Shown piece after piece: positions 1-62,358 of a stretch of 62,358 nucleotides of DNA (position 1 is the first letter of the stretch; each line of letters starts with the position of its first letter). The DNA is from Clostridia bacterium (GTDB lineage: Bacteria > Bacillota > Clostridia > Christensenellales > Aristaeellaceae): assembly GCA_017512805.1 (NCBI GenBank), contig JAFWES010000016.1:1-62358 (forward strand), read 5' to 3'. Made by a program: the position numbers and the translations under genes. Below the pieces are notes generated by a model. It ran no database searches, was not told where the DNA came from, and saw only the letters and a program-made list of their open reading frames with translations.

Positions 1-1835
1 AGGCGGATCTGGAAGCCAAGCTGGCGGAAGCGACGAAGGCGACGGAAACCGTAAAGGCGGATCTGGAAGCCAAGCTGGCGGAAGCGACGAAGGCGACGGA
101 AACCGTAAAGGCGGATCTGGAAGCCAAGCTGGCGGAAGCGGCAAAGACGACGGAAACCGTAAAGGCGGATCTGGAAGCCCAGCTGGCGGAAGCGGCGAAG
201 GCGACGGAAGCCGTAAGGGCGGATTTGGAAAAGCAGACGGCCGCCGCCGCGGAGGCGGAGGCCGCGAAGAATGCCCTGGCGTCCGAGAAGGCCTCGCTGG
301 AAGACGCGCTGGCGGTAGCCACCGCGGAAACGGAAACCGTGAAGGCTGAGCTGGCAAAGGCTGAACGGAAGATCATCGCCGCCGGCGCCAACGCCTATAT
401 CATGTATGCCAACGCCGACTGGTCCGTGCAGAACTGGGGCGTGGATGATAACGACGAGGCGGGCGTGAAGGTGAATCCGGCCCGGGTGACGGGAGCGGGA
501 ACATACACCACCAGCCTGGAATTCGCGACCCCGGCGGAGGGGGTGGCCTTTACCGCCCTGGGCATCGACAAGGCCGAGCGGGAATTCCCCGGCGGCACCA
601 TCGAAATTAAAGCGATCCGGATCAACGGAGAGCCTGTCGAATTCGGGAAGGGCTACACCTCCTCCGACGACGGGAAGGTGACCCGGATGAACATCTATAA
701 CGAATGGGTTTCCGCGCTGCCCGCCGACGCGCGCCGCGCAGATCAGGATCTGACGGACGCTGCTCCTGTGATCGTGGACAAGGAAGCCTTTGCCTCCGTC
801 AGCACGATGGAAGTGGAGTTTGAATACCTGCCGCTGTCGGCTTACCTGATGTTTGCCAACGCTGACTGGTCCGTGCAGAACTGGGGTGTCGTTTCCGGAC
901 AGGAGGGTGTTACGGTGGGGGCCAGCACGCTGGACGGTGAAGGCAGCTACAATGTGCGGCTGGACTTTGACCAGCCTTCCGAAGGCCTGGCGTTCCTGGC
1001 GATCGGCATCAAAAACGGCGAAATGACCTTCCCGGGATACATCATCCGGGCCACGAAGGTGACGGTAAACGACGGGGAAGAGAACCTGCTGACCGGTGTG
1101 GGTTATACCAATTCGGATGACGGCAGAGAGACCCGGGAGAATCTGTACAATGAATGGGTCAGCGCGCTGCCGGATGACGCCCGGAACCAGGAAGGGCTGG
1201 AGAACGCCTCTCCCTTGATCATCGGCAAGGACGCCTTTACCGGCGTGAAATCCATCAGCGTCGATTTCCAGTATATCAAGGCCCAGCCGGCCGCCGCCGC
1301 CGCGGAAGCAGCCTTTACGGAGGAGCAGATTCAGGCCATGAAGGACGCGGGCTTTCACGCTTATCTGGGCGTGCAGTCCACTTCCTACATTTTCCGCAAC
1401 AGCTGGGATGAGGGCAGCTATGGCCGGGATGCCGACAATGGCTACTTTACCCACCTGGTGGGCTGGGACAGTGACAACAATGCGGTGGATTATGGCGGCA
1501 GCTTCACCGACGCGGAGATGACCGGCGACGGGGAATATACCGTGACCATGAAGACCGGGGAAATGGGTTTTGGGACCGACAGCGCCTTCCGGCTTCTGTT
1601 TGTCTCTACGGATATCCCCTCCAGCCTGATTACGGACGGATACTTGAAGATCGAGAATGTGAAGATCAAGGGTATTTCCGGCGCGACCCAGGAGTATACC
1701 GATGTGGATACGACCGGGGACTACGCGCGGATCATCATCATCGATGAATACAACCGTTCCGGCGATCCCTTCGGATATACTGTACCCGGGGCGGACAGCG
1801 AAATCAGCATCACCTTTACGGTCAGCGGCTGGTAA
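1..1835 (+). CDS. Coiled-coil repeat protein with tandem beta-sandwich domains (5'-truncated by the window edge)
   Basis: The reading frame is open from the window edge (codons start at base 3) to TAA at 1833-1835, so the true start lies outside. The first 72 codons are four 18-residue Ala/Glu/Lys-rich repeats, followed by about 50 more residues of the same type, predicting a long helical coiled coil. After that come two homologous domains of about 150 residues. Both begin AY-MFANADWSVQNWGV-like and end near a conserved YNEWVSALP-DAR stretch. A third, divergent domain of about 165 residues ends the protein. These look like jelly-roll, carbohydrate-binding-like modules, but I cannot name a family. 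The gene precedes a sugar ABC importer, so a surface or binding role is plausible. Export cannot be judged without the N-terminus. A strong terminator follows immediately. Confidence 0.8.
   Translation, partial: ADLEAKLAEATKATETVKADLEAKLAEATKATETVKADLEAKLAEAAKTTETVKADLEAQLAEAAKATEAVRADLEKQTAAAAEAEAAKNALASEKASLEDALAVATAETETVKAELAKAERKIIAAGANAYIMYANADWSVQNWGVDDNDEAGVKVNPARVTGAGTYTTSLEFATPAEGVAFTALGIDKAEREFPGGTIEIKAIRINGEPVEFGKGYTSSDDGKVTRMNIYNEWVSALPADARRADQDLTDAAPVIVDKEAFASVSTMEVEFEYLPLSAYLMFANADWSVQNWGVVSGQEGVTVGASTLDGEGSYNVRLDFDQPSEGLAFLAIGIKNGEMTFPGYIIRATKVTVNDGEENLLTGVGYTNSDDGRETRENLYNEWVSALPDDARNQEGLENASPLIIGKDAFTGVKSISVDFQYIKAQPAAAAAEAAFTEEQIQAMKDAGFHAYLGVQSTSYIFRNSWDEGSYGRDADNGYFTHLVGWDSDNNAVDYGGSFTDAEMTGDGEYTVTMKTGEMGFGTDSAFRLLFVSTDIPSSLITDGYLKIENVKIKGISGATQEYTDVDTTGDYARIIIIDEYNRSGDPFGYTVPGADSEISITFTVSGW
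3..218 (+). repeat. Four 54-bp in-frame tandem repeats (coiled-coil minisatellite)
   Basis: Copies lie at 3-56, 57-110, 111-164 and 165-218, each encoding 18 residues of the type ADLEAKLAEATKATETVK. The first two copies are identical at the DNA level and the next two differ by a few substitutions. The array continues leftward out of the window, so the total copy number is unknown. Identical neighbouring copies suggest recent expansion by slippage or unequal recombination. Confidence 0.9.
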
Positions 1836-1848
1836 TCAAAAGCTTTTT

Positions 1849-1887
1849 CCGGGGAAGGGCAGAAGAAGAGGTCCTTCCCCGGTTTTT
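1849..1887 (+). terminator. Intercistronic intrinsic terminator
   Basis: Ten-base-pair perfect stem CCGGGGAAGG (1849-1858) with CCTTCCCCGG (1873-1882), followed by TTTTT at 1883-1887. It sits between the coiled-coil protein and the permease gene starting at 1919. I see no promoter between the hairpin and the permease, so partial termination could lower transporter expression relative to the upstream gene. Confidence 0.85.
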
Positions 1888-1918
1888 GCAACGATCAAGA
1901 GAACAGGAGTGGGAAAGC

Positions 1919-3397
1919 GTGGAAAAAAGCGCGCAGAATCCGCAGCAGGTTTCGGCGGGAGAGCGGATTCCCCTTTGGATCTTTCGGATGGCGGCCCTGA
2001 TTGCCGGCATGGCGGTCTTTTTTCCGCCGGTGAATCCTGGACGGGTCAGCGGAAAGATTAATCAGGCCGCCAGCCTTTTTACCACCGGTATCAGCCGGGA
2101 CACCGTCACCAACAGCATGGGACGGATCCTGCGATCCCAGTGGATTCTGGACGGCGATATCCAGTCGCTGATGATCGCCTGTATTGTCATCATGCTGGGG
2201 GTGGCGGCCTGTGCGGCCGGCGCGGCCATGAGCCTGGGAAACCGGCGCATGAGGAAGACGGGCCTGATCCTGCCTTTGGCCGGCGCCCCGGTGATGGGTA
2301 TCGGCCTGTACCTGATCCAAACCGTCTATAACCGCATGGTGGCTCACGGGACGGAAGTGGACAAGCTGGACAGGCTGGAGCTGGGCATGCCCGGAGGCTT
2401 TACGGTCTATTGTGTTTTTGCGGGGGTTTTGTTCGTGACGGGGCTCATTGCCTTCCTGACCGCGGAAAAGGAAACGGATCCCGAAGTGAAGATGGGAATG
2501 GAGGAAAAGTACAAGCTGTTCCTGATGATACTGCCGGTGATACTGCTGGCCTTCATCTTCTGCTACCTGCCCATCTGGGGATGGCGGTTCGCTTTCTTCG
2601 ATTATATTCCCGGCGGGGACATCGGGGCGGAGAATTACGTAGGGCTGAAATGGTTCCATTTCCTCTTCAGCGATCCTGCCACCACCAGGGATCTGATCCG
2701 CGTCCTGCGGAATACCCTGGCCATGAGCGGGCTGGGCATCGTGACCAGCTGGCTGCCCATTGCCTTCGCGGTTCTGCTTGCGGAGATCCGGAGCCGGAAA
2801 TTCCAGCGCTTCGTACAGACCTTTACCACCATCCCCAACTTTATCAGCTGGGTGCTGGTGTATGCTATCGCCATCAGTATCTTTTCTTCCGACGGGTTTA
2901 TCAACAGCTTCCTGACCAATGTGCTCCATCGGGCCGGCGCAAATACCAACTACCTTCAGATCGCGGATCATACCTGGCTGAAGATGCTGCTGTGGGGAAC
3001 CTGGAAAGGGATCGGCTGGAGCGCCATTGTGTACATCGCGGGTATCGCGGGCATCGACCAGCAGCTGTACGAGGCGGCCCGGGTAGACGGGGCCAACCGT
3101 TTTCGCTGCATTTGGCATATCACCATCCCGGGTCTGATGCCCACGTACATGGTGATGCTGCTGATGAGCATCGCGGGCATCCTGTCCAACGGCATGGAGC
3201 AGTATCTGGTGTTCTCCAACGCCATGAACAAGGACGTGATCGAAGTCCTGGATCTGTATGTGTACAACATCGGTATCGGCCAGAACAAGATCAGCCTGTC
3301 CACGGTGGTGGGCGTGGCCAAGTCCCTGGTGGGCGTGACCCTGCTTTTCGGCGCGAACGGCATTTCCAAGGCCATCCGCGGCGAGAGCATCATATAA
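1919..3397 (+). CDS. Sugar ABC transporter permease, LplB/YteP type, with extra N-terminal membrane region
   Basis: This is an inner-membrane permease of a carbohydrate (CUT1-like) importer. I chose the GTG at 1919 because AGGAG sits 8 bases upstream; a TTG at 1886 is in frame but falls inside the terminator tail. The C-terminal 300 residues are the usual binding-protein-dependent permease. They contain the EAA loop (YEAARVDGANRF...IWHITIPGL) that contacts the ATPase, followed by the final membrane helices. The N-terminal 190 residues carry about four additional hydrophobic segments not found in a standard 300-residue LplB. The gene is followed 18 bases later by a YtcP/LplC-like partner and then the binding protein. 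No ATPase is encoded here, as is usual for LplBC systems that borrow a shared MsmX-type ATPase; one candidate lies at 36127. Confidence 0.9.
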   Translation: MEKSAQNPQQVSAGERIPLWIFRMAALIAGMAVFFPPVNPGRVSGKINQAASLFTTGISRDTVTNSMGRILRSQWILDGDIQSLMIACIVIMLGVAACAAGAAMSLGNRRMRKTGLILPLAGAPVMGIGLYLIQTVYNRMVAHGTEVDKLDRLELGMPGGFTVYCVFAGVLFVTGLIAFLTAEKETDPEVKMGMEEKYKLFLMILPVILLAFIFCYLPIWGWRFAFFDYIPGGDIGAENYVGLKWFHFLFSDPATTRDLIRVLRNTLAMSGLGIVTSWLPIAFAVLLAEIRSRKFQRFVQTFTTIPNFISWVLVYAIAISIFSSDGFINSFLTNVLHRAGANTNYLQIADHTWLKMLLWGTWKGIGWSAIVYIAGIAGIDQQLYEAARVDGANRFRCIWHITIPGLMPTYMVMLLMSIAGILSNGMEQYLVFSNAMNKDVIEVLDLYVYNIGIGQNKISLSTVVGVAKSLVGVTLLFGANGISKAIRGESII

Positions 3398-3415
3398 GGG
3401 AAGGGGGTACCGGCC

Positions 3416-4375
3416 ATGAGCAAAAAGAAGGAACAAGCCTCGGCGACGCATATCAGGCGGAGCGCCGGAGACTGGGCTTTTGACGCTGCGCTGATCGTGC
3501 TGTTCAGCCTCTTTACCCTGATCTGTATTTTCCCCTTCTACTACCTGCTGATCAATACCATTTCGGATAACGACCTGGTAACCAGCGGGCGCGTCAACTT
3601 CATTCCCCTGCTGAAGGATGCGGCGGGGAACGGCGTGCCTGGCATTCAGCTGAACAATTACGCGGCCCTGCGGAACGTGAACGATCTGGGGACCAGCGTG
3701 ATCGTGACCGTGATCCGGACCGTGTTGGGGACGGTTCTGATGGTAATCACCAGCGCCTGGGCCGGGTATCTGGTGACCAAGCAGAAAATGTGGAAACGCT
3801 CCTTCTGGTACCGGTTTCTGGTGATTACCATGTACTTCAACGCGGGCCTGGTGCCCTGGTACATGAACATGCTGATGATGGGCCTGACGGACAACTTCCT
3901 GGCTTACATCATCCCCGGCATGGTGGCGCCTTATAATATCATCCTGGTGAAGACCTATATCGAAAGCATTCCCGCTTCCCTGGAAGAAAGCGCGGTCATT
4001 GACGGAGCGAGCACCAGCCGGGTCTGGCTGCGGATCATCCTGCCTCTGAGCGTGCCGATCCTGGCTACCATTGCGATTTTCGGGGCGGTGGGAAACTGGA
4101 ATTCCTTCCAGGATTCCCTGCTGCTGATGAACAATCGGCCGGATCTGTACACCCTGCAGCATCGGCTGTATGTGTATCTCAATTCTTCCAGCAACCTGGG
4201 GGCCATGATGAGCCAGGGCGGGCAGGTCAGCGAGCAGGCGGCCCAGAGCATGCTGAACCAGCGGGTCATCCAGTATACCGTTTCCATGGTCAGCATTATC
4301 CCGATCCTGCTGGTGTATCCTTTCATGCAGCGGTTCTTTGTCAAGGGTATCATGCTTGGCGCGGTCAAAGGCTGA
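3416..4375 (+). CDS. Sugar ABC transporter permease, YtcP/LplC type
   Basis: A 319-residue membrane protein and partner of the preceding permease. It has a cytosolic N-terminus of about 20 residues, six predicted membrane segments, and the EAA loop near residues 190-215 (EESAVIDGASTSRVWLRIILPL). It ends with the KGIMLGAVKG-like tail typical of the LplC/YtcP family. GGGAAGGGGG lies upstream of the ATG. The gene is in an operon with the upstream permease and the downstream binding protein. The substrate is probably an oligosaccharide or uronic-acid-containing sugar, judging only from the family. Confidence 0.93.
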   Translation: MSKKKEQASATHIRRSAGDWAFDAALIVLFSLFTLICIFPFYYLLINTISDNDLVTSGRVNFIPLLKDAAGNGVPGIQLNNYAALRNVNDLGTSVIVTVIRTVLGTVLMVITSAWAGYLVTKQKMWKRSFWYRFLVITMYFNAGLVPWYMNMLMMGLTDNFLAYIIPGMVAPYNIILVKTYIESIPASLEESAVIDGASTSRVWLRIILPLSVPILATIAIFGAVGNWNSFQDSLLLMNNRPDLYTLQHRLYVYLNSSSNLGAMMSQGGQVSEQAAQSMLNQRVIQYTVSMVSIIPILLVYPFMQRFFVKGIMLGAVKG

Positions 4376-4450
4376 GGGCCTGTCACGAAAAACCGCGCGG
4401 CGGCTGTTTCAAGTTCATCCTGATCATTTGTTTACATAAGGAGGCAAAAC

Positions 4451-6235
4451 ATGAAGAAACTGGTTGCACTGCTGACGGCGATGCTGCTGGCCCTGTCCGT
4501 ATTCGCCGGCTGGACGGCGGCTTTTGCGGAAGACGCGGCCACAATGGACCTCAGTGAGACCTACGCGAAGCTGGAAGAGCTGGGCATCTATGACGGCGAA
4601 CCCATCACCCTGAACGTTTACAGCCAGCTGGCTAACTACAGCGGACTGCAGGGCCACTGGAGCGCTGATCTGCTGCTGGATATGTTCAATGTGAAGATCA
4701 ACATCATTCCTGAATCCGACGGCACCTATTCCACCCGCATGGAAAGCGGAAACCTGGGTGATATCGTGGTCTGGGGCTCGGACGGCGATAACTATCAGCA
4801 GGCCGTAAAGCAGGGGAAACTGCTGGATTGGGAAGAGGACGGCCTGGCGGAGGAATATGCCCCCTACATCTGGAAGAACTATCAGCTGGCGCTGGAGTCC
4901 AACCGGGCGAGGAACGAGGACGGCAAGATCCACGGGTTTGGTCACGGGGTGGCCCTGGAGGCGGGGAGCCATCAGAACTTTTTCTACACCTGGGATCTGC
5001 GGTGGGATCTGTACAAACAGCTGGGCTATCCCAAGGTGAAGGACCTGGACGGCATGATCGATCTGTTCAAGCAGATGAAGGAAATCTGCCCGACCGACGA
5101 GAACGGCAATGAAACCTATGCCGTGTCCGTATGGCCGGACTGGGACGGAAATATGGTCATGTACGCCAAATCCCTGGCGACCGCCTACTATGGCTGGGAC
5201 GAATTTGAACTGGGGCTCATCAATCCGGAAAACGGCGAATTCCAGGGATGCCTGCAGGAAGACGGCATGTACATCGAGATGCTGCGCTTCTTCAACAAGC
5301 TGTATCGGGAGGGACTGCTGGATCCCAACTCCGCCAGCCAGAACTTCGCGGCCATGAGTGAAAAGGTCAAGGCCGGCGGCACCTTCTGGAGCATCTTTAA
5401 CTATGCGGGTTCTTCCACCTATAACACCGTGGAGCACCTGAACGAGGGAAAGTATATGGGGGCCATGGTGCCGGACGAAGGCAGCCCCATCGTGTACGGC
5501 CTGGACGTGACCGGCGGCAGCCGGCTGTGGACCGTCGGGGCGGACGCGGAGTATCCGGAGCTGTGCCTGGCGCTGCTGGACTACCTGGCCACCCCCGAAG
5601 GCAGCCTGGTGATGTGGTACGGGCCGAAGGGTCTGACCTGGGACTATGACGAGGAAGGCGGGACCTGCTTTACCGAGCTGGGACAGAAGACGAATCAGGA
5701 TCCCCAGTATGACATGACCGGCGTGACCCTCATCGGCCCCCGGACGGGAAAGGAATATCCCCAGAGCGGGACCTATAACGACGGCGCGCTGCAGATCAAC
5801 AATGTGACCCTGTCAGCCAGCCAGCAGAACCCGGACAGCAGGAAGGTGGAAACCCTGGACAAGGAAGGCTGGGTCAGCGTGGTGAACAAGGATCTGTATC
5901 CCATTCAGCAGGACTGGTGCGACTGGGCAGGCGCGGCGACGCTCCAGGAATACCTGGACAAGCGGCCTTACAGGCTGATGCCTTCCCGCGGAGACTACAG
6001 CCCCAACACCCGGGATCAGGTGCTGGACACCAAGTGGAGCCAGATCAAAACAGAAGTGAAGACGGGCAGCTGGAGAGCGATCTATGCCAAGAATGACGGC
6101 GAGTTCAATTTCCATGTGACCACCATGATCAACAACTGCAAAGCGTATGGGTACGCGGACTGCGTAGCCTGGTGCGAGGCCGAGGCGGCCCGGTGCTGGG
6201 AGGCCATGCAGGCGGCCGCGGCGCTGGTGCAGTAA
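4451..6235 (+). CDS. Extracellular solute-binding protein of the LplA/LipO sugar importer
   Basis: A 594-residue exported protein and the binding component for permeases 1919 and 3416. AAGGAGG precedes the ATG. The signal peptide is MKKLVALLTAMLLALSVFAG followed by WTAAFA and a signal peptidase I-like site before EDAA. The lipobox Cys expected for a Bacillota binding protein is absent; a Trp codon (TGG) stands where AGC would normally be. The mature protein has the size and aromatic-rich composition of family 1 LplA-like proteins (about 500-570 residues). How it is retained at the surface without a lipid anchor is unclear. A bidirectional terminator follows. Confidence 0.9.
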   Translation: MKKLVALLTAMLLALSVFAGWTAAFAEDAATMDLSETYAKLEELGIYDGEPITLNVYSQLANYSGLQGHWSADLLLDMFNVKINIIPESDGTYSTRMESGNLGDIVVWGSDGDNYQQAVKQGKLLDWEEDGLAEEYAPYIWKNYQLALESNRARNEDGKIHGFGHGVALEAGSHQNFFYTWDLRWDLYKQLGYPKVKDLDGMIDLFKQMKEICPTDENGNETYAVSVWPDWDGNMVMYAKSLATAYYGWDEFELGLINPENGEFQGCLQEDGMYIEMLRFFNKLYREGLLDPNSASQNFAAMSEKVKAGGTFWSIFNYAGSSTYNTVEHLNEGKYMGAMVPDEGSPIVYGLDVTGGSRLWTVGADAEYPELCLALLDYLATPEGSLVMWYGPKGLTWDYDEEGGTCFTELGQKTNQDPQYDMTGVTLIGPRTGKEYPQSGTYNDGALQINNVTLSASQQNPDSRKVETLDKEGWVSVVNKDLYPIQQDWCDWAGAATLQEYLDKRPYRLMPSRGDYSPNTRDQVLDTKWSQIKTEVKTGSWRAIYAKNDGEFNFHVTTMINNCKAYGYADCVAWCEAEAARCWEAMQAAAALVQ

Positions 6236-6301
6236 AGCGCATCCGCCGGATACGCCGCGGCTGCGGCCGGTCCGGACGGAAGCCATACGGTGAAGACACA
6301 G

Positions 6302-6333
6302 AAACACCCCCCGCGGCGGAGCGGGGGGTGTTT
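6302..6333. terminator. Bidirectional terminator between convergent genes
   Basis: Eleven-base-pair stem AAACACCCCCC (6302-6312) with GGGGGGTGTTT (6323-6333) and a 10-base loop. It lies between the binding protein (plus) and the minus-strand operon ending at 6338, and has T-rich 3' arms on both strands. Confidence 0.85.
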
Positions 6334-6337
6334 CCGG

Positions 6338-6976
6338 TTACAGGACGGCTACGCGGGGCTGACAGACCAGGTCGCCCCGGGTGACCCGAAGCAGATCGCT
6401 TCCGGAGCGGACAGAAGCCGGATCGAAGAGGCGGGTGAAGTCCTCCACCGGGGTGATGGGCCAGTCGGCGTTATACGCCGTGCGATAATGCATGGGGATG
6501 ATGACCCGGGGATCCACCTGCTCCGCCACCCGGAAGGCGGTTTCCGCGTCGATGGTGTAGAAGCCTCCAACGGGCAGCAGAAGGATATCGACCTGTCCCA
6601 GGGCTTCCAGCTGATCCGCGTCCAGAAGGCAGCCCAGATCCCCCAGATGCGCCACGCGAAGCCCCTCCGCTTCCAGAAGGAAGAGGAGGGTTTTTCCTCT
6701 TTTGGCGCCTCCCTCGTGATCGTGATCCGCCAGGATGCCGGTGACCTTCACGTCCGGCGCGAAGGTATGGATACCGGCGTAATCGATCACCTGGGGATGG
6801 CCGCCCACCAGGTCTACCGCGTCGTGGTCATGGTGATGATGGGAGACCAGGACGCCGTCAGCCTCCAGGGAGGGAACGGGGTAGCCCACGGAGGCGTCGA
6901 AGGGATCGGTCACGATGCGGAACCCGCTCTCCAGGGTGATCAGGAATTCCGCGTGGCCTATGTGCCGAATCAACAT
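6338..6976 (-). CDS. Metallo-beta-lactamase-fold hydrolase, UlaG-like
   Basis: 212 residues. The metal-binding motif HHHHDHD (about residues 50-56) is followed by further conserved acidic and His positions (LADHDHEGG, HLGDLG, and a C-terminal PMHYRT), which is the layout of the UlaG/YtnP-like branch of the fold. No signal peptide, so cytosolic. AAGGAGG lies 9 bases upstream of the ATG. It is the last gene of a minus-strand run and starts 1 base after the preceding gene ends, so it is co-transcribed with that gene. The substrate is unknown; family members cleave phosphodiesters, lactones or thioesters. Confidence 0.88.
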   Translation of the reverse strand: MLIRHIGHAEFLITLESGFRIVTDPFDASVGYPVPSLEADGVLVSHHHHDHDAVDLVGGHPQVIDYAGIHTFAPDVKVTGILADHDHEGGAKRGKTLLFLLEAEGLRVAHLGDLGCLLDADQLEALGQVDILLLPVGGFYTIDAETAFRVAEQVDPRVIIPMHYRTAYNADWPITPVEDFTRLFDPASVRSGSDLLRVTRGDLVCQPRVAVL

Positions 6977-6977
6977 G

Positions 6978-7463
6978 TTATGCTTCCTCCTTTTCTGAGG
7001 TCGATGGGGGGCGGACAGATGTCCGCAGGGCCGCCGCCAGATCCTGATGGATCAGGCGGCATTCCCGCTCGGCGGGGCGGGGAGGTTGAGGTTTGTCCAG
7101 CGCTTTCAACAGATCCAGCACATGGAGCGGATCGGGACGAAGGGCGGGATGCAGCAGGAGAAGACGGCGGATCGCGGCAGACTCCTCTCCTTCCGGCAGC
7201 AGGGGCATCCATTGCTCCGGGGAAAGAAGGGCCGGCTTTCGAAGATGAAGCCAGCCGCCGATTTCCTGGGATTCCCAGCCGCCGTCCGCGGCGAGGGAGA
7301 CGAGCGCGGCGACGGATTCGGGGGAGTACCGGCGTAGATCGAAGGCAAAGAGCCAGTCCCGGTTCAGATCGCGGCGCAGGGAAGGGAGACCCCCTTCCGC
7401 TGGGGAAAGCAGCGCCAGGAGCTCCTGCCGCCAGGGGAGCAGATCATGCATGGCCTCCGTCAT
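6978..7463 (-). CDS. Hypothetical protein (about 160 residues)
   Basis: I do not recognise the family. The protein is soluble and rich in Leu, Arg and Pro, with a WLFAFDLRRYSPESVAAL-like stretch near the N-terminus and no membrane segment or signal. The start is uncertain. A TTG at 7478 overlaps the stop of the metallophosphoesterase (TTGA), and ATG codons follow at 7463 and 7451. I list the first ATG. The tight overlap with the gene before and the 1-base gap to the gene after place it in one operon with two hydrolases. Confidence 0.7.
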   Translation of the reverse strand: MTEAMHDLLPWRQELLALLSPAEGGLPSLRRDLNRDWLFAFDLRRYSPESVAALVSLAADGGWESQEIGGWLHLRKPALLSPEQWMPLLPEGEESAAIRRLLLLHPALRPDPLHVLDLLKALDKPQPPRPAERECRLIHQDLAAALRTSVRPPSTSEKEEA

Positions 7464-7474
7464 CCTTCCCGGAA

Positions 7475-8161
7475 TCAAAAATGCTCAACGCCGGGTTCCG
7501 ACCGCCTTTCCATGGCCCAACGGGCCAGGGCGGAGGGCCGGGGTTCTCTGGACAGAATCTCATCCGGCAGATCGAATTCGAAGGAATCGCAGGCGTTGAT
7601 GACAGGGATGCCGTCCCACTCCCGGATCCGCTGGAATCCCAGGGCGTTATAGGCCTTGTGAATATGGCCATGGAACATGACGGCGGGACGGTGCCGGGAC
7701 AGGAGCGGCTTGAAGCACTCGAAGCCTTTGTGAGGGAGATCCGGCTCATCTCCCAGGCCTGCGACGGGGGAGTGGGTCAGGAGAATATCAAAGCCCCGGG
7801 ACCGGTGAAGCTCCCAGCGGAGCCTTCGGATCCGGGCGGCCATCTCCTGCTCGGTAAACATGGTCGGACAGCCCGGACGGTAACGGTAGCTTCCTCCCAG
7901 CCCCAGGATCCGAACCCCTTTCACCATGACCACATGCCCCTCGGCGCAGATGCAGCCTTCCGGGGGTTTTTGATCATAGTGCTCATCGTGGTTGCCGTGG
8001 ACATAGACCACGGGGCCGGGGCTGAAGCAGGTCATGTAGCTGAGGTAGGAAGAGGGAAGATCCCCGGCGGACAGAATCAGATCCGCGGCTTTCAGGGTCT
8101 CTTTGCCGTAATCCCCCCACAGCCGTTGTACCGGCTCGTCGGCGAGCGCCAGAATATGCAT
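7475..8161 (-). CDS. Metallophosphoesterase (calcineurin-like)
   Basis: 228 residues. Motifs appear in order: LALADEP near residue 5, SAGDL near 32, GNHDEHY near 56, LTHSPVAG near 140 and FHGHIH near 175. These are the five metal-binding blocks of the calcineurin-like phosphoesterase fold. The ATG at 8161 is preceded by AGGAGG at 8 bases. A longer in-frame opening (to 8380) would run into the upstream gene and is rejected. Likely a cytosolic phosphatase or phosphodiesterase of unknown substrate. It overlaps the next gene. Confidence 0.9.
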   Translation of the reverse strand: MHILALADEPVQRLWGDYGKETLKAADLILSAGDLPSSYLSYMTCFSPGPVVYVHGNHDEHYDQKPPEGCICAEGHVVMVKGVRILGLGGSYRYRPGCPTMFTEQEMAARIRRLRWELHRSRGFDILLTHSPVAGLGDEPDLPHKGFECFKPLLSRHRPAVMFHGHIHKAYNALGFQRIREWDGIPVINACDSFEFDLPDEILSREPRPSALARWAMERRSEPGVEHF

Positions 8162-8235
8162 GGCCGTTCCCTCCTGTCTGTGCGATCTGCGAGGCTGTTT
8201 CCATTGCGCGGGTAGTACGATCTGGACGAAATCCG

Positions 8236-10167
8236 TTACGACGTCCAGGAAATGCGGCCGGCATCCACTGTGGCCAGGCTCCCGATGCCCTGCGTCAGCA
8301 TGAGGGCCCGGGCGGCGGGAATCACCTCCTCCTCGGAGGGGAGGGAGCCCACCACACATTCCGCCAGATAGTCCATACACAGCACCTGGGCGGGGGTCAG
8401 CCGCTGGTCCGCGCCGCAGCGAACCCTGCCGTCCTGATCCTTCAGCTCGCCTTCAAAGGGGGTAAAGGACTGATCGTGGAACTGGCTCTGCAGCAGGCGG
8501 ATCAGCCGGGCGGCGGAGGCGGGGAAGCGGGAGGAGAAGGCCAGATCCAGGGTGTCCGAGGCGATACCCCACCAGTAGGACTGGGAAGCGCTGTTCGTTT
8601 CGGACTCCTCGTCGAATACCCCCTTCAGCATCTGCTCCATCACATGGCGGTAGAAGATCCCCCAGCGGGGCAGCATTGTGGCCATGGAGCGGTTCTCCCC
8701 TCCTTCCCGGATATAGAGGCCGGACTCCCGGGAGGAGTGATTGGGAGCGGTCAGATCCCGGTTGCAGATCACCTGGATTTCCGGATCGTGAAAGGGCTCC
8801 CGGGAATCATAGCTCTTCAGGGAGGTCCAGTTCAGGTACACCTTTGCCTGGGGATTGATCATGCGGGCCCCGATGGCGAACGCGTTGATCATGGAGGGGG
8901 TGCCGTAAATGGGATAGTCTGCGATGTAGCCGATTTTTCCGGTTTTGGTCAGGATCCCAGCGGCCATGCCCAGCAGGAACTTGGTCTCATAGAAGCGCAG
9001 GTAATATGTATGCACGTGACGATAACCGGAAAGCTGGCTGGAGCAGAGAAACTTCCGGTCCGGATGCCGGAGGGCGGGCTCCATGCAGCTGTTGAGCATG
9101 ACCGGGGAGGTAGCGAAGAAAACGTTGAAGCCTTCCTGGATCAGCTTTTCGATTTCCGCCTCCGTCTCCGTTCGGGAAGGAAGGATCCGATTCACGGTTT
9201 CCACCTTGCTGCCCAGCTTCTCCTGGGCTTCCAGCCGGCCCATGTCGTGCCAGTAATTCCAGGCGGAACCCTCGATGGGATTGGTGTAGAGGAAGGCCGC
9301 CTTGATTTTTGAGGGACGGAAGAGGGAACGAAGGAGACCGGGGGCCGGATCCCGGGAGGACTGCTCCATGACCAGGTTCATGGAATCCTCCCGGATGGGG
9401 AATTCCTCCTGCATCAGCCGCAGACTCTTCCGCACGTCCTCCAGGGAGCTGTCCTTCACGTCCTCATACCCGAAGGCCAGCAGCCACAGCAGGAAGGCAT
9501 CCCCTGCGGGGAGGGCCTTCTTTTCCTGCATCAGCTCCAGGTAGGCGGAATGGAAGTACCGAAAAACCTTCCGCAGGGAGAGAATGTCGTCCTGCGTCCA
9601 GTCCGGGCCGGATTTCATTCCCGGCATGTTGGCCAGACGGGTGTAGGAGCCGGGTTTGGTGCACAGGATATCATAAAACCCGGTTTCCTTTGAAAAGGCG
9701 CAATACTCATAATAGGCCACCACCGCCGGATCCTCCGAGCGGGGGGGCAGTACCCGGGTTACGTCTCCCTCGATATACTCCGCCTCCAGGAATTTCATGA
9801 CGCAGACCCGCTTATTTCCCTCCACCAGATAATAATGCCCCATGTATTCCGTCATCTTGGGCGCGTCCCGCAGGCCTTCCTCCTCCACGCTGGCATACAG
9901 GGCGGACCATTTGGCCCCGAATTCGGAGTTCACGTCCAGAATGGGCATAAAATTATTGGCGAAGGCGTAGGACCGGCCACGGGACACGGATCCGACCACC
10001 CGGTCCAGCGGGACCGAGAGGATGCCCAGAGAGACACGGCTCAGGCCGTTCACATTGGGAACCAGTTCTTCCAGCACCGGCAGATAAGGGTCGGTGCCGT
10101 CCTTCAGGGCCTGGGTATACGCTTTGAGGCCTTTTTGACGGGCCCGGAGATAATACTTGTTGTCCAT
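8236..10167 (-). CDS. Cytosolic ParB-like / BMP (PnrA-like) two-domain protein
   Basis: 643 residues with no signal peptide. Residues 1-140 contain a ParB/sulfiredoxin-like block: LGILSVPLDRVVGSVSRGRS near 48, then YLVEGNKRVCVMKFL near 112, resembling the ENGHRR-type box. Residues 140-285 are helical. Residues 285-560 are a BMP/PnrA periplasmic-binding domain (KIKAAFLYTNPIEGSAWNYW and GKIGYIADYPIYGTPSMINA are characteristic). BMP domains bind purine nucleosides in transport lipoproteins, but here the protein is intracellular, which suggests a ligand sensor rather than a transporter part. AAAGGAAA precedes the ATG. A genuine exported BMP protein with its ABC partners lies at 29813-34886. Confidence 0.8.
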   Translation of the reverse strand: MDNKYYLRARQKGLKAYTQALKDGTDPYLPVLEELVPNVNGLSRVSLGILSVPLDRVVGSVSRGRSYAFANNFMPILDVNSEFGAKWSALYASVEEEGLRDAPKMTEYMGHYYLVEGNKRVCVMKFLEAEYIEGDVTRVLPPRSEDPAVVAYYEYCAFSKETGFYDILCTKPGSYTRLANMPGMKSGPDWTQDDILSLRKVFRYFHSAYLELMQEKKALPAGDAFLLWLLAFGYEDVKDSSLEDVRKSLRLMQEEFPIREDSMNLVMEQSSRDPAPGLLRSLFRPSKIKAAFLYTNPIEGSAWNYWHDMGRLEAQEKLGSKVETVNRILPSRTETEAEIEKLIQEGFNVFFATSPVMLNSCMEPALRHPDRKFLCSSQLSGYRHVHTYYLRFYETKFLLGMAAGILTKTGKIGYIADYPIYGTPSMINAFAIGARMINPQAKVYLNWTSLKSYDSREPFHDPEIQVICNRDLTAPNHSSRESGLYIREGGENRSMATMLPRWGIFYRHVMEQMLKGVFDEESETNSASQSYWWGIASDTLDLAFSSRFPASAARLIRLLQSQFHDQSFTPFEGELKDQDGRVRCGADQRLTPAQVLCMDYLAECVVGSLPSEEEVIPAARALMLTQGIGSLATVDAGRISWTS

Positions 10168-10355
10168 GTATTTCCTTTCTTTTTCGGTAATTGCGCACAG
10201 TTGATCCGTCCCTCTGCGCTCTCCTGAACAGTTCCGGACGGAACGGTTTCTATATTGGGAAGTAACGATTCAGCCGCTCCGCTTTCTGAGGGATTCCCTT
10301 CGGGGACGCCTCTCAGCGCTGCGCTTGCGGGACTGAACAGCTACCTTGGAAAAGA

Positions 10356-11138
10356 TCAGCCGTCCTCCCTGGTCAGTTCGTACATCATGATTCCCGCGGC
10401 GATGGCGGCATTCAGGGATTCGGCCCCGCCCCGCATGGGCAGGCGAAGCCTGTGGGTGGCTACCGCGCGGACGGGCCCGGAAACCCCGCTGCCCTCGTTT
10501 CCGATGACCAGGACAACCTTTTCGCCCACGCCCTGCCGGGCATAGAACGGCTCCCCGTCCAGCTGGGAGGAGAGGACGGAAAACCCCTCCCGCTTGAGGG
10601 CTTCCAGCCGTTCCGGCAGGCTTTCGGGAAAGGACAGGCCCACCCGGAAGATGCTGCCCATGGTCGCCCGGAGCACCTTGGGGGAAAAAACGTCGGCACA
10701 GTCGGGGCTCAGAATCGCCCCGTCGAAGCCGGCGGCATCCGCCGTACGCAGAATTGTACCCACATTTCCCGGATCCTGCAAGCCGTCCAGGGCCAGAAAC
10801 CGGTTTCCGGACAGGGGCTTGGGCTGAAGGTCCAGCACGGCGGCGACCCCCTGGGGGGTTTTGGTGTCGCAGACCGCGGAGAAAACATGCTCCGGGAGGA
10901 GAAAGACCGGCGGCTGCTCCGGCAGATTTGCCGCGGCCAGCGCGTCCATCCCGTCCTTCAGGCAGTCTTCACGCAGAAGGAGGGCGCGCACCGGGAACCC
11001 GGAGCGCAGGGCTTCTTCCGCCATGCGCTTTCCCTCCGCCAGAAAAGCCCGGTGGGCCTTTCGGCCCCGGGGCTCCTTCAGCGACTTCCAGGCCAGAATC
11101 CGGGGGTTCTTCAGGGATGTAATCCGTTCCATTTTCAA
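10356..11138 (-). CDS. SpoU/TrmH-family RNA 2'-O-methyltransferase
   Basis: About 260 residues. An N-terminal substrate-binding segment (ITSLKNPRILAWKSL) is followed by a SPOUT domain. Its three trefoil-knot motifs are all intact: LDGLQDPGNVGTILRTADAAG near residue 120, VLVIGNEGSGVS near 210, and LRLPMRGGAESLNAAIAAGI near 230. It transfers a methyl group from SAM to a ribose in rRNA, and it resembles the YsgA/RlmB-like group. The start is ambiguous: TTG 11138 is 8 bases from AAAGGA, and ATG 11132 is the next choice. It lies between the giant gene and the BMP-like gene on the same strand. Confidence 0.92.
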   Translation of the reverse strand: MKMERITSLKNPRILAWKSLKEPRGRKAHRAFLAEGKRMAEEALRSGFPVRALLLREDCLKDGMDALAAANLPEQPPVFLLPEHVFSAVCDTKTPQGVAAVLDLQPKPLSGNRFLALDGLQDPGNVGTILRTADAAGFDGAILSPDCADVFSPKVLRATMGSIFRVGLSFPESLPERLEALKREGFSVLSSQLDGEPFYARQGVGEKVVLVIGNEGSGVSGPVRAVATHRLRLPMRGGAESLNAAIAAGIMMYELTREDG

Positions 11139-11262
11139 GGGCAAAATCCTTTCTGTACGCGGGAGGTTCAGGTCAGAATGGGCAGCCGGTTGCCCGGCCT
11201 GGGCGGGGGAAGGGGGATCTTCATGCCCGGCAGGCGGAGTTCCGGCATACGGCGGCGCCCTT

Positions 11263-14200
11263 TCAGGGCATGATTCCTTCCCGCAGCATTTCCAGCAGGT
11301 GCGTCAGACAGGCGATCAGCGCCGGATAGGGCCGACCGGTTTCCCGGTCTCCCAGCGCGATTTGCAGGGCCTGACCGAGAAGCTGACGGCCGAAGGGAGT
11401 GAAGGGTTCGAAGGCGTCGTCGGCGTAGATCCCGGGAAAGAGCAGCGCGGCCTCGACGGGGAACTCCCGCCGGAAACGCAGCAAGAACTCAGGCATCAGC
11501 TCTTCCGGCCGCAGGGCGATGGCCGCTGGAATCCTGGGAGGCCGGGGGAGGCCGGGGGAAGCGTCCTTCATCAGATCCAGGCCCACCGGGATTTCCATCT
11601 TCTTCTCCGTCGAAAAAAGAAGGCGCAGAGAGGAGACCCGGGGGTTGCGGAACATGGTCAGCATTTTCCAGAGGGATGTTTTGGCCTGAAGGCTCAGGGC
11701 TTCGATCAGGGAAGCCCCCCGGCCGGAGAGAAAGAGGGTCATGGATTCCGGCAGAAAATCGTTCCGCTGGGCATCCACGGAAATCTGCAGCAGGTTCAGG
11801 CCGCTGAGCATCATCAGGAAGCTGAAATACAGCAGAAGCAAGGCCCCGGTCAGTCCGGGCGCGCCTTCCGCTCTTCTGAGGGTCAGGGCCTGCAGCAGCA
11901 GGGGAAAGTGATCCGCGATCAGGGCGTCCAGCCCGTAGCGGGCCTGGCGCAGAGCGGCGGGATCCCGGGAGGCCCGCTCCAGGAGGCTTTGCAGCCGGGT
12001 AAGGTCCCGCCGCAAGGCTTCTTCCGGCAGAAAGCCAAAATCATCCGTTAACGCGGCCGGGCGCGCCAGCAGGGTGGGCAGGAGCATATAGTGCACCCCC
12101 AGCGGCAGCTGGCAGGCCCGTTCCGCCTGATCCCGGCCCCGGAGGAAGAGCGCCAGATCCGCGGTATCCGCCCCCAGATCCAATGTCATAAAGCCGCCCC
12201 TGGTTTCCTCCGGGTCACAGAAGCGGAAATAGGTGCCCAGGGCGGTGCTTTCCGAGGCGAAGAGCAGGGGTGGATGCTTGTCCGGCAGGGGCAGGCCGCT
12301 TTCGCGGCTCACGTCTTCCGCCAGGGAGCGAAGGACGGCGGCCAGCCTTTCTCTGCCCTCCGGCGCCATTTCATCGGGAACGGCGGCCTTCCAGCCCAGC
12401 CCGGCGGCCCCGCCGCAGCGGGCTTCCAGAGCGGCCATCAGCATCACCTGATGGAGGTACAGCCGGGTGGCCCTGCCCTTTTCCCCGTTCCACTTCAGAT
12501 CGGTATACAGGGCCTGAGGGGAAATGTCAAGCACATCCCCCAGGGAGGAGGACATGAAGATCACCGCGTCCCGGAAGGGAAGATCTCCGTCCTCCGGTTC
12601 GTGCCGGAAGATTCGCAGGGCTCCGGGCAGCAGGGCGGACACCGGCACCCCCGGCAGGAATTCCTTCCAGAGCAGGTCCTCGACTGCGGCGGGGCTGCGC
12701 AGAAGCGTCCGCATCCGCACCGGGCCGTGCAGGGGAAAGCAGGATTGCCCGTCGGAGAGCGCCAGGGACGTGGCGGAGGCCCCGAAATCCATGGAGGCCG
12801 TCCAAACCGGGCCTGAGGCCGTCTCCGGGACCGGCAGCAGGTTTGGCATGGCGCCGATGGATTGCCCGTTCCTGGACAGCAGGAAGCAGAGGGGGTATCC
12901 GTCGGTTTTCAGGGCGAAGCGGGGAGCCGGGCCTTCCAGCTCCCGTTCCTCCTCGTGGGTCAGAACGGTAAAACGGAAATCCCCGTTGCTGTGGGCCCAG
13001 GAAAAGTACGCGCGCCAGTGATCCGGCGGGAAGGGAATGGACGGCCAGACGGCCAGGGAGGGCAGATCGTGGGCATACAGGGGAATCTGCTCTTCCGGGC
13101 GGTAAATCCGGCTCAGCTTCAGGGTGAAAGCGCCTTCCAGGGTCAGGGTGGCCCGCACGGAGCCGTTTTCCGCCTCGAAGGAGAGAAAACGGCTTTGGAT
13201 CAGACTCTGACCTTGCGGCAGGCGGCAGAGAACCCGGGCGAACTCCGGGCTCAGGGGCGGCAGCACCGCGTCGGCGGGAACCGAGGGGGCGTCCGATGAG
13301 CCGGTGGGGGAAATCCCGCCGGCTCCGGCTTCATCCGCGGCCGGGAGGAAGGATGCCTGGGCGTCCGGAAGGGAAGCGAAGTTTTCTTCGGCCGGGACCG
13401 GAGCCGACGCCGCCTCCGACCGGCGGAGCGCATCCTCCGCATGGTCGGGCGGGACAGGCTTCGGGTCCGGTTTGTCCCGCTGAATCTGACAGCAGGCGGA
13501 AAGAAGGTGATCCCCGATGACCTCGCCGCCCCGGGCGGGGAAGAGCATCAGCAAATCGGAGAACGGGCGGAGGGCCGCGGAGGCAAAGTCGGGCCCCAGA
13601 CATTCGGTCAGCACGGTCAGCACGGAGGCGGACACCGTATCCCAGGGCCAGGTCAGCTCCGTCGCCGCGTCGGAGATGGGTTCACCCGCTTCCTTCAGAA
13701 TCGCTTCCGCCGTCTCCCGGGCGGAAAGCTCCGCGGCGGGATATCGGTCCAAAAGCGCCTGAACGCCCGCGGCCAGAGCTTCGTGATAGTCGTCGGAGGA
13801 GCGGAGCAGCACCGCGCATTCCTCCTCCAGCAAAGAGAGCAGATGCTTTTCTTCCGGAATCCGGGCGCTCTCCAGCAGGCGGGCAGCGTTCTCCCGGGCG
13901 ATGGGAGCACCACGGAAGGTATAGGTGATTTCTTCCCGCAGCCTGCAGACCGGCGCAGGGAACGCCGTCCGGCCGGTCAGCGCCGCACAGACCGGATCTC
14001 CGGGCAGGTCGGCTTCGAAGAAGGTGGACACCCGACGCAGATCCGCTTTCCAGGCGGGCAGGCGAAACAGCCCGCAGGTCACCCGCAGGCGGGCGGGCAG
14101 CAGGCCGTCATCCTCTCCGGCCTTGGACGCCTGCATGATATCGGTATGCCAGTCGCTCAGGAAATCCGTAAAAGAGCGGCTCCCCGGGGCGTTCAGCTCC

Positions 14201-16608
14201 GCCCGCAGGCGGGTCAGCTGCTGGGTCAGCATCTGACGGTCTCCCTCGGACAGGTAGACGCAGGGATCCCGGAAGCGAAGCGTATCCCGATCCAGCCACA
14301 GCAGGAAGGAGGGGAAGTCCTCCGGCTCCGCCCCGGAGAGCCGGGCGATTTCCAGCCCCGTTTCCGGCAGGAGAACAGCCAGAGGAAGCGTCTTTTTCAG
14401 GCCGCTTTCGCCTTCCCGGCGCAGGCAGACCAGCGTGGCTTCCGCCACGCCCCGGGCGGACAGGTATGCCCTGAGGAGGGGACCGTCCGAGAGGTGGAAG
14501 GAATGAAGGAAAAGGGCCGCGTCCTCCCCGGCCCGGCGGCGGTATTCCCGCAGGAGCAGGAAACCCAGCAGGCCCCGCTTTTCCGCGGTCTCATCCCGTG
14601 GAACCGGTGAGAGAACCAGATCCGGGGCGGCGGAAAGGGTAAAAAAGCGGCTTTCCGCCCGCATATCCGGCAGAAGCGGCAGGGCGGGCAGTTCCCCGGC
14701 GCTTTGAAAGCGCAGCCCGGATACCTCCACGCCGCAGACGGAAAAGACGCCGGCCATCAGGCTGCGGAGGGGGGCTTCCGCCTCCGGCGCGCGGCAGACG
14801 GACAGCAGGTTTTTCAAAAGCATTTTGACGTCGTTGAGGGGATATCCCTTCAGCAGGGTTCCGATCCCGTCCCGCAGGGCTCTGGCGGCGGCTTCCATCC
14901 GCTCGCCCTCCGCGGTCAGCAGGAGAAAAGCCTGCTCCGCCAGGGCGGGATCCAGGATTTCCCCAGAGAAGGGAGCGGGGGAGGAGGAAGCGGGCCTGTC
15001 CAGGTTCTCCGGCAGGCAGAGGGTTTCCAGATCCGCTTTGCAGCGGCTGACGGCGGCGGAAAGCAGCCGGATCCGCCGCTCCTGCAGCCCCAGGGCATAT
15101 CGCTCCCCGGGCTCATCGGCAGGCATCAGAACCAGCCTTTCCCGAGCGCTGACCTCCGCCACCTGGCAGCGGTTCAGGCAGTCCTCCAGCGCCTGACGGG
15201 CGCGAAAGGCGCCGACCTGATCGAAGACGGCCTGCCGGTCGGCCAGAAGGGCGTCCAGCTCCCGGGCCATGGCCTCCAGTTTATGCTGCAGCTCCTCTTC
15301 TTCGGTATCGGACATGGAAGCCCGATGCACCGGTGCCACCTTATCGATCCCTGAATCCTCCGCTTCCTTCAGGGAGACGTCATATTCCGCCCCCAGCGTG
15401 ACCGCCCGGCCGCAGGCTTTGACCGCCTTCTGCCAGAGGTCCGAATCCGCGTCGGCGCTGCGCAGGGGGGCGGGAAGGGACCGAAGAAGGGAAAGCACCT
15501 GCAGCAGTAGGGCACGAAGCGTCCGGTCCACCAGGGCAAGCTCCGACGGTTCCGAGCTTCCGCGGAAAAGCCGGCGGAACAGACCGCCCCGGGTGGCGGG
15601 GGCCAGGGACCGCAGGCGAACCGGGTGATCAAAAAAGGAATGAAGCGCCGGGAAAAGATCACAAATACACCAGCAGGCTCCCCGCAGGAAAGCGGCGAAG
15701 GGCCGGGCCTGTTCATCCAGGGCCTGCAGGGTCAGCGTGCCGGGAAGCTCCCGGGTATGCAGCCCGGGGGAGGGAACCCGGGGGGAGCCGAACACCTCTC
15801 CCATGATCCGGGCCGTCTCCCAGTCCAGCAGGCGGGTGGCGTCCTCCTCCCTTCCCAGGGCGGAAGGCAGCCCCAGCAGCCAGCAGGCATCGCCGCCCAG
15901 GGTTTCCCGCCCCTCGGAAGGGCGGATCAGCGAACGGTCCCGCAGAGCGGCCAGAAAGTCCCGCACGAGGCTCCGCTGGGCCTCCGCCCCGGGGCCCCGG
16001 GGACAGGCCGCTGCAATCAGGCCGATAAAGGGCGCTCCGTCCTCAAAGCAGGTTCGCAGGAAACGGAGCAGACCCAGGGCCATTCCGGCGGCCCAGGCCT
16101 CCGCCGGATCGCAGAGGAGGAGCAGGCGGACGTCTTCCCCGGCGGCCAGATCCGCCCGGATATCCGCCAGCAGGCGGCGGAGCGGCTCCGACCCGGCAGG
16201 GGGTTCAGAGTCCGCTTCCGCCAGGGGCTCCAGAAGCGCGGAAACCGCCCAGGAAACGGCCTCCGGGTCCGCCTGATAGGACAGGGGACTCTGCCCCCGC
16301 ACAGCGGAGAGGAAAAGCCGGCTGTTTTCATCCCCGGCCAGTTCCTCACGCCCCGGCAGGACGGGCTGCCAGGCGGAAAGCGTCCATTCCGTACGGAAAA
16401 AGGCAAAGGCATCCTTCCCGGCAAAGAAACGGCGGCAGGCGTTCAGATCCGCAGCCATGGCATCCGCCAGGGGAGCGGGCGCCGCGTTCAGAATCCGAAA
16501 AACGGATACCGCCGGAAATTCTCGCACCGCCCCGCAGCCCACGGCGGAAAGCACCGCGGGAAGGGATCTGTCCGCACCGGCGCCCAGGGGAAGGAAGTAC
16601 GCTTTCAA
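11263..16608 (-). CDS. Giant 1781-residue protein with actin/Hsp70-like ATPase C-terminus and degenerate tubulin-like N-terminus
   Basis: The start is TTG at 16608, with GAAGGG 8 bases upstream; the nearby ATG is out of frame. The C-terminal 520 residues carry actin/Hsp70 nucleotide-site motifs. Phosphate-1 is MDFGASATSLAL (about 1272), followed by a YTDLKW segment and SESTALGTY (about 1454). Phosphate-2 is LDLGADTADLAL (about 1474) and the adenosine motif is LFLSGRGASLIEAL (about 1622). The N-terminus (PLGAGADRSLPAVL near 7, then VRLLLLCDPAEAWAAGMALGLLRFLR near 160) resembles bacterial Tubulin_2 proteins with an eroded GTP loop, but this is tentative. The middle third is helical and unrecognised. 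No signal or membrane segment. It is the first gene of the minus-strand run. Confidence 0.78.
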   Translation of the reverse strand: MKAYFLPLGAGADRSLPAVLSAVGCGAVREFPAVSVFRILNAAPAPLADAMAADLNACRRFFAGKDAFAFFRTEWTLSAWQPVLPGREELAGDENSRLFLSAVRGQSPLSYQADPEAVSWAVSALLEPLAEADSEPPAGSEPLRRLLADIRADLAAGEDVRLLLLCDPAEAWAAGMALGLLRFLRTCFEDGAPFIGLIAAACPRGPGAEAQRSLVRDFLAALRDRSLIRPSEGRETLGGDACWLLGLPSALGREEDATRLLDWETARIMGEVFGSPRVPSPGLHTRELPGTLTLQALDEQARPFAAFLRGACWCICDLFPALHSFFDHPVRLRSLAPATRGGLFRRLFRGSSEPSELALVDRTLRALLLQVLSLLRSLPAPLRSADADSDLWQKAVKACGRAVTLGAEYDVSLKEAEDSGIDKVAPVHRASMSDTEEEELQHKLEAMARELDALLADRQAVFDQVGAFRARQALEDCLNRCQVAEVSARERLVLMPADEPGERYALGLQERRIRLLSAAVSRCKADLETLCLPENLDRPASSSPAPFSGEILDPALAEQAFLLLTAEGERMEAAARALRDGIGTLLKGYPLNDVKMLLKNLLSVCRAPEAEAPLRSLMAGVFSVCGVEVSGLRFQSAGELPALPLLPDMRAESRFFTLSAAPDLVLSPVPRDETAEKRGLLGFLLLREYRRRAGEDAALFLHSFHLSDGPLLRAYLSARGVAEATLVCLRREGESGLKKTLPLAVLLPETGLEIARLSGAEPEDFPSFLLWLDRDTLRFRDPCVYLSEGDRQMLTQQLTRLRAELNAPGSRSFTDFLSDWHTDIMQASKAGEDDGLLPARLRVTCGLFRLPAWKADLRRVSTFFEADLPGDPVCAALTGRTAFPAPVCRLREEITYTFRGAPIARENAARLLESARIPEEKHLLSLLEEECAVLLRSSDDYHEALAAGVQALLDRYPAAELSARETAEAILKEAGEPISDAATELTWPWDTVSASVLTVLTECLGPDFASAALRPFSDLLMLFPARGGEVIGDHLLSACCQIQRDKPDPKPVPPDHAEDALRRSEAASAPVPAEENFASLPDAQASFLPAADEAGAGGISPTGSSDAPSVPADAVLPPLSPEFARVLCRLPQGQSLIQSRFLSFEAENGSVRATLTLEGAFTLKLSRIYRPEEQIPLYAHDLPSLAVWPSIPFPPDHWRAYFSWAHSNGDFRFTVLTHEEERELEGPAPRFALKTDGYPLCFLLSRNGQSIGAMPNLLPVPETASGPVWTASMDFGASATSLALSDGQSCFPLHGPVRMRTLLRSPAAVEDLLWKEFLPGVPVSALLPGALRIFRHEPEDGDLPFRDAVIFMSSSLGDVLDISPQALYTDLKWNGEKGRATRLYLHQVMLMAALEARCGGAAGLGWKAAVPDEMAPEGRERLAAVLRSLAEDVSRESGLPLPDKHPPLLFASESTALGTYFRFCDPEETRGGFMTLDLGADTADLALFLRGRDQAERACQLPLGVHYMLLPTLLARPAALTDDFGFLPEEALRRDLTRLQSLLERASRDPAALRQARYGLDALIADHFPLLLQALTLRRAEGAPGLTGALLLLYFSFLMMLSGLNLLQISVDAQRNDFLPESMTLFLSGRGASLIEALSLQAKTSLWKMLTMFRNPRVSSLRLLFSTEKKMEIPVGLDLMKDASPGLPRPPRIPAAIALRPEELMPEFLLRFRREFPVEAALLFPGIYADDAFEPFTPFGRQLLGQALQIALGDRETGRPYPALIACLTHLLEMLREGIMP

Positions 16609-16996
16609 GCAGGAAACCCTTCTTTCATCGTTGAAATCAGCTGTTTCGGAGGATCCTTCAGAACCCGGAGGCTCTCAAAGGAATAACATTAAACAATTCG
16701 CCGTAAAGCCCGCAAATCCCTGCTTTTGGAGGCCGGGGGCCGAACTTCGGGAAAATGAGAAAAAAGTTTTGCACATGGCAGGAAAAGTGGAAAATGATGC
16801 CGAATATAACATGTGAAAACGAAACGGAAAGGGCGTGGTGCCCATGGCATGGCGTTTGCACGGAGGATTGTCTTCCCGGTAAGCGGGGGGCGGTGCTGCG
16901 TGGCTTTTTTGCACCCGAACATGCGGGGATCAGCCAGAATCCATCCGGTTACGATTCGGGAATCATACAGGACAGGAAAGGAGCTCAACCGATTTT
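16609..16996. other. Divergent intergenic region
   Basis: 388 bases between the giant minus-strand gene and hpf. It is less GC-rich than its flanks, especially around 16740-16830. It must hold the divergent promoters, but I find no pair with good -35, -10 and spacing together, and no recognisable riboswitch or small gene. Confidence 0.5.
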
Positions 16997-17536
16997 ATGA
17001 AACTGATTATTAACGCGCGGAACATGTCGGTCACCCCGGGGATTACCCAACGGATTGAAAAGAAAACCGCGACCATGGGCAAGTATCTGCTGCCGGATAC
17101 GGAAATGCAGGTCCGGATGCGGAAGGAAAAGAACGATGCGCGGGTGGTGGAGATTACGGTTCCCATGGGGAACAATGTGATTCTCCGCAGCGAGGCGGCG
17201 GACGAGAACCTGTTCGTGGCCATTGATCACGCGCTGACCAAGATGGAGCGGCAGATCCGCAAGCACAGGACCAAGCTGGCCAAGCGGCTGCGGGATGACG
17301 CCTTCACCGAGATGGCGGAACCGGAATACCTGGAGGAGGAGCCGGAGGAGGGCCAGCTGAAGGTGGTCCGCCGGAAGACCTTCCCGGTGCGTCCTATGAG
17401 CGTGGAAGACGCGACCATCGAAATGGAATTGCTGGGGCATAATTTCTTTGCCTTTGTCAACATCGATACGGATCGGACCAACGTGCTTTACCTCCGGAAG
17501 GACGGGAACCTGGGCCTGCTGGAGCCTGAAGCCTGA
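16997..17536 (+). CDS. hpf: Ribosome hibernation-promoting factor, long form
   Basis: 179 residues. The N-terminal S30AE domain (residues 1-100: MKLIINARNMSVTPGITQRI, then positively charged helices) binds the 30S decoding centre. A linker follows, then the C-terminal dimerisation domain (VRRKTFPVRPMSVEDATIEM, then ending NVLYLRKDGNLGLLEP), which pairs 70S ribosomes into 100S dimers. Length and both domains match the long HPF of Bacillota. AAAGGAG is about 13 bases from the ATG, which is longer than usual. Monocistronic, ending in a clear terminator. Confidence 0.97.
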   Translation: MKLIINARNMSVTPGITQRIEKKTATMGKYLLPDTEMQVRMRKEKNDARVVEITVPMGNNVILRSEAADENLFVAIDHALTKMERQIRKHRTKLAKRLRDDAFTEMAEPEYLEEEPEEGQLKVVRRKTFPVRPMSVEDATIEMELLGHNFFAFVNIDTDRTNVLYLRKDGNLGLLEPEA

Positions 17537-17603
17537 GGCCATACGCCGCGGAAGGGCGCGGATTCCGCGTCAACGCGGTGAAAACAAATACGGACGGACA
17601 TCA

Positions 17604-17631
17604 CCCTGCGGAGATCATCCGCAGGGTTTCT
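17604..17631 (+). terminator. Terminator of hpf
   Basis: Nine-base-pair perfect stem CCCTGCGGA (17604-17612) with TCCGCAGGG (17618-17626), a five-base loop, then TTTCTTC. Confidence 0.9.
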
Positions 17632-17704
17632 TCGTTGCGGCGGATCCGCCGCGGAATCCCGCGTCCGCGCTTTCTTTTCAACGGATCAGGGTCGGCACGG
17701 GGAC

Positions 17705-17733
17705 TTGACGATGCTCCCCGGGGGGTATATACT
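17705..17733 (+). promoter_or_regulatory. copA promoter with a palindromic GC-rich operator in the spacer
   Basis: -35 TTGACG (17705-17710), 17-base spacer, -10 TATACT (17728-17733). The spacer holds CTCCCCGGGGGGTATA, a near-palindrome resembling CsoR-type operators (ACCCC...GGGGTA). A metal-responsive repressor bound here would block polymerase. No CsoR or MerR gene is in the window. Confidence 0.7.
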
Positions 17734-17779
17734 CCTGAAGGTTCCGCAGATTAATGAAGGAATAATGAGGAGAACCGGG

Positions 17780-20317
17780 ATGGAACAGTATCAGGTGACC
17801 GGGATGAGCTGCGCCGCGTGCTCCGGCCGGGTGGAAAAGGCGGTATCCGGCGTGCCGGGGGTGACTTCGTGCTCGGTCAGCCTGCTGACGAACTCCATGG
17901 GCGTGGAGGGAACGGCTTCTTCCGCGGATATTATCCGCGCGGTGGAAGCGGCGGGATACGGCGCTTCCCTGAAGGGCGCGAAAAAAGAGGCCGCTTCCGG
18001 CGGTTCGCCTTCCTGGGCGGACGCGGAGGCGCTCAGGGATCACGAAACGCCCCGGCTGAAAAAACGGCTGCTGTTCTCGGTGCCGGTTCTGCTGATCCTT
18101 ATGTATTTTTCCATGGGGCACGGAATGTGGGGCTGGCCCGCTCCCGCGGCCTTCGATAACCCTGTCTTTCTGGGGCTGTTCGAGCTGCTGCTGGCGGTGA
18201 TCGTGATGATCATCAACGGGAAGTTTTTTACCTCCGGCTTCACCTCCCTGCTTCACGGCGCGCCGAACATGGATACGCTGGTGGCGATGGGATCCGGCGC
18301 CTCCTTTGCCTACTCCCTGGCGGAGCTGTTCCTGATGATCCTGGCCCAGGGGGAGGGGGATCACGGCACGGTGATGAGGTACGGCATGAACCTGTACTTT
18401 GAATCCGCGGCCATGATTCCGACGCTGATAACGGTCGGCAAGATGCTGGAAGCCATGTCGAAGGGCCGTACGACGGACGCGCTGAAGGGCCTGATGAAGC
18501 TGGCGCCGAAAACCGCCGTCATCCTGAAAAACGGCGCGGAAACGGAGGTCGGCATCGAGGAGGTTGCCGCGGGGGATGTGTTTGTGGTCCGCCCCGGGGA
18601 ACAGATCCCGGTGGATGGGGTCATTCTCAGGGGGGTGACGGCGATCGACGAATCCGCCCTGACAGGGGAAAGCATCCCGGTGGATAAGGCGGAGGGAGCC
18701 CCGGTTTCCGCCGCGACGATGAATCAGCAGGGGTACATCGAGTGCCGCGCGACCCGGGTGGGGGAGGACACCACCCTGGCGCAGATTATCCGCACCGTAT
18801 CCGACGCCGCCGCGACCAAGGCTCCGCTGGCCCGTATCGCCGACAGGGTATCCGGGATCTTCGTCCCCGCTGTTATGGGGCTGGCCATGCTGACGATGAT
18901 CGGATGGCTGATCGCCGGGAAACCCTTCTCCTTTGCCGTCGCCCGGGGCATCTCCGTGCTGGTCATCAGCTGTCCCTGCGCCCTGGGCCTGGCTACGCCC
19001 GTTGCGATCATGGTCGGCAGCGGCGTCGGCGCGAAAAACGGCGTGCTGTTTAAAACCGCCGCCGCGCTGGAAGGCGCCGGCAGGACGCAGCTGATCGCGC
19101 TGGATAAAACGGGCACAGTGACGGAAGGGAAGCCCCGCGTGACGGATGTCATTCCCTTCGGGATGGACAGAAACGGGCTGCTTCTCCTGGCCGCTTCGCT
19201 GGAGAAAAACAGCGAACATCCGCTGGCCAGGGCCGTCACGGAAGAGGCGGAGGGCTTGACGCTGACGGAGGTCAGCGACTTTGAAGCCCTGCCGGGGCAC
19301 GGGCTTCGCGCCAGCCTGGAGGGAAAGGAACTGCTGGGCGGAAGCCTGACCTATCTCGCGTCCAGTGGCTTGGTCGACGAATCCGTTTCCGCCCGGGCAA
19401 ACACGCTGGCGGAGCAGGGAAAGACACCGCTGCTCTTTGCGCTGGACGGAAAACTGTGCGGCCTGATCGCGGTGGCCGATCCCATGAAGCAGGATTCCGC
19501 GGAGGCGATCCGGGAACTGCGGAACATGGGGATCCGGACCGTGATGCTGACCGGCGACAATGCGCGGACCGCCCGGGCGATCAGCGGGCAGGCCGGCGTG
19601 GATCAGGTGATTGCGGGCGTTTTGCCGGACGGCAAGGCGGACGTGATCCGCCGGCTCAAATCCCTCGGAAAGGTGACCATGGTGGGCGACGGGATGAACG
19701 ACGCTCCGGCCCTGACGGTGGCGGACAACGGCATTGCCATCGGAGCGGGGACGGATGTGGCCATCGACGCGGCGGATATCGTGGTGATGAAAAGCCGCCT
19801 GACGGATGTAACCGCTGCGATCCGGCTGAGCCGCGCCACCATCCGGAATATCCATCAGAACCTGTTCTGGGCCTTCTTTTATAACGCCGTCTGCATTCCG
19901 CTGGCGATGGGGCTGTACGGCATTGAAATGAAGCCCATGTACGGCGCGGCGGCCATGGCGCTGTCCAGCTTCTTCGTATGCATGAACGCGCTGCGGCTGA
20001 ATCTGGTTCATCCGTACGACCCAAGGCATGACCGGAAAGGAAAGGGTATTCCCGCGGAAGCGCTCGGGGAGATCGTGACCGCGGAATCAATAAAGGAGGA
20101 AAAGACCATGACAAAAATCCTGAAGGTAGAAGGCATGATGTGCGCCCACTGCGAAGCCCGCGTGAAAAAAGCGCTGGAAGCGGTTCCCGGCGTGGAAAGC
20201 GCCGTGGCGGACCATACCGCCGGCACGGCCAAGGTGACCCTGACCGCGCCCGTGGAGAATGAAACCCTGAAGGCGGCGGTAGAGGCGCAGGATTACAAGG
20301 TGCTGGGCGTGGAATGA
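17780..20317 (+). CDS. copA: Copper-exporting P1B-type ATPase fused to a C-terminal CopZ-like domain
   Basis: 845 residues from ATG 17780 (AGGAG at 7 bases). The order is: N-terminal heavy-metal domain with MSCAACSGRVEKA, four membrane helices, then the actuator loop with TGES. The CPC metal-transport motif (ISCPCALGLATP) follows, then the phosphorylation site DKTGT, the SEHPLA motif and the hinge MVGDGMNDAPAL, and finally the last two membrane helices. These mark a Cu(I) exporter. After the last helix the frame continues through 30 residues into a second heavy-metal domain (EGMMCAHCEARVKKAL). That domain has its own Shine-Dalgarno and ATG (see 20108). Full CopA proteins normally end just after the last helix, so this is a fusion. 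Confidence 0.95.
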   Translation: MEQYQVTGMSCAACSGRVEKAVSGVPGVTSCSVSLLTNSMGVEGTASSADIIRAVEAAGYGASLKGAKKEAASGGSPSWADAEALRDHETPRLKKRLLFSVPVLLILMYFSMGHGMWGWPAPAAFDNPVFLGLFELLLAVIVMIINGKFFTSGFTSLLHGAPNMDTLVAMGSGASFAYSLAELFLMILAQGEGDHGTVMRYGMNLYFESAAMIPTLITVGKMLEAMSKGRTTDALKGLMKLAPKTAVILKNGAETEVGIEEVAAGDVFVVRPGEQIPVDGVILRGVTAIDESALTGESIPVDKAEGAPVSAATMNQQGYIECRATRVGEDTTLAQIIRTVSDAAATKAPLARIADRVSGIFVPAVMGLAMLTMIGWLIAGKPFSFAVARGISVLVISCPCALGLATPVAIMVGSGVGAKNGVLFKTAAALEGAGRTQLIALDKTGTVTEGKPRVTDVIPFGMDRNGLLLLAASLEKNSEHPLARAVTEEAEGLTLTEVSDFEALPGHGLRASLEGKELLGGSLTYLASSGLVDESVSARANTLAEQGKTPLLFALDGKLCGLIAVADPMKQDSAEAIRELRNMGIRTVMLTGDNARTARAISGQAGVDQVIAGVLPDGKADVIRRLKSLGKVTMVGDGMNDAPALTVADNGIAIGAGTDVAIDAADIVVMKSRLTDVTAAIRLSRATIRNIHQNLFWAFFYNAVCIPLAMGLYGIEMKPMYGAAAMALSSFFVCMNALRLNLVHPYDPRHDRKGKGIPAEALGEIVTAESIKEEKTMTKILKVEGMMCAHCEARVKKALEAVPGVESAVADHTAGTAKVTLTAPVENETLKAAVEAQDYKVLGVE
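20108..20317 (+). CDS. copZ: CopZ-like copper chaperone encoded as the 3' end of copA, with its own ribosome site
   Basis: Within the copA frame, AAAGGAGG (20092-20099) is followed 8 bases later by ATG 20108. From there 69 residues form a complete single heavy-metal-associated domain with the MCAHC metal site. This is exactly the size of free CopZ, which hands Cu(I) to CopA. Internal initiation would give a free chaperone in addition to the fused form. Whether both are made is inferred from the preserved ribosome site. Confidence 0.65.
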   Translation: MTKILKVEGMMCAHCEARVKKALEAVPGVESAVADHTAGTAKVTLTAPVENETLKAAVEAQDYKVLGVE

Positions 20318-20364
20318 TCCCGCCGGCCCTCATAAAGTGCCGGTCCTCAAGGCGGTTCCAATGA

Positions 20365-20520
20365 GGTATTTCGAGAGAAAACCAAATGGGAACGGGCGCA
20401 TGGATTCCCCTGCGGTATTCGTTGGGAGGGATCCCCTGCGTTCGCTTGAAGATGCGGGTGAGATCGAGGAAAGGGCAATGACGGCCTTCTGCCAGAGCTT
20501 CGTTGTGGAAGGGGACATGA
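20365..20520 (-). pseudogene. Remnant of an AraC-family regulator (C-terminal helix-turn-helix)
   Basis: On the minus strand the translation of 20402-20464 reads DLTRIFKRTQGIPPNEYRRG, matching the second helix-turn-helix of AraC/XylS regulators (SRVFKR-GISPSEYR). The frame has no upstream gene body and starts nowhere sensible, so only a 3' fragment survives. Its approximate edges are given. Confidence 0.6.
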
Positions 20521-20630
20521 AATAAGCAACCAGACCCGCGGAAGAAACATATTATGCCCGGCTGAGGGAAGCACTCAGCTGAGCGGACAGCCAGAAGATT
20601 TGGATAGATGCCGGTGATCCGGAAAATGCA

Positions 20631-20678
20631 AACACCGCAGGCATGGTCTGAAGAGATCAGGCCTGCGGTGTTTTGTTT
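20631..20678. terminator. Bidirectional terminator between copA and the helicase gene
   Basis: Twelve-base-pair perfect stem AACACCGCAGGC (20631-20642) with GCCTGCGGTGTT (20661-20672), followed by TTGTTTTA. It terminates copA on the plus strand and the convergent helicase gene (ending 20707) on the minus strand. Confidence 0.9.
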
Positions 20679-20706
20679 TACCGGGAAACCGACGGGATCT
20701 GGAAAT

Positions 20707-23700
20707 TTAGACAGGCATTTCGGCAGCGCTTCTTTCACAATTGAGCAGTCCACGGGAGAACAGCAGATCCGGCAGAAGAATCCAGCATTCCTCTGCGTGA
20801 TCCTGGCGCTTCCAGGCGACGATGTATCGAATGCTTCCCCTGCGGAAGGCGTATCCTTTTCTTTGCAGGGCTTCGATCCGCTCCGCGTAGGCCCGGGAAA
20901 GCTTGGCGGCCCGAATCTGCTTTCCGCCCTGATCCACCGTCAGATATTCCTCCGACAGCTGAAGGGGGAGCCCAGCCCGCAGCCGGCCCAGCAGGCTCTC
21001 CCGGCTCAGGAAATAATCCAGCACCACATCCCTGTGGCCCAGCTGCATCAGTACCTCCGCGGGATCCGGCTCCCGATGGGCTTCCTCGGCCACCTCCGTC
21101 CCTTCCGGCAGCGCAAACAGCCCGCCGGAGGCCGGGCAGTGAAGATACAGTTCTTCCTTCGCCCGGCTGATGCCCACATAGATTCTGCGCCTGTCCTCCT
21201 GAGTCTGCCCTTCCGCGTCCCGCAGGGAAAGGTACACCTGATCATACTCCCGGCCTTTGGCCTTATGGATCGTGGAAACCGTGATGGTTTCCCGGTCATC
21301 CTCCGCGAAATCCTCTTCCCGGGATTCCTGAATGAACTGGCGCAGGTCCGTGCGATACAGGCCGGCAGCGGTTTCCTCGAAATCCCGCCAGAGCTTTCGG
21401 CAAAGGGGCAGCGCAGGGCTGCCCTGGCATCGTTCTTCGGTGTATGTCTTTGCCTGTTTCCAGAGATCCTTGGGGATGACGGGCGCGCCATTCAGTCCCT
21501 GATCCAGGAAGCGGAGGAAAACCCGCAGCTCCAGCATGGTATCCAGGGAGAACCCGTCCATGTTCTGGATGAGCCTGGCTTTTATTCCGGATTGGAGCAG
21601 CAGGGTAAAGACCTGAAGGGCTTCCTCATTGGTGCCCGTCAGCACTGCGGCGCTCCCGCCCCGGAAGGTTTCTTTAATCTGACGGACCAGGGACTGGTGC
21701 CAGGGGCCGCCCCGGTGCAGGATGACCCGGACTTTGCCCGCTTCCGGCCGAACCGCTTGCAGGGGGAGGGTTTTCATGCGCTCCGACATGGTGCGGGCGA
21801 AGGCGTTTTCCATGTTTACAACCGCGCCCAGGCTGCGGAAATTTTCCGTCATTTCATACACCCGGGCTCCGGGCTCCTGTGCCAGCAGGCGCATATACCT
21901 GGCGGAAGCGCCGCGGAAGGAAAAGATGTTCTGGTCGTCATCCCCCACGGCGATGACCCGCAGATGATCGTTTTGCGCCATCAGCGCCCTCACCAGGCGG
22001 TACTCATGTTCGTCCATATCCTGGGCTTCATCGATGACCAGGACGCTTTTGCGCACCCGGCCAGGTTCGATGTCCCCGCTTTCGATCATGCGCACGGCGG
22101 CGGCCACGGCGCTGCCCGCTTCCGCCAGATTGCCGGTGCGCCCCAGAAGGTTAAAGCAATAGGAATGGAAGGTGCGGATTTCCACGTAATGAGCCGCGTT
22201 TCCGATGAGATCCTTCAGCCGTTTTTTGAACTCCGTGGCCGCGGCTCGGGTGAAGGTCAGCATCAGCAGCTGCTCATGCTTCACATCCTCCATCTGCAGC
22301 AGGGAGGCCAGCTTCCGGACCAGCACCCAGGTTTTTCCGCTGCCGGGGCCGGCGGCGACCACGATGACCCGGGACTCCGCGTCCGCGATGATCTCCGCCT
22401 GCCGGGGCGAAAGGTCGCCGAAAAGCTCCCGATGCTTCTCGGGGGTGATGTTCCGGGTGATTTCCTTTTCCCGGTCCCCTTTGAAATACTTTGCGATAAA
22501 CTTCCGGTATTCCATCTGGAAATAATCCCGGACGAAAGCCTGGGCGGCCTCATAATCCCTGACCATCATGTTGGCGTATTCGCCGACGATATGGATCTGC
22601 TGGATCTTCTGCTGGTAGAATTCATCCAGCAGCCTGTAATCGCTCTGCTTGAAGCGAACCCGGTTGTCCTTTTCGATCCGGTGGATTTCCATCCCGTTAT
22701 ACAGGACCAGGAAGCCGCCGTCCAGCCGCAGCGCGCCGATTTTGGAAAGATACAGCAGCGCGTCCTCCAGGTCCCGCAGGGTGACGGCCTGCTCCGGGGC
22801 CAGGGACATCTGCCGGGGGGAGGTGTATTCGCCCTCCGGGGCTTCTTCCGCCGCCGGGCCGCCCACCAGGGAGCTCATATATTTTCCGTAAAGCCCCACC
22901 AGCGAAAAGCGTACGGGCAGCGATTCAGACGGAGATTGCGGCGCATCCGGCTTCAACGGCTGAGCGGCTTTTTGCCGCCGGGCCAGGTGATACAGCTCCT
23001 CCAGGGCAAAGGAGCTGAGATGGGCCCGGCGGGTGATCCGGCGGAGCATGGCGGTTTCATCCGTCAGCCACTCCAGACGGACGGTATCCTGCTCCAGGTT
23101 TTCCGATTTTCCCACGAACCCCTTGATGCTCCAGTAGTACAGGATGGTCCGCAGCGCCCGGACCGTACAGTATCCTTTTCCCGCGTCCTGGGCTTCCTCG
23201 TTGAGCTTCCGCAGCTCGAAGGTTCGGGATTCTCCGGCCGTTTTGTCCAGCAGGAACTGTTCCAGATCCAGGAAGCGGCGGAGGATGATTTCCGATTTGC
23301 GCTGATTGTCGGTGGCCAGCAGCCAGGCGGACATATCCTGGGTATCCGCCAGGATGCCTTCCCGGCGGAGAAGATGCACGGTATCGATCACCGCCCGTTT
23401 CTCCAGCCCCAGCAGATCCGCGATATAATCGACGCGGGATTCGGCTTCGTCGTTACCGGCTTTGGCGATGCTGCGGCGGGAAATCAGGAACTGCAGGATC
23501 CGCAGGGCGCTGCGCTCTTCCTCACCGGCGAAAAGGGGGGACTTCCGCACCCGCTCGGCGGCTTCCGCCATGGAGGAGGCCCGGATGCCGGAGGCATAGA
23601 TCCGGGGCATGTTCCTGCCCCGCTTTACATATCCGGCACCCTCCAGGGCGGCGATGGCGGTTTTGACCCGGGTTTCCATATCCGACCCGGTGTTTTCCCA

Positions 23701-25635
23701 TCCGGCCTGGCGGGCAATTTCCAGGGGAGAACAGGTAATATCCATCCGGGTCCGGGTCAGATCCTTGACGGCCCGCCAAACCTGCTGAATTTCGCCCATA
23801 CTGAGCTTGGTCTGGTTCAGGAGGATAAAATGCTTGTCCAGATCCTGATTGTTGTACAGCACGTAGCACTCGGCCTGAATCCCCGGATCCCGCCCGGCCC
23901 GGCCGGCTTCCTGGACATAGTTTTCCAGGGAATCGGAGATGTCGTAGTGGATGACCAGCCCCACGTCCTTTTTATCCACCCCCATGCCGAAGGCGGAGGT
24001 GGCCACCATGATCCGTACGTCCCCCCGCAGGAAGGCTTCCTGATTTTCCGTTTTCTCCGCGGGGTTCATTTTTCCGTTAAACGCCCGGGCCTCAAGCGCG
24101 TCGCCCCGAAGCCGCTCCGCAAGCTCCAGGGTTTTCTTGGTACGGGAGGCATAGATAATGGCGGGGCAGTCGTGATCCCGCAGCAGCTGGCGCAGGGTAT
24201 TGTACTTTTCCTGATCCGTCTCCCGGAAAAGCACGGTGTAGTGCAGGTTTTCCCGCTCCGCTTCCGTGGCGAAAAGGGTCAGGTGAAGGTTCAGCTTCCG
24301 GGCGAAATAGTCCTGAATGTCCCGGATGACCTTTTGCTTCGCGGTCGCCGTAAAGCAGGACACGGCGATGGGGATATCCGTCCGCCGGGATTCCTGCAGC
24401 TCCCGGATGAAATCCCCGATGTACATATAATCTACGCGGAATTCCTGCCCCCAAGCGGAAAAGCAGTGGGCCTCGTCGATGACGAAACGGATCACCGTCC
24501 GGGAGCGGAGAATGGTCTGAATGGTCCGGGACCGAAGCTGCTCCGGGGCGATGAAAAGCAGGTTGGCCCTCCCGTCCAGCAGCCGCTGGCAGGCTTCGGC
24601 CCGCTCGATGGCGCTGATGCCGCCGTGGATGGTGACGGCGGAGGTGATCCCCGCCGCGTCCAGATGATCCACCTGATCCTTCATCAGGGACTGGAGCGGG
24701 GAGAGAATGACCGTCAGGCCGTGCATCGCTTCCCCCTGCAGGAGCGCGGGAAGCTGGAAGGTAATGGACTTTCCGCCCCCGGTGGGAAAAATGGCCAGCA
24801 GGGAATCTCCGTCCAGGGCGGCCTGCGCCGCCCGCTCCTGCAGCGGTTCCCCCTGATAGGTGCGAAAACCGGGGTACCCAAAGAGCCGCCGAAGCCCCCC
24901 GCGCAGGTTCAGCCGCCTGTCGCAGTAGGGGCAGCCCCCGCAGGGAACAGCCCGCAGCTGACGCAGAACATCCGACAGCCGGGGATAGGTCCGCAGGGCC
25001 CAGGGCGGGGTGAGGGAGTCTCCGCTTCCCCAACGGATCAGGGCCAGGGCATAGGCCATTTCCACCGGAACGCTTTGAACGAGGGATTCCAACGGAGCGT
25101 GGCCGCAGATTTCCTCGCGGAAAAGAAGGCGGATCTGACCGGGCAGATCTCCGGGCCCTTCCCGCAGGCCCATCCGAAGGAAAAAACCCCGGAACTCAGG
25201 CGCGTCCTTCAAAAGGCCGGCATACAGTTTCCGGATCTCCTCGGGCAGCGCCAGAAAAGCCGCCGCCTCATCCAGATAAAGTCGGCGGGCTTTTTCACAG
25301 TCGTTGACCGGATTATTCAGTTCCTCCGACTGCAGCTTGTCATCCTTCAGCAGGGCATGATACGGTTTTTTCGGGAAGAGAAGAGGACTCAGGTACAGGG
25401 TATCGATGACCGGGCCGGTCCATCGCTTGCCGGATATCTTCCGCAGCAGGGGAAGGTCATAATGAAAGAGATTGTGACCGCAGAGGACCTTTGTCCCCTG
25501 CAGAAAATCGAAGAGGGGAGGCAGCATCGCGCTGTGGTACACCCGATCCTCCCGCAGCGCTCCGATATCCAGAATCTTACGGCCGTCCGCGTCCGCTTCC
25601 AGATCCAGAAAGGCCATTCCCTCCGTATTGCTCAT
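20707..25635 (-). CDS. Three-module DNA helicase: DEDD exonuclease-like, RecQ and UvrD/Rep
   Basis: 1642 residues from ATG 25635 (GGGAGG 4 bases upstream). Residues 8-110 are a DnaQ-like exonuclease region (FLDLEADADG, then VLCGHNLFHYDLPLL). A Cys cluster CGGCPYC lies near 232. Next is a RecQ-type SF2 core with Walker A PTGGGKS (about 283), DEAH (about 384), ATSAFGMGVDKKDV and QEAGRAGRD. A helical region is followed by a UvrD-type SF1 core with GPGSGKT (about 1095), DEAQD (about 1200), GDDDQNIFSFRGA, STIHKAKGREYD and YVGISRAKEEL. Both motor domains look intact. RecQ-UvrD fusions of this size are known in some Bacteroidota and Clostridia. The likely role is recombination or fork repair. Convergent with copA and divergent from the zinc-locus remnant. 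Confidence 0.93.
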   Translation of the reverse strand: MSNTEGMAFLDLEADADGRKILDIGALREDRVYHSAMLPPLFDFLQGTKVLCGHNLFHYDLPLLRKISGKRWTGPVIDTLYLSPLLFPKKPYHALLKDDKLQSEELNNPVNDCEKARRLYLDEAAAFLALPEEIRKLYAGLLKDAPEFRGFFLRMGLREGPGDLPGQIRLLFREEICGHAPLESLVQSVPVEMAYALALIRWGSGDSLTPPWALRTYPRLSDVLRQLRAVPCGGCPYCDRRLNLRGGLRRLFGYPGFRTYQGEPLQERAAQAALDGDSLLAIFPTGGGKSITFQLPALLQGEAMHGLTVILSPLQSLMKDQVDHLDAAGITSAVTIHGGISAIERAEACQRLLDGRANLLFIAPEQLRSRTIQTILRSRTVIRFVIDEAHCFSAWGQEFRVDYMYIGDFIRELQESRRTDIPIAVSCFTATAKQKVIRDIQDYFARKLNLHLTLFATEAERENLHYTVLFRETDQEKYNTLRQLLRDHDCPAIIYASRTKKTLELAERLRGDALEARAFNGKMNPAEKTENQEAFLRGDVRIMVATSAFGMGVDKKDVGLVIHYDISDSLENYVQEAGRAGRDPGIQAECYVLYNNQDLDKHFILLNQTKLSMGEIQQVWRAVKDLTRTRMDITCSPLEIARQAGWENTGSDMETRVKTAIAALEGAGYVKRGRNMPRIYASGIRASSMAEAAERVRKSPLFAGEEERSALRILQFLISRRSIAKAGNDEAESRVDYIADLLGLEKRAVIDTVHLLRREGILADTQDMSAWLLATDNQRKSEIILRRFLDLEQFLLDKTAGESRTFELRKLNEEAQDAGKGYCTVRALRTILYYWSIKGFVGKSENLEQDTVRLEWLTDETAMLRRITRRAHLSSFALEELYHLARRQKAAQPLKPDAPQSPSESLPVRFSLVGLYGKYMSSLVGGPAAEEAPEGEYTSPRQMSLAPEQAVTLRDLEDALLYLSKIGALRLDGGFLVLYNGMEIHRIEKDNRVRFKQSDYRLLDEFYQQKIQQIHIVGEYANMMVRDYEAAQAFVRDYFQMEYRKFIAKYFKGDREKEITRNITPEKHRELFGDLSPRQAEIIADAESRVIVVAAGPGSGKTWVLVRKLASLLQMEDVKHEQLLMLTFTRAAATEFKKRLKDLIGNAAHYVEIRTFHSYCFNLLGRTGNLAEAGSAVAAAVRMIESGDIEPGRVRKSVLVIDEAQDMDEHEYRLVRALMAQNDHLRVIAVGDDDQNIFSFRGASARYMRLLAQEPGARVYEMTENFRSLGAVVNMENAFARTMSERMKTLPLQAVRPEAGKVRVILHRGGPWHQSLVRQIKETFRGGSAAVLTGTNEEALQVFTLLLQSGIKARLIQNMDGFSLDTMLELRVFLRFLDQGLNGAPVIPKDLWKQAKTYTEERCQGSPALPLCRKLWRDFEETAAGLYRTDLRQFIQESREEDFAEDDRETITVSTIHKAKGREYDQVYLSLRDAEGQTQEDRRRIYVGISRAKEELYLHCPASGGLFALPEGTEVAEEAHREPDPAEVLMQLGHRDVVLDYFLSRESLLGRLRAGLPLQLSEEYLTVDQGGKQIRAAKLSRAYAERIEALQRKGYAFRRGSIRYIVAWKRQDHAEECWILLPDLLFSRGLLNCERSAAEMPV

Positions 25636-25711
25636 GAGGCCTCCCGACGTTGGTTTTCTTTTTGCCGCGGCGCGTACGGCGCAGCGGAGCTTTCTTTGAA
25701 GATTGTATCTC

Positions 25712-26114
25712 ATGGAGCGCAGGCTGTCAAATGCCGGTGGAACAAAGCGGGCCGAAGACCCATCCCGAATCGCATCACACGGTAGCCCAAATTCGGGACC
25801 ACCTGGTCCGGGTTGGCAAGCCCATCAGCACGGCCACCATCTATCGGCAAATGGAACGCTTTGTAACGGACGGAACGGTGCGCAAGTATTTGCTGGAGAC
25901 GGGTGACAGTGCTTGCTATGAGTATGTGGGGGCCAACAAGCATGAATGCGCTTCACACTTCCATTGCAAGTGTGAAAAATGCGGGCGGCTGATCCATATG
26001 GACTGTGATGAATTGCGGGAAATACAGCGGCACCTGAAGGAACATCACGGCTTTCTCTGGAATGCGGGACGAACCGTATTTTATGGAATTTGCGATCAAT
26101 GCCAATTGGCTTGA
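25712..26114 (+). pseudogene. Fur-family metalloregulator with a damaged 5' end (zur-like)
   Basis: From about 25776 the frame encodes a typical Fur-family protein: HHTVAQIRDHL, ATIYRQMERFV, ACYEYV, HFHCKCEKCGRLIHMDC with the CxxC zinc site, and a C-terminal ICDQC pair. It lacks the first helix (the GYKxTxQR-IL segment). The only in-frame ATG nearby is 25731, without a good ribosome site. An alternative ATG at 25712 opens a different frame, suggesting an indel. I therefore call it a probable pseudogene; a shortened functional regulator remains possible. The znuA-like tail 100 bases downstream suggests it was a zinc regulator. Confidence 0.65.
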
Positions 26115-26221
26115 TTATATCATATAGGATGAGGCAACCGGCGCATAAGCAAGCGCGGTTGACCGCGCAGTCGGCTCCCGAAGGGAAAGACGCCGACCAT
26201 CCGAAAAGAAAGCAGGAAGTG

Positions 26222-26290
26222 AAAGCGGGCGCAACTTATCTGGCCATCATGGAAAGCAATCTGGCTGTGCTTAAGGAAGCCCTGAACTGA
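26222..26290 (+). pseudogene. C-terminal tail of a zinc ABC-transporter binding protein (znuA/adcA remnant)
   Basis: The last 22 codons before TGA 26288-26290 read KAGATYLAIMESNLAVLKEAL, the standard C-terminal helix of ZnuA/AdcA-type proteins (GATYL-LM-NL-LKEAL). Nothing upstream resembles the rest of that roughly 300-residue protein, only about 100 bases of unrecognised sequence. It therefore appears to be a deletion remnant next to a damaged Fur-family gene. Confidence 0.6.
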
Positions 26291-26309
26291 TCTTCATTCG
26301 TATCCCAAA

Positions 26310-26350
26310 GGAGGGCAGAAGGGGAAATGGTTTTCCCTTCTGCCCTCCTG
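26310..26350. terminator. Strong bidirectional terminator
   Basis: Stem of about 17 bp: GGAGGGCAGAAGGGGAAA (26310-26327) with TTTTCCCTTCTGCCCTCC (26331-26348) around a short loop. It separates the zinc-locus remnant from the convergent DUF368 gene ending at 26391. Confidence 0.85.
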
Positions 26351-26390
26351 TATATTCCCAGAAAAGGGTTCGGCGCATGCATAAACGAAT

Positions 26391-27257
26391 TTAAGCTTTC
26401 TCCGGTTCGGGATCGCCTCCCAGCTTCAGAGAGCAGAAGAAGCCGACCGCCAGCGCGATCACGGAAGCGACGGCGATGCCCGCGTTGAATCCCTCGTAGA
26501 TGGAGGAATCCATCAGGATGACGACGGGAGAGGCGGCCACCACGCCGAGAATCGCGCAGTAGGAACGGCCCTTCCATTTTTCCATGGCGATGGCGATGAG
26601 CTTCGCGACGACAAATACACCGACGACGACACCGATTCCGAAGGGCACAAGGATCCCTACGTTATGCCAAATGGCGGGCCAGTTCCGGTCGGTCAGCCCC
26701 TTCAGGATCGCCGGAATCGCGCCGGTGACGATCACCTCGTAATATCCCAGGGTTTTCAGCAGCATGGAGGAGGAGATGCCGACCATGGTGGCGGAGGAGA
26801 TCATCCCCAGCAGGAAGAGCCTGACGATCTCTCCGGCGTTCAGCTCCACGTCCGTGGAATGGCCGGAATCCATGATCCGCAGCCCGATCACAATCGCGAA
26901 GGCCAGCACGAAAGCCAGCACGCCCTGCCATCCGATCTGTTCGCCCTTGATCTTCTTGAAAATGAAGGGCAGGGAGCCAAGGATCAGCCCGATGAACAGG
27001 ACGTTGGTCGGCAGGGGAAAACGGGCGAAAGCCATCTTCAGCCCCACCGCGCCCATCAGGATGGCGATGACCATGCCTACCCCGTAGGGCAAAAGGGTGG
27101 CGAAGCATTTTTTGAACGATTTCAGCAGGTGGTTGATGCACCAGATGATCTTATCATAGATGCCCATGGCGACCATCATCGCGCCGCCGGAAACCCCGGG
27201 GATCACGTTTGCCAGGCCGATGACCATGCCGCGAAGCACATCGAGAAACCATTTCAT
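26391..27257 (-). CDS. DUF368 membrane protein, PopT-type polyprenyl-phosphate transporter (copy 1)
   Basis: 288 residues, ATG 27257 with AAGGAGG at 10 bases. Eight or so hydrophobic segments. The DUF368 signature appears twice as inverted halves: GLANVIPGVSGGAMMVAMGIYD near residue 15 and GMISSATMVGISSSMLLKTLGYYE near 165. DUF368 proteins have been reported as undecaprenyl-phosphate flippases (PopT) that recycle the lipid carrier for cell-wall synthesis; that assignment is from family knowledge. In the second half the usual PGISGS motif has become VGISSS, so this copy has diverged from its neighbour. Confidence 0.9.
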   Translation of the reverse strand: MKWFLDVLRGMVIGLANVIPGVSGGAMMVAMGIYDKIIWCINHLLKSFKKCFATLLPYGVGMVIAILMGAVGLKMAFARFPLPTNVLFIGLILGSLPFIFKKIKGEQIGWQGVLAFVLAFAIVIGLRIMDSGHSTDVELNAGEIVRLFLLGMISSATMVGISSSMLLKTLGYYEVIVTGAIPAILKGLTDRNWPAIWHNVGILVPFGIGVVVGVFVVAKLIAIAMEKWKGRSYCAILGVVAASPVVILMDSSIYEGFNAGIAVASVIALAVGFFCSLKLGGDPEPEKA

Positions 27258-27280
27258 AGAACCATAACCTCCTTGCGACG

Positions 27281-27486
27281 GCGAGGGTTTCGCCGCTGTA
27301 TTCTGACTGACGGCCGCCCGCTGCGGGCGGCATCCTTTGTCCCCGCGGGGGCGAGCGCTTTGCCGCTGTATTCGGACTGCCTGCCGCCCCGCTGCGCGGG
27401 GCCTCCCTTGCCCCACGGTGACAGGCTTTTGATCGCTGTATTCGGCCGGACTGCCGCCTGCTGCGGGCGGCAGGCCCTGTCACCGG
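27281..27486. repeat. Three 70-bp direct repeats, each with a GC hairpin, between the two DUF368 genes
   Basis: The marker GCTGTATTC recurs at 27295, 27365 and 27435, an exact 70-base period. Each unit also holds a palindromic GCCGCCCGCTGCGGGCGGC-like hairpin (27313-27331, about 27383-27402, and 27451-27473). An outer pair GGTGACAGGC (27418-27427) and GCCTGTCACC-like sequence (27473-27484) encloses the third. The units are imperfect copies. The region is noncoding in context: it lies upstream of copy 1 and downstream of copy 2 on the minus strand. Confidence 0.85.
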
Positions 27487-28386
27487 TCAGTCCGCGGAGC
27501 CCGAATCTCCGCTGAGTTTCAGGGCAATGAGGATGCCGGCGGCCAGGGCCGCCACGGAAACGGCGCAGATGACCGGGCTGAAGCCGGCGTAGATGGAGGA
27601 ATCCATCAGAATGACCGCCGGGGAGGCGGCCACCATGCCCAGAATCCCGCAGTAGGTATAGACCTTCCATTTTTTCAGCAGGAAGGAGATCAGCTTCGCG
27701 ACGCCCAGGAGCCCGATGATCAGGCCGACCACATAGGGCAGCAATATCCCCAGGTTGTGCAGGACCAGATCCCAGTTCCCCGCGGGAATCGCGTCTTTAA
27801 AGGTTCCCCCCAGCGTCCGGGTCACGATGGGCTCATAATATCCGAAAATCTTCAGCAGCATGGAGCCGGAAATGCCCGGAACGACCATGGAAGCGGACGC
27901 CATTATTCCCAGGGCTGTATAAAGCAGCACATGCAAAGCGTCAACGGGCAGCGCCCGGCTGGCGCCGTTGATGTTTTCCCCGGTCAGGGTGGCGTTGGCC
28001 ACGGCCTTGGGCACGATGACCACAGCGGCGAAGAGCAGAAAGAGGAGGACGCAGCCGGCATTGATCCGGGCGCCCCTGATCTGCTTGAGGATGATCGGGA
28101 GACTGCCCATGATCAGCCCGATAAAAAGGGCATTGGTGGGCAGCGGATACTTTTCAAAGGCCACATTCAGCACCACGGAGCCCGCGATGATCCCCGCCAG
28201 CATCCCGACCAGATAGGGCAGCAGGATGGTCGCGCATTCCCGGAACCTTTTGAGAATGTGATTGATGCCGTAAATCAGCCGGTCATAGATACCCATGGAG
28301 ACCATCATGGTCCCGCCGGAGACCCCGGGGATCACGTTGGCCAGCCCGATCACCATGCCGCGCAGCACATCCAGAAACCATTTCAT
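27487..28386 (-). CDS. DUF368 membrane protein, PopT-type polyprenyl-phosphate transporter (copy 2)
   Basis: 299 residues. Same length, topology and opening sequence as the downstream copy (both begin MKWFLDVLRGMVIGLANVIP). Both signature loops are intact: PGVSGGTMMVSMGIYD near 20 and VPGISGSMLLKIFGYYE near 165. The predicted role is return of undecaprenyl phosphate across the membrane. GGGAGG precedes the ATG. It is the upstream member of a tandem pair. The 229-base gap to copy 1 is filled by 70-bp hairpin repeats that could alter the ratio of the two messages. Confidence 0.92.
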   Translation of the reverse strand: MKWFLDVLRGMVIGLANVIPGVSGGTMMVSMGIYDRLIYGINHILKRFRECATILLPYLVGMLAGIIAGSVVLNVAFEKYPLPTNALFIGLIMGSLPIILKQIRGARINAGCVLLFLLFAAVVIVPKAVANATLTGENINGASRALPVDALHVLLYTALGIMASASMVVPGISGSMLLKIFGYYEPIVTRTLGGTFKDAIPAGNWDLVLHNLGILLPYVVGLIIGLLGVAKLISFLLKKWKVYTYCGILGMVAASPAVILMDSSIYAGFSPVICAVSVAALAAGILIALKLSGDSGSAD

Positions 28387-28424
28387 ACAACCAAACCTCC
28401 CAAAGAAAAGCGGGGGCGCCTGCC

Positions 28425-28694
28425 TCAGTACCCCCCGTACCGCTCAATCCAGTCCGCGCCGCGGCGGGCGGGATCCTCCTCTTCGTCCCGGGGAGCGAAG
28501 GCTTCCGCCAGACGGTCGGGGTCAAAGCGGGGGTCGGCGGCCAGAGCGGCCACCCGATCCCGGGAAACAACGGTATCCGTCCCCAGACAGTCGGAACAGC
28601 GATAGCCGCACTCCGGACAGACGCAGCCCAGGATAGCGCTCTCCGCCTGGATCATCCAGATTTCATCCTCGCAAACCTTGCAGGTACAGCGCAT
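28425..28694 (-). CDS. Small zinc-ribbon protein
   Basis: 89 residues with six Cys in the first 36 (CTCKVC, then CVCPECGYRCSDC), giving one or two CxxC-type zinc knuckles, followed by an acidic tail ending ADWIERYGGY. GGGAGGG lies about 8 bases before the ATG. No further domain recognised. It lies 38 bases upstream of DUF368 copy 2 on the same strand, so probably first in that transcript. Confidence 0.75.
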   Translation of the reverse strand: MRCTCKVCEDEIWMIQAESAILGCVCPECGYRCSDCLGTDTVVSRDRVAALAADPRFDPDRLAEAFAPRDEEEDPARRGADWIERYGGY

Positions 28695-28913
28695 CGGGAC
28701 GCCCTCCTTCCTTCAAACGATGGGCATTATAGCAGAGGAAGGCGGAGACTTCAAGCATTTTTGGGCATGGGGCCGCGGATCAGCTTTCACGCGCCGCGGC
28801 CTCACGCCCCGAAAGCAGGGGCAAATCAGGACGAAAGAAGGACAAAAAGAACAGGCAGCCTGAAAGTTTCGTGAAAAGGACGCTTTTTTAACAAAACTGA
28901 CATGAAAACGGGC

Positions 28914-28942
28914 TTGTAATATTCGGATATTCCGGGTATAAT
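28914..28942 (+). promoter_or_regulatory. xpt promoter
   Basis: -35 TTGTAA (28914-28919), 17-base spacer, consensus -10 TATAAT (28937-28942). Transcription would start near 28949, giving a leader of about 93 nt. Confidence 0.8.
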
Positions 28943-28948
28943 TGCCCT

Positions 28949-29041
28949 ATTCCCGTGGGGAACGTTCGTATTTTTGGCGAGCGCTCCCCGCTGGGAACCA
29001 AGAACTGGATGTTTTTCTCGGCCAGGTCAGGAGGGTCCGGA
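28949..29041 (+). other. Structured xpt leader, no known riboswitch recognised
   Basis: The leader can form a stem between GTGGGGA (about 28955-28961) and TCCCCGC (about 28985-28991). The conserved loops of the purine riboswitch, which commonly precedes xpt in Bacillota, are not visible. There is no terminator before the AGGAGG of xpt, so any control would act at translation or elsewhere. Confidence 0.35.
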
Positions 29042-29623
29042 ATGGAGCAACTGAGGGAAGCCATTGAACGCCAGGGGGTAGGCCTGGGGACGGATATCGT
29101 CAAGGTGGACATGTTCCTGAACCATCGGATCGATACAGGGCTGCTCTTCGCCATGGGAGAAGCCTGGGCGGAGGCTTTCCGGGATGACCGGCCGGACCTG
29201 GTGCTGACGGTGGAGGCCAGCGGGATCGCCATGGCGGTGGCGGCGGCTCATGCCCTGGGGGATATTCCGGTGGTTTTCGCCAAGAAAGGGGCTACCGTGG
29301 TCCAGAGCGCGGACATGGTGCAGGCTCCCGTCTATTCCTTTACCCACAAGACCCAGAATATGATCCGGATCGATAAACGCTATCTGCCGGAAAACAGCCG
29401 GGTGCTGATCATAGACGATTTTCTCGCGGACGGGGAAGCCGCCCGCGGGATGATGCTGCTTTGCGAAAAGAGAAAGGCGACGGTCGTTGGCGTGGGAATT
29501 GCCGTGGAAAAAGGGTTCCAGCCCGGGGGCCGAAAGCTGCGGGAGGCCGGTGTGAAGCTGGTCAGCCTGGCGATTGTGGACGCGATTGAGGACGGGCGGA
29601 TCGTCCTGCGCGAGCAGGCGTAA
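29042..29623 (+). CDS. xpt: Xanthine phosphoribosyltransferase
   Basis: 193 residues, the usual length. ATG 29042 is preceded by AGGAGG. Residues 1-40 match the xpt N-terminus (MEQLREAIERQG, then VKVDMFLNHRID). TVEASGIAMA and VFAKK lie in the middle, and the PRPP-binding loop is VLIIDDFLADGEAA near residue 120. It converts xanthine and PRPP to XMP in purine salvage. A nucleoside/purine ABC importer follows 189 bases downstream on the same strand, with no terminator visible between them, consistent with uptake and salvage being co-expressed. Confidence 0.95.
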   Translation: MEQLREAIERQGVGLGTDIVKVDMFLNHRIDTGLLFAMGEAWAEAFRDDRPDLVLTVEASGIAMAVAAAHALGDIPVVFAKKGATVVQSADMVQAPVYSFTHKTQNMIRIDKRYLPENSRVLIIDDFLADGEAARGMMLLCEKRKATVVGVGIAVEKGFQPGGRKLREAGVKLVSLAIVDAIEDGRIVLREQA

Positions 29624-29812
29624 AGAGGGAGCGGATGAGCTCCCGGAGGGCGCGGAAGCGACCTCTATCCTGCGCGGGCAGGCGGGAAGGGACCGGGCGT
29701 CGGAAAGCGGATCCCGGGTGAATCCCGGACCGGACAGATGGCGGCGGCCGACCGGAAGGAAGGCTGTTTTCCATAGAGGGTATCCATAAAGAAAAACGGA
29801 GGGCAAAGAGCA

Positions 29813-31024
29813 ATGAAGAAACTGTTGGCCGTGATCCTGACCCTGGCCATGGCGGCCGCGATGGTGGTAACCGCCGGCGCCGAGACTGCCGTGGACTATT
29901 CCGGCGTGAAGCTGGGTGTGATTCTGCTGCACGATGAGAACAGCACCTATGACCGGAACTTCCTCCTCGGCGTGAACGAAGCTGCCGCGAATCTGGGCCT
30001 GGCTGAGGGCCAGGTCATCGTCAAGACCGGGATTCCGGAATCCCAGGAATGCTACGAGCAGGCCATGGATCTGGTGGACGAAGGCTGCAACGTCATCTTC
30101 GCGGACAGCTTCGGCCATGAGGATTTCATGATCGCCGCCGCCCGGGAAAACGAAAATGTGGAATTCGCCCATGCCACCGGCACCAAAGCGCATACCGAAG
30201 GCCTGGCCAATTTCCATAACGCCTTCGCTTCCATCTATGAAGGCCGCTATCTGGCGGGCGTGGCCGCCGGCCTGAAGCTGAACGAGCTGAAGGAAGCAGG
30301 CAAGCTCAAGGGCGACCATCCCGTGATGGGCTATGTGGGCGCCTTCACCTACGCGGAAGTGATTTCCGGCTACACCAGCTTTTATCTTGGCGCCAAGAGC
30401 GTCTGCCCGGATGTGACCATGAACGTGCAGTTCACCGGCAGCTGGTATGACGAGACCGAAGAAAAGAACGCCGCGCAGGCCCTGATCGACGGCGGCGCCG
30501 ACCTGATCAGCCAGCACGCGGACTCCATGGGCGCCCCCAGCGCCTGCGAAGATGCCGGCATCCCCAACGTGAGCTACAACGGCAGCACCGTGGAAAGCTG
30601 CCCCAACACCTTCATCGTGGCCAGCCGCATCAACTGGGCTCCCTACTTTGAATATATCCTGACCCAGAAGGCCAAGGGTGAAGCCATCGACACCGACTGG
30701 ACCGGCACCATTGCCACCAACAGCGTTGTGCTGACCGAGGTGAACGAGCAGGCGGCGGCCGCGGGCACCGCGGATACCATCGCGGCCGTGAAGGCCGAGC
30801 TGGAAGCCGGCACCCGCAAGGTGTTCGATACCGCGGCCGAAGGCTTCATCACCGTGGACGGCGCTCCGGTGACCTCCTTCATGGCCGATGTGGACACCGA
30901 CGAGGCTTTTGAAGCGGATACCGAAGCGATTGCCGACGGATATTTCCATGAATCCGAATATCGCTCTGCGCCGTACTTCAATATGAACATTGACGGCATC
31001 AGTCTGCTGAATCAGGCGTTCTGA
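29813..31024 (+). CDS. BMP-family purine/nucleoside-binding protein of an ABC importer
   Basis: 403 residues. The signal peptide MKKLLAVILTLAMAAAMVVT ends AGA before ETAVDYSG; there is no lipobox Cys, whereas PnrA/BmpA relatives are usually lipoproteins. The mature part has the BMP fold: VKLGVILLHDENSTYDRNF, then GCNVIFADSFGHEDFM, and IPNVSYNGSTVESC. GGAGGG precedes the ATG. It is followed by an ATPase and two permeases of the NupOPQ type, so it is the extracellular receptor of that system. The nearby xpt gene supports a purine base or nucleoside ligand. Confidence 0.92.
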   Translation: MKKLLAVILTLAMAAAMVVTAGAETAVDYSGVKLGVILLHDENSTYDRNFLLGVNEAAANLGLAEGQVIVKTGIPESQECYEQAMDLVDEGCNVIFADSFGHEDFMIAAARENENVEFAHATGTKAHTEGLANFHNAFASIYEGRYLAGVAAGLKLNELKEAGKLKGDHPVMGYVGAFTYAEVISGYTSFYLGAKSVCPDVTMNVQFTGSWYDETEEKNAAQALIDGGADLISQHADSMGAPSACEDAGIPNVSYNGSTVESCPNTFIVASRINWAPYFEYILTQKAKGEAIDTDWTGTIATNSVVLTEVNEQAAAAGTADTIAAVKAELEAGTRKVFDTAAEGFITVDGAPVTSFMADVDTDEAFEADTEAIADGYFHESEYRSAPYFNMNIDGISLLNQAF

Positions 31025-31115
31025 TCCGAATAAGCGCTTGATCGGGCTGCCACTCCGGCTTTCGGGTGGCAGCCCCTTACTTTCCGGACAGCAAACAGGG
31101 ACGGAGGACGAAGCC

Positions 31116-32837
31116 TTGGAGAAGAAGCTGGCGCTGCAGATGCGGGGGATCACGAAGCGGTTCGGTCCCGTCATCGCCAACAACCATGTGGATCTGGACG
31201 TATACCGGGGGGAAATTCTTGCGATTCTGGGTGAAAACGGGTGCGGGAAAACCACGCTGATGAACATGATTTCCGGCATCTATTTCCCGGATGAGGGGCA
31301 GATTTTGATAGACGGAAAAGAAGTGGTCATCCGCTCCCCCAGGGATGCCTTTGACCACAAAATCGGCATGATTCATCAGCATTTCAAGCTGGTGGATCTC
31401 TTTACCGCCGCGCAGAATATCACCCTCGGAATGGAGGAAAAAGGCCGGTACAACCTGAAAGAGGTGAACACCCGGGTCAGCGAGATCGCGGAGAAATACG
31501 GCTTTCATCTGAATCCGGAGACCAAGGTGTACGATATGAGCGTCAGTGAAAAGCAGACGGTGGAGATCATCAAGGTTCTGTACCGGGGGGCGGACATCCT
31601 GATCCTGGACGAGCCCACGGCGGTGCTGACGCCCCAGGAGATAGACCGGCTCTTCGCCGTGCTGAAAAAGATGAAGGCGGACGGAAAGTCCGTGATCATC
31701 ATTACCCATAAGCTGAACGAGGTGCTGGAGGTCAGCGACCGGGTGGCTATCCTCCGCAAGGGAGAGCATATCGCCACCGTCAACACCGATCAGACCGACG
31801 AGAGCCGGTTGACCGAGATGATGGTGGGGAAAAAGGTGGTTCTGAAGATTGACCGGAGCGAACCGGTGAACCCCGTTCCCCGGCTGTTCGTGAAAAACCT
31901 GAATCTCTATGACCAGGAACGGGTGCATATTCTCAAGGACATCAGCTTCACGGCCAACGGGGGAGAGATTCTGGGGATTGCCGGCATTGCCGGCAGCGGG
32001 CAGCGGGAGCTGCTGGAATCCATCAGCGGGCTGCAGCCCCTGGAAAGCGGAGAGATTATTTTTCACAACCCGAAAAAGGACAAACCGGTGACCTTCTATC
32101 ATAAAAGCCTCAGGCGGGTGATGGAGCTGGAACAGGAGCACGCGTTTCATGACCCGGAGGGCCGGGAGGTCTCCTTCAAAGGAATGAGCGGAAAGGAGAT
32201 CCGGGCGCTGGTTAACAGCGGACGGGTGCTTTTCAAGGAGGACGATGTCATCAACCTGCGGGACAAGGATCCGCTGGAGATCCGGCAGTTGGGGGTGCAC
32301 CTGAGCTTCGTGCCGGAGGACCGGCTGGGCATGGGCCTGGTGGGTAATATGGATATTACCGACAATATGATGCTGCGCAGCTATCGGAAGGGAAAGGCAG
32401 GATTTCTGAACCGGAGACGACCCCGGAGCCAGGCGGAGGAGATCATCCGGGAGCTGCAGGTGTCCACGCCCGGGACCAGCACCCCTGTGCGCAGGCTGTC
32501 CGGCGGCAACGTGCAAAAGGTGCTTGTCGGCCGGGAAATCGCGTACACTCCCAAGGTGCTGATGGCGGCCTACCCGGTGCGGGGGCTGGATATCAACAGC
32601 AGCTACACCATCTACAACCTTCTGACAAAGCAAAAGGAGCAGGGGGTGGCGGTGATCTTCGTGGGAGAGGATCTGGACGTGCTGCTGGCCCTGTGTGACC
32701 GGATCATGGTGATCAACGGCGGGCGCATCACCGGCACGGTGGATGCCCGCACCGCCACCAAGGAGGAAATCGGCCTGATGATGACCCGTACGGAAAGCCG
32801 GGAAGCCGGGAAGGGAGGGGATGCCCATGGCCGGTGA
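31116..32837 (+). CDS. Nucleoside ABC transporter ATP-binding protein, double NBD (NupO/YufO type)
   Basis: 573 residues from TTG 31116 (GGAGG 8 bases upstream). The first ATPase domain has Walker A GENGCGKTT (an unusual Cys replaces the common Ala), the degenerate signature MSVSEKQTVEI and Walker B ILILDEPTAVL. The second has GIAGSGQRELL as a reduced Walker A, signature LSGGNVQK, and AAYPVRGLD where Walker B would be. This two-domain, half-degenerate layout is typical of CUT2/BMP-type importers. An insert of about 60 residues sits in the second domain before VPEDRLGMGLVG. It overlaps the next gene by 11 bases. Confidence 0.93.
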   Translation: MEKKLALQMRGITKRFGPVIANNHVDLDVYRGEILAILGENGCGKTTLMNMISGIYFPDEGQILIDGKEVVIRSPRDAFDHKIGMIHQHFKLVDLFTAAQNITLGMEEKGRYNLKEVNTRVSEIAEKYGFHLNPETKVYDMSVSEKQTVEIIKVLYRGADILILDEPTAVLTPQEIDRLFAVLKKMKADGKSVIIITHKLNEVLEVSDRVAILRKGEHIATVNTDQTDESRLTEMMVGKKVVLKIDRSEPVNPVPRLFVKNLNLYDQERVHILKDISFTANGGEILGIAGIAGSGQRELLESISGLQPLESGEIIFHNPKKDKPVTFYHKSLRRVMELEQEHAFHDPEGREVSFKGMSGKEIRALVNSGRVLFKEDDVINLRDKDPLEIRQLGVHLSFVPEDRLGMGLVGNMDITDNMMLRSYRKGKAGFLNRRRPRSQAEEIIRELQVSTPGTSTPVRRLSGGNVQKVLVGREIAYTPKVLMAAYPVRGLDINSSYTIYNLLTKQKEQGVAVIFVGEDLDVLLALCDRIMVINGGRITGTVDARTATKEEIGLMMTRTESREAGKGGDAHGR

Positions 32838-33936
32838 AAAGCAAATCAGGGAACCGCTGGTGCATTTGACCCGGCGGGACGCCATGCGCCCGGGAAAAGC
32901 CTGGGCCATTCGGATCGCGGCGGTGCTGCTGGGACTTCTGGTCTGCGGAGCGGCCGCGTTCCTGCTGGTGGAAAAGCTGCAGCAAAACCCGGGCCGCCTG
33001 GGGGAATTCTACTATACCTTTATCAAGGGAAGCTTTGCCACCCCCCGGAAGACATGGAAATTCTTCAAGGATCTGGCGGTGCTGCTGTGCATCGCGCTGG
33101 CGCTGACCCCGGCCTTCCGGATGCGGTTCTGGAATACGGGGGCGGAAGGGCAGACGCTGATGGGGGTCTGGGGGGCGATTGCCGTGGCCTTCTACGGGGG
33201 CGGCAAAATGCCGGAAGGCGTGCTGCTGATTCTGATGTTCATCGCTTCCCTGCTGTGCGGCGCGCTGTGGGGGGTCGTTCCCGCCCTGTTCAAGGCGAAA
33301 TGGAATACCAACGAGACCCTGTTCACCCTGATGATGAACTACGTGGCCAGTTACGTGGTGGCCTACTTCCTGGTGGTCTGGGTCCCCAGCGGCTCCTCCA
33401 ACCTGGGAAAGCTGAAATACGGTAAGCTGCCGGCGCTGGGACATGACTATCTGATCATCATCCTGGTGGCGTTCCTGCTGACGGTGGGGCTGTACATCTA
33501 TCTGGAGTACACAAAACACGGATATGAGATCAATGTGGTGGGAGAAAGCGTCCGCACAGCCCGATATGTTGGCATCGGAGTGGGAAAAGTCATTATCCGC
33601 ACCATGATCCTCAGCGGAGCCCTCTGCGGGCTGGCGGGATATCTGATCGCGGCGGGGCTGGACCAGACCATTACCACCGAGAGCGTGGGGGGGCAGGGCT
33701 TTACGGCCATCATGGTGTGCTGGCTGGCAAAGTTCAATCCCATCGGGATGCTGCTGACCAGCGGGCTGATCACCCTGCTGGAACACGGGGCAGCCCAGAT
33801 CAGCCAGGATTTCGGCGTGGCGGCTGACTTTCCCGACGTGGTGGTGGGGATCATCCTGTTCTTCATCATCGGCAGCGAATTCTTCATCCATTATCAGCTG
33901 CACTTCCGCAAGCACGGGAAGGAGGGGGTCAAATGA
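32827..33936 (+). CDS. Nucleoside ABC transporter permease (NupP/YufP type)
   Basis: 369 residues. ATG 32827 is preferred over ATG 32821 because GGGAGGGG then lies about 6 bases upstream. About nine membrane segments are predicted. Family motifs include FRMRFWNTGAEGQTLMG near residue 95 and YEINVVGESVRTARYVGI near 235, where the transmembrane domain meets the ATPase, and GLAGYLIAAGLDQ. Its overlaps with both neighbours indicate coupled translation. Confidence 0.94.
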   Translation: MAGEKQIREPLVHLTRRDAMRPGKAWAIRIAAVLLGLLVCGAAAFLLVEKLQQNPGRLGEFYYTFIKGSFATPRKTWKFFKDLAVLLCIALALTPAFRMRFWNTGAEGQTLMGVWGAIAVAFYGGGKMPEGVLLILMFIASLLCGALWGVVPALFKAKWNTNETLFTLMMNYVASYVVAYFLVVWVPSGSSNLGKLKYGKLPALGHDYLIIILVAFLLTVGLYIYLEYTKHGYEINVVGESVRTARYVGIGVGKVIIRTMILSGALCGLAGYLIAAGLDQTITTESVGGQGFTAIMVCWLAKFNPIGMLLTSGLITLLEHGAAQISQDFGVAADFPDVVVGIILFFIIGSEFFIHYQLHFRKHGKEGVK

Positions 33937-34886
33937 ACATCTGGCTGAACTTTTTTATTGATTCCCTGGCCTTCGGGGCGACGTTCGTCTATGGCTCCAC
34001 GGGGGAGATTCTGACGGAAAAAGCCGGACATCTGAACCTGGGGATTCCCGGAATCATGTGCATGGGCGGCGCCGGGGGCTGCCTGATGCTGAACCTGATC
34101 GGAAACAGCGGCCTGCCGGGCTTCGTGATCGTGATTCTGGGCATTCTGGGCTCCTTCGCGGCGGCCATGCTGATGGGCGTGATTTATTCCTTCCTGACGG
34201 TTTCCCTGCGGGCCAACCAGAACGTGACCGGTCTGGCGCTGACCACCTTCGGGGCCGGACTCATGAAGGTTCTGATGAAAAAAGCCGATCCGGTGGTGTA
34301 CCTGGTGGGCCCCAAGCAGCTGTTCCGCTTTCCCTTCGCCGGGCGGACCGACAGCCTGCAGCGCCTGGGGGTGCTGTGGTTCCTGGCGGTGGCGGTGGCG
34401 ATTCTGGCCAGCTGGATGCTTTTCCGGACCCGGATGGGGCTGAACCTGCGGGCGGTGGGGGAAAGCCCGGCCACGGCGGACGCGGTGGGCATCAACGTCA
34501 CAAAGTATAAATATCTGGCGACTATGATCGGCAGCGGGATCGCCGGCCTGGGGGGCTTCTTCTACATCATCGACTATATGGCCAGCCAGGAGGCGTATCT
34601 GAGCGTAGAGGCCTTCGGATGGCTGTCCATCGCCCTGGTGATTTTCGCTCTGTGGCGGCCGCATCTGACCATTGTGGGAAGCACGGTGTTCGGGCTGCTG
34701 TTTTCCTGCTCCAGCTATATTGCCAATATTCCCGGCGTGCAGGTGACCATGGCGGCGAAACCGGTCCTGAAAATGCTGCCGTATCTGGTGACCATTCTGG
34801 TGCTCATCGTCACCAGCGTCCGCAACAAGCGGGAGAACCAGCCTCCGGCCAGCCTGGGCCAGAATTACTTCCGGGAGGAAAGATAA
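33933..34886 (+). CDS. Nucleoside ABC transporter permease (NupQ/YufQ type)
   Basis: 317 residues. The ATG overlaps the preceding stop (ATGA). Hydrophobic throughout, with the pattern YGSTGEILTEKAGHLNLGIPGIM near residue 25 and LRAVGESPATADAVGINV near 175 that marks the second permease of BMP systems. It forms the membrane channel with the 32827 product. Confidence 0.94.
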   Translation: MNIWLNFFIDSLAFGATFVYGSTGEILTEKAGHLNLGIPGIMCMGGAGGCLMLNLIGNSGLPGFVIVILGILGSFAAAMLMGVIYSFLTVSLRANQNVTGLALTTFGAGLMKVLMKKADPVVYLVGPKQLFRFPFAGRTDSLQRLGVLWFLAVAVAILASWMLFRTRMGLNLRAVGESPATADAVGINVTKYKYLATMIGSGIAGLGGFFYIIDYMASQEAYLSVEAFGWLSIALVIFALWRPHLTIVGSTVFGLLFSCSSYIANIPGVQVTMAAKPVLKMLPYLVTILVLIVTSVRNKRENQPPASLGQNYFREER

Positions 34887-34892
34887 GAAGCC

Positions 34893-35315
34893 ATGCGGAA
34901 TCCGAAGACCATCATCGGCCTGGCGGCCCTGGCGATCGTGCTGGTGGCGCTGGGCTTCCTGGCGGGGCAGATGGCGCCCACCATCGGGGAAGTCCAGTGG
35001 GCCAGGAGCCTGACGCCCACCCCGATGCCGGAGGCGCCCCGGAGCGTCATGGCGGTGACGCCGGATCCGTCCGAACCCACGGCGGAACCGGTGCTGCGCT
35101 CCGGCATGAGCGGGGAAGGGGTCAAAAACCTGCAGAGCCGTCTCTATACCCTGGGATACTATACCGGGGAAATGGACGGGCAGTTCGGCGCCGTCACAAA
35201 GGACGCGGTGCTGACCTTCCAGCGGCTGAACGGCCTGGAAGCGGACGGCATCGTGGGCGGAGAGACCCGAGCCCTCCTGTTTTCCAGCGAGGCCAGGCCT
35301 TTCAGAGAAGAATAA
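34893..35315 (+). CDS. Membrane-anchored peptidoglycan-binding domain protein
   Basis: 140 residues. An N-terminal membrane anchor (residues 7-27) is followed by a Pro/Thr-rich linker (TPTPMPEAPRS) and a C-terminal PG_binding_1 domain (VLRSGMSGEGVKNLQSRL, then YTGEMDGQFGAVTKDAVLTF and DGIVG). This domain binds cell-wall peptidoglycan. It follows the importer by 6 bases, so it is in the same operon. Its reason for being there is unclear; it may tether or position the uptake system at the wall. Confidence 0.85.
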   Translation: MRNPKTIIGLAALAIVLVALGFLAGQMAPTIGEVQWARSLTPTPMPEAPRSVMAVTPDPSEPTAEPVLRSGMSGEGVKNLQSRLYTLGYYTGEMDGQFGAVTKDAVLTFQRLNGLEADGIVGGETRALLFSSEARPFREE

Positions 35316-35353
35316 CCGAAGCGTCACACTTTCGAAGGGAAGGGGCGGAGAGC

Positions 35354-36130
35354 TTGTCGGAGGGACCCTTTGTACGGTGCCTGATGGTGGAAACCGGCGA
35401 GGAAGCGGCTGTGCTGCGGCTGCTGAGGGTAATGAATCTGGGCCGGGGGATTTACCCGCAGCGGGTTCGGGTGCGGAAAATCCGCGGCGTATGGCGGAAG
35501 GATCATATGCGCCTGCTGCCGGGATATGTTTTTTTGTTTCAGAATGAGGATATTCCCGTCTGGACGATCCAGCACGTGGAGCATGTGCTGAAAGTCCTGC
35601 GCTATGACCGGGAGCCGGAGGGATATCTGCGGGGGAATGACCTGGCGTTTGCCCAGATGATCCGGGAGCTGGACGGGAAGCTGGATGTTCTCGGGGCGGT
35701 GGATGAGGAAGGATTCATCCGCATCACGGATACGCTGCTGAAAAAGCTCCACGGGGAAGTGATTTCCGTGGACAAGGGGAAGCATCTGGTGAAAATCCGG
35801 GTGACGCTGGTGGGGCAGGAACGGATTATCTATCTGAATTACCAGCTGCTGGACGGGGAGGGGAAGCCTCTGGATCCGGTGACGGAAATGCTGGATGACG
35901 AGGAGGACGAGTGGCTGACTGCCTGGACCCCGGATTTCTCGGAGGACCTGGCGGCCCGCCTGGACGGCGAAGCCGATGGGGACGGAAACGCCGGGCCCGA
36001 GGGATACTGGGAGGGCCTGAACAGCGAGGAGACCCGCTGGTGGAAGGAAAACGGATCTATGCCGGCGGATGAAACGGCGGATGAGATACTGACAGCGGAC
36101 CAGAACACGGAGGGGGAAGAGGCAAGATGA
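35354..36130 (+). CDS. NusG-family specialised elongation factor (LoaP/RfaH-like)
   Basis: 258 residues from TTG 35354 (GGAG just upstream). Residues 1-110 fit the NGN domain (VRCLMVETGEEAAVLRLL, then RKDHMRLLPGYVFLFQNE). Residues 140-175 fit a KOW domain (LHGEVISVDKGKHLVKIRV). An acidic tail of about 70 residues follows, longer than in NusG. Such paralogues modify RNA polymerase so that it reads through terminators in particular operons. Its stop overlaps the start of the sugar ABC ATPase gene (ATGA at 36127-36130), so it is translationally coupled to that operon. I infer that it may act on this operon or the neighbouring ones. Confidence 0.82.
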   Translation: MSEGPFVRCLMVETGEEAAVLRLLRVMNLGRGIYPQRVRVRKIRGVWRKDHMRLLPGYVFLFQNEDIPVWTIQHVEHVLKVLRYDREPEGYLRGNDLAFAQMIRELDGKLDVLGAVDEEGFIRITDTLLKKLHGEVISVDKGKHLVKIRVTLVGQERIIYLNYQLLDGEGKPLDPVTEMLDDEEDEWLTAWTPDFSEDLAARLDGEADGDGNAGPEGYWEGLNSEETRWWKENGSMPADETADEILTADQNTEGEEAR

Positions 36131-37212
36131 AAGTCGTATTGGAAAACCTGACCAAGCGCTTTGCGTCCCGACAGGAGAAGGGCAAGGACGTCATTGCCGT
36201 GAACCGTTTCAATTTTGAGATTCCCGACGGGCAGCTGGTTGGCCTGCTGGGGCCCAGCGGGTGCGGAAAAAGCACCACGCTGAATCTGATCAGCGGGCTG
36301 GAGACCCCCTCGGAGGGGCGGATTTTCTTTGGCGACAGGGACGTCACCGATTTGCCGCCGGAGGAGAGGGGAGTAGGGCTGGTGTTCCAGAACTATGCTC
36401 TGTATCCGCATCTGACGGTGGAGGAGAACATCATCTTTCCCCTGCAGAATTTGAAGGGCCGGCAGAAGATGACCAAGGACGCCATGCACAGGAAGGCGCT
36501 GGAGGTGGCTAAACTGGTGCAGATCGACCAGCTGATGGAGCGCAAGCCCAAAGAGCTTTCCGGCGGCCAGCAGCAGCGGGTGGCCATCGCCCGGGCCCTG
36601 GTGAAGATCCCCAACGTGCTGCTGCTGGACGAACCGCTGAGCAATCTGGACGCCCGGCTGCGGCTCCAGACCCGGGAGGAGCTGCGCCGCATCCAGCGGG
36701 ACACGGGGGTGACCACCATTTTCGTGACACATGACCAGGAAGAAGCCATGAGCATTTCCGACCTGATCATCGTCATGAAGGACGGGGTGGTGAACCAGAT
36801 CGGCAAACCGCAGGAAGTGTACGACGATCCGGTCAATCTCTTCGTCGCCCAGTTTCTGGGAACGCCGGCCATCAACGTGCTGGAGGGGGAGATCAAAGAC
36901 GGAAGGCTGTATATCGGCAGCGAAGCCGTCCTGGAGATGGCGGGGAAACGGAACGGCCCCGTCTGGGTCGGGATTCGGCCGGAGGGCTTCATTCTGGACG
37001 AAAACGGCTCCTTCACCTGCGAGAAGGAGCGGGTGGAGGTGATGGGACGGGACGTCAGCGTGGTCTGTACCCATCCGAAGATGACCGGGCGGAATCTGCG
37101 GGCCATTATTCCGGCGGAAAACCGGACGGACGCCGCTTCGAAAACCGTCCGCTTCTCTCTGAAACCGTACAAGGTGCATGTGTTCGACCGGGAGAGTGAG
37201 GCGCGGCTATGA
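36127..37212 (+). CDS. Carbohydrate ABC transporter ATP-binding protein (UgpC/MsmX type)
   Basis: 361 residues. Walker A GPSGCGKST near residue 44, Q-loop VFQNYALYPHL, signature LSGGQQQRVAIARAL, Walker B VLLLDEPLSNLD and H-loop FVTHDQEEAM are all intact. A C-terminal regulatory TOBE-like domain (GIRPEGFIL) follows. It powers the importer encoded immediately downstream. Because MsmX-type ATPases are often shared, it may also serve the ATPase-less importer at 1919-6235. Overlaps both neighbours by 4 bases. Confidence 0.95.
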   Translation: MKVVLENLTKRFASRQEKGKDVIAVNRFNFEIPDGQLVGLLGPSGCGKSTTLNLISGLETPSEGRIFFGDRDVTDLPPEERGVGLVFQNYALYPHLTVEENIIFPLQNLKGRQKMTKDAMHRKALEVAKLVQIDQLMERKPKELSGGQQQRVAIARALVKIPNVLLLDEPLSNLDARLRLQTREELRRIQRDTGVTTIFVTHDQEEAMSISDLIIVMKDGVVNQIGKPQEVYDDPVNLFVAQFLGTPAINVLEGEIKDGRLYIGSEAVLEMAGKRNGPVWVGIRPEGFILDENGSFTCEKERVEVMGRDVSVVCTHPKMTGRNLRAIIPAENRTDAASKTVRFSLKPYKVHVFDRESEARL

Positions 37213-38105
37213 AAAAGAAAAACAATCTGAAGGCGTGGCTGTACCTGCTGCCGGCCATCCTGTTTCTGGCGGTCTTCATGATCTATCCGCTGATTGACGT
37301 GTGCGTGTACTCCCTGGAGGAGAACTACTCCTTTGCCAGCGGCACCTCCAGCGGGATCGGCCTGGCCAATTTCCGCTACGTGCTCAGCGACCCGTACTTC
37401 GTGCAGGCCCTGAAGAACACCTTCCTGATCGTGATCATCACCGTGCCCGTGAGCACGGGGGTTTCCCTGCTGATCAGCCTCGGGCTTTCCTCCATCAAAA
37501 AGCTGCAGCAGGCGTTCCAGACCATTTACTTCCTGCCCTATGTGACCAATACGCTGGCGGTGGGCCTGGTGTTCATGATCCTTTTTCAGGATAAGGAGCG
37601 GGCCCGGGGACTGGTGAATCAGCTGATCGTATGGCTGGGGGGAACCGGGGTGGACTTCATCGGAGGCCCCTACTGGGCGAAGATGTTCGTCATGTGCTTC
37701 TACACTGTGTGGGTGGTGATGCCGTTCAAGATCCTGATCATGACCAGCGCCCTGGCCTCCGTGAACCAGGATTACTACAAGGCGGCGAAGGTGGACGGAG
37801 CGTCTTCTTTCCGCATCTTCCGCAAGATTACGCTGCCCATGATTTCTTCCACGGTCTTTTATCTGATCATCACCGGCTTCATCGGGGCCTTCAAGGCGTA
37901 CAGCGATGAGGTGGCGCTTTTCGGCACCAACCTGAACGCGGCGGGAATGAATACCATCGTGGGCTATGTGTACGATATGCTGTATGGATCCAGTGGCGGC
38001 TATCCCTCCTACGCGGCGGCGGCGGCCCTGATCCTCTTTGCCATCGTCTTCACCATCACCTATATTAACCTGACGGTCAGCCGCAGGACCGTCCAGTATG
38101 TGTAA
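37209..38105 (+). CDS. Carbohydrate ABC transporter permease (MalF/UgpA type)
   Basis: 298 residues with six membrane segments. EAA loop near residues 190-215 (YYKAAKVDGASSFRIFRKITLPMI). The start overlaps the ATPase stop. It forms the channel with the 38118 product. Confidence 0.95.
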   Translation: MKKKNNLKAWLYLLPAILFLAVFMIYPLIDVCVYSLEENYSFASGTSSGIGLANFRYVLSDPYFVQALKNTFLIVIITVPVSTGVSLLISLGLSSIKKLQQAFQTIYFLPYVTNTLAVGLVFMILFQDKERARGLVNQLIVWLGGTGVDFIGGPYWAKMFVMCFYTVWVVMPFKILIMTSALASVNQDYYKAAKVDGASSFRIFRKITLPMISSTVFYLIITGFIGAFKAYSDEVALFGTNLNAAGMNTIVGYVYDMLYGSSGGYPSYAAAAALILFAIVFTITYINLTVSRRTVQYV

Positions 38106-38117
38106 GGGGGCGAGGGC

Positions 38118-38963
38118 GTGAACGTGGAAAAGAAAAACAGCCGGATCGGCCGGGTGCTGATTTATCTGTTCCTGGTGATCTGGGCGATCCTGGTGCTCTT
38201 TCCCTTTTACTGGATGCTGCTGACCAGCGTTAAAACCCAGGCGGCCTTCAACAGCGAGACCGTCCCTCAATTCTGGACCCCGCATCCCACCGTTGAGAAC
38301 TACCTGAGCGCCTTTACCACCGTGCCGCTGGGACGGTATTTCCTCAACACCGTGATTTTCACCGTGGCCACCACCGGGCTCATGATGCTGGTCATCGTTC
38401 CGGCGGCCTTTGCCTTTGCCAGGCTGGAGTTCAAGGGGAAAAACGCGGTGTTCGCGCTGTTCCTGAGCCTGATGATGATTCCCACGGAGCTGGTCATCAT
38501 CACCAATTACGTCACCATCGTCAGCTGGAATATGCGCAATACCTTCGCGGGCCTGATTCTCCCCTCTGTCACCAGCATCTTCTATATCTACCTGCTGAAG
38601 GAAAACTTTGAAGCCATTCCGGACGAACTGTACAAAGCGGCGAAGGTGGACGGCACCAGCGATCTGAAGTACCTGCTGAAGGTCATGATTCCCATTGCCC
38701 AGCCCACCATCGTCACCATTATCATCCTGAAGGTGATCGAATGCTGGAACAGCTACGTGTGGCCGCGCCTGATCACCTATGACCAGAACTATTTCCTGGT
38801 CTCCAACGGCATTCAGCAGATCCGTGAAAGCGGCTTCGGCCGGGAAAACACCCCCGCCATGATGGCGGCGGTGGTGGTGATCAGTGTGCCGCTGATCGTG
38901 CTGTTCCTGATCTTCCGGAAGAAGATCATGGCAGGGGTTTCGAGAGGAGGGACCAAGGGATGA
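38118..38963 (+). CDS. Carbohydrate ABC transporter permease (MalG/UgpE type)
   Basis: 281 residues from GTG 38118, with GGGGCGAGGG just upstream. Six membrane segments; EAA loop LYKAAKVDGTSDLKYLLKVM near residues 173-192. Its end overlaps the binding-protein start by 4 bases. Confidence 0.95.
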   Translation: MNVEKKNSRIGRVLIYLFLVIWAILVLFPFYWMLLTSVKTQAAFNSETVPQFWTPHPTVENYLSAFTTVPLGRYFLNTVIFTVATTGLMMLVIVPAAFAFARLEFKGKNAVFALFLSLMMIPTELVIITNYVTIVSWNMRNTFAGLILPSVTSIFYIYLLKENFEAIPDELYKAAKVDGTSDLKYLLKVMIPIAQPTIVTIIILKVIECWNSYVWPRLITYDQNYFLVSNGIQQIRESGFGRENTPAMMAAVVVISVPLIVLFLIFRKKIMAGVSRGGTKG

Positions 38964-40570
38964 GGAAGAGAATCGCGCAGTGCCTGGCGCTGATCCTGTG
39001 CCTGGCCGGGCTGACCGGCTGCCACAGCCAGGTCAACCGGAACAGCTTTACCCTCCCGGAAAGCTTCGACGAGACCACGCCGGTGGAGATCGTCTTCTGG
39101 GCGAAAAACGATACGAACCAGACCCAGACGGACATCTACAAAAAGGCCATGGCGGACTTTCACGCCCTGTATCCCAATATCACGGTAACCATGCGCCTGT
39201 ATACCGACTATAACAGCATCTATCGGGATGTGCTGACCAATATTTCCACCGATACCACGCCCAATGTCTGCATCACCTACCCGGACCATATCGCCACCTA
39301 TCTGGAGGGAAACAACGTGGTGGTGGCCCTGGACGACCTGATGGAGGATCCGGTCTTCGGGCTGGGGGGAAGCGGCGTGAAATTCGACGCCCCGAAGAAG
39401 GACGAGATCGTGCCGGAGTTCCTGCGCGAAGGGGTCATCAGCGGCAAGCAGTACGCCCTTCCCTACATGCGCTCCACGGAAGCGGTGTACATCAACCAGG
39501 ATCTGCTGGAGAAGCTGGGATATGAAGTGCCCGACATCCTGACCTGGGACTTTATCTGGGAAGTGTCCGAGAAGGCCATGGAGAAGGACGAGGCGGGGAA
39601 CTTTGCCGTCAACGGACAGAACACCCTGATTCCCTTTATCTACAAGAGCACCGACAATATGATGATCTCCATGCTCCGGCAGCTGGACGCGGGGTATTCC
39701 ACCGACGGGGGGGAGATCCTGATCTTTAATGACCAGACCCGGGCCATCCTGGAGGAGATCTACGTCCACGCCAAGAGCCGGGCCTTCTCCACCTTTGGCA
39801 TCAGCAGCTACCCCGGGAACTTCCTGAATGCCGGACAGTGCATTTTTGCCATTGATTCCACCGCCGGAGCCACCTGGATGGGATCGGAAGCGCCCCTTCT
39901 GGATATCCATAAGGAGCAGGTGGTGTCCTTCCGGACGGCGGTGCGCCCCATTCCCCAATACGATCCGGAGCACCCGAAGATGATCAGCCAGGGGCCCAGC
40001 GTGTGCATTTTTTCCAAGGAGGATAACCAGCAGGTGCTGGCCAGCTGGCTTTTCGTGCAGTATCTTCTGACCAACGGGGTGCAGATCGCCTACAGCGGCA
40101 CGGAAGGGTACCTTCCCGTGACCCTGAAAGCCATGGAAAGCCCGGAATATCAGGATTACCTGAGCCGCAAGGGCGATGACAACCAGGAGCATTATGACGT
40201 CAAGATCGAGGCCAGCGAGCTGCTGATGAACCATATGCAGGATACCTTCGTGACCCCTGTGTTCAACGGCAGCACCGATCTGCGGCAGGCGGCGGGGCAG
40301 ATGATCGAGGAAACCGCCAAGGGCGCCCGGCGCAAGAAGGAAATGAACGATGCGTTCATCGAGGACCTGTATCGGGACATGACCAGCCTGTATCACCTGG
40401 ATCAGATCAGGCATGCCGATTCCGATGAAGCGACGGACGGAGCCCAAACGGCGCAGGCCCCCCTGCCTCAGGAATCCAAAGCGCTGCTGGTGGCGATCGT
40501 GATCATCTGGATCCTGATCGGCGCCTACCGCCTCCGGGAAAACCGAAAGGAAAAGAAGCTGAACCGGTAA
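38960..40570 (+). CDS. Solute-binding lipoprotein with an additional C-terminal membrane helix
   Basis: 536 residues. The lipobox LAGLTGC gives a lipid-anchored N-terminus. The mature part is a family 1 sugar-binding protein (VEIVFWAKNDTNQ, then FHALYPNITVTMRLY and GKQYALPYMRSTEAVYIN). Unusually, after the binding domain a hydrophobic helix (about residues 507-525: ALLVAIVIIWILIGAYRL) is followed by a basic tail RENRKEKKLNR. This suggests a second, transmembrane anchor with the C-terminus in the cytosol. It is the last gene of the nusG-like/ABC operon. Confidence 0.92.
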   Translation: MRKRIAQCLALILCLAGLTGCHSQVNRNSFTLPESFDETTPVEIVFWAKNDTNQTQTDIYKKAMADFHALYPNITVTMRLYTDYNSIYRDVLTNISTDTTPNVCITYPDHIATYLEGNNVVVALDDLMEDPVFGLGGSGVKFDAPKKDEIVPEFLREGVISGKQYALPYMRSTEAVYINQDLLEKLGYEVPDILTWDFIWEVSEKAMEKDEAGNFAVNGQNTLIPFIYKSTDNMMISMLRQLDAGYSTDGGEILIFNDQTRAILEEIYVHAKSRAFSTFGISSYPGNFLNAGQCIFAIDSTAGATWMGSEAPLLDIHKEQVVSFRTAVRPIPQYDPEHPKMISQGPSVCIFSKEDNQQVLASWLFVQYLLTNGVQIAYSGTEGYLPVTLKAMESPEYQDYLSRKGDDNQEHYDVKIEASELLMNHMQDTFVTPVFNGSTDLRQAAGQMIEETAKGARRKKEMNDAFIEDLYRDMTSLYHLDQIRHADSDEATDGAQTAQAPLPQESKALLVAIVIIWILIGAYRLRENRKEKKLNR

Positions 40571-40616
40571 GACGGGAACCATTCCGATTTTCGCTTGGTT
40601 TTTTTCTGTATTATGC

Positions 40617-40645
40617 TTGCAATTCCGAACGAAAATGGCGATACT
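40617..40645 (+). promoter_or_regulatory. Likely serC-serA promoter
   Basis: TTGCAA (40617-40622), 17-base spacer, GATACT (40640-40645). The leader of about 95 nt contains a GGGGG/CCCCC hairpin near 40700. It is too short for a T-box. Confidence 0.5.
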
Positions 40646-40745
40646 ATACGGGAATGTTCCGGAAAGGTCCGGTGGGGCTCCGGGACAAAAGAGTGCCGTT
40701 CGGGGGAAAAGGCCCCCGGGCGAAAGAACGAGGAGGATTTGAAAG

Positions 40746-41822
40746 ATGGATCGCGTATACAATTTTTCTCCGGGACCTTCCCAGCTGCCGCTGCCGGTGC
40801 TGGAAAAGGCGCAAAAGGATCTGCTGACGTACGGCAATACCGGAATGTCTGTGATGGAGATGAGCCATCGCAGCAAAATGTATACCGATATCTATGATCA
40901 GGCCGTGGCGGATCTGAAGGATCTGATGGCCATTCCGGAGGACTATGAGGTCGTGTTCCTGCAGGGTGGGGCGACCCAGCAGTTTTCCGCGATTCCGCTG
41001 AACCTGATGGTCAACGGAAAGGCGGATTATATCGATTCCGGCAACTTCGCCCATCTGGCGGCGGAGGAGGGCAAGCGCTACGGCGAAGTGCACGTGGTGG
41101 CTTCCAGCCGGGAAGACAACTATACCTATGTGCCGGACGTGAAGGGCCTGGCGCTGACCGAAGGGGCGGATTATCTGCATATCACGCAGAATAACACCAT
41201 TTACGGGACCCGGTTTGTTGAGCTGCCGGAAAGCGCCGCTCCGCTGGTGTGCGACGCCAGCAGCATGATTCTGTCCGAGGTGATGGACGTATCGAAGTAC
41301 GGCGTGATCTACGCCGGCGCCCAGAAGAACATCGGGCCCAGCGGCCTGTGCGTCCTGATCGTCCGGAAGGATCTGGCGGGGCACGCGATGGACATCTGCC
41401 CCAAGCTGCTGAACTGGCAGGTGCAGATTGACAAGGGCAGCATGTATAACACGCCCAATACCTGGGGCATCTACGTGGCCGGGCTGACCTTCCAGTGGCT
41501 GAAGGAGCAGGGCGGCGTGGCGGCCATGGAAAAGATCAATATCGAGAAGGCGGCGCTGCTGTACGATTTCCTGGATAACAGCAAGCTGTTCAAGCCCACG
41601 GCCCAGGCGAAGTATCGGTCCCGGATGAACGTGACCTTCGTCACCGGCGACGCGGAGAAGGACGCGGCCTTTGTTAAGGCGGCGGCGGCCCAGGGGCTGG
41701 TGAACCTGAAGGGGCACCGGACAGTGGGCGGCATGCGGGCCAGCATCTACAACGCCATGTCCGTCGAAGGCGTCCGGAAGCTGGTGGCCTTTATGAAGGA
41801 TTTCGAAGCGCAGAACGCCTGA
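40746..41822 (+). CDS. serC: Phosphoserine aminotransferase
   Basis: 358 residues, the normal length. It begins MDRVYNFSPGPSQLPLPVL and contains FLQGGATQQFSAIPLNL near 75. The PLP-lysine region is YAGAQKNIGPSG near 197. AGGAGG precedes the ATG. It converts 3-phosphohydroxypyruvate and glutamate to phosphoserine in serine synthesis. The next gene, serA, makes its substrate. Confidence 0.97.
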   Translation: MDRVYNFSPGPSQLPLPVLEKAQKDLLTYGNTGMSVMEMSHRSKMYTDIYDQAVADLKDLMAIPEDYEVVFLQGGATQQFSAIPLNLMVNGKADYIDSGNFAHLAAEEGKRYGEVHVVASSREDNYTYVPDVKGLALTEGADYLHITQNNTIYGTRFVELPESAAPLVCDASSMILSEVMDVSKYGVIYAGAQKNIGPSGLCVLIVRKDLAGHAMDICPKLLNWQVQIDKGSMYNTPNTWGIYVAGLTFQWLKEQGGVAAMEKINIEKAALLYDFLDNSKLFKPTAQAKYRSRMNVTFVTGDAEKDAAFVKAAAAQGLVNLKGHRTVGGMRASIYNAMSVEGVRKLVAFMKDFEAQNA

Positions 41823-41903
41823 CCGGGTCGGAAACGCGCCTTCGCCGGGGCCCCGGTGGAGGCGCCCGTTATCCCGGGGGCTGGAAAGAAGAAAGGAACA
41901 AAG

Positions 41904-43070
41904 ATGTACAAGATTCAAACCCTGAACGCCATTTCGGATGTGATCCATACCCAGTTGAACGATCAGTATGCCATCAGCAAGGAAGAAACCGCGCCGGACG
42001 CGATTCTGGTTCGCTCCGCGGCGATGCATGATATGACCTTTGGGCCGGAGCTGCTGGCCATCGGCCGGGCGGGCGCCGGCGTGAACAACATTCCCATCGA
42101 CCGCTGCTCCAAAGAGGGCATCGTGGTGTTTAATACCCCCGGCGCCAATGCCAACGCGGTGGCGGAGCTGGTGATTGCGGGCCTGCTGATGAGCGGGCGG
42201 AACATTGCCGGCGGCATCGCCTGGGCCCAGACCCTGAAAGGGAAAGGCGCCGAGGTGGGCAAGCTGGTGGAAAAGGGCAAGAGCCAGTTCGTCGGTCCGG
42301 AAATGCGGGGCAAAACCCTGGGGGTCATCGGCCTGGGCGCCATCGGCGCGCTGGTGGCCAACGCGGCAAGCCGGGGCCTGGGCATGAATGTGATGGGCTA
42401 CGATCCCTTCATCTCCGTGGAAAGCGCCTGGAGCCTGAGCACCTCCGTGCATCGGGCGGGCTCCGTGGACGAAGTCATTGCGCAGGGGGATTACCTGACC
42501 TTCCATATCCCGCTGAATGACCAGACCCGGGGCTCCATCAACGCCGAGATGATCGGCAAGATGAAGGACGGAGCCGGCATCCTAAACTTCAGCCGGGGCG
42601 AGCTGGCGGATACCGCCGCCGTGAAGGACGCGCTGGCCAGCGGGAAGCTGAGCAGCTACGTGACCGACTTCCCCAGCGATGACATTATCGGCGTGGAGAA
42701 GGTCGTGACGATTCCGCACCTGGGCGCCAGCACCCCCGAGAGCGAGGAGAACTGCGCGCGGATGGCGGCGGGCGAAATCCGGGATTATCTGGAATTCGGC
42801 AGCATTCACAACAGCGTCAATTTCCCCGAGCTGCAGCTGAATCAGCCGGAAGCGGCCCGTGTGCTGGTGCTGCATGAGAACATTCCCAACATGATCAGCT
42901 CCATTTCCGCCGTGGCGGCGCAGGAGGGGATCAACATTGAGAACCTGGTGAACAAGAGCAGGAAGGACAACGCCGTGACCGTCATGGACATGGCCAGCCT
43001 GCCTTCCCAGGCGGCGTTGGCGGCGTTGGAGAAGATCCCTGGAATCATCCGGATTCGGGCGTTTGGATAA
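41904..43070 (+). CDS. serA: D-3-phosphoglycerate dehydrogenase
   Basis: 388 residues from ATG 41904 (AAAGGAAC upstream). The NAD-binding Rossmann motif is LGVIGLGAIGALVANAA near 145. The catalytic Arg lies in FSRGELAD and the His in IPHLGAST. The C-terminal 75 residues form an ACT domain (VLVLHENIPNMISSISAV) that usually mediates serine feedback. The loop before the His reads YVTDFPSDD rather than the common DVFxxEP, so the acidic residue of the charge relay is not in its usual sequence context. It is the second gene of the serC-serA operon. Confidence 0.95.
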   Translation: MYKIQTLNAISDVIHTQLNDQYAISKEETAPDAILVRSAAMHDMTFGPELLAIGRAGAGVNNIPIDRCSKEGIVVFNTPGANANAVAELVIAGLLMSGRNIAGGIAWAQTLKGKGAEVGKLVEKGKSQFVGPEMRGKTLGVIGLGAIGALVANAASRGLGMNVMGYDPFISVESAWSLSTSVHRAGSVDEVIAQGDYLTFHIPLNDQTRGSINAEMIGKMKDGAGILNFSRGELADTAAVKDALASGKLSSYVTDFPSDDIIGVEKVVTIPHLGASTPESEENCARMAAGEIRDYLEFGSIHNSVNFPELQLNQPEAARVLVLHENIPNMISSISAVAAQEGINIENLVNKSRKDNAVTVMDMASLPSQAALAALEKIPGIIRIRAFG

Positions 43071-43122
43071 CTGGTTTGCCGCGCAGGCGGTGAAATTGGA
43101 AACCCTGAACCTCAATCAAAAC

Positions 43123-43158
43123 AAGCCCAGTGGCCATATGGCCGCCGGGCTTGCTGCG
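43123..43158 (+). terminator. Probable serA terminator
   Basis: AAGCCC (43123-43128) pairs with GGGCTT (43147-43152) around an inner GGCCATATGGCC palindrome. The T-tract is weak. Confidence 0.6.
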
Positions 43159-43193
43159 TTTCACAGGGGAAGCGTCACGTACCGTCAGGAAGA

Positions 43194-43221
43194 ATCGCGG
43201 CGGCAAAACGCCTGCCGCGAT
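43194..43221 (-). terminator. Terminator of the 43257 DUF4214 gene
   Basis: The arms ATCGCGGCGGC (43194-43204) and CGCCTGCCGCGAT (43209-43221) form a GC-rich hairpin with an AAAA loop, just past the minus-strand stop. The other two DUF4214 genes end in similar hairpins. Confidence 0.6.
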
Positions 43222-43256
43222 CCCTTTCAGTCCTAAACCGGCCGGGGCTCAGCGCG

Positions 43257-45551
43257 TCACTTCAGACCGTTGATCAGCGCTTGAAATTCGCCCGACTCCG
43301 CGAAACCGTTCACAATATCGGCAAGGCTGCTCCCGGCCTCCAGCTGCGCCATCCATCCGGCTAAGCCTTCGGCATCCGCCTCCCGATACAGGTATGCCCG
43401 GTACAGAACCCGGATGATCTCCTCGTGGCCGAGCTGCTTATTCTGGAATTCAGCCGAGAAAACAAAGTCACGGGCAATCTGCTCAGGCGTCTTCTCGCCA
43501 GATGCGATCTGGCGGGTGTAATCGTTCAGACCTGCTTCGTCCGCTTCTCTTCCGAGAACGGCTGCATAGCAGTGGCGCACAAAGTCCCAGATTTTTCCTT
43601 CTTCCGGGTTTGCCGGAGCAGGCTCGTTTCCTTCGGGCCCGTCGGACGGGATTTCTTCCGATCCTTCTGGGATGACCGCTTCACCTTCCGCCGGCGAGGT
43701 TTCTTCCGCGCCCGCCGGGGCAGGATGGTCCGCCTCCCCCAGTTCAATGATGTCCGCATCATCCGACGTCGGGACTTCCTGTTCCGGCACTTCGAACACG
43801 TTCAATCCATCCGGTTCGTCCGTCTCTTCTTCGGAAACGGCCGCGGGGTCAGCTGTGGCTGCATCGGACGTTTCCTCTTCCGCCGCAGGGGCGTCGGCCG
43901 TGACTTCTTCCATGACGGCCGCTTCTTCCGTTTCCTCTTCGGTCGGATCGGCGGATTTTGCTTCGGCGGCTTCCGCGTCGGCCGACGGTTCGTCGTTCCT
44001 GACGGTATCCGCCGTTGTTTCTTCATTCACGGCCGCGTCCATCGTTTCCGGCTCCTCCGGAACGGTACCGTCCGCCGTTTCAACCTCTTCATGGGCGGTG
44101 ACGCCGCTTTCATCCTCTGCCGTTTCGGCGGCGTCCGCTGATTCCGCGGGATCCGCTGTTTCCTCCGGTGAAGCCGCTCCGTCGCCTTCCGCCGCGGCCG
44201 CGTCTTCGGGTGCCCCTTGCAGCAGCACACCCTGAAGAGAAACGGAGCCGGGCCGGATGCCGTATTCATTGCACAGGGTGATGAATTCCTGCGATCCGCA
44301 GAAGCCGTTGATCACAGCGGCATACGGCTGGCCGTTGTTCAGCGCGTTGACCCAGTTGGCTTTTCCGGCGCTGTCTGACGCCCTGTTCAGCATCGTCTGA
44401 TACAGAATTTCAACGACATCGGCATGGCTTAGATTCTTACTGAGGAATTCCCGGCTTTTCATGAAACCGTCAATGATATTGGAGGCGGCCTGGGTACCGT
44501 TTTCAAGGGCGGTTGACCAGTTGTCCAATCCGCTCGAATCCGGGGATCTGCTCAGAATGATCTGATAACACCGTGTAACAAATGCTTCGATCTTTGACCG
44601 CCTGATGACCGGAGCAACGTCGACTGAACCGGGCTTGATTCCATACCGGCTGCATAATTTCATAAATTCCTGCGATCCGCAGAATCCGTTAATGATGACC
44701 CCGAGCGGATCTCCCTGCGCCAGTTTCCCGACCCAGTAGGCTTTCCCGGCATTGTCTGACGGCCTGTCCAGCATCGCTTTGTATAAAATTTCGACCATGT
44801 CCCCGTCGCTCAGATTCCGGTTTCGGAACTCTTTGCTGGTGACAAATCCTTCAATAATGTTGGACGCGGCTTTTGAGCCGTTCTCGAGCGCGTTGCCCCA
44901 GTTAATGTGTCCGGTGTAGTCGGGATTCCGGTCAAGAATCACCAGGTAGCATCTGTACACAAATAAATCAATCAGCGATTTGGGACTCGGATCCGCAAGG
45001 CCGAACAGTTCATCCGTGGCCGCTTTGAATCCCGACAGAGAAATATTGTTGTAGGAATAGTGGGTAGAGGGATTCACAGCGTTCTGAACGATAATACTCA
45101 CGCTGATGTTGCTGCGCAGGAGGGTGTTGAAGTCATCGGGATTGTCAAGGAGAATAATGGAGCTGCCTTTGAACATGATCCCCGTAAAGGAATAGGTGGC
45201 CCCATTCCGAAGTTTCACCAGAACATAATAGGGGGTATCGTTCAGGGCTGTTATCTTATTGTAGATCGTATATTCATAGATCTCCAGAAAGGAATAGGAA
45301 TCGTCCACAAAGATGGTTAAGAAGGCATCCCGATTGCTGGAGACGGAATTGGTCACGGAACCGTAAATATACTGAAGATTGCTCACAAATCTGTTTTCGG
45401 TCAGCTGGCCTTCATCCGTATAATAGGAGATAAGCCATTGATCAAAAATACTGTAGGCCAGCGCCGAAGGGAGTACCATCACCAGCGTGATCAGAATTGC
45501 CAGCATTGACAAGAGTTTCTTTCTCATGGTCGTTTTCTCTATCCTCTCCAT
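43257..45551 (-). CDS. Exported DUF4214 repeat protein with acidic linker (paralogue 1)
   Basis: 764 residues from ATG 45551 (AGGA 7 bases upstream); ATG 45527, eight codons later, begins an ideal signal peptide (MRKKLLSMLAILITLVMVLP, then SALA). Residues 30-185 are an unrecognised domain. Two DUF4214 units start near 192 and 320; each has FV-RCY-IL-R-PD near its start and ends INGFCGSQEF-LC-YGI-PGSV. Residues 440-650 are a Glu/Ala-rich low-complexity linker. A third DUF4214-like unit (FVRHCYAAVLGREADEAGL) closes the protein, ending INGLK. DUF4214 is helical and related to phycobilisome-linker modules; its function is unknown. Probably a surface-exposed scaffold or adhesin. Confidence 0.85.
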   Translation of the reverse strand: MERIEKTTMRKKLLSMLAILITLVMVLPSALAYSIFDQWLISYYTDEGQLTENRFVSNLQYIYGSVTNSVSSNRDAFLTIFVDDSYSFLEIYEYTIYNKITALNDTPYYVLVKLRNGATYSFTGIMFKGSSIILLDNPDDFNTLLRSNISVSIIVQNAVNPSTHYSYNNISLSGFKAATDELFGLADPSPKSLIDLFVYRCYLVILDRNPDYTGHINWGNALENGSKAASNIIEGFVTSKEFRNRNLSDGDMVEILYKAMLDRPSDNAGKAYWVGKLAQGDPLGVIINGFCGSQEFMKLCSRYGIKPGSVDVAPVIRRSKIEAFVTRCYQIILSRSPDSSGLDNWSTALENGTQAASNIIDGFMKSREFLSKNLSHADVVEILYQTMLNRASDSAGKANWVNALNNGQPYAAVINGFCGSQEFITLCNEYGIRPGSVSLQGVLLQGAPEDAAAAEGDGAASPEETADPAESADAAETAEDESGVTAHEEVETADGTVPEEPETMDAAVNEETTADTVRNDEPSADAEAAEAKSADPTEEETEEAAVMEEVTADAPAAEEETSDAATADPAAVSEEETDEPDGLNVFEVPEQEVPTSDDADIIELGEADHPAPAGAEETSPAEGEAVIPEGSEEIPSDGPEGNEPAPANPEEGKIWDFVRHCYAAVLGREADEAGLNDYTRQIASGEKTPEQIARDFVFSAEFQNKQLGHEEIIRVLYRAYLYREADAEGLAGWMAQLEAGSSLADIVNGFAESGEFQALINGLK

Positions 45552-45798
45552 TGATTTATTCCTATTTCGGGGACCGCCGACAGAATGCTGGCGTAGCGCC
45601 CCATCGCCCTCAACGGCCGTGACGACGGCGGCGTTCCCGATCTGCCGTTCGCTCAGATTCATCCTCATCCACGAGGCCGGCGCGGACAGATGGGAAAAAA
45701 ATCTCCGCAAATTTGATTTTTCTTCCGCGCCTCAGGCTGTCAGCCGAAAGTCAATGGCTCCGACCGTTTCCAGCCCCGGGGCTTTCTCTTTCTGCCTC
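45552..45798 (-). other. Long leader of the 43257 gene
   Basis: If the promoter at 45805-45833 is used, the message has about 245 nt before the start codon. It contains a GCCCCGGGGC palindrome near its 5' end. I looked for c-di-GMP-I and similar consensus blocks and saw none. Confidence 0.4.
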
Positions 45799-45804
45799 GT
45801 GCTG

Positions 45805-45833
45805 ATTCTACCATATTCGGGATCATCCATCAA
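45805..45833 (-). promoter_or_regulatory. Promoter for the 43257 DUF4214 gene
   Basis: Reading the minus strand: TTGATG (45833-45828), 17-base spacer, TAGAAT (45810-45805). Confidence 0.6.
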
Positions 45834-45961
45834 CTGTGAAACGAGAAAAAAACGATCCCATCAGGGCCTCAGGCGCAGAATGTCGTTTTCCTCGGCGTAT
45901 TCCGCGGCCGCGCTGCCGGGCGGCGCACCGGTCCTGATCATGACGGTTGCTGCCGGGCGGG

Positions 45962-45990
45962 TTGACAATTGGGCATCGGTATGCTAATTA
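45962..45990 (+). promoter_or_regulatory. Promoter for the transglutaminase gene
   Basis: Consensus -35 TTGACA (45962-45967), 17-base spacer, -10 TAATTA (45985-45990), 75 bases before the start codon. Confidence 0.65.
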
Positions 45991-46065
45991 TTGATGGGGA
46001 GAAGATCGAAACCAAACGGCGGGCAGCGATGTCCGCGTACGCCGCATCTTCGGGGAGGATGAAAA

Positions 46066-47559
46066 ATGAAACGCATCGCGACGATTCTCTTGACCCTCGC
46101 GCTGGCTCTCTGCGCGCTGCCGACCCTGGCGCTGGCGGGGGAGGTCCAGCCGCCCCGGCTGCCCACGCTGCCCGCCGGCATATCCCTGACCCCCAGCATC
46201 CGCAGAACCCGCGCGGCGGGGCCGGTTATCAACACGCTGGTGGAGCCGGTGCTGGGCGAGACCGCCAAGTGGCAGATTGACACTGGAGTCGGGTACAGGT
46301 ATGGCCTGTTGAGGTGTAACCCGGAGGACAACGTCTATCATTACATCTACATGAGCGGCTCGGATTTTGTGGAAACAAGCGTGTTCACCTACACCATCCG
46401 CGAGACCGGCGATTACTGGCTCACCTGCGATGTTCTGACCGCCGATGATACCTGGTCCACCGCCACCCTCTTCTTCACCGTGACAGATCTCGCCGGAGCG
46501 GAGTCCGTCCAGTCTAAGGTGCGGGAGATCGTCGGCCTGTGCCCCCCCGGCGGCGAATACGAAAAAGCCCTTTGGCTGCACGACTGGCTGACCGAGAACG
46601 CCCACTATGACCGCAATTACCAGTACTACGGCCCGGACGGCGTGCTCTTTCTGGGCAAGGGCGTGTGCGACAGCTACTCCAAGGCCTATAACCTGCTGCT
46701 GGAGGCGGCGGGCATCGAATCCATGCGCATCACCGGCAAGGGCAACGGCGGCGATCACGCCTGGAACGCCGTGAAGATCGATGGCCAGTGGTGCATGGTG
46801 GACGTTACCTGGGACGACCCCATCAGCGAGTATGACTACGAAGGCAAAACCGAATCCGGCTATGAACGGCACGATTACTTCGGCCTGAACGAAGAACTAT
46901 TGACGATGGACCACACCATCGGCGCGGATTCCCCCTACGTGGCCTGTACCACGCTGGACAACAGCTACGCCAAGCGCTCCCGCGAATACATGGTATGGAT
47001 GGATCACATCCGGGACCTGTTCATGGAAAATCTGGCGGACGGCCAGCTGACCTTCGATGTGGCAACCCAGGGCAGGGTCATGGTGGGGGATGGCTACTAC
47101 TATTCCCGGACCAACGCCCAGAAAACCGTGGACAGGTGCACCCTGCTGGCATGTGCGCTGATGAGCGAGGATCTCTGGGCCTTCGTGGGCGGCAGAGACG
47201 TGGCCGTCAACTTTACCTATGAGATCGAAGGGCCCAGCGACGGGCCGTCCATCCACTGCGACGTGCCCGTGGAGACCGATCTGGTGCTGCCTTCGGGTCT
47301 GACCCTGGTGGATGAATCGGCCTTTGAAAACGCGGATTCCGTGTACGGCGTGCTGCTGGGCGCGGGCGTGGAGCGCGTGGCAGCCAACGCCTTCGCCGGG
47401 TGTGACGACCTGATGTGGGTGGTGTTTGCCGAGGGCGACGTGCAGATCGACGACAGCGCCTTCGCCGACGTGCCTTCGGGCTTTGTCATCGTGTGCCCAT
47501 TGGACAGCGCCGTCAGCGGCTATGCCGCGGATAAGGGCTACGCCCAGGCGAACCGATAA
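46066..47559 (+). CDS. Secreted transglutaminase-like protein with LRR_5 tail
   Basis: 497 residues. The signal peptide ends LALAG near residue 25. The transglutaminase/protease-like core has all three catalytic positions: Cys in GKGVCDSYSKAY (about 202), His in GGDHAWNAVKIDGQW (about 231) and Asp in VDVTWDDP (about 247). The last 100 residues are BspA-type leucine-rich repeats (TLVDESAFENADSVYGVLLG, then RVAANAFAGCDDL and IDDSAFADVP). Such proteins are found at the surface of gut Clostridia and may crosslink or cleave wall peptides or host proteins. GGGAGG precedes the ATG. Confidence 0.92.
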   Translation: MKRIATILLTLALALCALPTLALAGEVQPPRLPTLPAGISLTPSIRRTRAAGPVINTLVEPVLGETAKWQIDTGVGYRYGLLRCNPEDNVYHYIYMSGSDFVETSVFTYTIRETGDYWLTCDVLTADDTWSTATLFFTVTDLAGAESVQSKVREIVGLCPPGGEYEKALWLHDWLTENAHYDRNYQYYGPDGVLFLGKGVCDSYSKAYNLLLEAAGIESMRITGKGNGGDHAWNAVKIDGQWCMVDVTWDDPISEYDYEGKTESGYERHDYFGLNEELLTMDHTIGADSPYVACTTLDNSYAKRSREYMVWMDHIRDLFMENLADGQLTFDVATQGRVMVGDGYYYSRTNAQKTVDRCTLLACALMSEDLWAFVGGRDVAVNFTYEIEGPSDGPSIHCDVPVETDLVLPSGLTLVDESAFENADSVYGVLLGAGVERVAANAFAGCDDLMWVVFAEGDVQIDDSAFADVPSGFVIVCPLDSAVSGYAADKGYAQANR

Positions 47560-47592
47560 TGCCAGGGCTTTGCTGTTTGTCAGATCGTTGTC

Positions 47593-48138
47593 CTATTTAT
47601 TGATAGAGAATGTTGTGCTGCCGGCGAAGAGAGAATTGAAATAGATCTCCAGGGTATAACGTCCGGCCAGAACTTCTCCGTCGAGGAGTTTTCTGACAGC
47701 AAAGAATCCGGACAGAGGGAAGAAATTCCAGCTCCAGTAGTATCTGTATTCGCAAACCACTTCCGTATCAAAACCCGCAGTATATTGGACGTCACCGGCT
47801 TTGTTGCGGATCACAAAATCGATCCGACGAATGACGTATCCGTCATCTGCTCTTTTGGGGGTGAACTTCAAATAGAGGCCAAACTCCCTCGTGTTGTTCT
47901 CGTCGTTTACTTTTTTTGCGGATATTCCGTTTTTCAGGTTTTGACCTTTTCCGCTTTTCTCATCGAGATAGCGAGGACTGCAATAAATGGTCGGTTGAGC
48001 AGGGCACTTGATCTTGGGAGAAAGCGTTGTTTCGATCAGGCTGGAAAGAAAATCTTCATCTTCAGCGTGCACAGTGCAGATATTCCCTGAGAGAAACAGA
48101 AAAGCGATCGCCAGTACCAGAGAGATGATCTTTTTCAT
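47593..48138 (-). CDS. Exported hypothetical protein
   Basis: 181 residues. Signal peptide MKKIISLVLAIAFLFLSGN followed by a VHA-like cleavage site before EDEDF. The mature part is predicted mostly beta, with FGLYLKFTPKRADDGYVIRR and YTLEIYFNSLFAGSTTF. I do not recognise the family. AAAGGGGG lies upstream. It is noticeably less GC-rich than the transglutaminase gene, with which it is convergent (33-base gap, no clear terminator). Confidence 0.75.
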   Translation of the reverse strand: MKKIISLVLAIAFLFLSGNICTVHAEDEDFLSSLIETTLSPKIKCPAQPTIYCSPRYLDEKSGKGQNLKNGISAKKVNDENNTREFGLYLKFTPKRADDGYVIRRIDFVIRNKAGDVQYTAGFDTEVVCEYRYYWSWNFFPLSGFFAVRKLLDGEVLAGRYTLEIYFNSLFAGSTTFSINK

Positions 48139-48187
48139 CCTACAATGACCCCCTTTAGAAATATGAATTCGGAAAAACCTTGTCTGA

Positions 48188-48216
48188 ATAATAACTTATA
48201 CGGGAGCGGCTGTCAA
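48188..48216 (-). promoter_or_regulatory. Promoter for the 47593 gene
   Basis: Minus strand: consensus -35 TTGACA (48216-48211), 17-base spacer, -10 TATTAT (48193-48188). Confidence 0.75.
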
Positions 48217-48365
48217 TGTTTAGAGCTTACCCCGCATAAAACATCTGAAAGAAGTCGGGCAGTTTTTACTGACATCCTCCACATTCGATACGTATCAACA
48301 TGTGGTTCGAGGCAAACAAGCTGAGGACAGCATGACGCCCACGGAAGGCAAGGAGGAACATAATC

Positions 48366-48701
48366 ATGAAGTGCTCAAATTGCGGAGCGAATCTGAAGGT
48401 GGATGATTCCAGAATGCTGAAATACTGCCCCTATTGCGGTCAGGAAGTGGAAATGGAGGAGCATGCTCTTGACACGATGACTGGAATAATTGGCACCTTC
48501 GGAAAAAGCCTGCTGAGTCAGCGGGCGGAGCAGAAACGCTATGAGCGGGAACATGCTCACGAGATTGCGCAAGAAAAGCGGAAAACGGCGTTAGCGGAAA
48601 AGAAGAGCATGATGAAGATGCTTTTCTGCATGATGGGCGCCATGATGGGCCTGGCCTTGATTATGATGTTTGTTACAAGGTTGTTCCCCGGTGTCTCCTG
48701 A
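48366..48701 (+). CDS. Zinc-ribbon membrane protein
   Basis: 111 residues. An N-terminal double-CxxC zinc ribbon (MKCSNCGANL, then KYCPYCGQEV), a charged helix (SQRAEQKRYEREHAHEIAQE), and one C-terminal membrane helix rich in Met (LFCMMGAMMGLALIMMF). AAGGAGG is 9 bases before the ATG. Function unknown. Confidence 0.82.
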   Translation: MKCSNCGANLKVDDSRMLKYCPYCGQEVEMEEHALDTMTGIIGTFGKSLLSQRAEQKRYEREHAHEIAQEKRKTALAEKKSMMKMLFCMMGAMMGLALIMMFVTRLFPGVS

Positions 48702-48870
48702 AACTGAAAAAACGACAATATCGACGGTCTGCCATGGGGTTTCGTCCCTATGGCGTTTATTATTTGCCGCTAATAATGGAATATTTTTTGCCGTTTTTTC
48801 TGGAAAAGTACTTGCCGTTTACAGCACATAATGCAATATGAGAAAGCTGTGTGTTTCACTCATCGATCGA

Positions 48871-48899
48871 TTGCAACCGAGAGACGGGAATGATATAAT
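48871..48899 (+). promoter_or_regulatory. Promoter for the HD-esterase gene
   Basis: -35 TTGCAA (48871-48876), 17-base spacer, consensus -10 TATAAT (48894-48899). The start codon is at 48935, so the leader is under 30 nt. Confidence 0.8.
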
Positions 48900-48934
48900 A
48901 AACCGATTGAACAACCGGCCGGGAGACGCAGACG

Positions 48935-50350
48935 ATGAACACAACGCAGGTGATCGAGGACGCAAAAAAATATATCCATGAACTATTCGCGGGCAACACG
49001 GACGGACACGGGGCGGATCACACGATGCGCGTTTACAGGAACGCCATGATCATCGCTGAAAGCGAAGCAGGGGCGAATCCGGAGATCGTCGCGCTGGCCG
49101 CGCTGCTGCATGACGCGGACGACCATAAACTGTTCCACACAGAAAACAACGCGAACGCGAGAGCCTTTCTGGCCGCGCAGGGGACGGATCCGGAGACGGC
49201 GGACCGCATCTGCGAAGCGATTAACGCCGTTTCCTTCAGCAAAAACGGCGGGAAACAGCCGGAAACGCCCGAAGGGCGGATCGTGCAGGACGCGGACCGG
49301 CTGGACGCGATCGGAGCCATCGGCATCGCCCGGACCTTTGCCTTCGGCGGAAAGCACGGGCGGGATTTCCCCTCTTCGATTGATCATTTTCATGAGAAGC
49401 TGCTGCGGCTGAAGGACCTGATGAACACGGAAAAGGCCAGGGAGCTGGCGAAGGCCCGGCACGCGTTTATGGAAGCCTTTCTGCGGGAATGGGAACGGGA
49501 GATACATGAAAGGAGCGGCAACATGGAACTGCATCAGTATCATGATATTACCAAGAGAGGAACCGTGGAACGGCTTTTCTATTTCACCCCGGACGAGGAC
49601 GGAATGGCCATCGGAAAATACGCCAACGTCTATCTTCCGTACGGGTATTCAGCGGAAAAAGCGTATCCCGTGCTGTATGTGATCCACGGGGGCGGAGGAA
49701 ATCCCGACGCCTGGCTGGACTGCTCCAAGATCAAAAACGCGCTGGACGTTTCCTTCGCGGAAGGCAGGGGGATGCCGTTCATCGCGGTGTTTCCGACTTT
49801 TTACAATCATACACCGATCCGAACCGGCCGGGTGGACGAGGAGGCGGAGCGGGGGCATGTACTGCGCTTCCAGCGGGAGATCCGGAACGACCTGATTCCA
49901 GCGGTGGACGCTGCCTACGCAACCCGGGCAGAGCGGGAGGCCCGGGGGATCGGAGGGTTCTCCATGGGTGGGGTGACCACGTGGTTCGCCTTCCTGGAAA
50001 ACCTGGATCTGTTCTCCGTTTTCCTGCCGCTGTCCGGAGACTGCTGGCAGTTCGGCGGACTGGGCGGGGGGAAGGAGACCGCCAAAACCGCGCAGTATCT
50101 CCACGACCGGGTGATGGAGCAGGGATACGGGAAGGACGATTTTCGGATCTTCGCCGGGACCGGATATGAAGACATCGCCTGCCCGAACCTGACGCCGCAG
50201 ATTGAAGCCATGAAGGGATATCCGGATGTCTTCGAATACAGCGAGGATCCGGGAGAAGGCAATCTGCATTACACGCTGATGAAGGATGCTCCGCACATGT
50301 ATGAGAAGGTGTACCAGCATATCTATCATGATCTGCCGTATCTGTTCTGA
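48935..50350 (+). CDS. Fusion of an HD-domain phosphohydrolase and an alpha/beta-hydrolase esterase
   Basis: 471 residues, ATG with GGGAG 9 bases upstream. Residues 1-190 are an HD metal-dependent phosphohydrolase resembling YedJ/RpfG-core proteins: GHGADHTMRVYRNA, then LLHDADDHK and IVQDADRLDAIGAIGI. Residues 197-471 are a feruloyl-esterase/CE1-like hydrolase: GKYANVYLPYGYS, YPVLYVIHGGGG, nucleophile motif GGFSMGG, and a C-terminal PHMYEKVYQHI. No signal peptide. Each half is a complete stand-alone family, and the junction contains a ribosome site and ATG (see 49523). This suggests two formerly separate genes joined in frame. Confidence 0.88.
   Translation: MNTTQVIEDAKKYIHELFAGNTDGHGADHTMRVYRNAMIIAESEAGANPEIVALAALLHDADDHKLFHTENNANARAFLAAQGTDPETADRICEAINAVSFSKNGGKQPETPEGRIVQDADRLDAIGAIGIARTFAFGGKHGRDFPSSIDHFHEKLLRLKDLMNTEKARELAKARHAFMEAFLREWEREIHERSGNMELHQYHDITKRGTVERLFYFTPDEDGMAIGKYANVYLPYGYSAEKAYPVLYVIHGGGGNPDAWLDCSKIKNALDVSFAEGRGMPFIAVFPTFYNHTPIRTGRVDEEAERGHVLRFQREIRNDLIPAVDAAYATRAEREARGIGGFSMGGVTTWFAFLENLDLFSVFLPLSGDCWQFGGLGGGKETAKTAQYLHDRVMEQGYGKDDFRIFAGTGYEDIACPNLTPQIEAMKGYPDVFEYSEDPGEGNLHYTLMKDAPHMYEKVYQHIYHDLPYLF
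49523..50350 (+). CDS. Possible separately translated esterase inside the HD-esterase gene
   Basis: AAAGGAG (49509-49515) is followed 7 bases later by ATG 49523, in frame, exactly where the esterase homology begins (MELHQYHDITKRG). From here 275 residues make a full CE1-type esterase. Independent initiation is inferred, not shown. Confidence 0.5.
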   Translation: MELHQYHDITKRGTVERLFYFTPDEDGMAIGKYANVYLPYGYSAEKAYPVLYVIHGGGGNPDAWLDCSKIKNALDVSFAEGRGMPFIAVFPTFYNHTPIRTGRVDEEAERGHVLRFQREIRNDLIPAVDAAYATRAEREARGIGGFSMGGVTTWFAFLENLDLFSVFLPLSGDCWQFGGLGGGKETAKTAQYLHDRVMEQGYGKDDFRIFAGTGYEDIACPNLTPQIEAMKGYPDVFEYSEDPGEGNLHYTLMKDAPHMYEKVYQHIYHDLPYLF

Positions 50351-50382
50351 AACAGGGGACGGGATTCTCTCACCAGAAGGCA

Positions 50383-51684
50383 TTACTGTTCCCGAACAGT
50401 GACTTTTCCGTCCCCTTCCGTAAGATAGGGGAATCTTGCTTTGATTTTCCCGATGACTTCCAGTTCTCCTCCCAGCACATAGATCGAATACTGCTGATTG
50501 TTTTTCTGGGTTACGGTACCCTCCACGGTCATCTTTCCGCTATCCATATAGATGACAATGTGATTTCCTGAACCGGTGACATTCCCTTTGACGGAAATCT
50601 CGCCTGACATCAGATAAACGACAGGATTTGCGGTTGTATTGCTAAGGTTGCCGGTAAAGGTGACATGTGCGTCCGCATTAACAGTCAATCCGATCATTTT
50701 CGTTTGGATATCCAGTCCGGAAATGTCCCATTCGCCTCCATGGATGGAGAATCCGGAATCTACTTTCTGCAGTTTGTCATCATACGCCCCAAGGATGGTC
50801 ACTTTTCCGTCACCTTCGACATAAAACGGGATATCGACACAATCGATTAAAGCTCCACTTTTGAATGAGCGATCGAGGCGAATTTCCTTTTTCCCATTTC
50901 TCAGCGCGTTCACAAGCATTCCATAGCTGTTAATGATCTCAGGATCCGGCGCTTTTTTGCTTTCCAGCTTCTCTCCGTCTTTTTGATCGCCTGTAACTTC
51001 AACTGTGCATCCGGAACCGATGAGGGTTGCTTGACCGGGGTTGACAGCGCCGTCTCCGCCGATCGCGTCTTTCGTCACGGTAACAGCCGCGCCTCCCATG
51101 GTCACCACACCGGCGCCGCCAACGCCATTGGTGCAATTCCCCCCTTTGACTTCACCGGCTTCCACGATGGATTTTCCATAAACCATGATTCCATCGCCAG
51201 CGATTCCGTTCACAGAATCTCCGCCTGTGACAGAGCCGATGATCAGTTGAGCATCATAGACAACTGCGCCGGGAGCGCCTTGAGTGGTTTTTGAATCTCC
51301 ACCATGGACACTGTCAATGATCACCTTTGGGCCGTAACCAATCCATAAACCAATGTTTGAGGTTTTCGATGCGTCAATGGAAACATTTTCAAAGGTGACA
51401 GTGCTTTCCTTATATTCCCCACGGATATCGACCCGGCCGTCGATAACCGCACTTTCACCGTTTTGAGCAGCAATGGTAATATTCCGGTCTTCCACAAAGA
51501 GATTGATGACTTCTTTTGTTCCATGCTTGTACTTCGGAGAAATCAGGATCCTGGCTGCCTTTTGATCGTTGACTGCTTTTACCAGCTCCTTGTAATTTTT
51601 GACCGTGACTTCCGTTTCTCCGAAAGATATGCCGATGCTAAGCATTAATGCCAGTACCGTTATTACAGCGATCAGTCTTTTCAT
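50383..51684 (-). CDS. Exported parallel beta-helix protein
   Basis: 433 residues from ATG 51684 (AAAGGG about 9 bases upstream); ATG 51711 is in frame but has no ribosome site. The signal peptide MKRLIAVITVLALMLSIGIS ends FG before ETEVTV. The mature protein is a run of short beta strands with regularly spaced Gly/Val/Ile (VKNYKELVKAVNDQKAARIL; then ITIAAQNGESAVIDGRVDI; later VTGSGNHIVIYMDSGKMTVE), the pattern of right-handed beta-helix (pectate-lyase-like) surface proteins. No catalytic site recognised, so an adhesin-like role is more likely than an enzyme. Confidence 0.78.
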   Translation of the reverse strand: MKRLIAVITVLALMLSIGISFGETEVTVKNYKELVKAVNDQKAARILISPKYKHGTKEVINLFVEDRNITIAAQNGESAVIDGRVDIRGEYKESTVTFENVSIDASKTSNIGLWIGYGPKVIIDSVHGGDSKTTQGAPGAVVYDAQLIIGSVTGGDSVNGIAGDGIMVYGKSIVEAGEVKGGNCTNGVGGAGVVTMGGAAVTVTKDAIGGDGAVNPGQATLIGSGCTVEVTGDQKDGEKLESKKAPDPEIINSYGMLVNALRNGKKEIRLDRSFKSGALIDCVDIPFYVEGDGKVTILGAYDDKLQKVDSGFSIHGGEWDISGLDIQTKMIGLTVNADAHVTFTGNLSNTTANPVVYLMSGEISVKGNVTGSGNHIVIYMDSGKMTVEGTVTQKNNQQYSIYVLGGELEVIGKIKARFPYLTEGDGKVTVREQ

Positions 51685-51993
51685 TCTCAACACCCTTTCT
51701 TTTTTTTCCATTTTAGCATTGGAATATGTTTATAGTCAATGCGGCGGACTGGCTTTTTTTCTCATTTTCATCGTATATGGTTACCATTCACAGTGAAATG
51801 AATTTTTGCCAGAGTTAACGCAACAGTAAAGTTGCATTTACATTGGCAATTGAGAACTTTCGGAAATTTTTCGTCTTTGCTGCCATCCCTTCCTTTTGCT
51901 CCGTATGAATAAGTGCCTGGCGGAAATGCCGGGTCGAACGAAAGAAAACACCGCCCGGAAAACGGGGCGAATTTGAAAGGAAGGTACTTGAAA

Positions 51994-52542
51994 ATGAAGA
52001 AGCTGATGACGATTGCACTGGCTGTGATGATGCTGCTGGGTCTGATGGTGCCGATGCTCGCCTCCGCCGAGGGCGAGACGATGTGGGTAAACTGCCCCAA
52101 CGGCAAGACCCTGAATCTGCGGGTGGAACCCTCCCAGAACGCGAGAAAGCTGAAGCAGCTGGAATGCGGCACGAAGGTGACCGTACTGCCGGTTTCCAAC
52201 GAAACCGCTGGCTGGACCTGCGTGCGGGCCAACGGAAAGGACGGTTGGGTGATGACCAAGTTCCTGGTTGACACCAAGCCCGGGAAGTACGAGATCACCG
52301 AGCGGGACGATAACTTCCGCGATGTGGATCATTACACCGTTTCCGCCCAGCCCCTGAAGGGCCATGACGAGAAGAGCGTGTGCCTGCGGGTGAAGCCCAA
52401 CAAGACCGCCAAGTCCATCCGCCGGCTGGCCAGCGGCGACATGCTGACCGTGGTGGCCGTGGGAAAGATCTGGAGCAAGGTTGTGGATAACACCACCGGC
52501 AGCACCGGGTTCGTGGCCAACGATTACATCTCGCAGGTGTAA
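51994..52542 (+). CDS. Secreted SH3-domain protein (two SH3b repeats)
   Basis: 182 residues from ATG 51994 (AAGGAAGG 8 bases upstream). The signal peptide ends LASA before EGETMW. Two bacterial SH3 units follow: LNLRVEPSQNARKLKQLECG with TVLPV (about residues 45-65), and VCLRVKPNKTAKSIRRLASG with LTVVAVGKIWSKV (about 130-165), ending GFVANDYISQV. SH3b domains commonly bind cell-wall peptides. Ends at a strong terminator shared with the next gene. Confidence 0.88.
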   Translation: MKKLMTIALAVMMLLGLMVPMLASAEGETMWVNCPNGKTLNLRVEPSQNARKLKQLECGTKVTVLPVSNETAGWTCVRANGKDGWVMTKFLVDTKPGKYEITERDDNFRDVDHYTVSAQPLKGHDEKSVCLRVKPNKTAKSIRRLASGDMLTVVAVGKIWSKVVDNTTGSTGFVANDYISQV

Positions 52543-52560
52543 GGGAAAAACGGGTCCCTG

Positions 52561-52630
52561 AAAATCCGATGGCATAGATACATGGTATAAGGGAAGACCG
52601 GATACCCTATAAAATCCGACGACATAGATA
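52561..52630 (+). repeat. Two 20-bp direct repeats 50 bp apart
   Basis: AAAATCCGATGGCATAGATA (52561-52580) and AAAATCCGACGACATAGATA (52611-52630) match at 18 of 20 positions, and the flanking CCCT is also repeated. They lie between a stop codon and a terminator. Function unknown. Confidence 0.7.
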
Positions 52631-52671
52631 ACAACAGGGAGCAGAGAAAACCGCTGCTCCCTGTTGTTTTG
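52630..52671. terminator. Bidirectional terminator between the two SH3 genes
   Basis: Fifteen-base-pair perfect stem AACAACAGGGAGCAG (52630-52644) with CTGCTCCCTGTTGTT (52654-52668), followed by TTG on the plus strand. Confidence 0.9.
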
Positions 52672-52687
52672 CCTGCTGAAGCTTCCG

Positions 52688-53746
52688 TCAGCCGTTGACC
52701 GGCTCCTCATCGCCCGTTTCGTCGATGGGGTAGGAGAAATCCATTCCGTCCAGGAGGCCCATCTCGGCCGCCTGTTCGGGCGTGAGGTAGATGATCTCCG
52801 GCTCCAGCTCGGCTTCCTTCGTTTCTTCCGCGACCGGTTCAACGATCACATAGATGATCCGGCGGCCCGCGGAAGCCGGAACGGATGAGCTCACCGTCGA
52901 AGCGGGCGCCGATGCCGTTTTCACCGCTGCAGCGTCTTCCTTTTCGTCCAGCGTCACGCGGAGCAGATCCGCGCGGATATATCCGACGTAGCCGGAATAC
53001 AGCTTCACGCCGTACCATTTCACCCCGGCGCTGTTGGTGACATCCGATGTGATCATCACCTCGGTGGATGCGCTGCCGATCTGGCGGACAAGGGACGCTT
53101 TGGTGGAAGGAAGGGCCCGGACATTCACTTTGGAGATCAGGGTCCACCCTAACCCGGTTACCTCCTCGGATTTGACGATATATTCAACCGGGGAAGAGGA
53201 TTTGCTGCCGGAAGAATGATGGCTGGGGACGGGCGGAACCGGGGGCCATGGATCAAAACCCGGAAAGCCGCCGCCGGAAGGATATGCATCGGACGAGCTG
53301 GAACTGGAGCTGGAGCTGCTCGTGGATGTGGTGGTCGTGGTGGTCGTTGTTGTGGACGAATAAGAGGAGGAGGATGAGCTGCTTCCCGTCCCGGCGACGC
53401 TGGTCTCAGCGGTTGTATACGGCGTGGAGGCATACCCGCTGGCGGAGCCGGCTCCGCCTGGCCCGCCTGCGCCGGCAAAGCTGGCATCAGCTTCAGTATG
53501 CGGCGTGTCCGCGTAAGCGGAACCGGAGAAGGAATCCCCGCTGCCGGCAAAGCTGGCATCGGCTTCGGTATGCGGCGTGTCCGCGTAGGCGGAACCGGAG
53601 AAGGAATCCCCGCTGCCGGCATAGCTGCCCTCCGCGAATGTATGATCCGTCCATGCCTCGAAGGCGCCGCTTTCCCCGCAGGCGGCAGAAGCCGCCATGG
53701 CAAGGATCAGGGTGACGATCCCCGTCAGCATCAGCCATTTCTTCAT
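52688..53746 (-). CDS. Secreted SH3-domain protein with Ser/Thr homopolymer and 24-residue repeats
   Basis: 352 residues from ATG 53746 (AAAGGAGA 8 bases upstream). The signal peptide ends AASAACG (a Cys follows, weak lipobox). Residues 30-100 hold two nearly identical 24-residue repeats (SGDSFSGSAYADTPHTEADA) with degenerate flanking copies. Residues 120-160 are a Ser/Thr tract with runs of nine Thr and ten Ser. A Pro/Gly spacer leads to a single SH3-like domain (LISKVNVRALPSTKASLVRQ, then GYVGYIRADLLRV) and an acidic tail ending DETGDEEPVNG. Likely a wall-associated protein on a stalk. The Ser/Thr tract could be glycosylated. Confidence 0.85.
   Translation of the reverse strand: MKKWLMLTGIVTLILAMAASAACGESGAFEAWTDHTFAEGSYAGSGDSFSGSAYADTPHTEADASFAGSGDSFSGSAYADTPHTEADASFAGAGGPGGAGSASGYASTPYTTAETSVAGTGSSSSSSSYSSTTTTTTTTTSTSSSSSSSSSSDAYPSGGGFPGFDPWPPVPPVPSHHSSGSKSSSPVEYIVKSEEVTGLGWTLISKVNVRALPSTKASLVRQIGSASTEVMITSDVTNSAGVKWYGVKLYSGYVGYIRADLLRVTLDEKEDAAAVKTASAPASTVSSSVPASAGRRIIYVIVEPVAEETKEAELEPEIIYLTPEQAAEMGLLDGMDFSYPIDETGDEEPVNG
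53472..53615. repeat. 72-bp tandem duplication inside the SH3 gene
   Basis: Copies at 53472-53543 and 53544-53615 differ only at a few wobble positions and encode the same 24 residues, indicating recent duplication. Confidence 0.9.
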
Positions 53747-53866
53747 TTTACGTTCTCCTTTTCCCCGTTCTCCTGTCAAAAATCCGGTTTCCCCGGGAAT
53801 AAACACCGCGGACATCCGTTGGCGTGACGGACATCAGGTCGGAACAGCCGACACAAATTCACTCGT

Positions 53867-53895
53867 ATCATACCGCAATGTTACGAAATTGTAAA
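53867..53895 (-). promoter_or_regulatory. Promoter for the 52688 SH3 gene
   Basis: Minus strand: TTTACA (53895-53890), 17-base spacer, TATGAT (53872-53867). Confidence 0.7.
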
Positions 53896-54130
53896 TACAT
53901 ATTCAGAATCTTTGAACACCCGCGTGCGGGAACGAATCTGTTCACCCATGCAGGGGCAATTGCATTTCGGGAGGAAAACGCATGACGGAGGCAGGACGAC
54001 AGCAGCATCAGGAGCGTGAAAGGCAGGCATGAAGAAAAATCCATTATGTGATGACTCATCGCAATCGCAGCATGCTCCGTTTTTGCTTCCCCCTGCACAT
54101 GAGGATATACGGAATTTGCTTACACCAACG
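53896..54130. other. Intergenic region without a recognisable gene
   Basis: About 235 bases of lower-GC sequence between the SH3 gene promoter and the terminator of the next minus-strand gene. Short open frames exist but none has both a ribosome site and a recognisable product. Confidence 0.5.
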
Positions 54131-54159
54131 AAAAAGGCGGGGCGAAACATTCGCCCCGC
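54131..54159 (-). terminator. Terminator of the 54197 DUF4214 gene
   Basis: Minus strand: perfect nine-base-pair stem GCGGGGCGA/TCGCCCCGC (54159-54151 with 54145-54137) followed by CCTTTTT. It closely resembles the hairpin after the 59226 paralogue. Confidence 0.88.
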
Positions 54160-54196
54160 GATTCCTTTCATCCGTATCCTGCTGAGCCTCAGCGTA

Positions 54197-57088
54197 TTAC
54201 TTCAGGCCGTTGATCACCGCTTTAAACTCGCCGGAATCCGCGAAACCGCTCAGGATATCAGCCAGACTGATGCCGGCATCAAGCTGCTCGACCCATCCGG
54301 CGAACCCTTCGTCATCCGCTTCCCGATACAGGTACATCCGGTACAGAACCCGGACAAGCTCTTCGTGACTGAGCTGTTTACGCTGAAATTCAGCCGAGAA
54401 AAAGAAGTAACGGGCGATCTGCTCAGGCGTCTTCGCTCCTGTCGCGATCTGCCGGGTATAATCGTTCAGGCTCTCTTCGTCCGCTTCTCTGCCAAGAATG
54501 GCCGCATAGCAGTGGGACACGAAGTCCCGGATTTTTCCTTCGTTCGGGTTTGCCGGAGTCGGTTCATTCCTGTCGGGTTCTTCGGGCGGGAGCTCTTCAG
54601 ATTCTTCCGGAGCGGCCTCTTCAGCCTCAGCCGGCGCAGCCTTCTCAGTCTCAGCTGGGGCAGGCGCTTCAGCCTCAGCCGGCGCAGCGTCTTCGACCTC
54701 AGCCGGCGCAGGTTTTTCCTCTTTCGCCGGACCGGGATCGTCAGCATCACCCTGTTCAATGATTTCCGCGTCATCCAACGCCAGGATTTCCTCTTCAGAT
54801 ACTTCGAACACATCAATCACATCGAGCTGCGCGTCGGTATCTTCTTCGGAAATGCCTGCGAGAGCATCATCAGCATCAACGCCGCTAAGATCCTGGATGC
54901 CTTCTTCAATGACGGCTGCATCCGTTTTGTCTTCTTCAGCTGCAGCTGCTGTATCAGCTTCGTCTTTGTCCGGATCGTCGTCCGCGGCTGCGGCACCATC
55001 CGCATCCGCGGCACCATCCGCATCCGCGGACGGTTCTTCGTCCATGACGGCATCTGCCGCTGCTTCCTCCTCCACAGCTGCCTCCATCGTTTCGGATTCC
55101 TCCGGGACGGTTCCATCAGCTGTTTCAACCATTTCGGAGAGGGTGATGCCGCTGTCTTCATTTCCGGTTTCAGAAACAGGCTCTGCCGCGGGTGCCGCGG
55201 CTTCTTCCGGCTCAGCGGCCGCTGCGGCTTCATCTGCGACATCGTCAACAGCATCGGCCCCGATGACAGCTGCGTCTTCGGGCACACCCTGCAGCAGCGT
55301 GCCCGGAACGGGAACGGAACCGGGCTGGATGCCGTAATCATTACACAGAGCTCTAAATTCCTGAGAACCGCAGAAGCCGTTAATAATCGCAGCATACGGC
55401 TGACCGTTGTTCAGCGCGTTCACCCAATTCGCTTTTCCGGCAGCGTCAGAAGACCTGTTCAACATTGCCATGTAGAGGACTTCAACCGCCTCGGAATTGC
55501 TGAGGTGTTTACCCAAGAATTCCTGGCTGTTCACGAACCCGTCGATGATGTTGGATGCAGCCTGTGCGCCGCTCTCCAGCGCGTTCGCCCAGTTATTCAG
55601 TCCACCGGCGTCAGGATCGCGGCTGAGAATGATCTGATAGCAGCGCTTCACGAACGCTTCGATCTTTGCCCGTTTGCCGACGGGAGCAGCGTCCACTGAA
55701 CCGGGAATAATCCCATACTGGTTACACAGCTGGATAAATTCCTGGGAACCGCAGAAGCCGTTGATGATCGACGCAAATGTTTCGCCCTGAGACAGCTTGT
55801 CCACCCAGTAAGCCAGACCGGCATCGTCAGGGCTTCGATCAAGCATGGCCAGATAGAGGATGGTTACAGCATCTGCGTCATTGTACTGCTTGTTCAAAAA
55901 CTCCTGGCTGTTGACAAAACCTTCGATGATATTCGCCGCTGCCTGTGATCCGCTTTCCAGCGCGTTTGCCCAGTTATTTAGCCCGCCCGCATCCGGAGCT
56001 CGGTCAAGAATAATCCTGTAGCACCGGGTGACGAATTCTTCAATAAACACTCTTTGCGGTGCGGGAGTAGGGATGGGCGGCGGTGTCATCGAAGGCCCTG
56101 GAGGAGTGGTGTATTCGCCTGTGTATTCAAGCGTATTCATGACGCTTAATACTAAATCTTTATCCCAACTGTTATACCAGCTCAGTGTAATCGCCACTCT
56201 GCCGTTTGCGGTGTTAAATGTCAGATATACGTGATGAAAGCCGTCATCACTGGATTGTTCACCATAATGTACATTCCTGACAGTATGAATGTTATAGCAA
56301 TGATAATTCGAATAGTTCTGATAGTACGTATTCCGGATCTCGGCTTCGCTTAAGGAAGTATCATATTCCCTGATTGTGAAATGGAGACTTGTTTCTCTGT
56401 CCGTGTATGAACGGCCATTTTTATCCTCTCTGTACAGATAGGTGGTCGACGGTACGGTCATATAAATACCGTCTTTCACATAAATACGCTGATCTAAAGT
56501 ATATTCATGTTCAGGGATTTCTTCCTGTTGATTATTTTCATTTTTCATCTTCACAGCCGCAGCTGCCACAGCCATTGGATCTGATACATAGCCTGTCGAA
56601 TAGTACCGCAACCGACCGTCAGCGGAACGAATAAATACCACGGGGAATATCACGGAATTTGTTCCCGCGCCAACTGCTTCAAGACCAGTCCACATACCAC
56701 TTTCATGGTAATAGTCTGAAACCTTTCCGCAGACGATTCCTTTGAATTCATCAGCAAACTCATTCATTAACTCATCTGAGGGATCGTCATGTAAACCGAC
56801 CAGAACGGTAATTCCATTCGCCGCAAGTTCTTCCATGCCTTCCTGAATGCCATAAAGAAATGATCGTGTATTATAGCAATTCACTCTGCCATAAACGAGA
56901 AGGAGATCCTTTCCATTCCCATAGTTTTCGGAAGTCAGCATTTGCCCCCCGGCAGATATCATGGAAAAGGATGGAGCTTTCACATCCGCATTCAATTCGA
57001 CAGGATCCGGCAGCTTTGATGCACAGGCGCTTTGGGAAAGCATACATATTGATAAAACCATCAGAATCACGAAGACCCTTTTTATCAT
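54197..57088 (-). CDS. Exported DUF4214 repeat protein with N-terminal thioredoxin-like domain (paralogue 2)
   Basis: 963 residues, ATG with AAAGGAG upstream. The signal peptide ends SQSACASKL. Residues 35-165 have a redoxin/thioredoxin-like pattern (VKAPSFSMISAGGQML, then DLLLVYGRVNCYNTRSFLYG and VIFPVVFIRSADGRLRYY). A single Cys sits where CxxC would be, so oxidoreductase activity is doubtful. A beta-rich domain runs to about 330, then a Pro/Thr hinge. DUF4214 units begin near 349 and 474 and near 850 at the C-terminus. Between them (about 595-845) lies a Glu/Ala/Asp-rich linker with PAPAEAE-like repeats. The architecture is shared with the 43257 and 59226 proteins, but the N-terminal head is different in each. 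Confidence 0.85.
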   Translation of the reverse strand: MIKRVFVILMVLSICMLSQSACASKLPDPVELNADVKAPSFSMISAGGQMLTSENYGNGKDLLLVYGRVNCYNTRSFLYGIQEGMEELAANGITVLVGLHDDPSDELMNEFADEFKGIVCGKVSDYYHESGMWTGLEAVGAGTNSVIFPVVFIRSADGRLRYYSTGYVSDPMAVAAAAVKMKNENNQQEEIPEHEYTLDQRIYVKDGIYMTVPSTTYLYREDKNGRSYTDRETSLHFTIREYDTSLSEAEIRNTYYQNYSNYHCYNIHTVRNVHYGEQSSDDGFHHVYLTFNTANGRVAITLSWYNSWDKDLVLSVMNTLEYTGEYTTPPGPSMTPPPIPTPAPQRVFIEEFVTRCYRIILDRAPDAGGLNNWANALESGSQAAANIIEGFVNSQEFLNKQYNDADAVTILYLAMLDRSPDDAGLAYWVDKLSQGETFASIINGFCGSQEFIQLCNQYGIIPGSVDAAPVGKRAKIEAFVKRCYQIILSRDPDAGGLNNWANALESGAQAASNIIDGFVNSQEFLGKHLSNSEAVEVLYMAMLNRSSDAAGKANWVNALNNGQPYAAIINGFCGSQEFRALCNDYGIQPGSVPVPGTLLQGVPEDAAVIGADAVDDVADEAAAAAEPEEAAAPAAEPVSETGNEDSGITLSEMVETADGTVPEESETMEAAVEEEAAADAVMDEEPSADADGAADADGAAAADDDPDKDEADTAAAAEEDKTDAAVIEEGIQDLSGVDADDALAGISEEDTDAQLDVIDVFEVSEEEILALDDAEIIEQGDADDPGPAKEEKPAPAEVEDAAPAEAEAPAPAETEKAAPAEAEEAAPEESEELPPEEPDRNEPTPANPNEGKIRDFVSHCYAAILGREADEESLNDYTRQIATGAKTPEQIARYFFFSAEFQRKQLSHEELVRVLYRMYLYREADDEGFAGWVEQLDAGISLADILSGFADSGEFKAVINGLK

Positions 57089-57392
57089 CGGAAAGCTCCT
57101 TTCAGTATCAACCTATTCATTCGGAATATCAGACCCTTGATCCGCGATCGATCGAGAGTCATGTTTCTGCGCGTCCCTCATACGTTCCTTTTTTTATCCT
57201 TTATTCCTGACAACCAGCCAGAGACCTGGGACATCGCACTGCCTGTAACGTGTTTTAATCATAACCAATTTTGGGTGATTCGTCAATGTTCAAGATGGTG
57301 TAAAATAGAGTTCGCAAAAAGGTGGTAGAAAAGCCACCGGGATTCCGATACAATGGAAGTGACCAAACAACTATTGTAAGGAGGAATCCCAG

Positions 57393-58244
57393 ATGGCTCA
57401 AGTCAATGATACCACAAGATTCGCGGAGGTGCTACAGGAAATATCGGCATCAGGTAATCCGCTTCTGACGATGCTGCGGATGATGTGCCAGGAAGTGATG
57501 GAAATGGAGGTGAATCGGCAGCTCAACGCTGATCGAAGCCAACGAACCGACGGGCGGACAGGATATCGGAGTGGATACCGAGAGAGACGCCTGGACACAA
57601 GGCTTGGGACACTAAATCTGGATGTACCTAAGGTGCGAAACGGTGGCTACGTTCCATTTTTCATGGAACGGTGGCAGCGGAGCGAACGGGCTCTGATCAC
57701 CACAATCCATGATATCTACGTGATGGGCGTATCGACCCGAAAGGTCAAGGTGCTGGCAGAAAGCATGGGGATTGAAGGAATATCCGCAGCAGAGGTCAGT
57801 AAGATGGCAAAGCAGTTAGATGATCAGGTGACAGCCTTCCGGAAGCAGGACTTCAGCGGGAAGCAGTACCCGATCCTGTGGGTGGACGCTATCTATGAGA
57901 AGGTGCGGGTGGACAGCCGGGTCGTCAGTATGGCCATAGAGATCGTCTGCGGTGTGAGTACTGATGGTCACCGGGAAGTACTGGCCATAGAACCGATGGC
58001 TGAGGAATCGACGGATTCCTACCTGGCATTATTCAGGGATCTGCGTTCCAGAGGGCTCGAAGTTCCGAAACTAATCATCTCAGACGCGCATAGTGGCCTG
58101 GTCAGCGCGATCCAGCAAGGATTTCCTGGGGCTTCGTGGCAGCGGTGCAAGGTTCACTTTATGAGGAACATACGAGCGAGTTTACCTGAGTCCAGAATCA
58201 ATTCGGACGATGCTGGAGGCGCCTGCAGAAGATTCGCAGGATAG
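57393..58244 (+). pseudogene. Truncated IS256-family transposase
   Basis: 283 codons against about 400 for the family. AAGGAGG precedes the ATG. The N-terminal DNA-binding part and the first two catalytic acidic regions are present: YPILWVDAIYEKVRVD near 165 and LIISDAHSGLVSAIQQGF near 230. The protein breaks off after RCKVHFMRNI. The last 20 residues do not resemble transposase, and the C-terminal catalytic Glu region (STN-ER-N) is missing in all frames downstream. Inactive as it stands. Confidence 0.88.
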
Positions 58245-58287
58245 TGCTGCTTGACGCCTTTCCCCCTGCCGACCTGGACAGAATATA

Positions 58288-58673
58288 CTTGGCCGGTTGG
58301 TCGGTAGCCACGGCGACGGGCGGGATGGGATCGGAACAGAAGCAGACAATTCGCCCACCCATCGCCTGCAGGATGATAACCGGCCAAGCATGCCCTGTCC
58401 AGGCAACCAGACAAGCGGTAGTATTTTTTCCGCATCCGTATAGCGGAAAAAATCTCCACCACTTGTCTGGAGGGCAGGCTTGTCGGCAATCGATGGTTCT
58501 CTGCTCGGGGACGAACAGGCTCGGAGCATTAGGCCTCCAGCTGTGTTTGCCTTACAAAAAAGTAGGAGTTGTACGCGGTGATGGATAATTGCCGCCTCCC
58601 AGCAGCCATCCGGGCGGCAGGCTGGCACGTCCTCGTACCTCGGTCGGCCGCCTACTCGCCCGGAGGCTGCTGG
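58288..58673 (-). ncRNA. Candidate large structured RNA of four adjacent helical domains
   Basis: Plus coordinates of paired arms. Domain 1: 58288-58298 with 58378-58388 (11 bp perfect) enclosing 58312-58324 with 58354-58366 (13 bp). Domain 2: 58391-58396 with 58471-58476, 58407-58421 with 58456-58470 (15 bp), 58424-58433 with 58443-58452 (10 bp). Domain 3: 58484-58490 with 58588-58594. Domain 4: 58599-58607 with 58665-58673 and 58609-58616 with 58657-58664 (17 bp, one bulge). The domains are separated by only 2, 7 and 4 nt. All four imperfect pairs in the 13- and 15-bp helices are A-C mismatches on the plus strand but G-U pairs on the minus strand, so the RNA is probably minus-strand. No coding potential. 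No group II domain V seen. Confidence 0.6.
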
Positions 58674-58760
58674 TTCAGCGGCTAGTTACTCTGACCACGG
58701 TAAACATACTTTGAGGGTTGTATCGGAAAACTTTTTTGTGAACACCTATTGACACAGGCC

Positions 58761-58988
58761 GGAAAGTTGTTCTATGATGAGGATGGTAACGGACGGAGCT
58801 TTTCTGTATATTCTGCCTTTGGCGGTAAGCTGTTCTATAACAAAGACAGTGAGCTGGCTGGATTTAGTGTAGACTCAGCTTTTGGTGGATCATTGTTTTT
58901 TGATAATAATACCAATTACGTTGGAGGAACAGTTGACGGAGCTTTCGGGGGTGATATTGGATATTTTGATGATGATCACGAAGGCTAA
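58761..58988 (+). pseudogene. Fragment of a 21-residue-repeat protein
   Basis: Three consecutive 63-bp units (58761-58823, 58824-58886, 58887-58949), each encoding G-LFY-(D/N)...FSVDSAFG-like repeats of 21 residues, end in an acidic tail and TAA. The frame starts at the very edge of the IS element, with no ribosome site or proper start, so the 5' part has been lost. The repeat type is not one I can name. Confidence 0.6.
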
Positions 58989-59040
58989 GGGCTCCAATCG
59001 AGATTAATCCGGTGGTGTAAGCTACACTTTTTCTAGATTG

Positions 59041-59076
59041 GTCGCCGAAGGCGACTGCAGATTTTGCAGTTTTTTC
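59041..59076 (+). terminator. Hairpins with T-run after the repeat fragment
   Basis: GTCGCC (59041-59046) pairs with GGCGAC (59050-59055). It is followed by a CTGCA/TGCAG hairpin and TTTTTT at 59070-59075. Confidence 0.6.
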
Positions 59077-59225
59077 AAGTGCTTTTTTGTGTTTTTCTCA
59101 GTTTTTTCGCTGCATAATATGCAGAATCGTGTGATGAAAGCGCAAAAAACCCTCGATCACTTGTGGATCAAGGACCTGGAATTCCGAAAGAGTATCATTA
59201 GAGGAAGAGAGGCTGATGTATTTTG

Positions 59226-62030
59226 ATGAAAAAGAGAATTCTGACATGTGTACTTGTTTCTCTGTTGTTTATTGTTATCTGTGCAATGGCCGGTGCAGAG
59301 CAAAAAGGCAGTGATAGTAATACTGCGAGACTCGCTTCGCCGGTTGTTCAGGTTGCTCCTGGAACGATTCAGGTTGGTGAAAGATTTACCGTTTCTGTTA
59401 TAGCAGATTCAAGAAGCAGATATACAACTTTGTATCTATACAATCCTGAAGGAAAATATGTCGGTTTTCAACACTTGGAGGGTACTTCGGGAGATATTTC
59501 ATACTGCTGGTGGCCAGATAACTGTTCCGCCGGAATATATACCTGCACTTTGATAAGCTATGGGGAGAATCTTCCGAACAGTGATACGGTTTCTTTCCAG
59601 CTGAACATCACGGAAGGAAACCGTCCTCCGGCTCCTGATGTTAGACTTAGCCCCGAAAACCCAACTTCGGATGATCAAATTGTGTTTGTTTTTGATCGTG
59701 TTTACGAAGATATAGTTCTTGAGCTTTATAAGAATGGAAGCCGTTATTCTGGATGGAATAAAACTAACACAGACCTGATCGAGTGGCCTTCGACCTTAAA
59801 GGAGGGAGAATGGGAGGCTCAGTTGTCAGTATGCTCCAACGGAATTTGGAGCTATATAAGGAAAATCACCTTCACGGTCGGAGCAACAAAAAGGTATGTC
59901 CCGATCGCTTGTTTCGAAGGATGTACAGGCAGAACTTATACAATATCTCTGAACTATCCGGATTTGCAGACCACTTATCCGATCAATATGCCTGAAATCG
60001 AGGACGATATGCTTGAATACTCGTGGGGATTCAAAATTACCGATGGTACGCATATATATGAGATCTCGACATGTCATTTCAAGTTGAGCAATACCTCGAG
60101 CACAGTTGCAGTCAACATGATGCAGACAAATGTCTGGGAGGTCAAAGAAGACGGAGCGGAAGTAGTTGATGATGCCGAAGTGGTTGTCAGGGGTACGACT
60201 CTGGTGTGGACATTTACTGTTCCTGAAGAGGTTGATTTATCACGGCTCTGGGTATCAGAAGCTTTTGTACAAGTTCCCGGAGCATCCTATTTTGGAGACG
60301 AGCCGGTAAATATTTCATTGGAAGATACACCCACTCCAACTCCCAGTAAGAGAGACCTTATCGAAGCATTCGTAACCCGGTGTTACAAGGTTATTCTTGG
60401 ACGTGCTCCGGACGCAGGTGGACTGAACAATTGGGCAAATGCTCTTGAAAGCGGTGCTCAGGCAGCATCTAATATTATCGATGGTTTTGTGAACAGCCAG
60501 GAATTCTTGAGCAAACATCTCAGCAACGGGGATGCAGTCGAAATTTTGTATAAGGCCATGCTTGACAGACCTTCAGACGCAGGTGGTAAAGCCTATTGGG
60601 TGGATATTCTGTCTCAGGGGAATCCATTCGGTGCAGTAATAAACGGTTTCTGCGGCTCTCAGGAGTTCATGAAGCTATGCAACGAATACGGAATCACACC
60701 GGGCTCAGTGGATGTTGTACCGGCCGGAAAGCGGGCTAAGATAGAAGCTTTTGTGAAACGCTGCTATCAAATCATTCTCAGCCGTGACCCGGATGCTGGT
60801 GGACTGAACAACTGGGCGAACGCATTGGAGAGTGGAGCGCAGGCTGCGTCCAATATCATCGACGGGTTTGTTAACAGCCAGGAGTTCTTGAACAAGCATC
60901 TCAGTAATGGAGACGCCGTTGAAATTCTGTACAGAGCTATGCTCGGCAGAGAGTCTGATGCTGCTGGTAAAGCGAATTGGGTGAACGTACTGAACGCAGG
61001 ATGGCCGTTTGGAGCTGTAATTAACGGTTTCTGCGGTTCTCAGGAGTTCACTGCTCTTTGCAATGACTATGGCATTAAACCGGGTTCAGTAAATGTAAAT
61101 AGCCAGGTACTGCTTGCGGGTACGGATGTGACCGAACCAGAAGAAGTAGATGCCGTAGAACCAGAAAGCATCGATGTTCCAGAAGAGACAGACAACCTTG
61201 CGGCCGAAGATGCTGAACCGTCGACGATCAGTGCCGTAGTAGTAACTGTCCCGGAAGAGACTGTACCAATCGAACTTGAATCTGTAGAAGATGCAGAAGA
61301 AACCGAAGCTGCTGAATCCAAAGGAAGTGAAGAGACTGTAACCGAAGAGAAAGATCAGATCGAAACCGCAGATACAACGGAAGAGAACGTATCCGAAGAA
61401 ACAGAAGATACGGCTTCTGAAACTGTCGTTGAAGAAACTGTTGACACCGAAGAGGCTGATAACATTGAGACTGAAGTCCCAGCAGAGATCAACGTGATCG
61501 AAGTGCCGGAAGACGAAGTAATTGAGGATGAGTCGGTTGTTATCGATCTGGACGAAAGTGAAACAGACGAACCTGTAAATGACAACATTACAGAGCCGGC
61601 CGAAGAGAACGTCATCCCAGAAGAGACTGAAGAACCAGAGGCTGTCAGTGAAGCAGTGAGTGAAGCTGCAATTGAACCTGAGAACGATAGCAAAGCACGT
61701 GAGTTCGTGAATCACTGCTATGCTACAGTTCTCGGCAGGGAGGCGGATGAAACAGGACTGAATGAGTATACCCAGCAGATAGCAACAGGGGCAAAATCGC
61801 CGAAGCAAGTCGCTTTTTCCTTCGTATTCTCCAATGAATTTCAGGGTAAGCATCTCAGTAACGAGGACATTGTCCGAGTTCTGTATCGGCTGTACCTGTA
61901 TCGCGAGGCGGATGCAGAAGGCTTAGCTGCATGGGTGGCACAGCTGGATGCTGGCGTGAGTCTGGAAGATGTCGTAAATGGTTTCGCTGAGTCTGCTGAG
62001 TTTACGGCTATTATCAATGGATTGAAGTAA
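59226..62030 (+). CDS. Exported DUF4214 repeat protein with Ig-like head (paralogue 3)
   Basis: 934 residues from ATG 59226; the ribosome site (GAGAGG) is weak and far. The signal peptide MKKRILTCVLVSLLFIVICA ends MAGA before EQKG. Residues 40-360 are beta-rich, Ig-like or fibronectin-like modules (VQVAPGTIQVGERFTVSV; then PDVRLSPENPTSDDQIVFVF). A Thr/Pro hinge precedes DUF4214 units at about 375 and 503. A Glu/Thr/Val-rich linker spans 628-822, and a last unit near 823 ends INGLK. Codon use is much more AT-rich than in the other two paralogues and most of the window, which suggests separate acquisition. A terminator follows. Confidence 0.85.
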   Translation: MKKRILTCVLVSLLFIVICAMAGAEQKGSDSNTARLASPVVQVAPGTIQVGERFTVSVIADSRSRYTTLYLYNPEGKYVGFQHLEGTSGDISYCWWPDNCSAGIYTCTLISYGENLPNSDTVSFQLNITEGNRPPAPDVRLSPENPTSDDQIVFVFDRVYEDIVLELYKNGSRYSGWNKTNTDLIEWPSTLKEGEWEAQLSVCSNGIWSYIRKITFTVGATKRYVPIACFEGCTGRTYTISLNYPDLQTTYPINMPEIEDDMLEYSWGFKITDGTHIYEISTCHFKLSNTSSTVAVNMMQTNVWEVKEDGAEVVDDAEVVVRGTTLVWTFTVPEEVDLSRLWVSEAFVQVPGASYFGDEPVNISLEDTPTPTPSKRDLIEAFVTRCYKVILGRAPDAGGLNNWANALESGAQAASNIIDGFVNSQEFLSKHLSNGDAVEILYKAMLDRPSDAGGKAYWVDILSQGNPFGAVINGFCGSQEFMKLCNEYGITPGSVDVVPAGKRAKIEAFVKRCYQIILSRDPDAGGLNNWANALESGAQAASNIIDGFVNSQEFLNKHLSNGDAVEILYRAMLGRESDAAGKANWVNVLNAGWPFGAVINGFCGSQEFTALCNDYGIKPGSVNVNSQVLLAGTDVTEPEEVDAVEPESIDVPEETDNLAAEDAEPSTISAVVVTVPEETVPIELESVEDAEETEAAESKGSEETVTEEKDQIETADTTEENVSEETEDTASETVVEETVDTEEADNIETEVPAEINVIEVPEDEVIEDESVVIDLDESETDEPVNDNITEPAEENVIPEETEEPEAVSEAVSEAAIEPENDSKAREFVNHCYATVLGREADETGLNEYTQQIATGAKSPKQVAFSFVFSNEFQGKHLSNEDIVRVLYRLYLYREADAEGLAAWVAQLDAGVSLEDVVNGFAESAEFTAIINGLK

Positions 62031-62063
62031 TCTCAAGATGAAATCAGATGCTTGCATAGAATG

Positions 62064-62094
62064 GCGGGGCGAGTTTTTCGCTCCGCTGTTCTTT
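62064..62094 (+). terminator. Terminator of the 59226 DUF4214 gene
   Basis: Stem GCGGGGCGA (62064-62072) with TCGCTCCGC (62078-62086), followed by TGTTCTTT. Near-identical in its 5' arm to the terminator of the 54197 paralogue. Confidence 0.85.
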
Positions 62095-62190
62095 ACTTAG
62101 CTTCATTCCGTTGACGGCAGCTGATATACAGTAGTGTCTGCTCATCAAAAACAGGGACCCATGCAGGTGTTAAAAGACAGATCCTGTGGC

Positions 62191-62219
62191 TTGTGAAGGG
62201 AAGGCTTTCATGCTATAAT
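62191..62219 (+). promoter_or_regulatory. Orphan promoter near the right edge
   Basis: -35 TTGTGA (62191-62196), 17-base spacer, consensus -10 TATAAT (62214-62219). No start codon with a ribosome site follows before the hairpin at 62248. Confidence 0.6.
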
Positions 62220-62247
62220 CCCGCATTTAACACTTGGAGAATAGTAA

Positions 62248-62286
62248 AACGGCTGGAGCCCATATGGCAGAAGGGCTTCAGCCGTT
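62248..62286. terminator. Hairpin downstream of the orphan promoter, possibly a bidirectional terminator
   Basis: AACGGCTGGAGCCC (62248-62261) with GGGCTTCAGCCGTT (62273-62286): 13 Watson-Crick pairs and one G-U on the plus strand. TTTTAC follows on the minus strand, fitting a terminator for the minus-strand gene ending at 62319. Confidence 0.65.
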
Positions 62287-62318
62287 GCTTTCGTTTCAAA
62301 AATGTTGTATGGGGATCT

Positions 62319-62358
62319 TTACTTCAAAAGCTTCTTCAGCTTTTTGTTGAGTGCCTTC
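62319..62358 (-). CDS. C-terminal end of a minus-strand gene cut by the window edge
   Basis: The minus strand reads KALNKKLKKLLK then TAA (62321-62319), and is followed by a hairpin. Too short to identify. Called from the lysine-rich tail and the downstream terminator only. Confidence 0.35.
   Translation of the reverse strand, partial: KALNKKLKKLLK

What the first reader, a model, noticed from the sequence alone, without database searches (positions are those of the whole stretch)
58288..58673. Four-domain structured RNA candidate occupying the 3' part of an IS256 element
About 386 nt fold into four consecutive closed domains with linkers of 2, 7 and 4 nt, using helices of 11, 13, 15, 10, 7 and 17 bp. 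The segment has no coding potential. The four imperfect pairs in the 13- and 15-bp helices are all G-U if the minus strand is transcribed but A-C if the plus strand is, a sign that selection acted on a minus-strand RNA. It replaces the C-terminal third of the transposase gene, so it is not ordinary IS sequence. It resembles in scale the ornate large RNAs known from Clostridia and their mobile elements (ROOL, GOLLD, OLE, HEARO) or an ORF-less intron. I can match it to none by eye.
Basis: partly seen in the sequence, partly recalled or inferred. Interest (0 to 1): 0.78.

Follow-up and report, generated by a model that had tools for sequence, protein, structure and literature searches.

The report
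Swappable structured tail of insertion sequences
A folded, apparently non-coding cassette sits right behind the transposase gene of several unrelated jumping genes in rumen-type clostridia and seems to be passed between them, which points to a shared structural function that no known family explains.

Summary
The fold is real (z -8.0 plus, -10.6 minus; 0 of 100 shuffles as stable). The window holds a composite of separable modules (D1 58273-58403, D2 58407-58470, core box about 58502-58524, D4 58589-58690) in a defective IS256-family element. It does not replace the transposase C-terminus: about 116 codons are deleted internally, the native C-terminus and stop (58252-58254) remain, and the cassette follows. 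D1 lies, same orientation, behind transposases of IS110, IS3, IS481-like and another IS256 element and in copies without transposase: 9 of 308 family genomes, 17 loci. D1 covaries strongly: 16 of 28 pairs with double changes, 96% of cells paired against 31-46% when slid, 0 of 500 shuffles. Two IS110 elements with 66-75% identical transposase genes have identical D1 and D2, so the tail appears to be exchanged. No Rfam family matches. Strand is unresolved: wobble pairs favour minus, loop composition plus. Best reading: an exchangeable structured non-coding tail cassette, probably acting as RNA, possibly as single-stranded DNA hairpins; a new variant of IS-borne structured elements.

The parts
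57298..57323 (+). left inverted repeat of the IS256-family element
   Evidence: pairs with 58730-58755 by local alignment
57393..58178 (+). N-terminal part of the IS256-family (Mutator) transposase
   Evidence: Pfam Transposase_mut, profile 7-268 of 379; window residues 1-262 align to L054 23-284
58177..58254 (+). native transposase C-terminus in another frame, stop at 58252-58254; about 116 codons upstream of it are deleted
   Evidence: aligns to L054 residues 401-417
58265..58478 (+). closing stem P1: CCTGCC 58265-58270 with GGCAGG 58473-58478, around D1 and D2
   Evidence: read from alignments; CCGCC/GGCGG in other members; L063 keeps the two halves without D1 and D2
58273..58403 (.). D1, long interrupted hairpin
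   Evidence: inverted repeat; covariance model R1 match 138 bits; covariation
58407..58470 (.). D2, hairpin with conserved GTAGTATTTT / ATCCGTAT / AAATCTCCACC
   Evidence: inverted repeat; same pattern in 7 of 308 family genomes; alignment of eight
58502..58524 (+). core box (TGCTCGGGGACGAACAGGCTCGG)
   Evidence: pattern match; conserved in alignment of six cassettes
58589..58690 (.). D4, hairpin
   Evidence: inverted repeat; 89% match over 114 bases in contig C9, and its 3' part with the IS256 right end 95% over 152 bases in contig C14 of the same genome
58730..58755 (-). right inverted repeat of the IS256-family element

Best explanation
The segment is a composite of exchangeable, structured, apparently non-coding tail cassettes that insertion sequences of unrelated families carry between the transposase stop codon and the right end. 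Shown here: strong covarying structure; the same place and orientation behind transposases of four IS families; presence in copies without a transposase; separable, swappable domains; a near-identical tail on IS110 elements with diverged transposase genes. Inferred: the cassette serves the propagation or the tolerance of the element whatever its transposase, as a folded nucleic acid read by a host factor. My preferred form is a non-coding RNA made as the 3' tail of the transposase transcript (about 0.45), ahead of a single-stranded DNA hairpin used during replicative transposition (about 0.30), a minus-strand RNA (about 0.15) and something else (about 0.10). The window copy sits in a defective element and may be only a relic.
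For: Covariation: 16 of 28 D1 pairs changed on both sides in 14 sequences, 96.2% of cells paired against 30.7-45.7% slid, 0 of 500 shuffles for four of five measures and 7 of 500 for the fifth. Placement: of 17 D1 loci in 308 genomes, 6 have a transposase or its remains reading into the cassette, all in the same orientation; the IS3 copy lies inside imperfect inverted repeats. D2 alone stands behind rve-type transposases in G012 and G089. Exchange: L007 and L051 are 66-75% identical in four transposase segments but 134 of 134 in D1 and 69 of 69 in D2. Non-autonomous copies: eight in G074. Plus-strand RNA: unpaired bases 37% A on plus, 34% C on minus.
Against: No transcript or function was measured. 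Wobble pairs favour the minus strand under the strict count. Folding energy is lower on minus in 7 of 14 cassettes and on plus in 7. No consistent terminator-like T-run after the cassette (by eye). Few independent lineages: 9 of 308 family genomes, 0 of 90 other genomes across the phylum. Nearly all records are metagenome assemblies; L012, L030, L008, L017 and the G146 copies touch contig ends, so some joints could be misassembled, although IS110 plus cassette occurs in three separate records (L007, L049, L051).
Confidence: 0.6

Rival explanations
1. Strand-specific DNA hairpins: the cassette acts as folded single-stranded DNA during replicative, circle-forming transposition, for instance as a priming or protein-binding site like the exchangeable single-strand origins of rolling-circle plasmids (analogy recalled).
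For: Structure kept in copies without a transposase; independence of transposase family; a wobble bias to one strand would also fit single-stranded DNA; constant orientation, 6 of 6 for D1.
Against: A-rich loops on plus look RNA-like. No single-stranded stage or binding protein was shown.
Confidence: 0.3
2. A minus-strand RNA, antisense to the end of the transposase gene.
For: Strict wobble count 14 to 4 distinct contexts, p 0.03; consensus fold of D1 -49.1 on minus against -43.35 on plus.
Against: Laxer count 22 to 17; C-rich loops on minus; energies split 7 to 7 over whole cassettes; no antisense target in copies without a transposase.
Confidence: 0.15
3. Simple transcription terminators or mRNA-protecting 3' hairpins of IS genes.
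For: Position directly after the stop codon; simpler hairpins stand there in IS110 relatives L070 and L068 (by eye).
Against: No consistent T-run (by eye); conserved loop and box sequences; copies without a transposase.
Confidence: 0.15
4. Selfish palindromic units that insert behind transposase genes and into each other, with no benefit to the IS.
For: D2 occurs alone, six times in G087; three G074 copies have a further hairpin inside an internal loop of D1; GTAG at the foot of D2 recalls REP elements (abstract).
Against: No clean insertion duplication seen at cassette borders (by eye); L063 lacks D1 and D2 but keeps the box; no Y1 transposase match in G087, the D2-richest genome.
Confidence: 0.2

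Closest known systems
IStrons, group I introns fused to insertion sequences (PMC4227781, abstract seen)
   Same: one class of structured element joined to different IS families, restricted phylogenetic range
   Different: no Rfam intron model matches; the cassette is internal, before the IS right end
Bridge RNAs of IS110/IS1111 elements (PMC11208160, passages seen)
   Same: structured RNA in a non-coding end of an insertion sequence
   Different: in L007 the cassette stands beside a separate conserved region that I take for the bridge RNA and that relatives without the cassette also have (by eye); it also occurs in IS3, IS256 and IS481-like elements
GTAG-tagged REP palindromes (PMC3733652, abstract seen)
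   Same: palindrome with GTAG at one foot (D2), often downstream of genes
   Different: longer, few copies, no Y1 transposase match in the D2-richest genome
MRSC mobile/repeat motifs (PMC11109978, passages seen)
   Same: structured motif near transposases, with RNA or DNA form left open by its authors
   Different: no sequence comparison was made here; the example given there has over 20,000 representatives
Miniature inverted-repeat elements (recalled)
   Same: G074 copies are short, repeated and without a transposase, some with apparent target repeats
   Different: they carry the covarying cassette that full-length IS of other families share

Membership tests
any Rfam 15 family (4227 models; that GOLLD, ROOL, OLE, HEARO and intron models are among them is recalled) | match at the family's gathering score | tested here: not met
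   0 matches in the window; only sub-threshold matches at E up to 5 for 58180-58770 and at E up to 2 in five loci
IStron | group I intron core | tested here: not met
   no intron family reported by cmscan
IStron | same structured element in different IS families | tested here: met
   IS110, IS3, IS481-like, IS256
IStron | self-splicing | not testable with these tools
   needs RNA experiments
IS110 bridge RNA | belongs to IS110-family elements | tested here: not met
   also in IS3, IS256 and IS481-like elements
IS110 bridge RNA | loops complementary to target and donor DNA | not tested
   not examined
REP with RAYT | GTAG at the foot of a small palindrome | tested here: inconclusive
   GTAG is invariant in eight D2 copies, but it was part of the pattern for most of them
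REP with RAYT | Y1 transposase in the carrying genome | tested here: inconclusive
   0 matches in G087 with six D2 copies; matches in G000, G030 and G074
REP with RAYT | 20-40 bp units in high copy | tested here: not met
   units of about 64-130 nt; at most 8 copies per genome found
miniature inverted-repeat element (G074 copies) | target duplications | tested here: inconclusive
   direct repeats of 6-9 bp seen by eye at 3 of 8 copies

The most novel reading that the evidence does not exclude
A transposase-independent mobility module: a strand-specific folded RNA or DNA cassette that improves the propagation of circle-forming insertion sequences and their miniature derivatives whatever their transposase, and is therefore traded among IS families as a part.
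Probability: 0.2. Interest if true: 0.85.

Novelty: new variant of a known kind. Interest (0 to 1): 0.6.

Why it matters
If the tail cassette works independently of the transposase, insertion sequences of unrelated families share an accessory part that has gone unnoticed, and the non-coding ends of these elements should be annotated as exchangeable modules. It also gives a natural test set, because related IS occur with D1, with D2, with the box alone or with none of them.

Tried and rejected
Rejected: C-terminal replacement of the transposase; Rfam families; a decayed coding sequence (no Pfam match above cut-off; pairing kept while sequence changes). REP/RAYT is not favoured.

Searches without result: plasmids with the L013 and the window cassette and phages with the L013 cassette (the window cassette was not searched in phages); viral contigs with a second D1 subtype pattern. 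The genome-contig pattern scan gave 7 stretches: 6 carry D1 by R1, of which 5 are contigs already found (same lengths) and 1 is new (L049); L045 is a chance match. The viral scan gave 3: L051 is real, L052 reaches only 16 bits, L053 has no R1 match. A viral search for the IS110 transposase confirmed none although L051 carries one, so that search is insensitive. The box pattern with up to 3 mismatches gave 17 matches in 15 of 308 genomes, against 7 matches of the backwards control; 8 of the 17 are known members or accepted by context (G000, G030, G120, G262, G170, three in G146), 9 were not examined and are probably chance.

Rows dropped: 5 antisense rows of the 22. The strict wobble count (26 hairpins; 19 minus, 4 plus, 22 other; 14, 4 and 21 in distinct contexts) skips mismatches without paired neighbours; the laxer count (18 D1 hairpins) gave 22 minus, 17 plus, 57 other and includes three badly aligned copies with an insert. 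L041-L043 were left out of alignment A4 because of that insert. A4 misplaces part of helix C between subgroups, so single-side changes there are unreliable. Paper searches listed no report of this element; they cover the held open-access library only.

Full report
Observation. The segment is strongly structured on either strand and holds three long inverted repeats. Folded alone, D1, D2 and D4 give -64.2, -33.3 and -66.1 kcal/mol on plus and -74.6, -41.3 and -73.1 on minus; the stretch 58474-58530 is weak.

Setting. The IS256-family transposase matches Pfam Transposase_mut up to profile position 268 of 379. The closest relative found in 308 family genomes, L054 at 55% identity, shows an internal deletion: L054 residues 23-284 match the window's N-terminal part, residues 401-417 match a peptide in another frame that ends at the stop 58252-58254. 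The cassette follows. Inverted repeats at 57298-57323 and 58730-58755 bound the element. I saw no target duplication by eye.

Homologues. DNA searches in genus and family and a covariance model of D1 built from six sequences found D1 in 9 of 308 family genomes: 22 rows, 17 loci once 5 antisense rows are set aside. Six have a transposase, or its remains, reading into the cassette in the same orientation: IS110 (G030), IS481-like (G257; G119 with a broken frame), IS3 (G120, whose frame runs into D1), IS256 (G057, cut by a contig end) and the defective IS256 of the window. The label IS481-like is my reading of rve and HTH matches. One more copy in G057 has only a remnant of the transposase C-terminus (by eye). 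Ten have no transposase in the stretch seen upstream: eight in G074, one in G262, one in G284 (the middle's output was cut). A pattern scan of one genome per species found six real loci, five of them already seen, with titles naming Clostridia, Clostridiales, Lachnospiraceae or Christensenella, two from omasum. One viral contig carries IS110 with the cassette. R1 found nothing in 90 other genomes drawn across the phylum.

Structure. In 14 D1 sequences 16 of 28 consensus pairs carry changes on both sides; 96.2% of cells pair against 30.7-45.7% with slid partners; no shuffle of 500 reached the observed value for four measures, 7 of 500 did for the fifth. The reverse complement gives the same picture, as expected of a hairpin. 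Shuffling ignores relatedness, so the slid control matters more.

Modularity. A closing stem (CCTGCC/GGCAGG here, CCGCC/GGCGG elsewhere) surrounds D1 and a hairpin that is D2 in the window and L007 but a short stem in L012, L013 and L015. L063, an IS110 relative with an 82% identical transposase, lacks D1 and D2 between the halves of that stem but keeps the box. D2 occurs in 7 of 308 genomes at 12 places; behind rve-type transposases in G012 and G089, in G000 and G030 next to D1, and otherwise without a transposase seen beside it or at contig ends. The IS481-like slot thus holds D1 (L012, L013) or D2 (L091); after the stop codon L012 and L091 are 40% identical, their transposase ends 64%. D4 recurs behind an IS3-like transposase (by eye) and, in part, next to an IS256 right end in the window's own genome. 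Three G074 copies (L041-L043) have a further hairpin in an internal loop of D1.

Exchange. L007 and L051 are 66-75% identical in four transposase segments but 134 of 134 in D1 and 69 of 69 in D2, 93-98% in the rest of the tail, and 96.5% in the left end. The simplest reading is recombination between non-coding ends and transposase genes; very strong constraint is not excluded.

Strand. Strictly counted, wobble pairs favour minus 14 to 4 in distinct contexts (two-sided p 0.03); loosely counted 22 to 17. Unpaired bases are 37% A on plus and 34% C on minus; that A-rich loops are usual in functional RNAs is recalled. Folding energy is lower on minus in 7 of 14 cassettes and on plus in 7. I leave the strand open.

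Mechanism. The structure is kept in copies without a transposase, which speaks against mere regulation of that gene in cis. That the carrier families transpose through circular intermediates is recalled, and least sure for IS481. Whether the cassette is read as RNA or as single-stranded DNA cannot be decided from sequence here.

Comparison. The nearest known arrangement is the IStron, one structured element joined to different IS families (abstract), but no intron model matches. IS1111-type elements encode a bridge RNA in the right end (passages); in L007 a separate region shared with relatives without the cassette looks like it (by eye). GTAG REPs (abstract) and mobile/repeat motifs (passages) are looser parallels. 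The paper searches made listed no description of it.

Noticed in passing
window 54200-57088 (-) and 59223-62027 (+): Two large proteins of 963 and 935 aa, each with six DUF4214 stretches, flank the IS.
   Followed up: partly
window 58749-58988 (+): A 79-aa frame with repeated 'SAFGG' motifs beside the IS right end; no Pfam match.
   Followed up: no
G087, loci L016, L020, L096-L100: D2 sits in a larger repeated unit with another hairpin (GGATGATTCC...GGAATCATCC), six copies in one genome.
   Followed up: partly
L003 1616-1840 (contig C9 of the window's genome): The region after an IS3-like transposase holds other strong palindromes and the D2 loop sequence ATCCGTATA before D4.
   Followed up: no
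L041-L043 (G074): An extra hairpin of roughly 90-110 nt inserted in an internal loop of D1, in three copies.
   Followed up: partly
L007 and L051: Non-coding ends of these IS110 elements are far more alike (93-100%) than their transposase genes (66-75%).
   Followed up: yes
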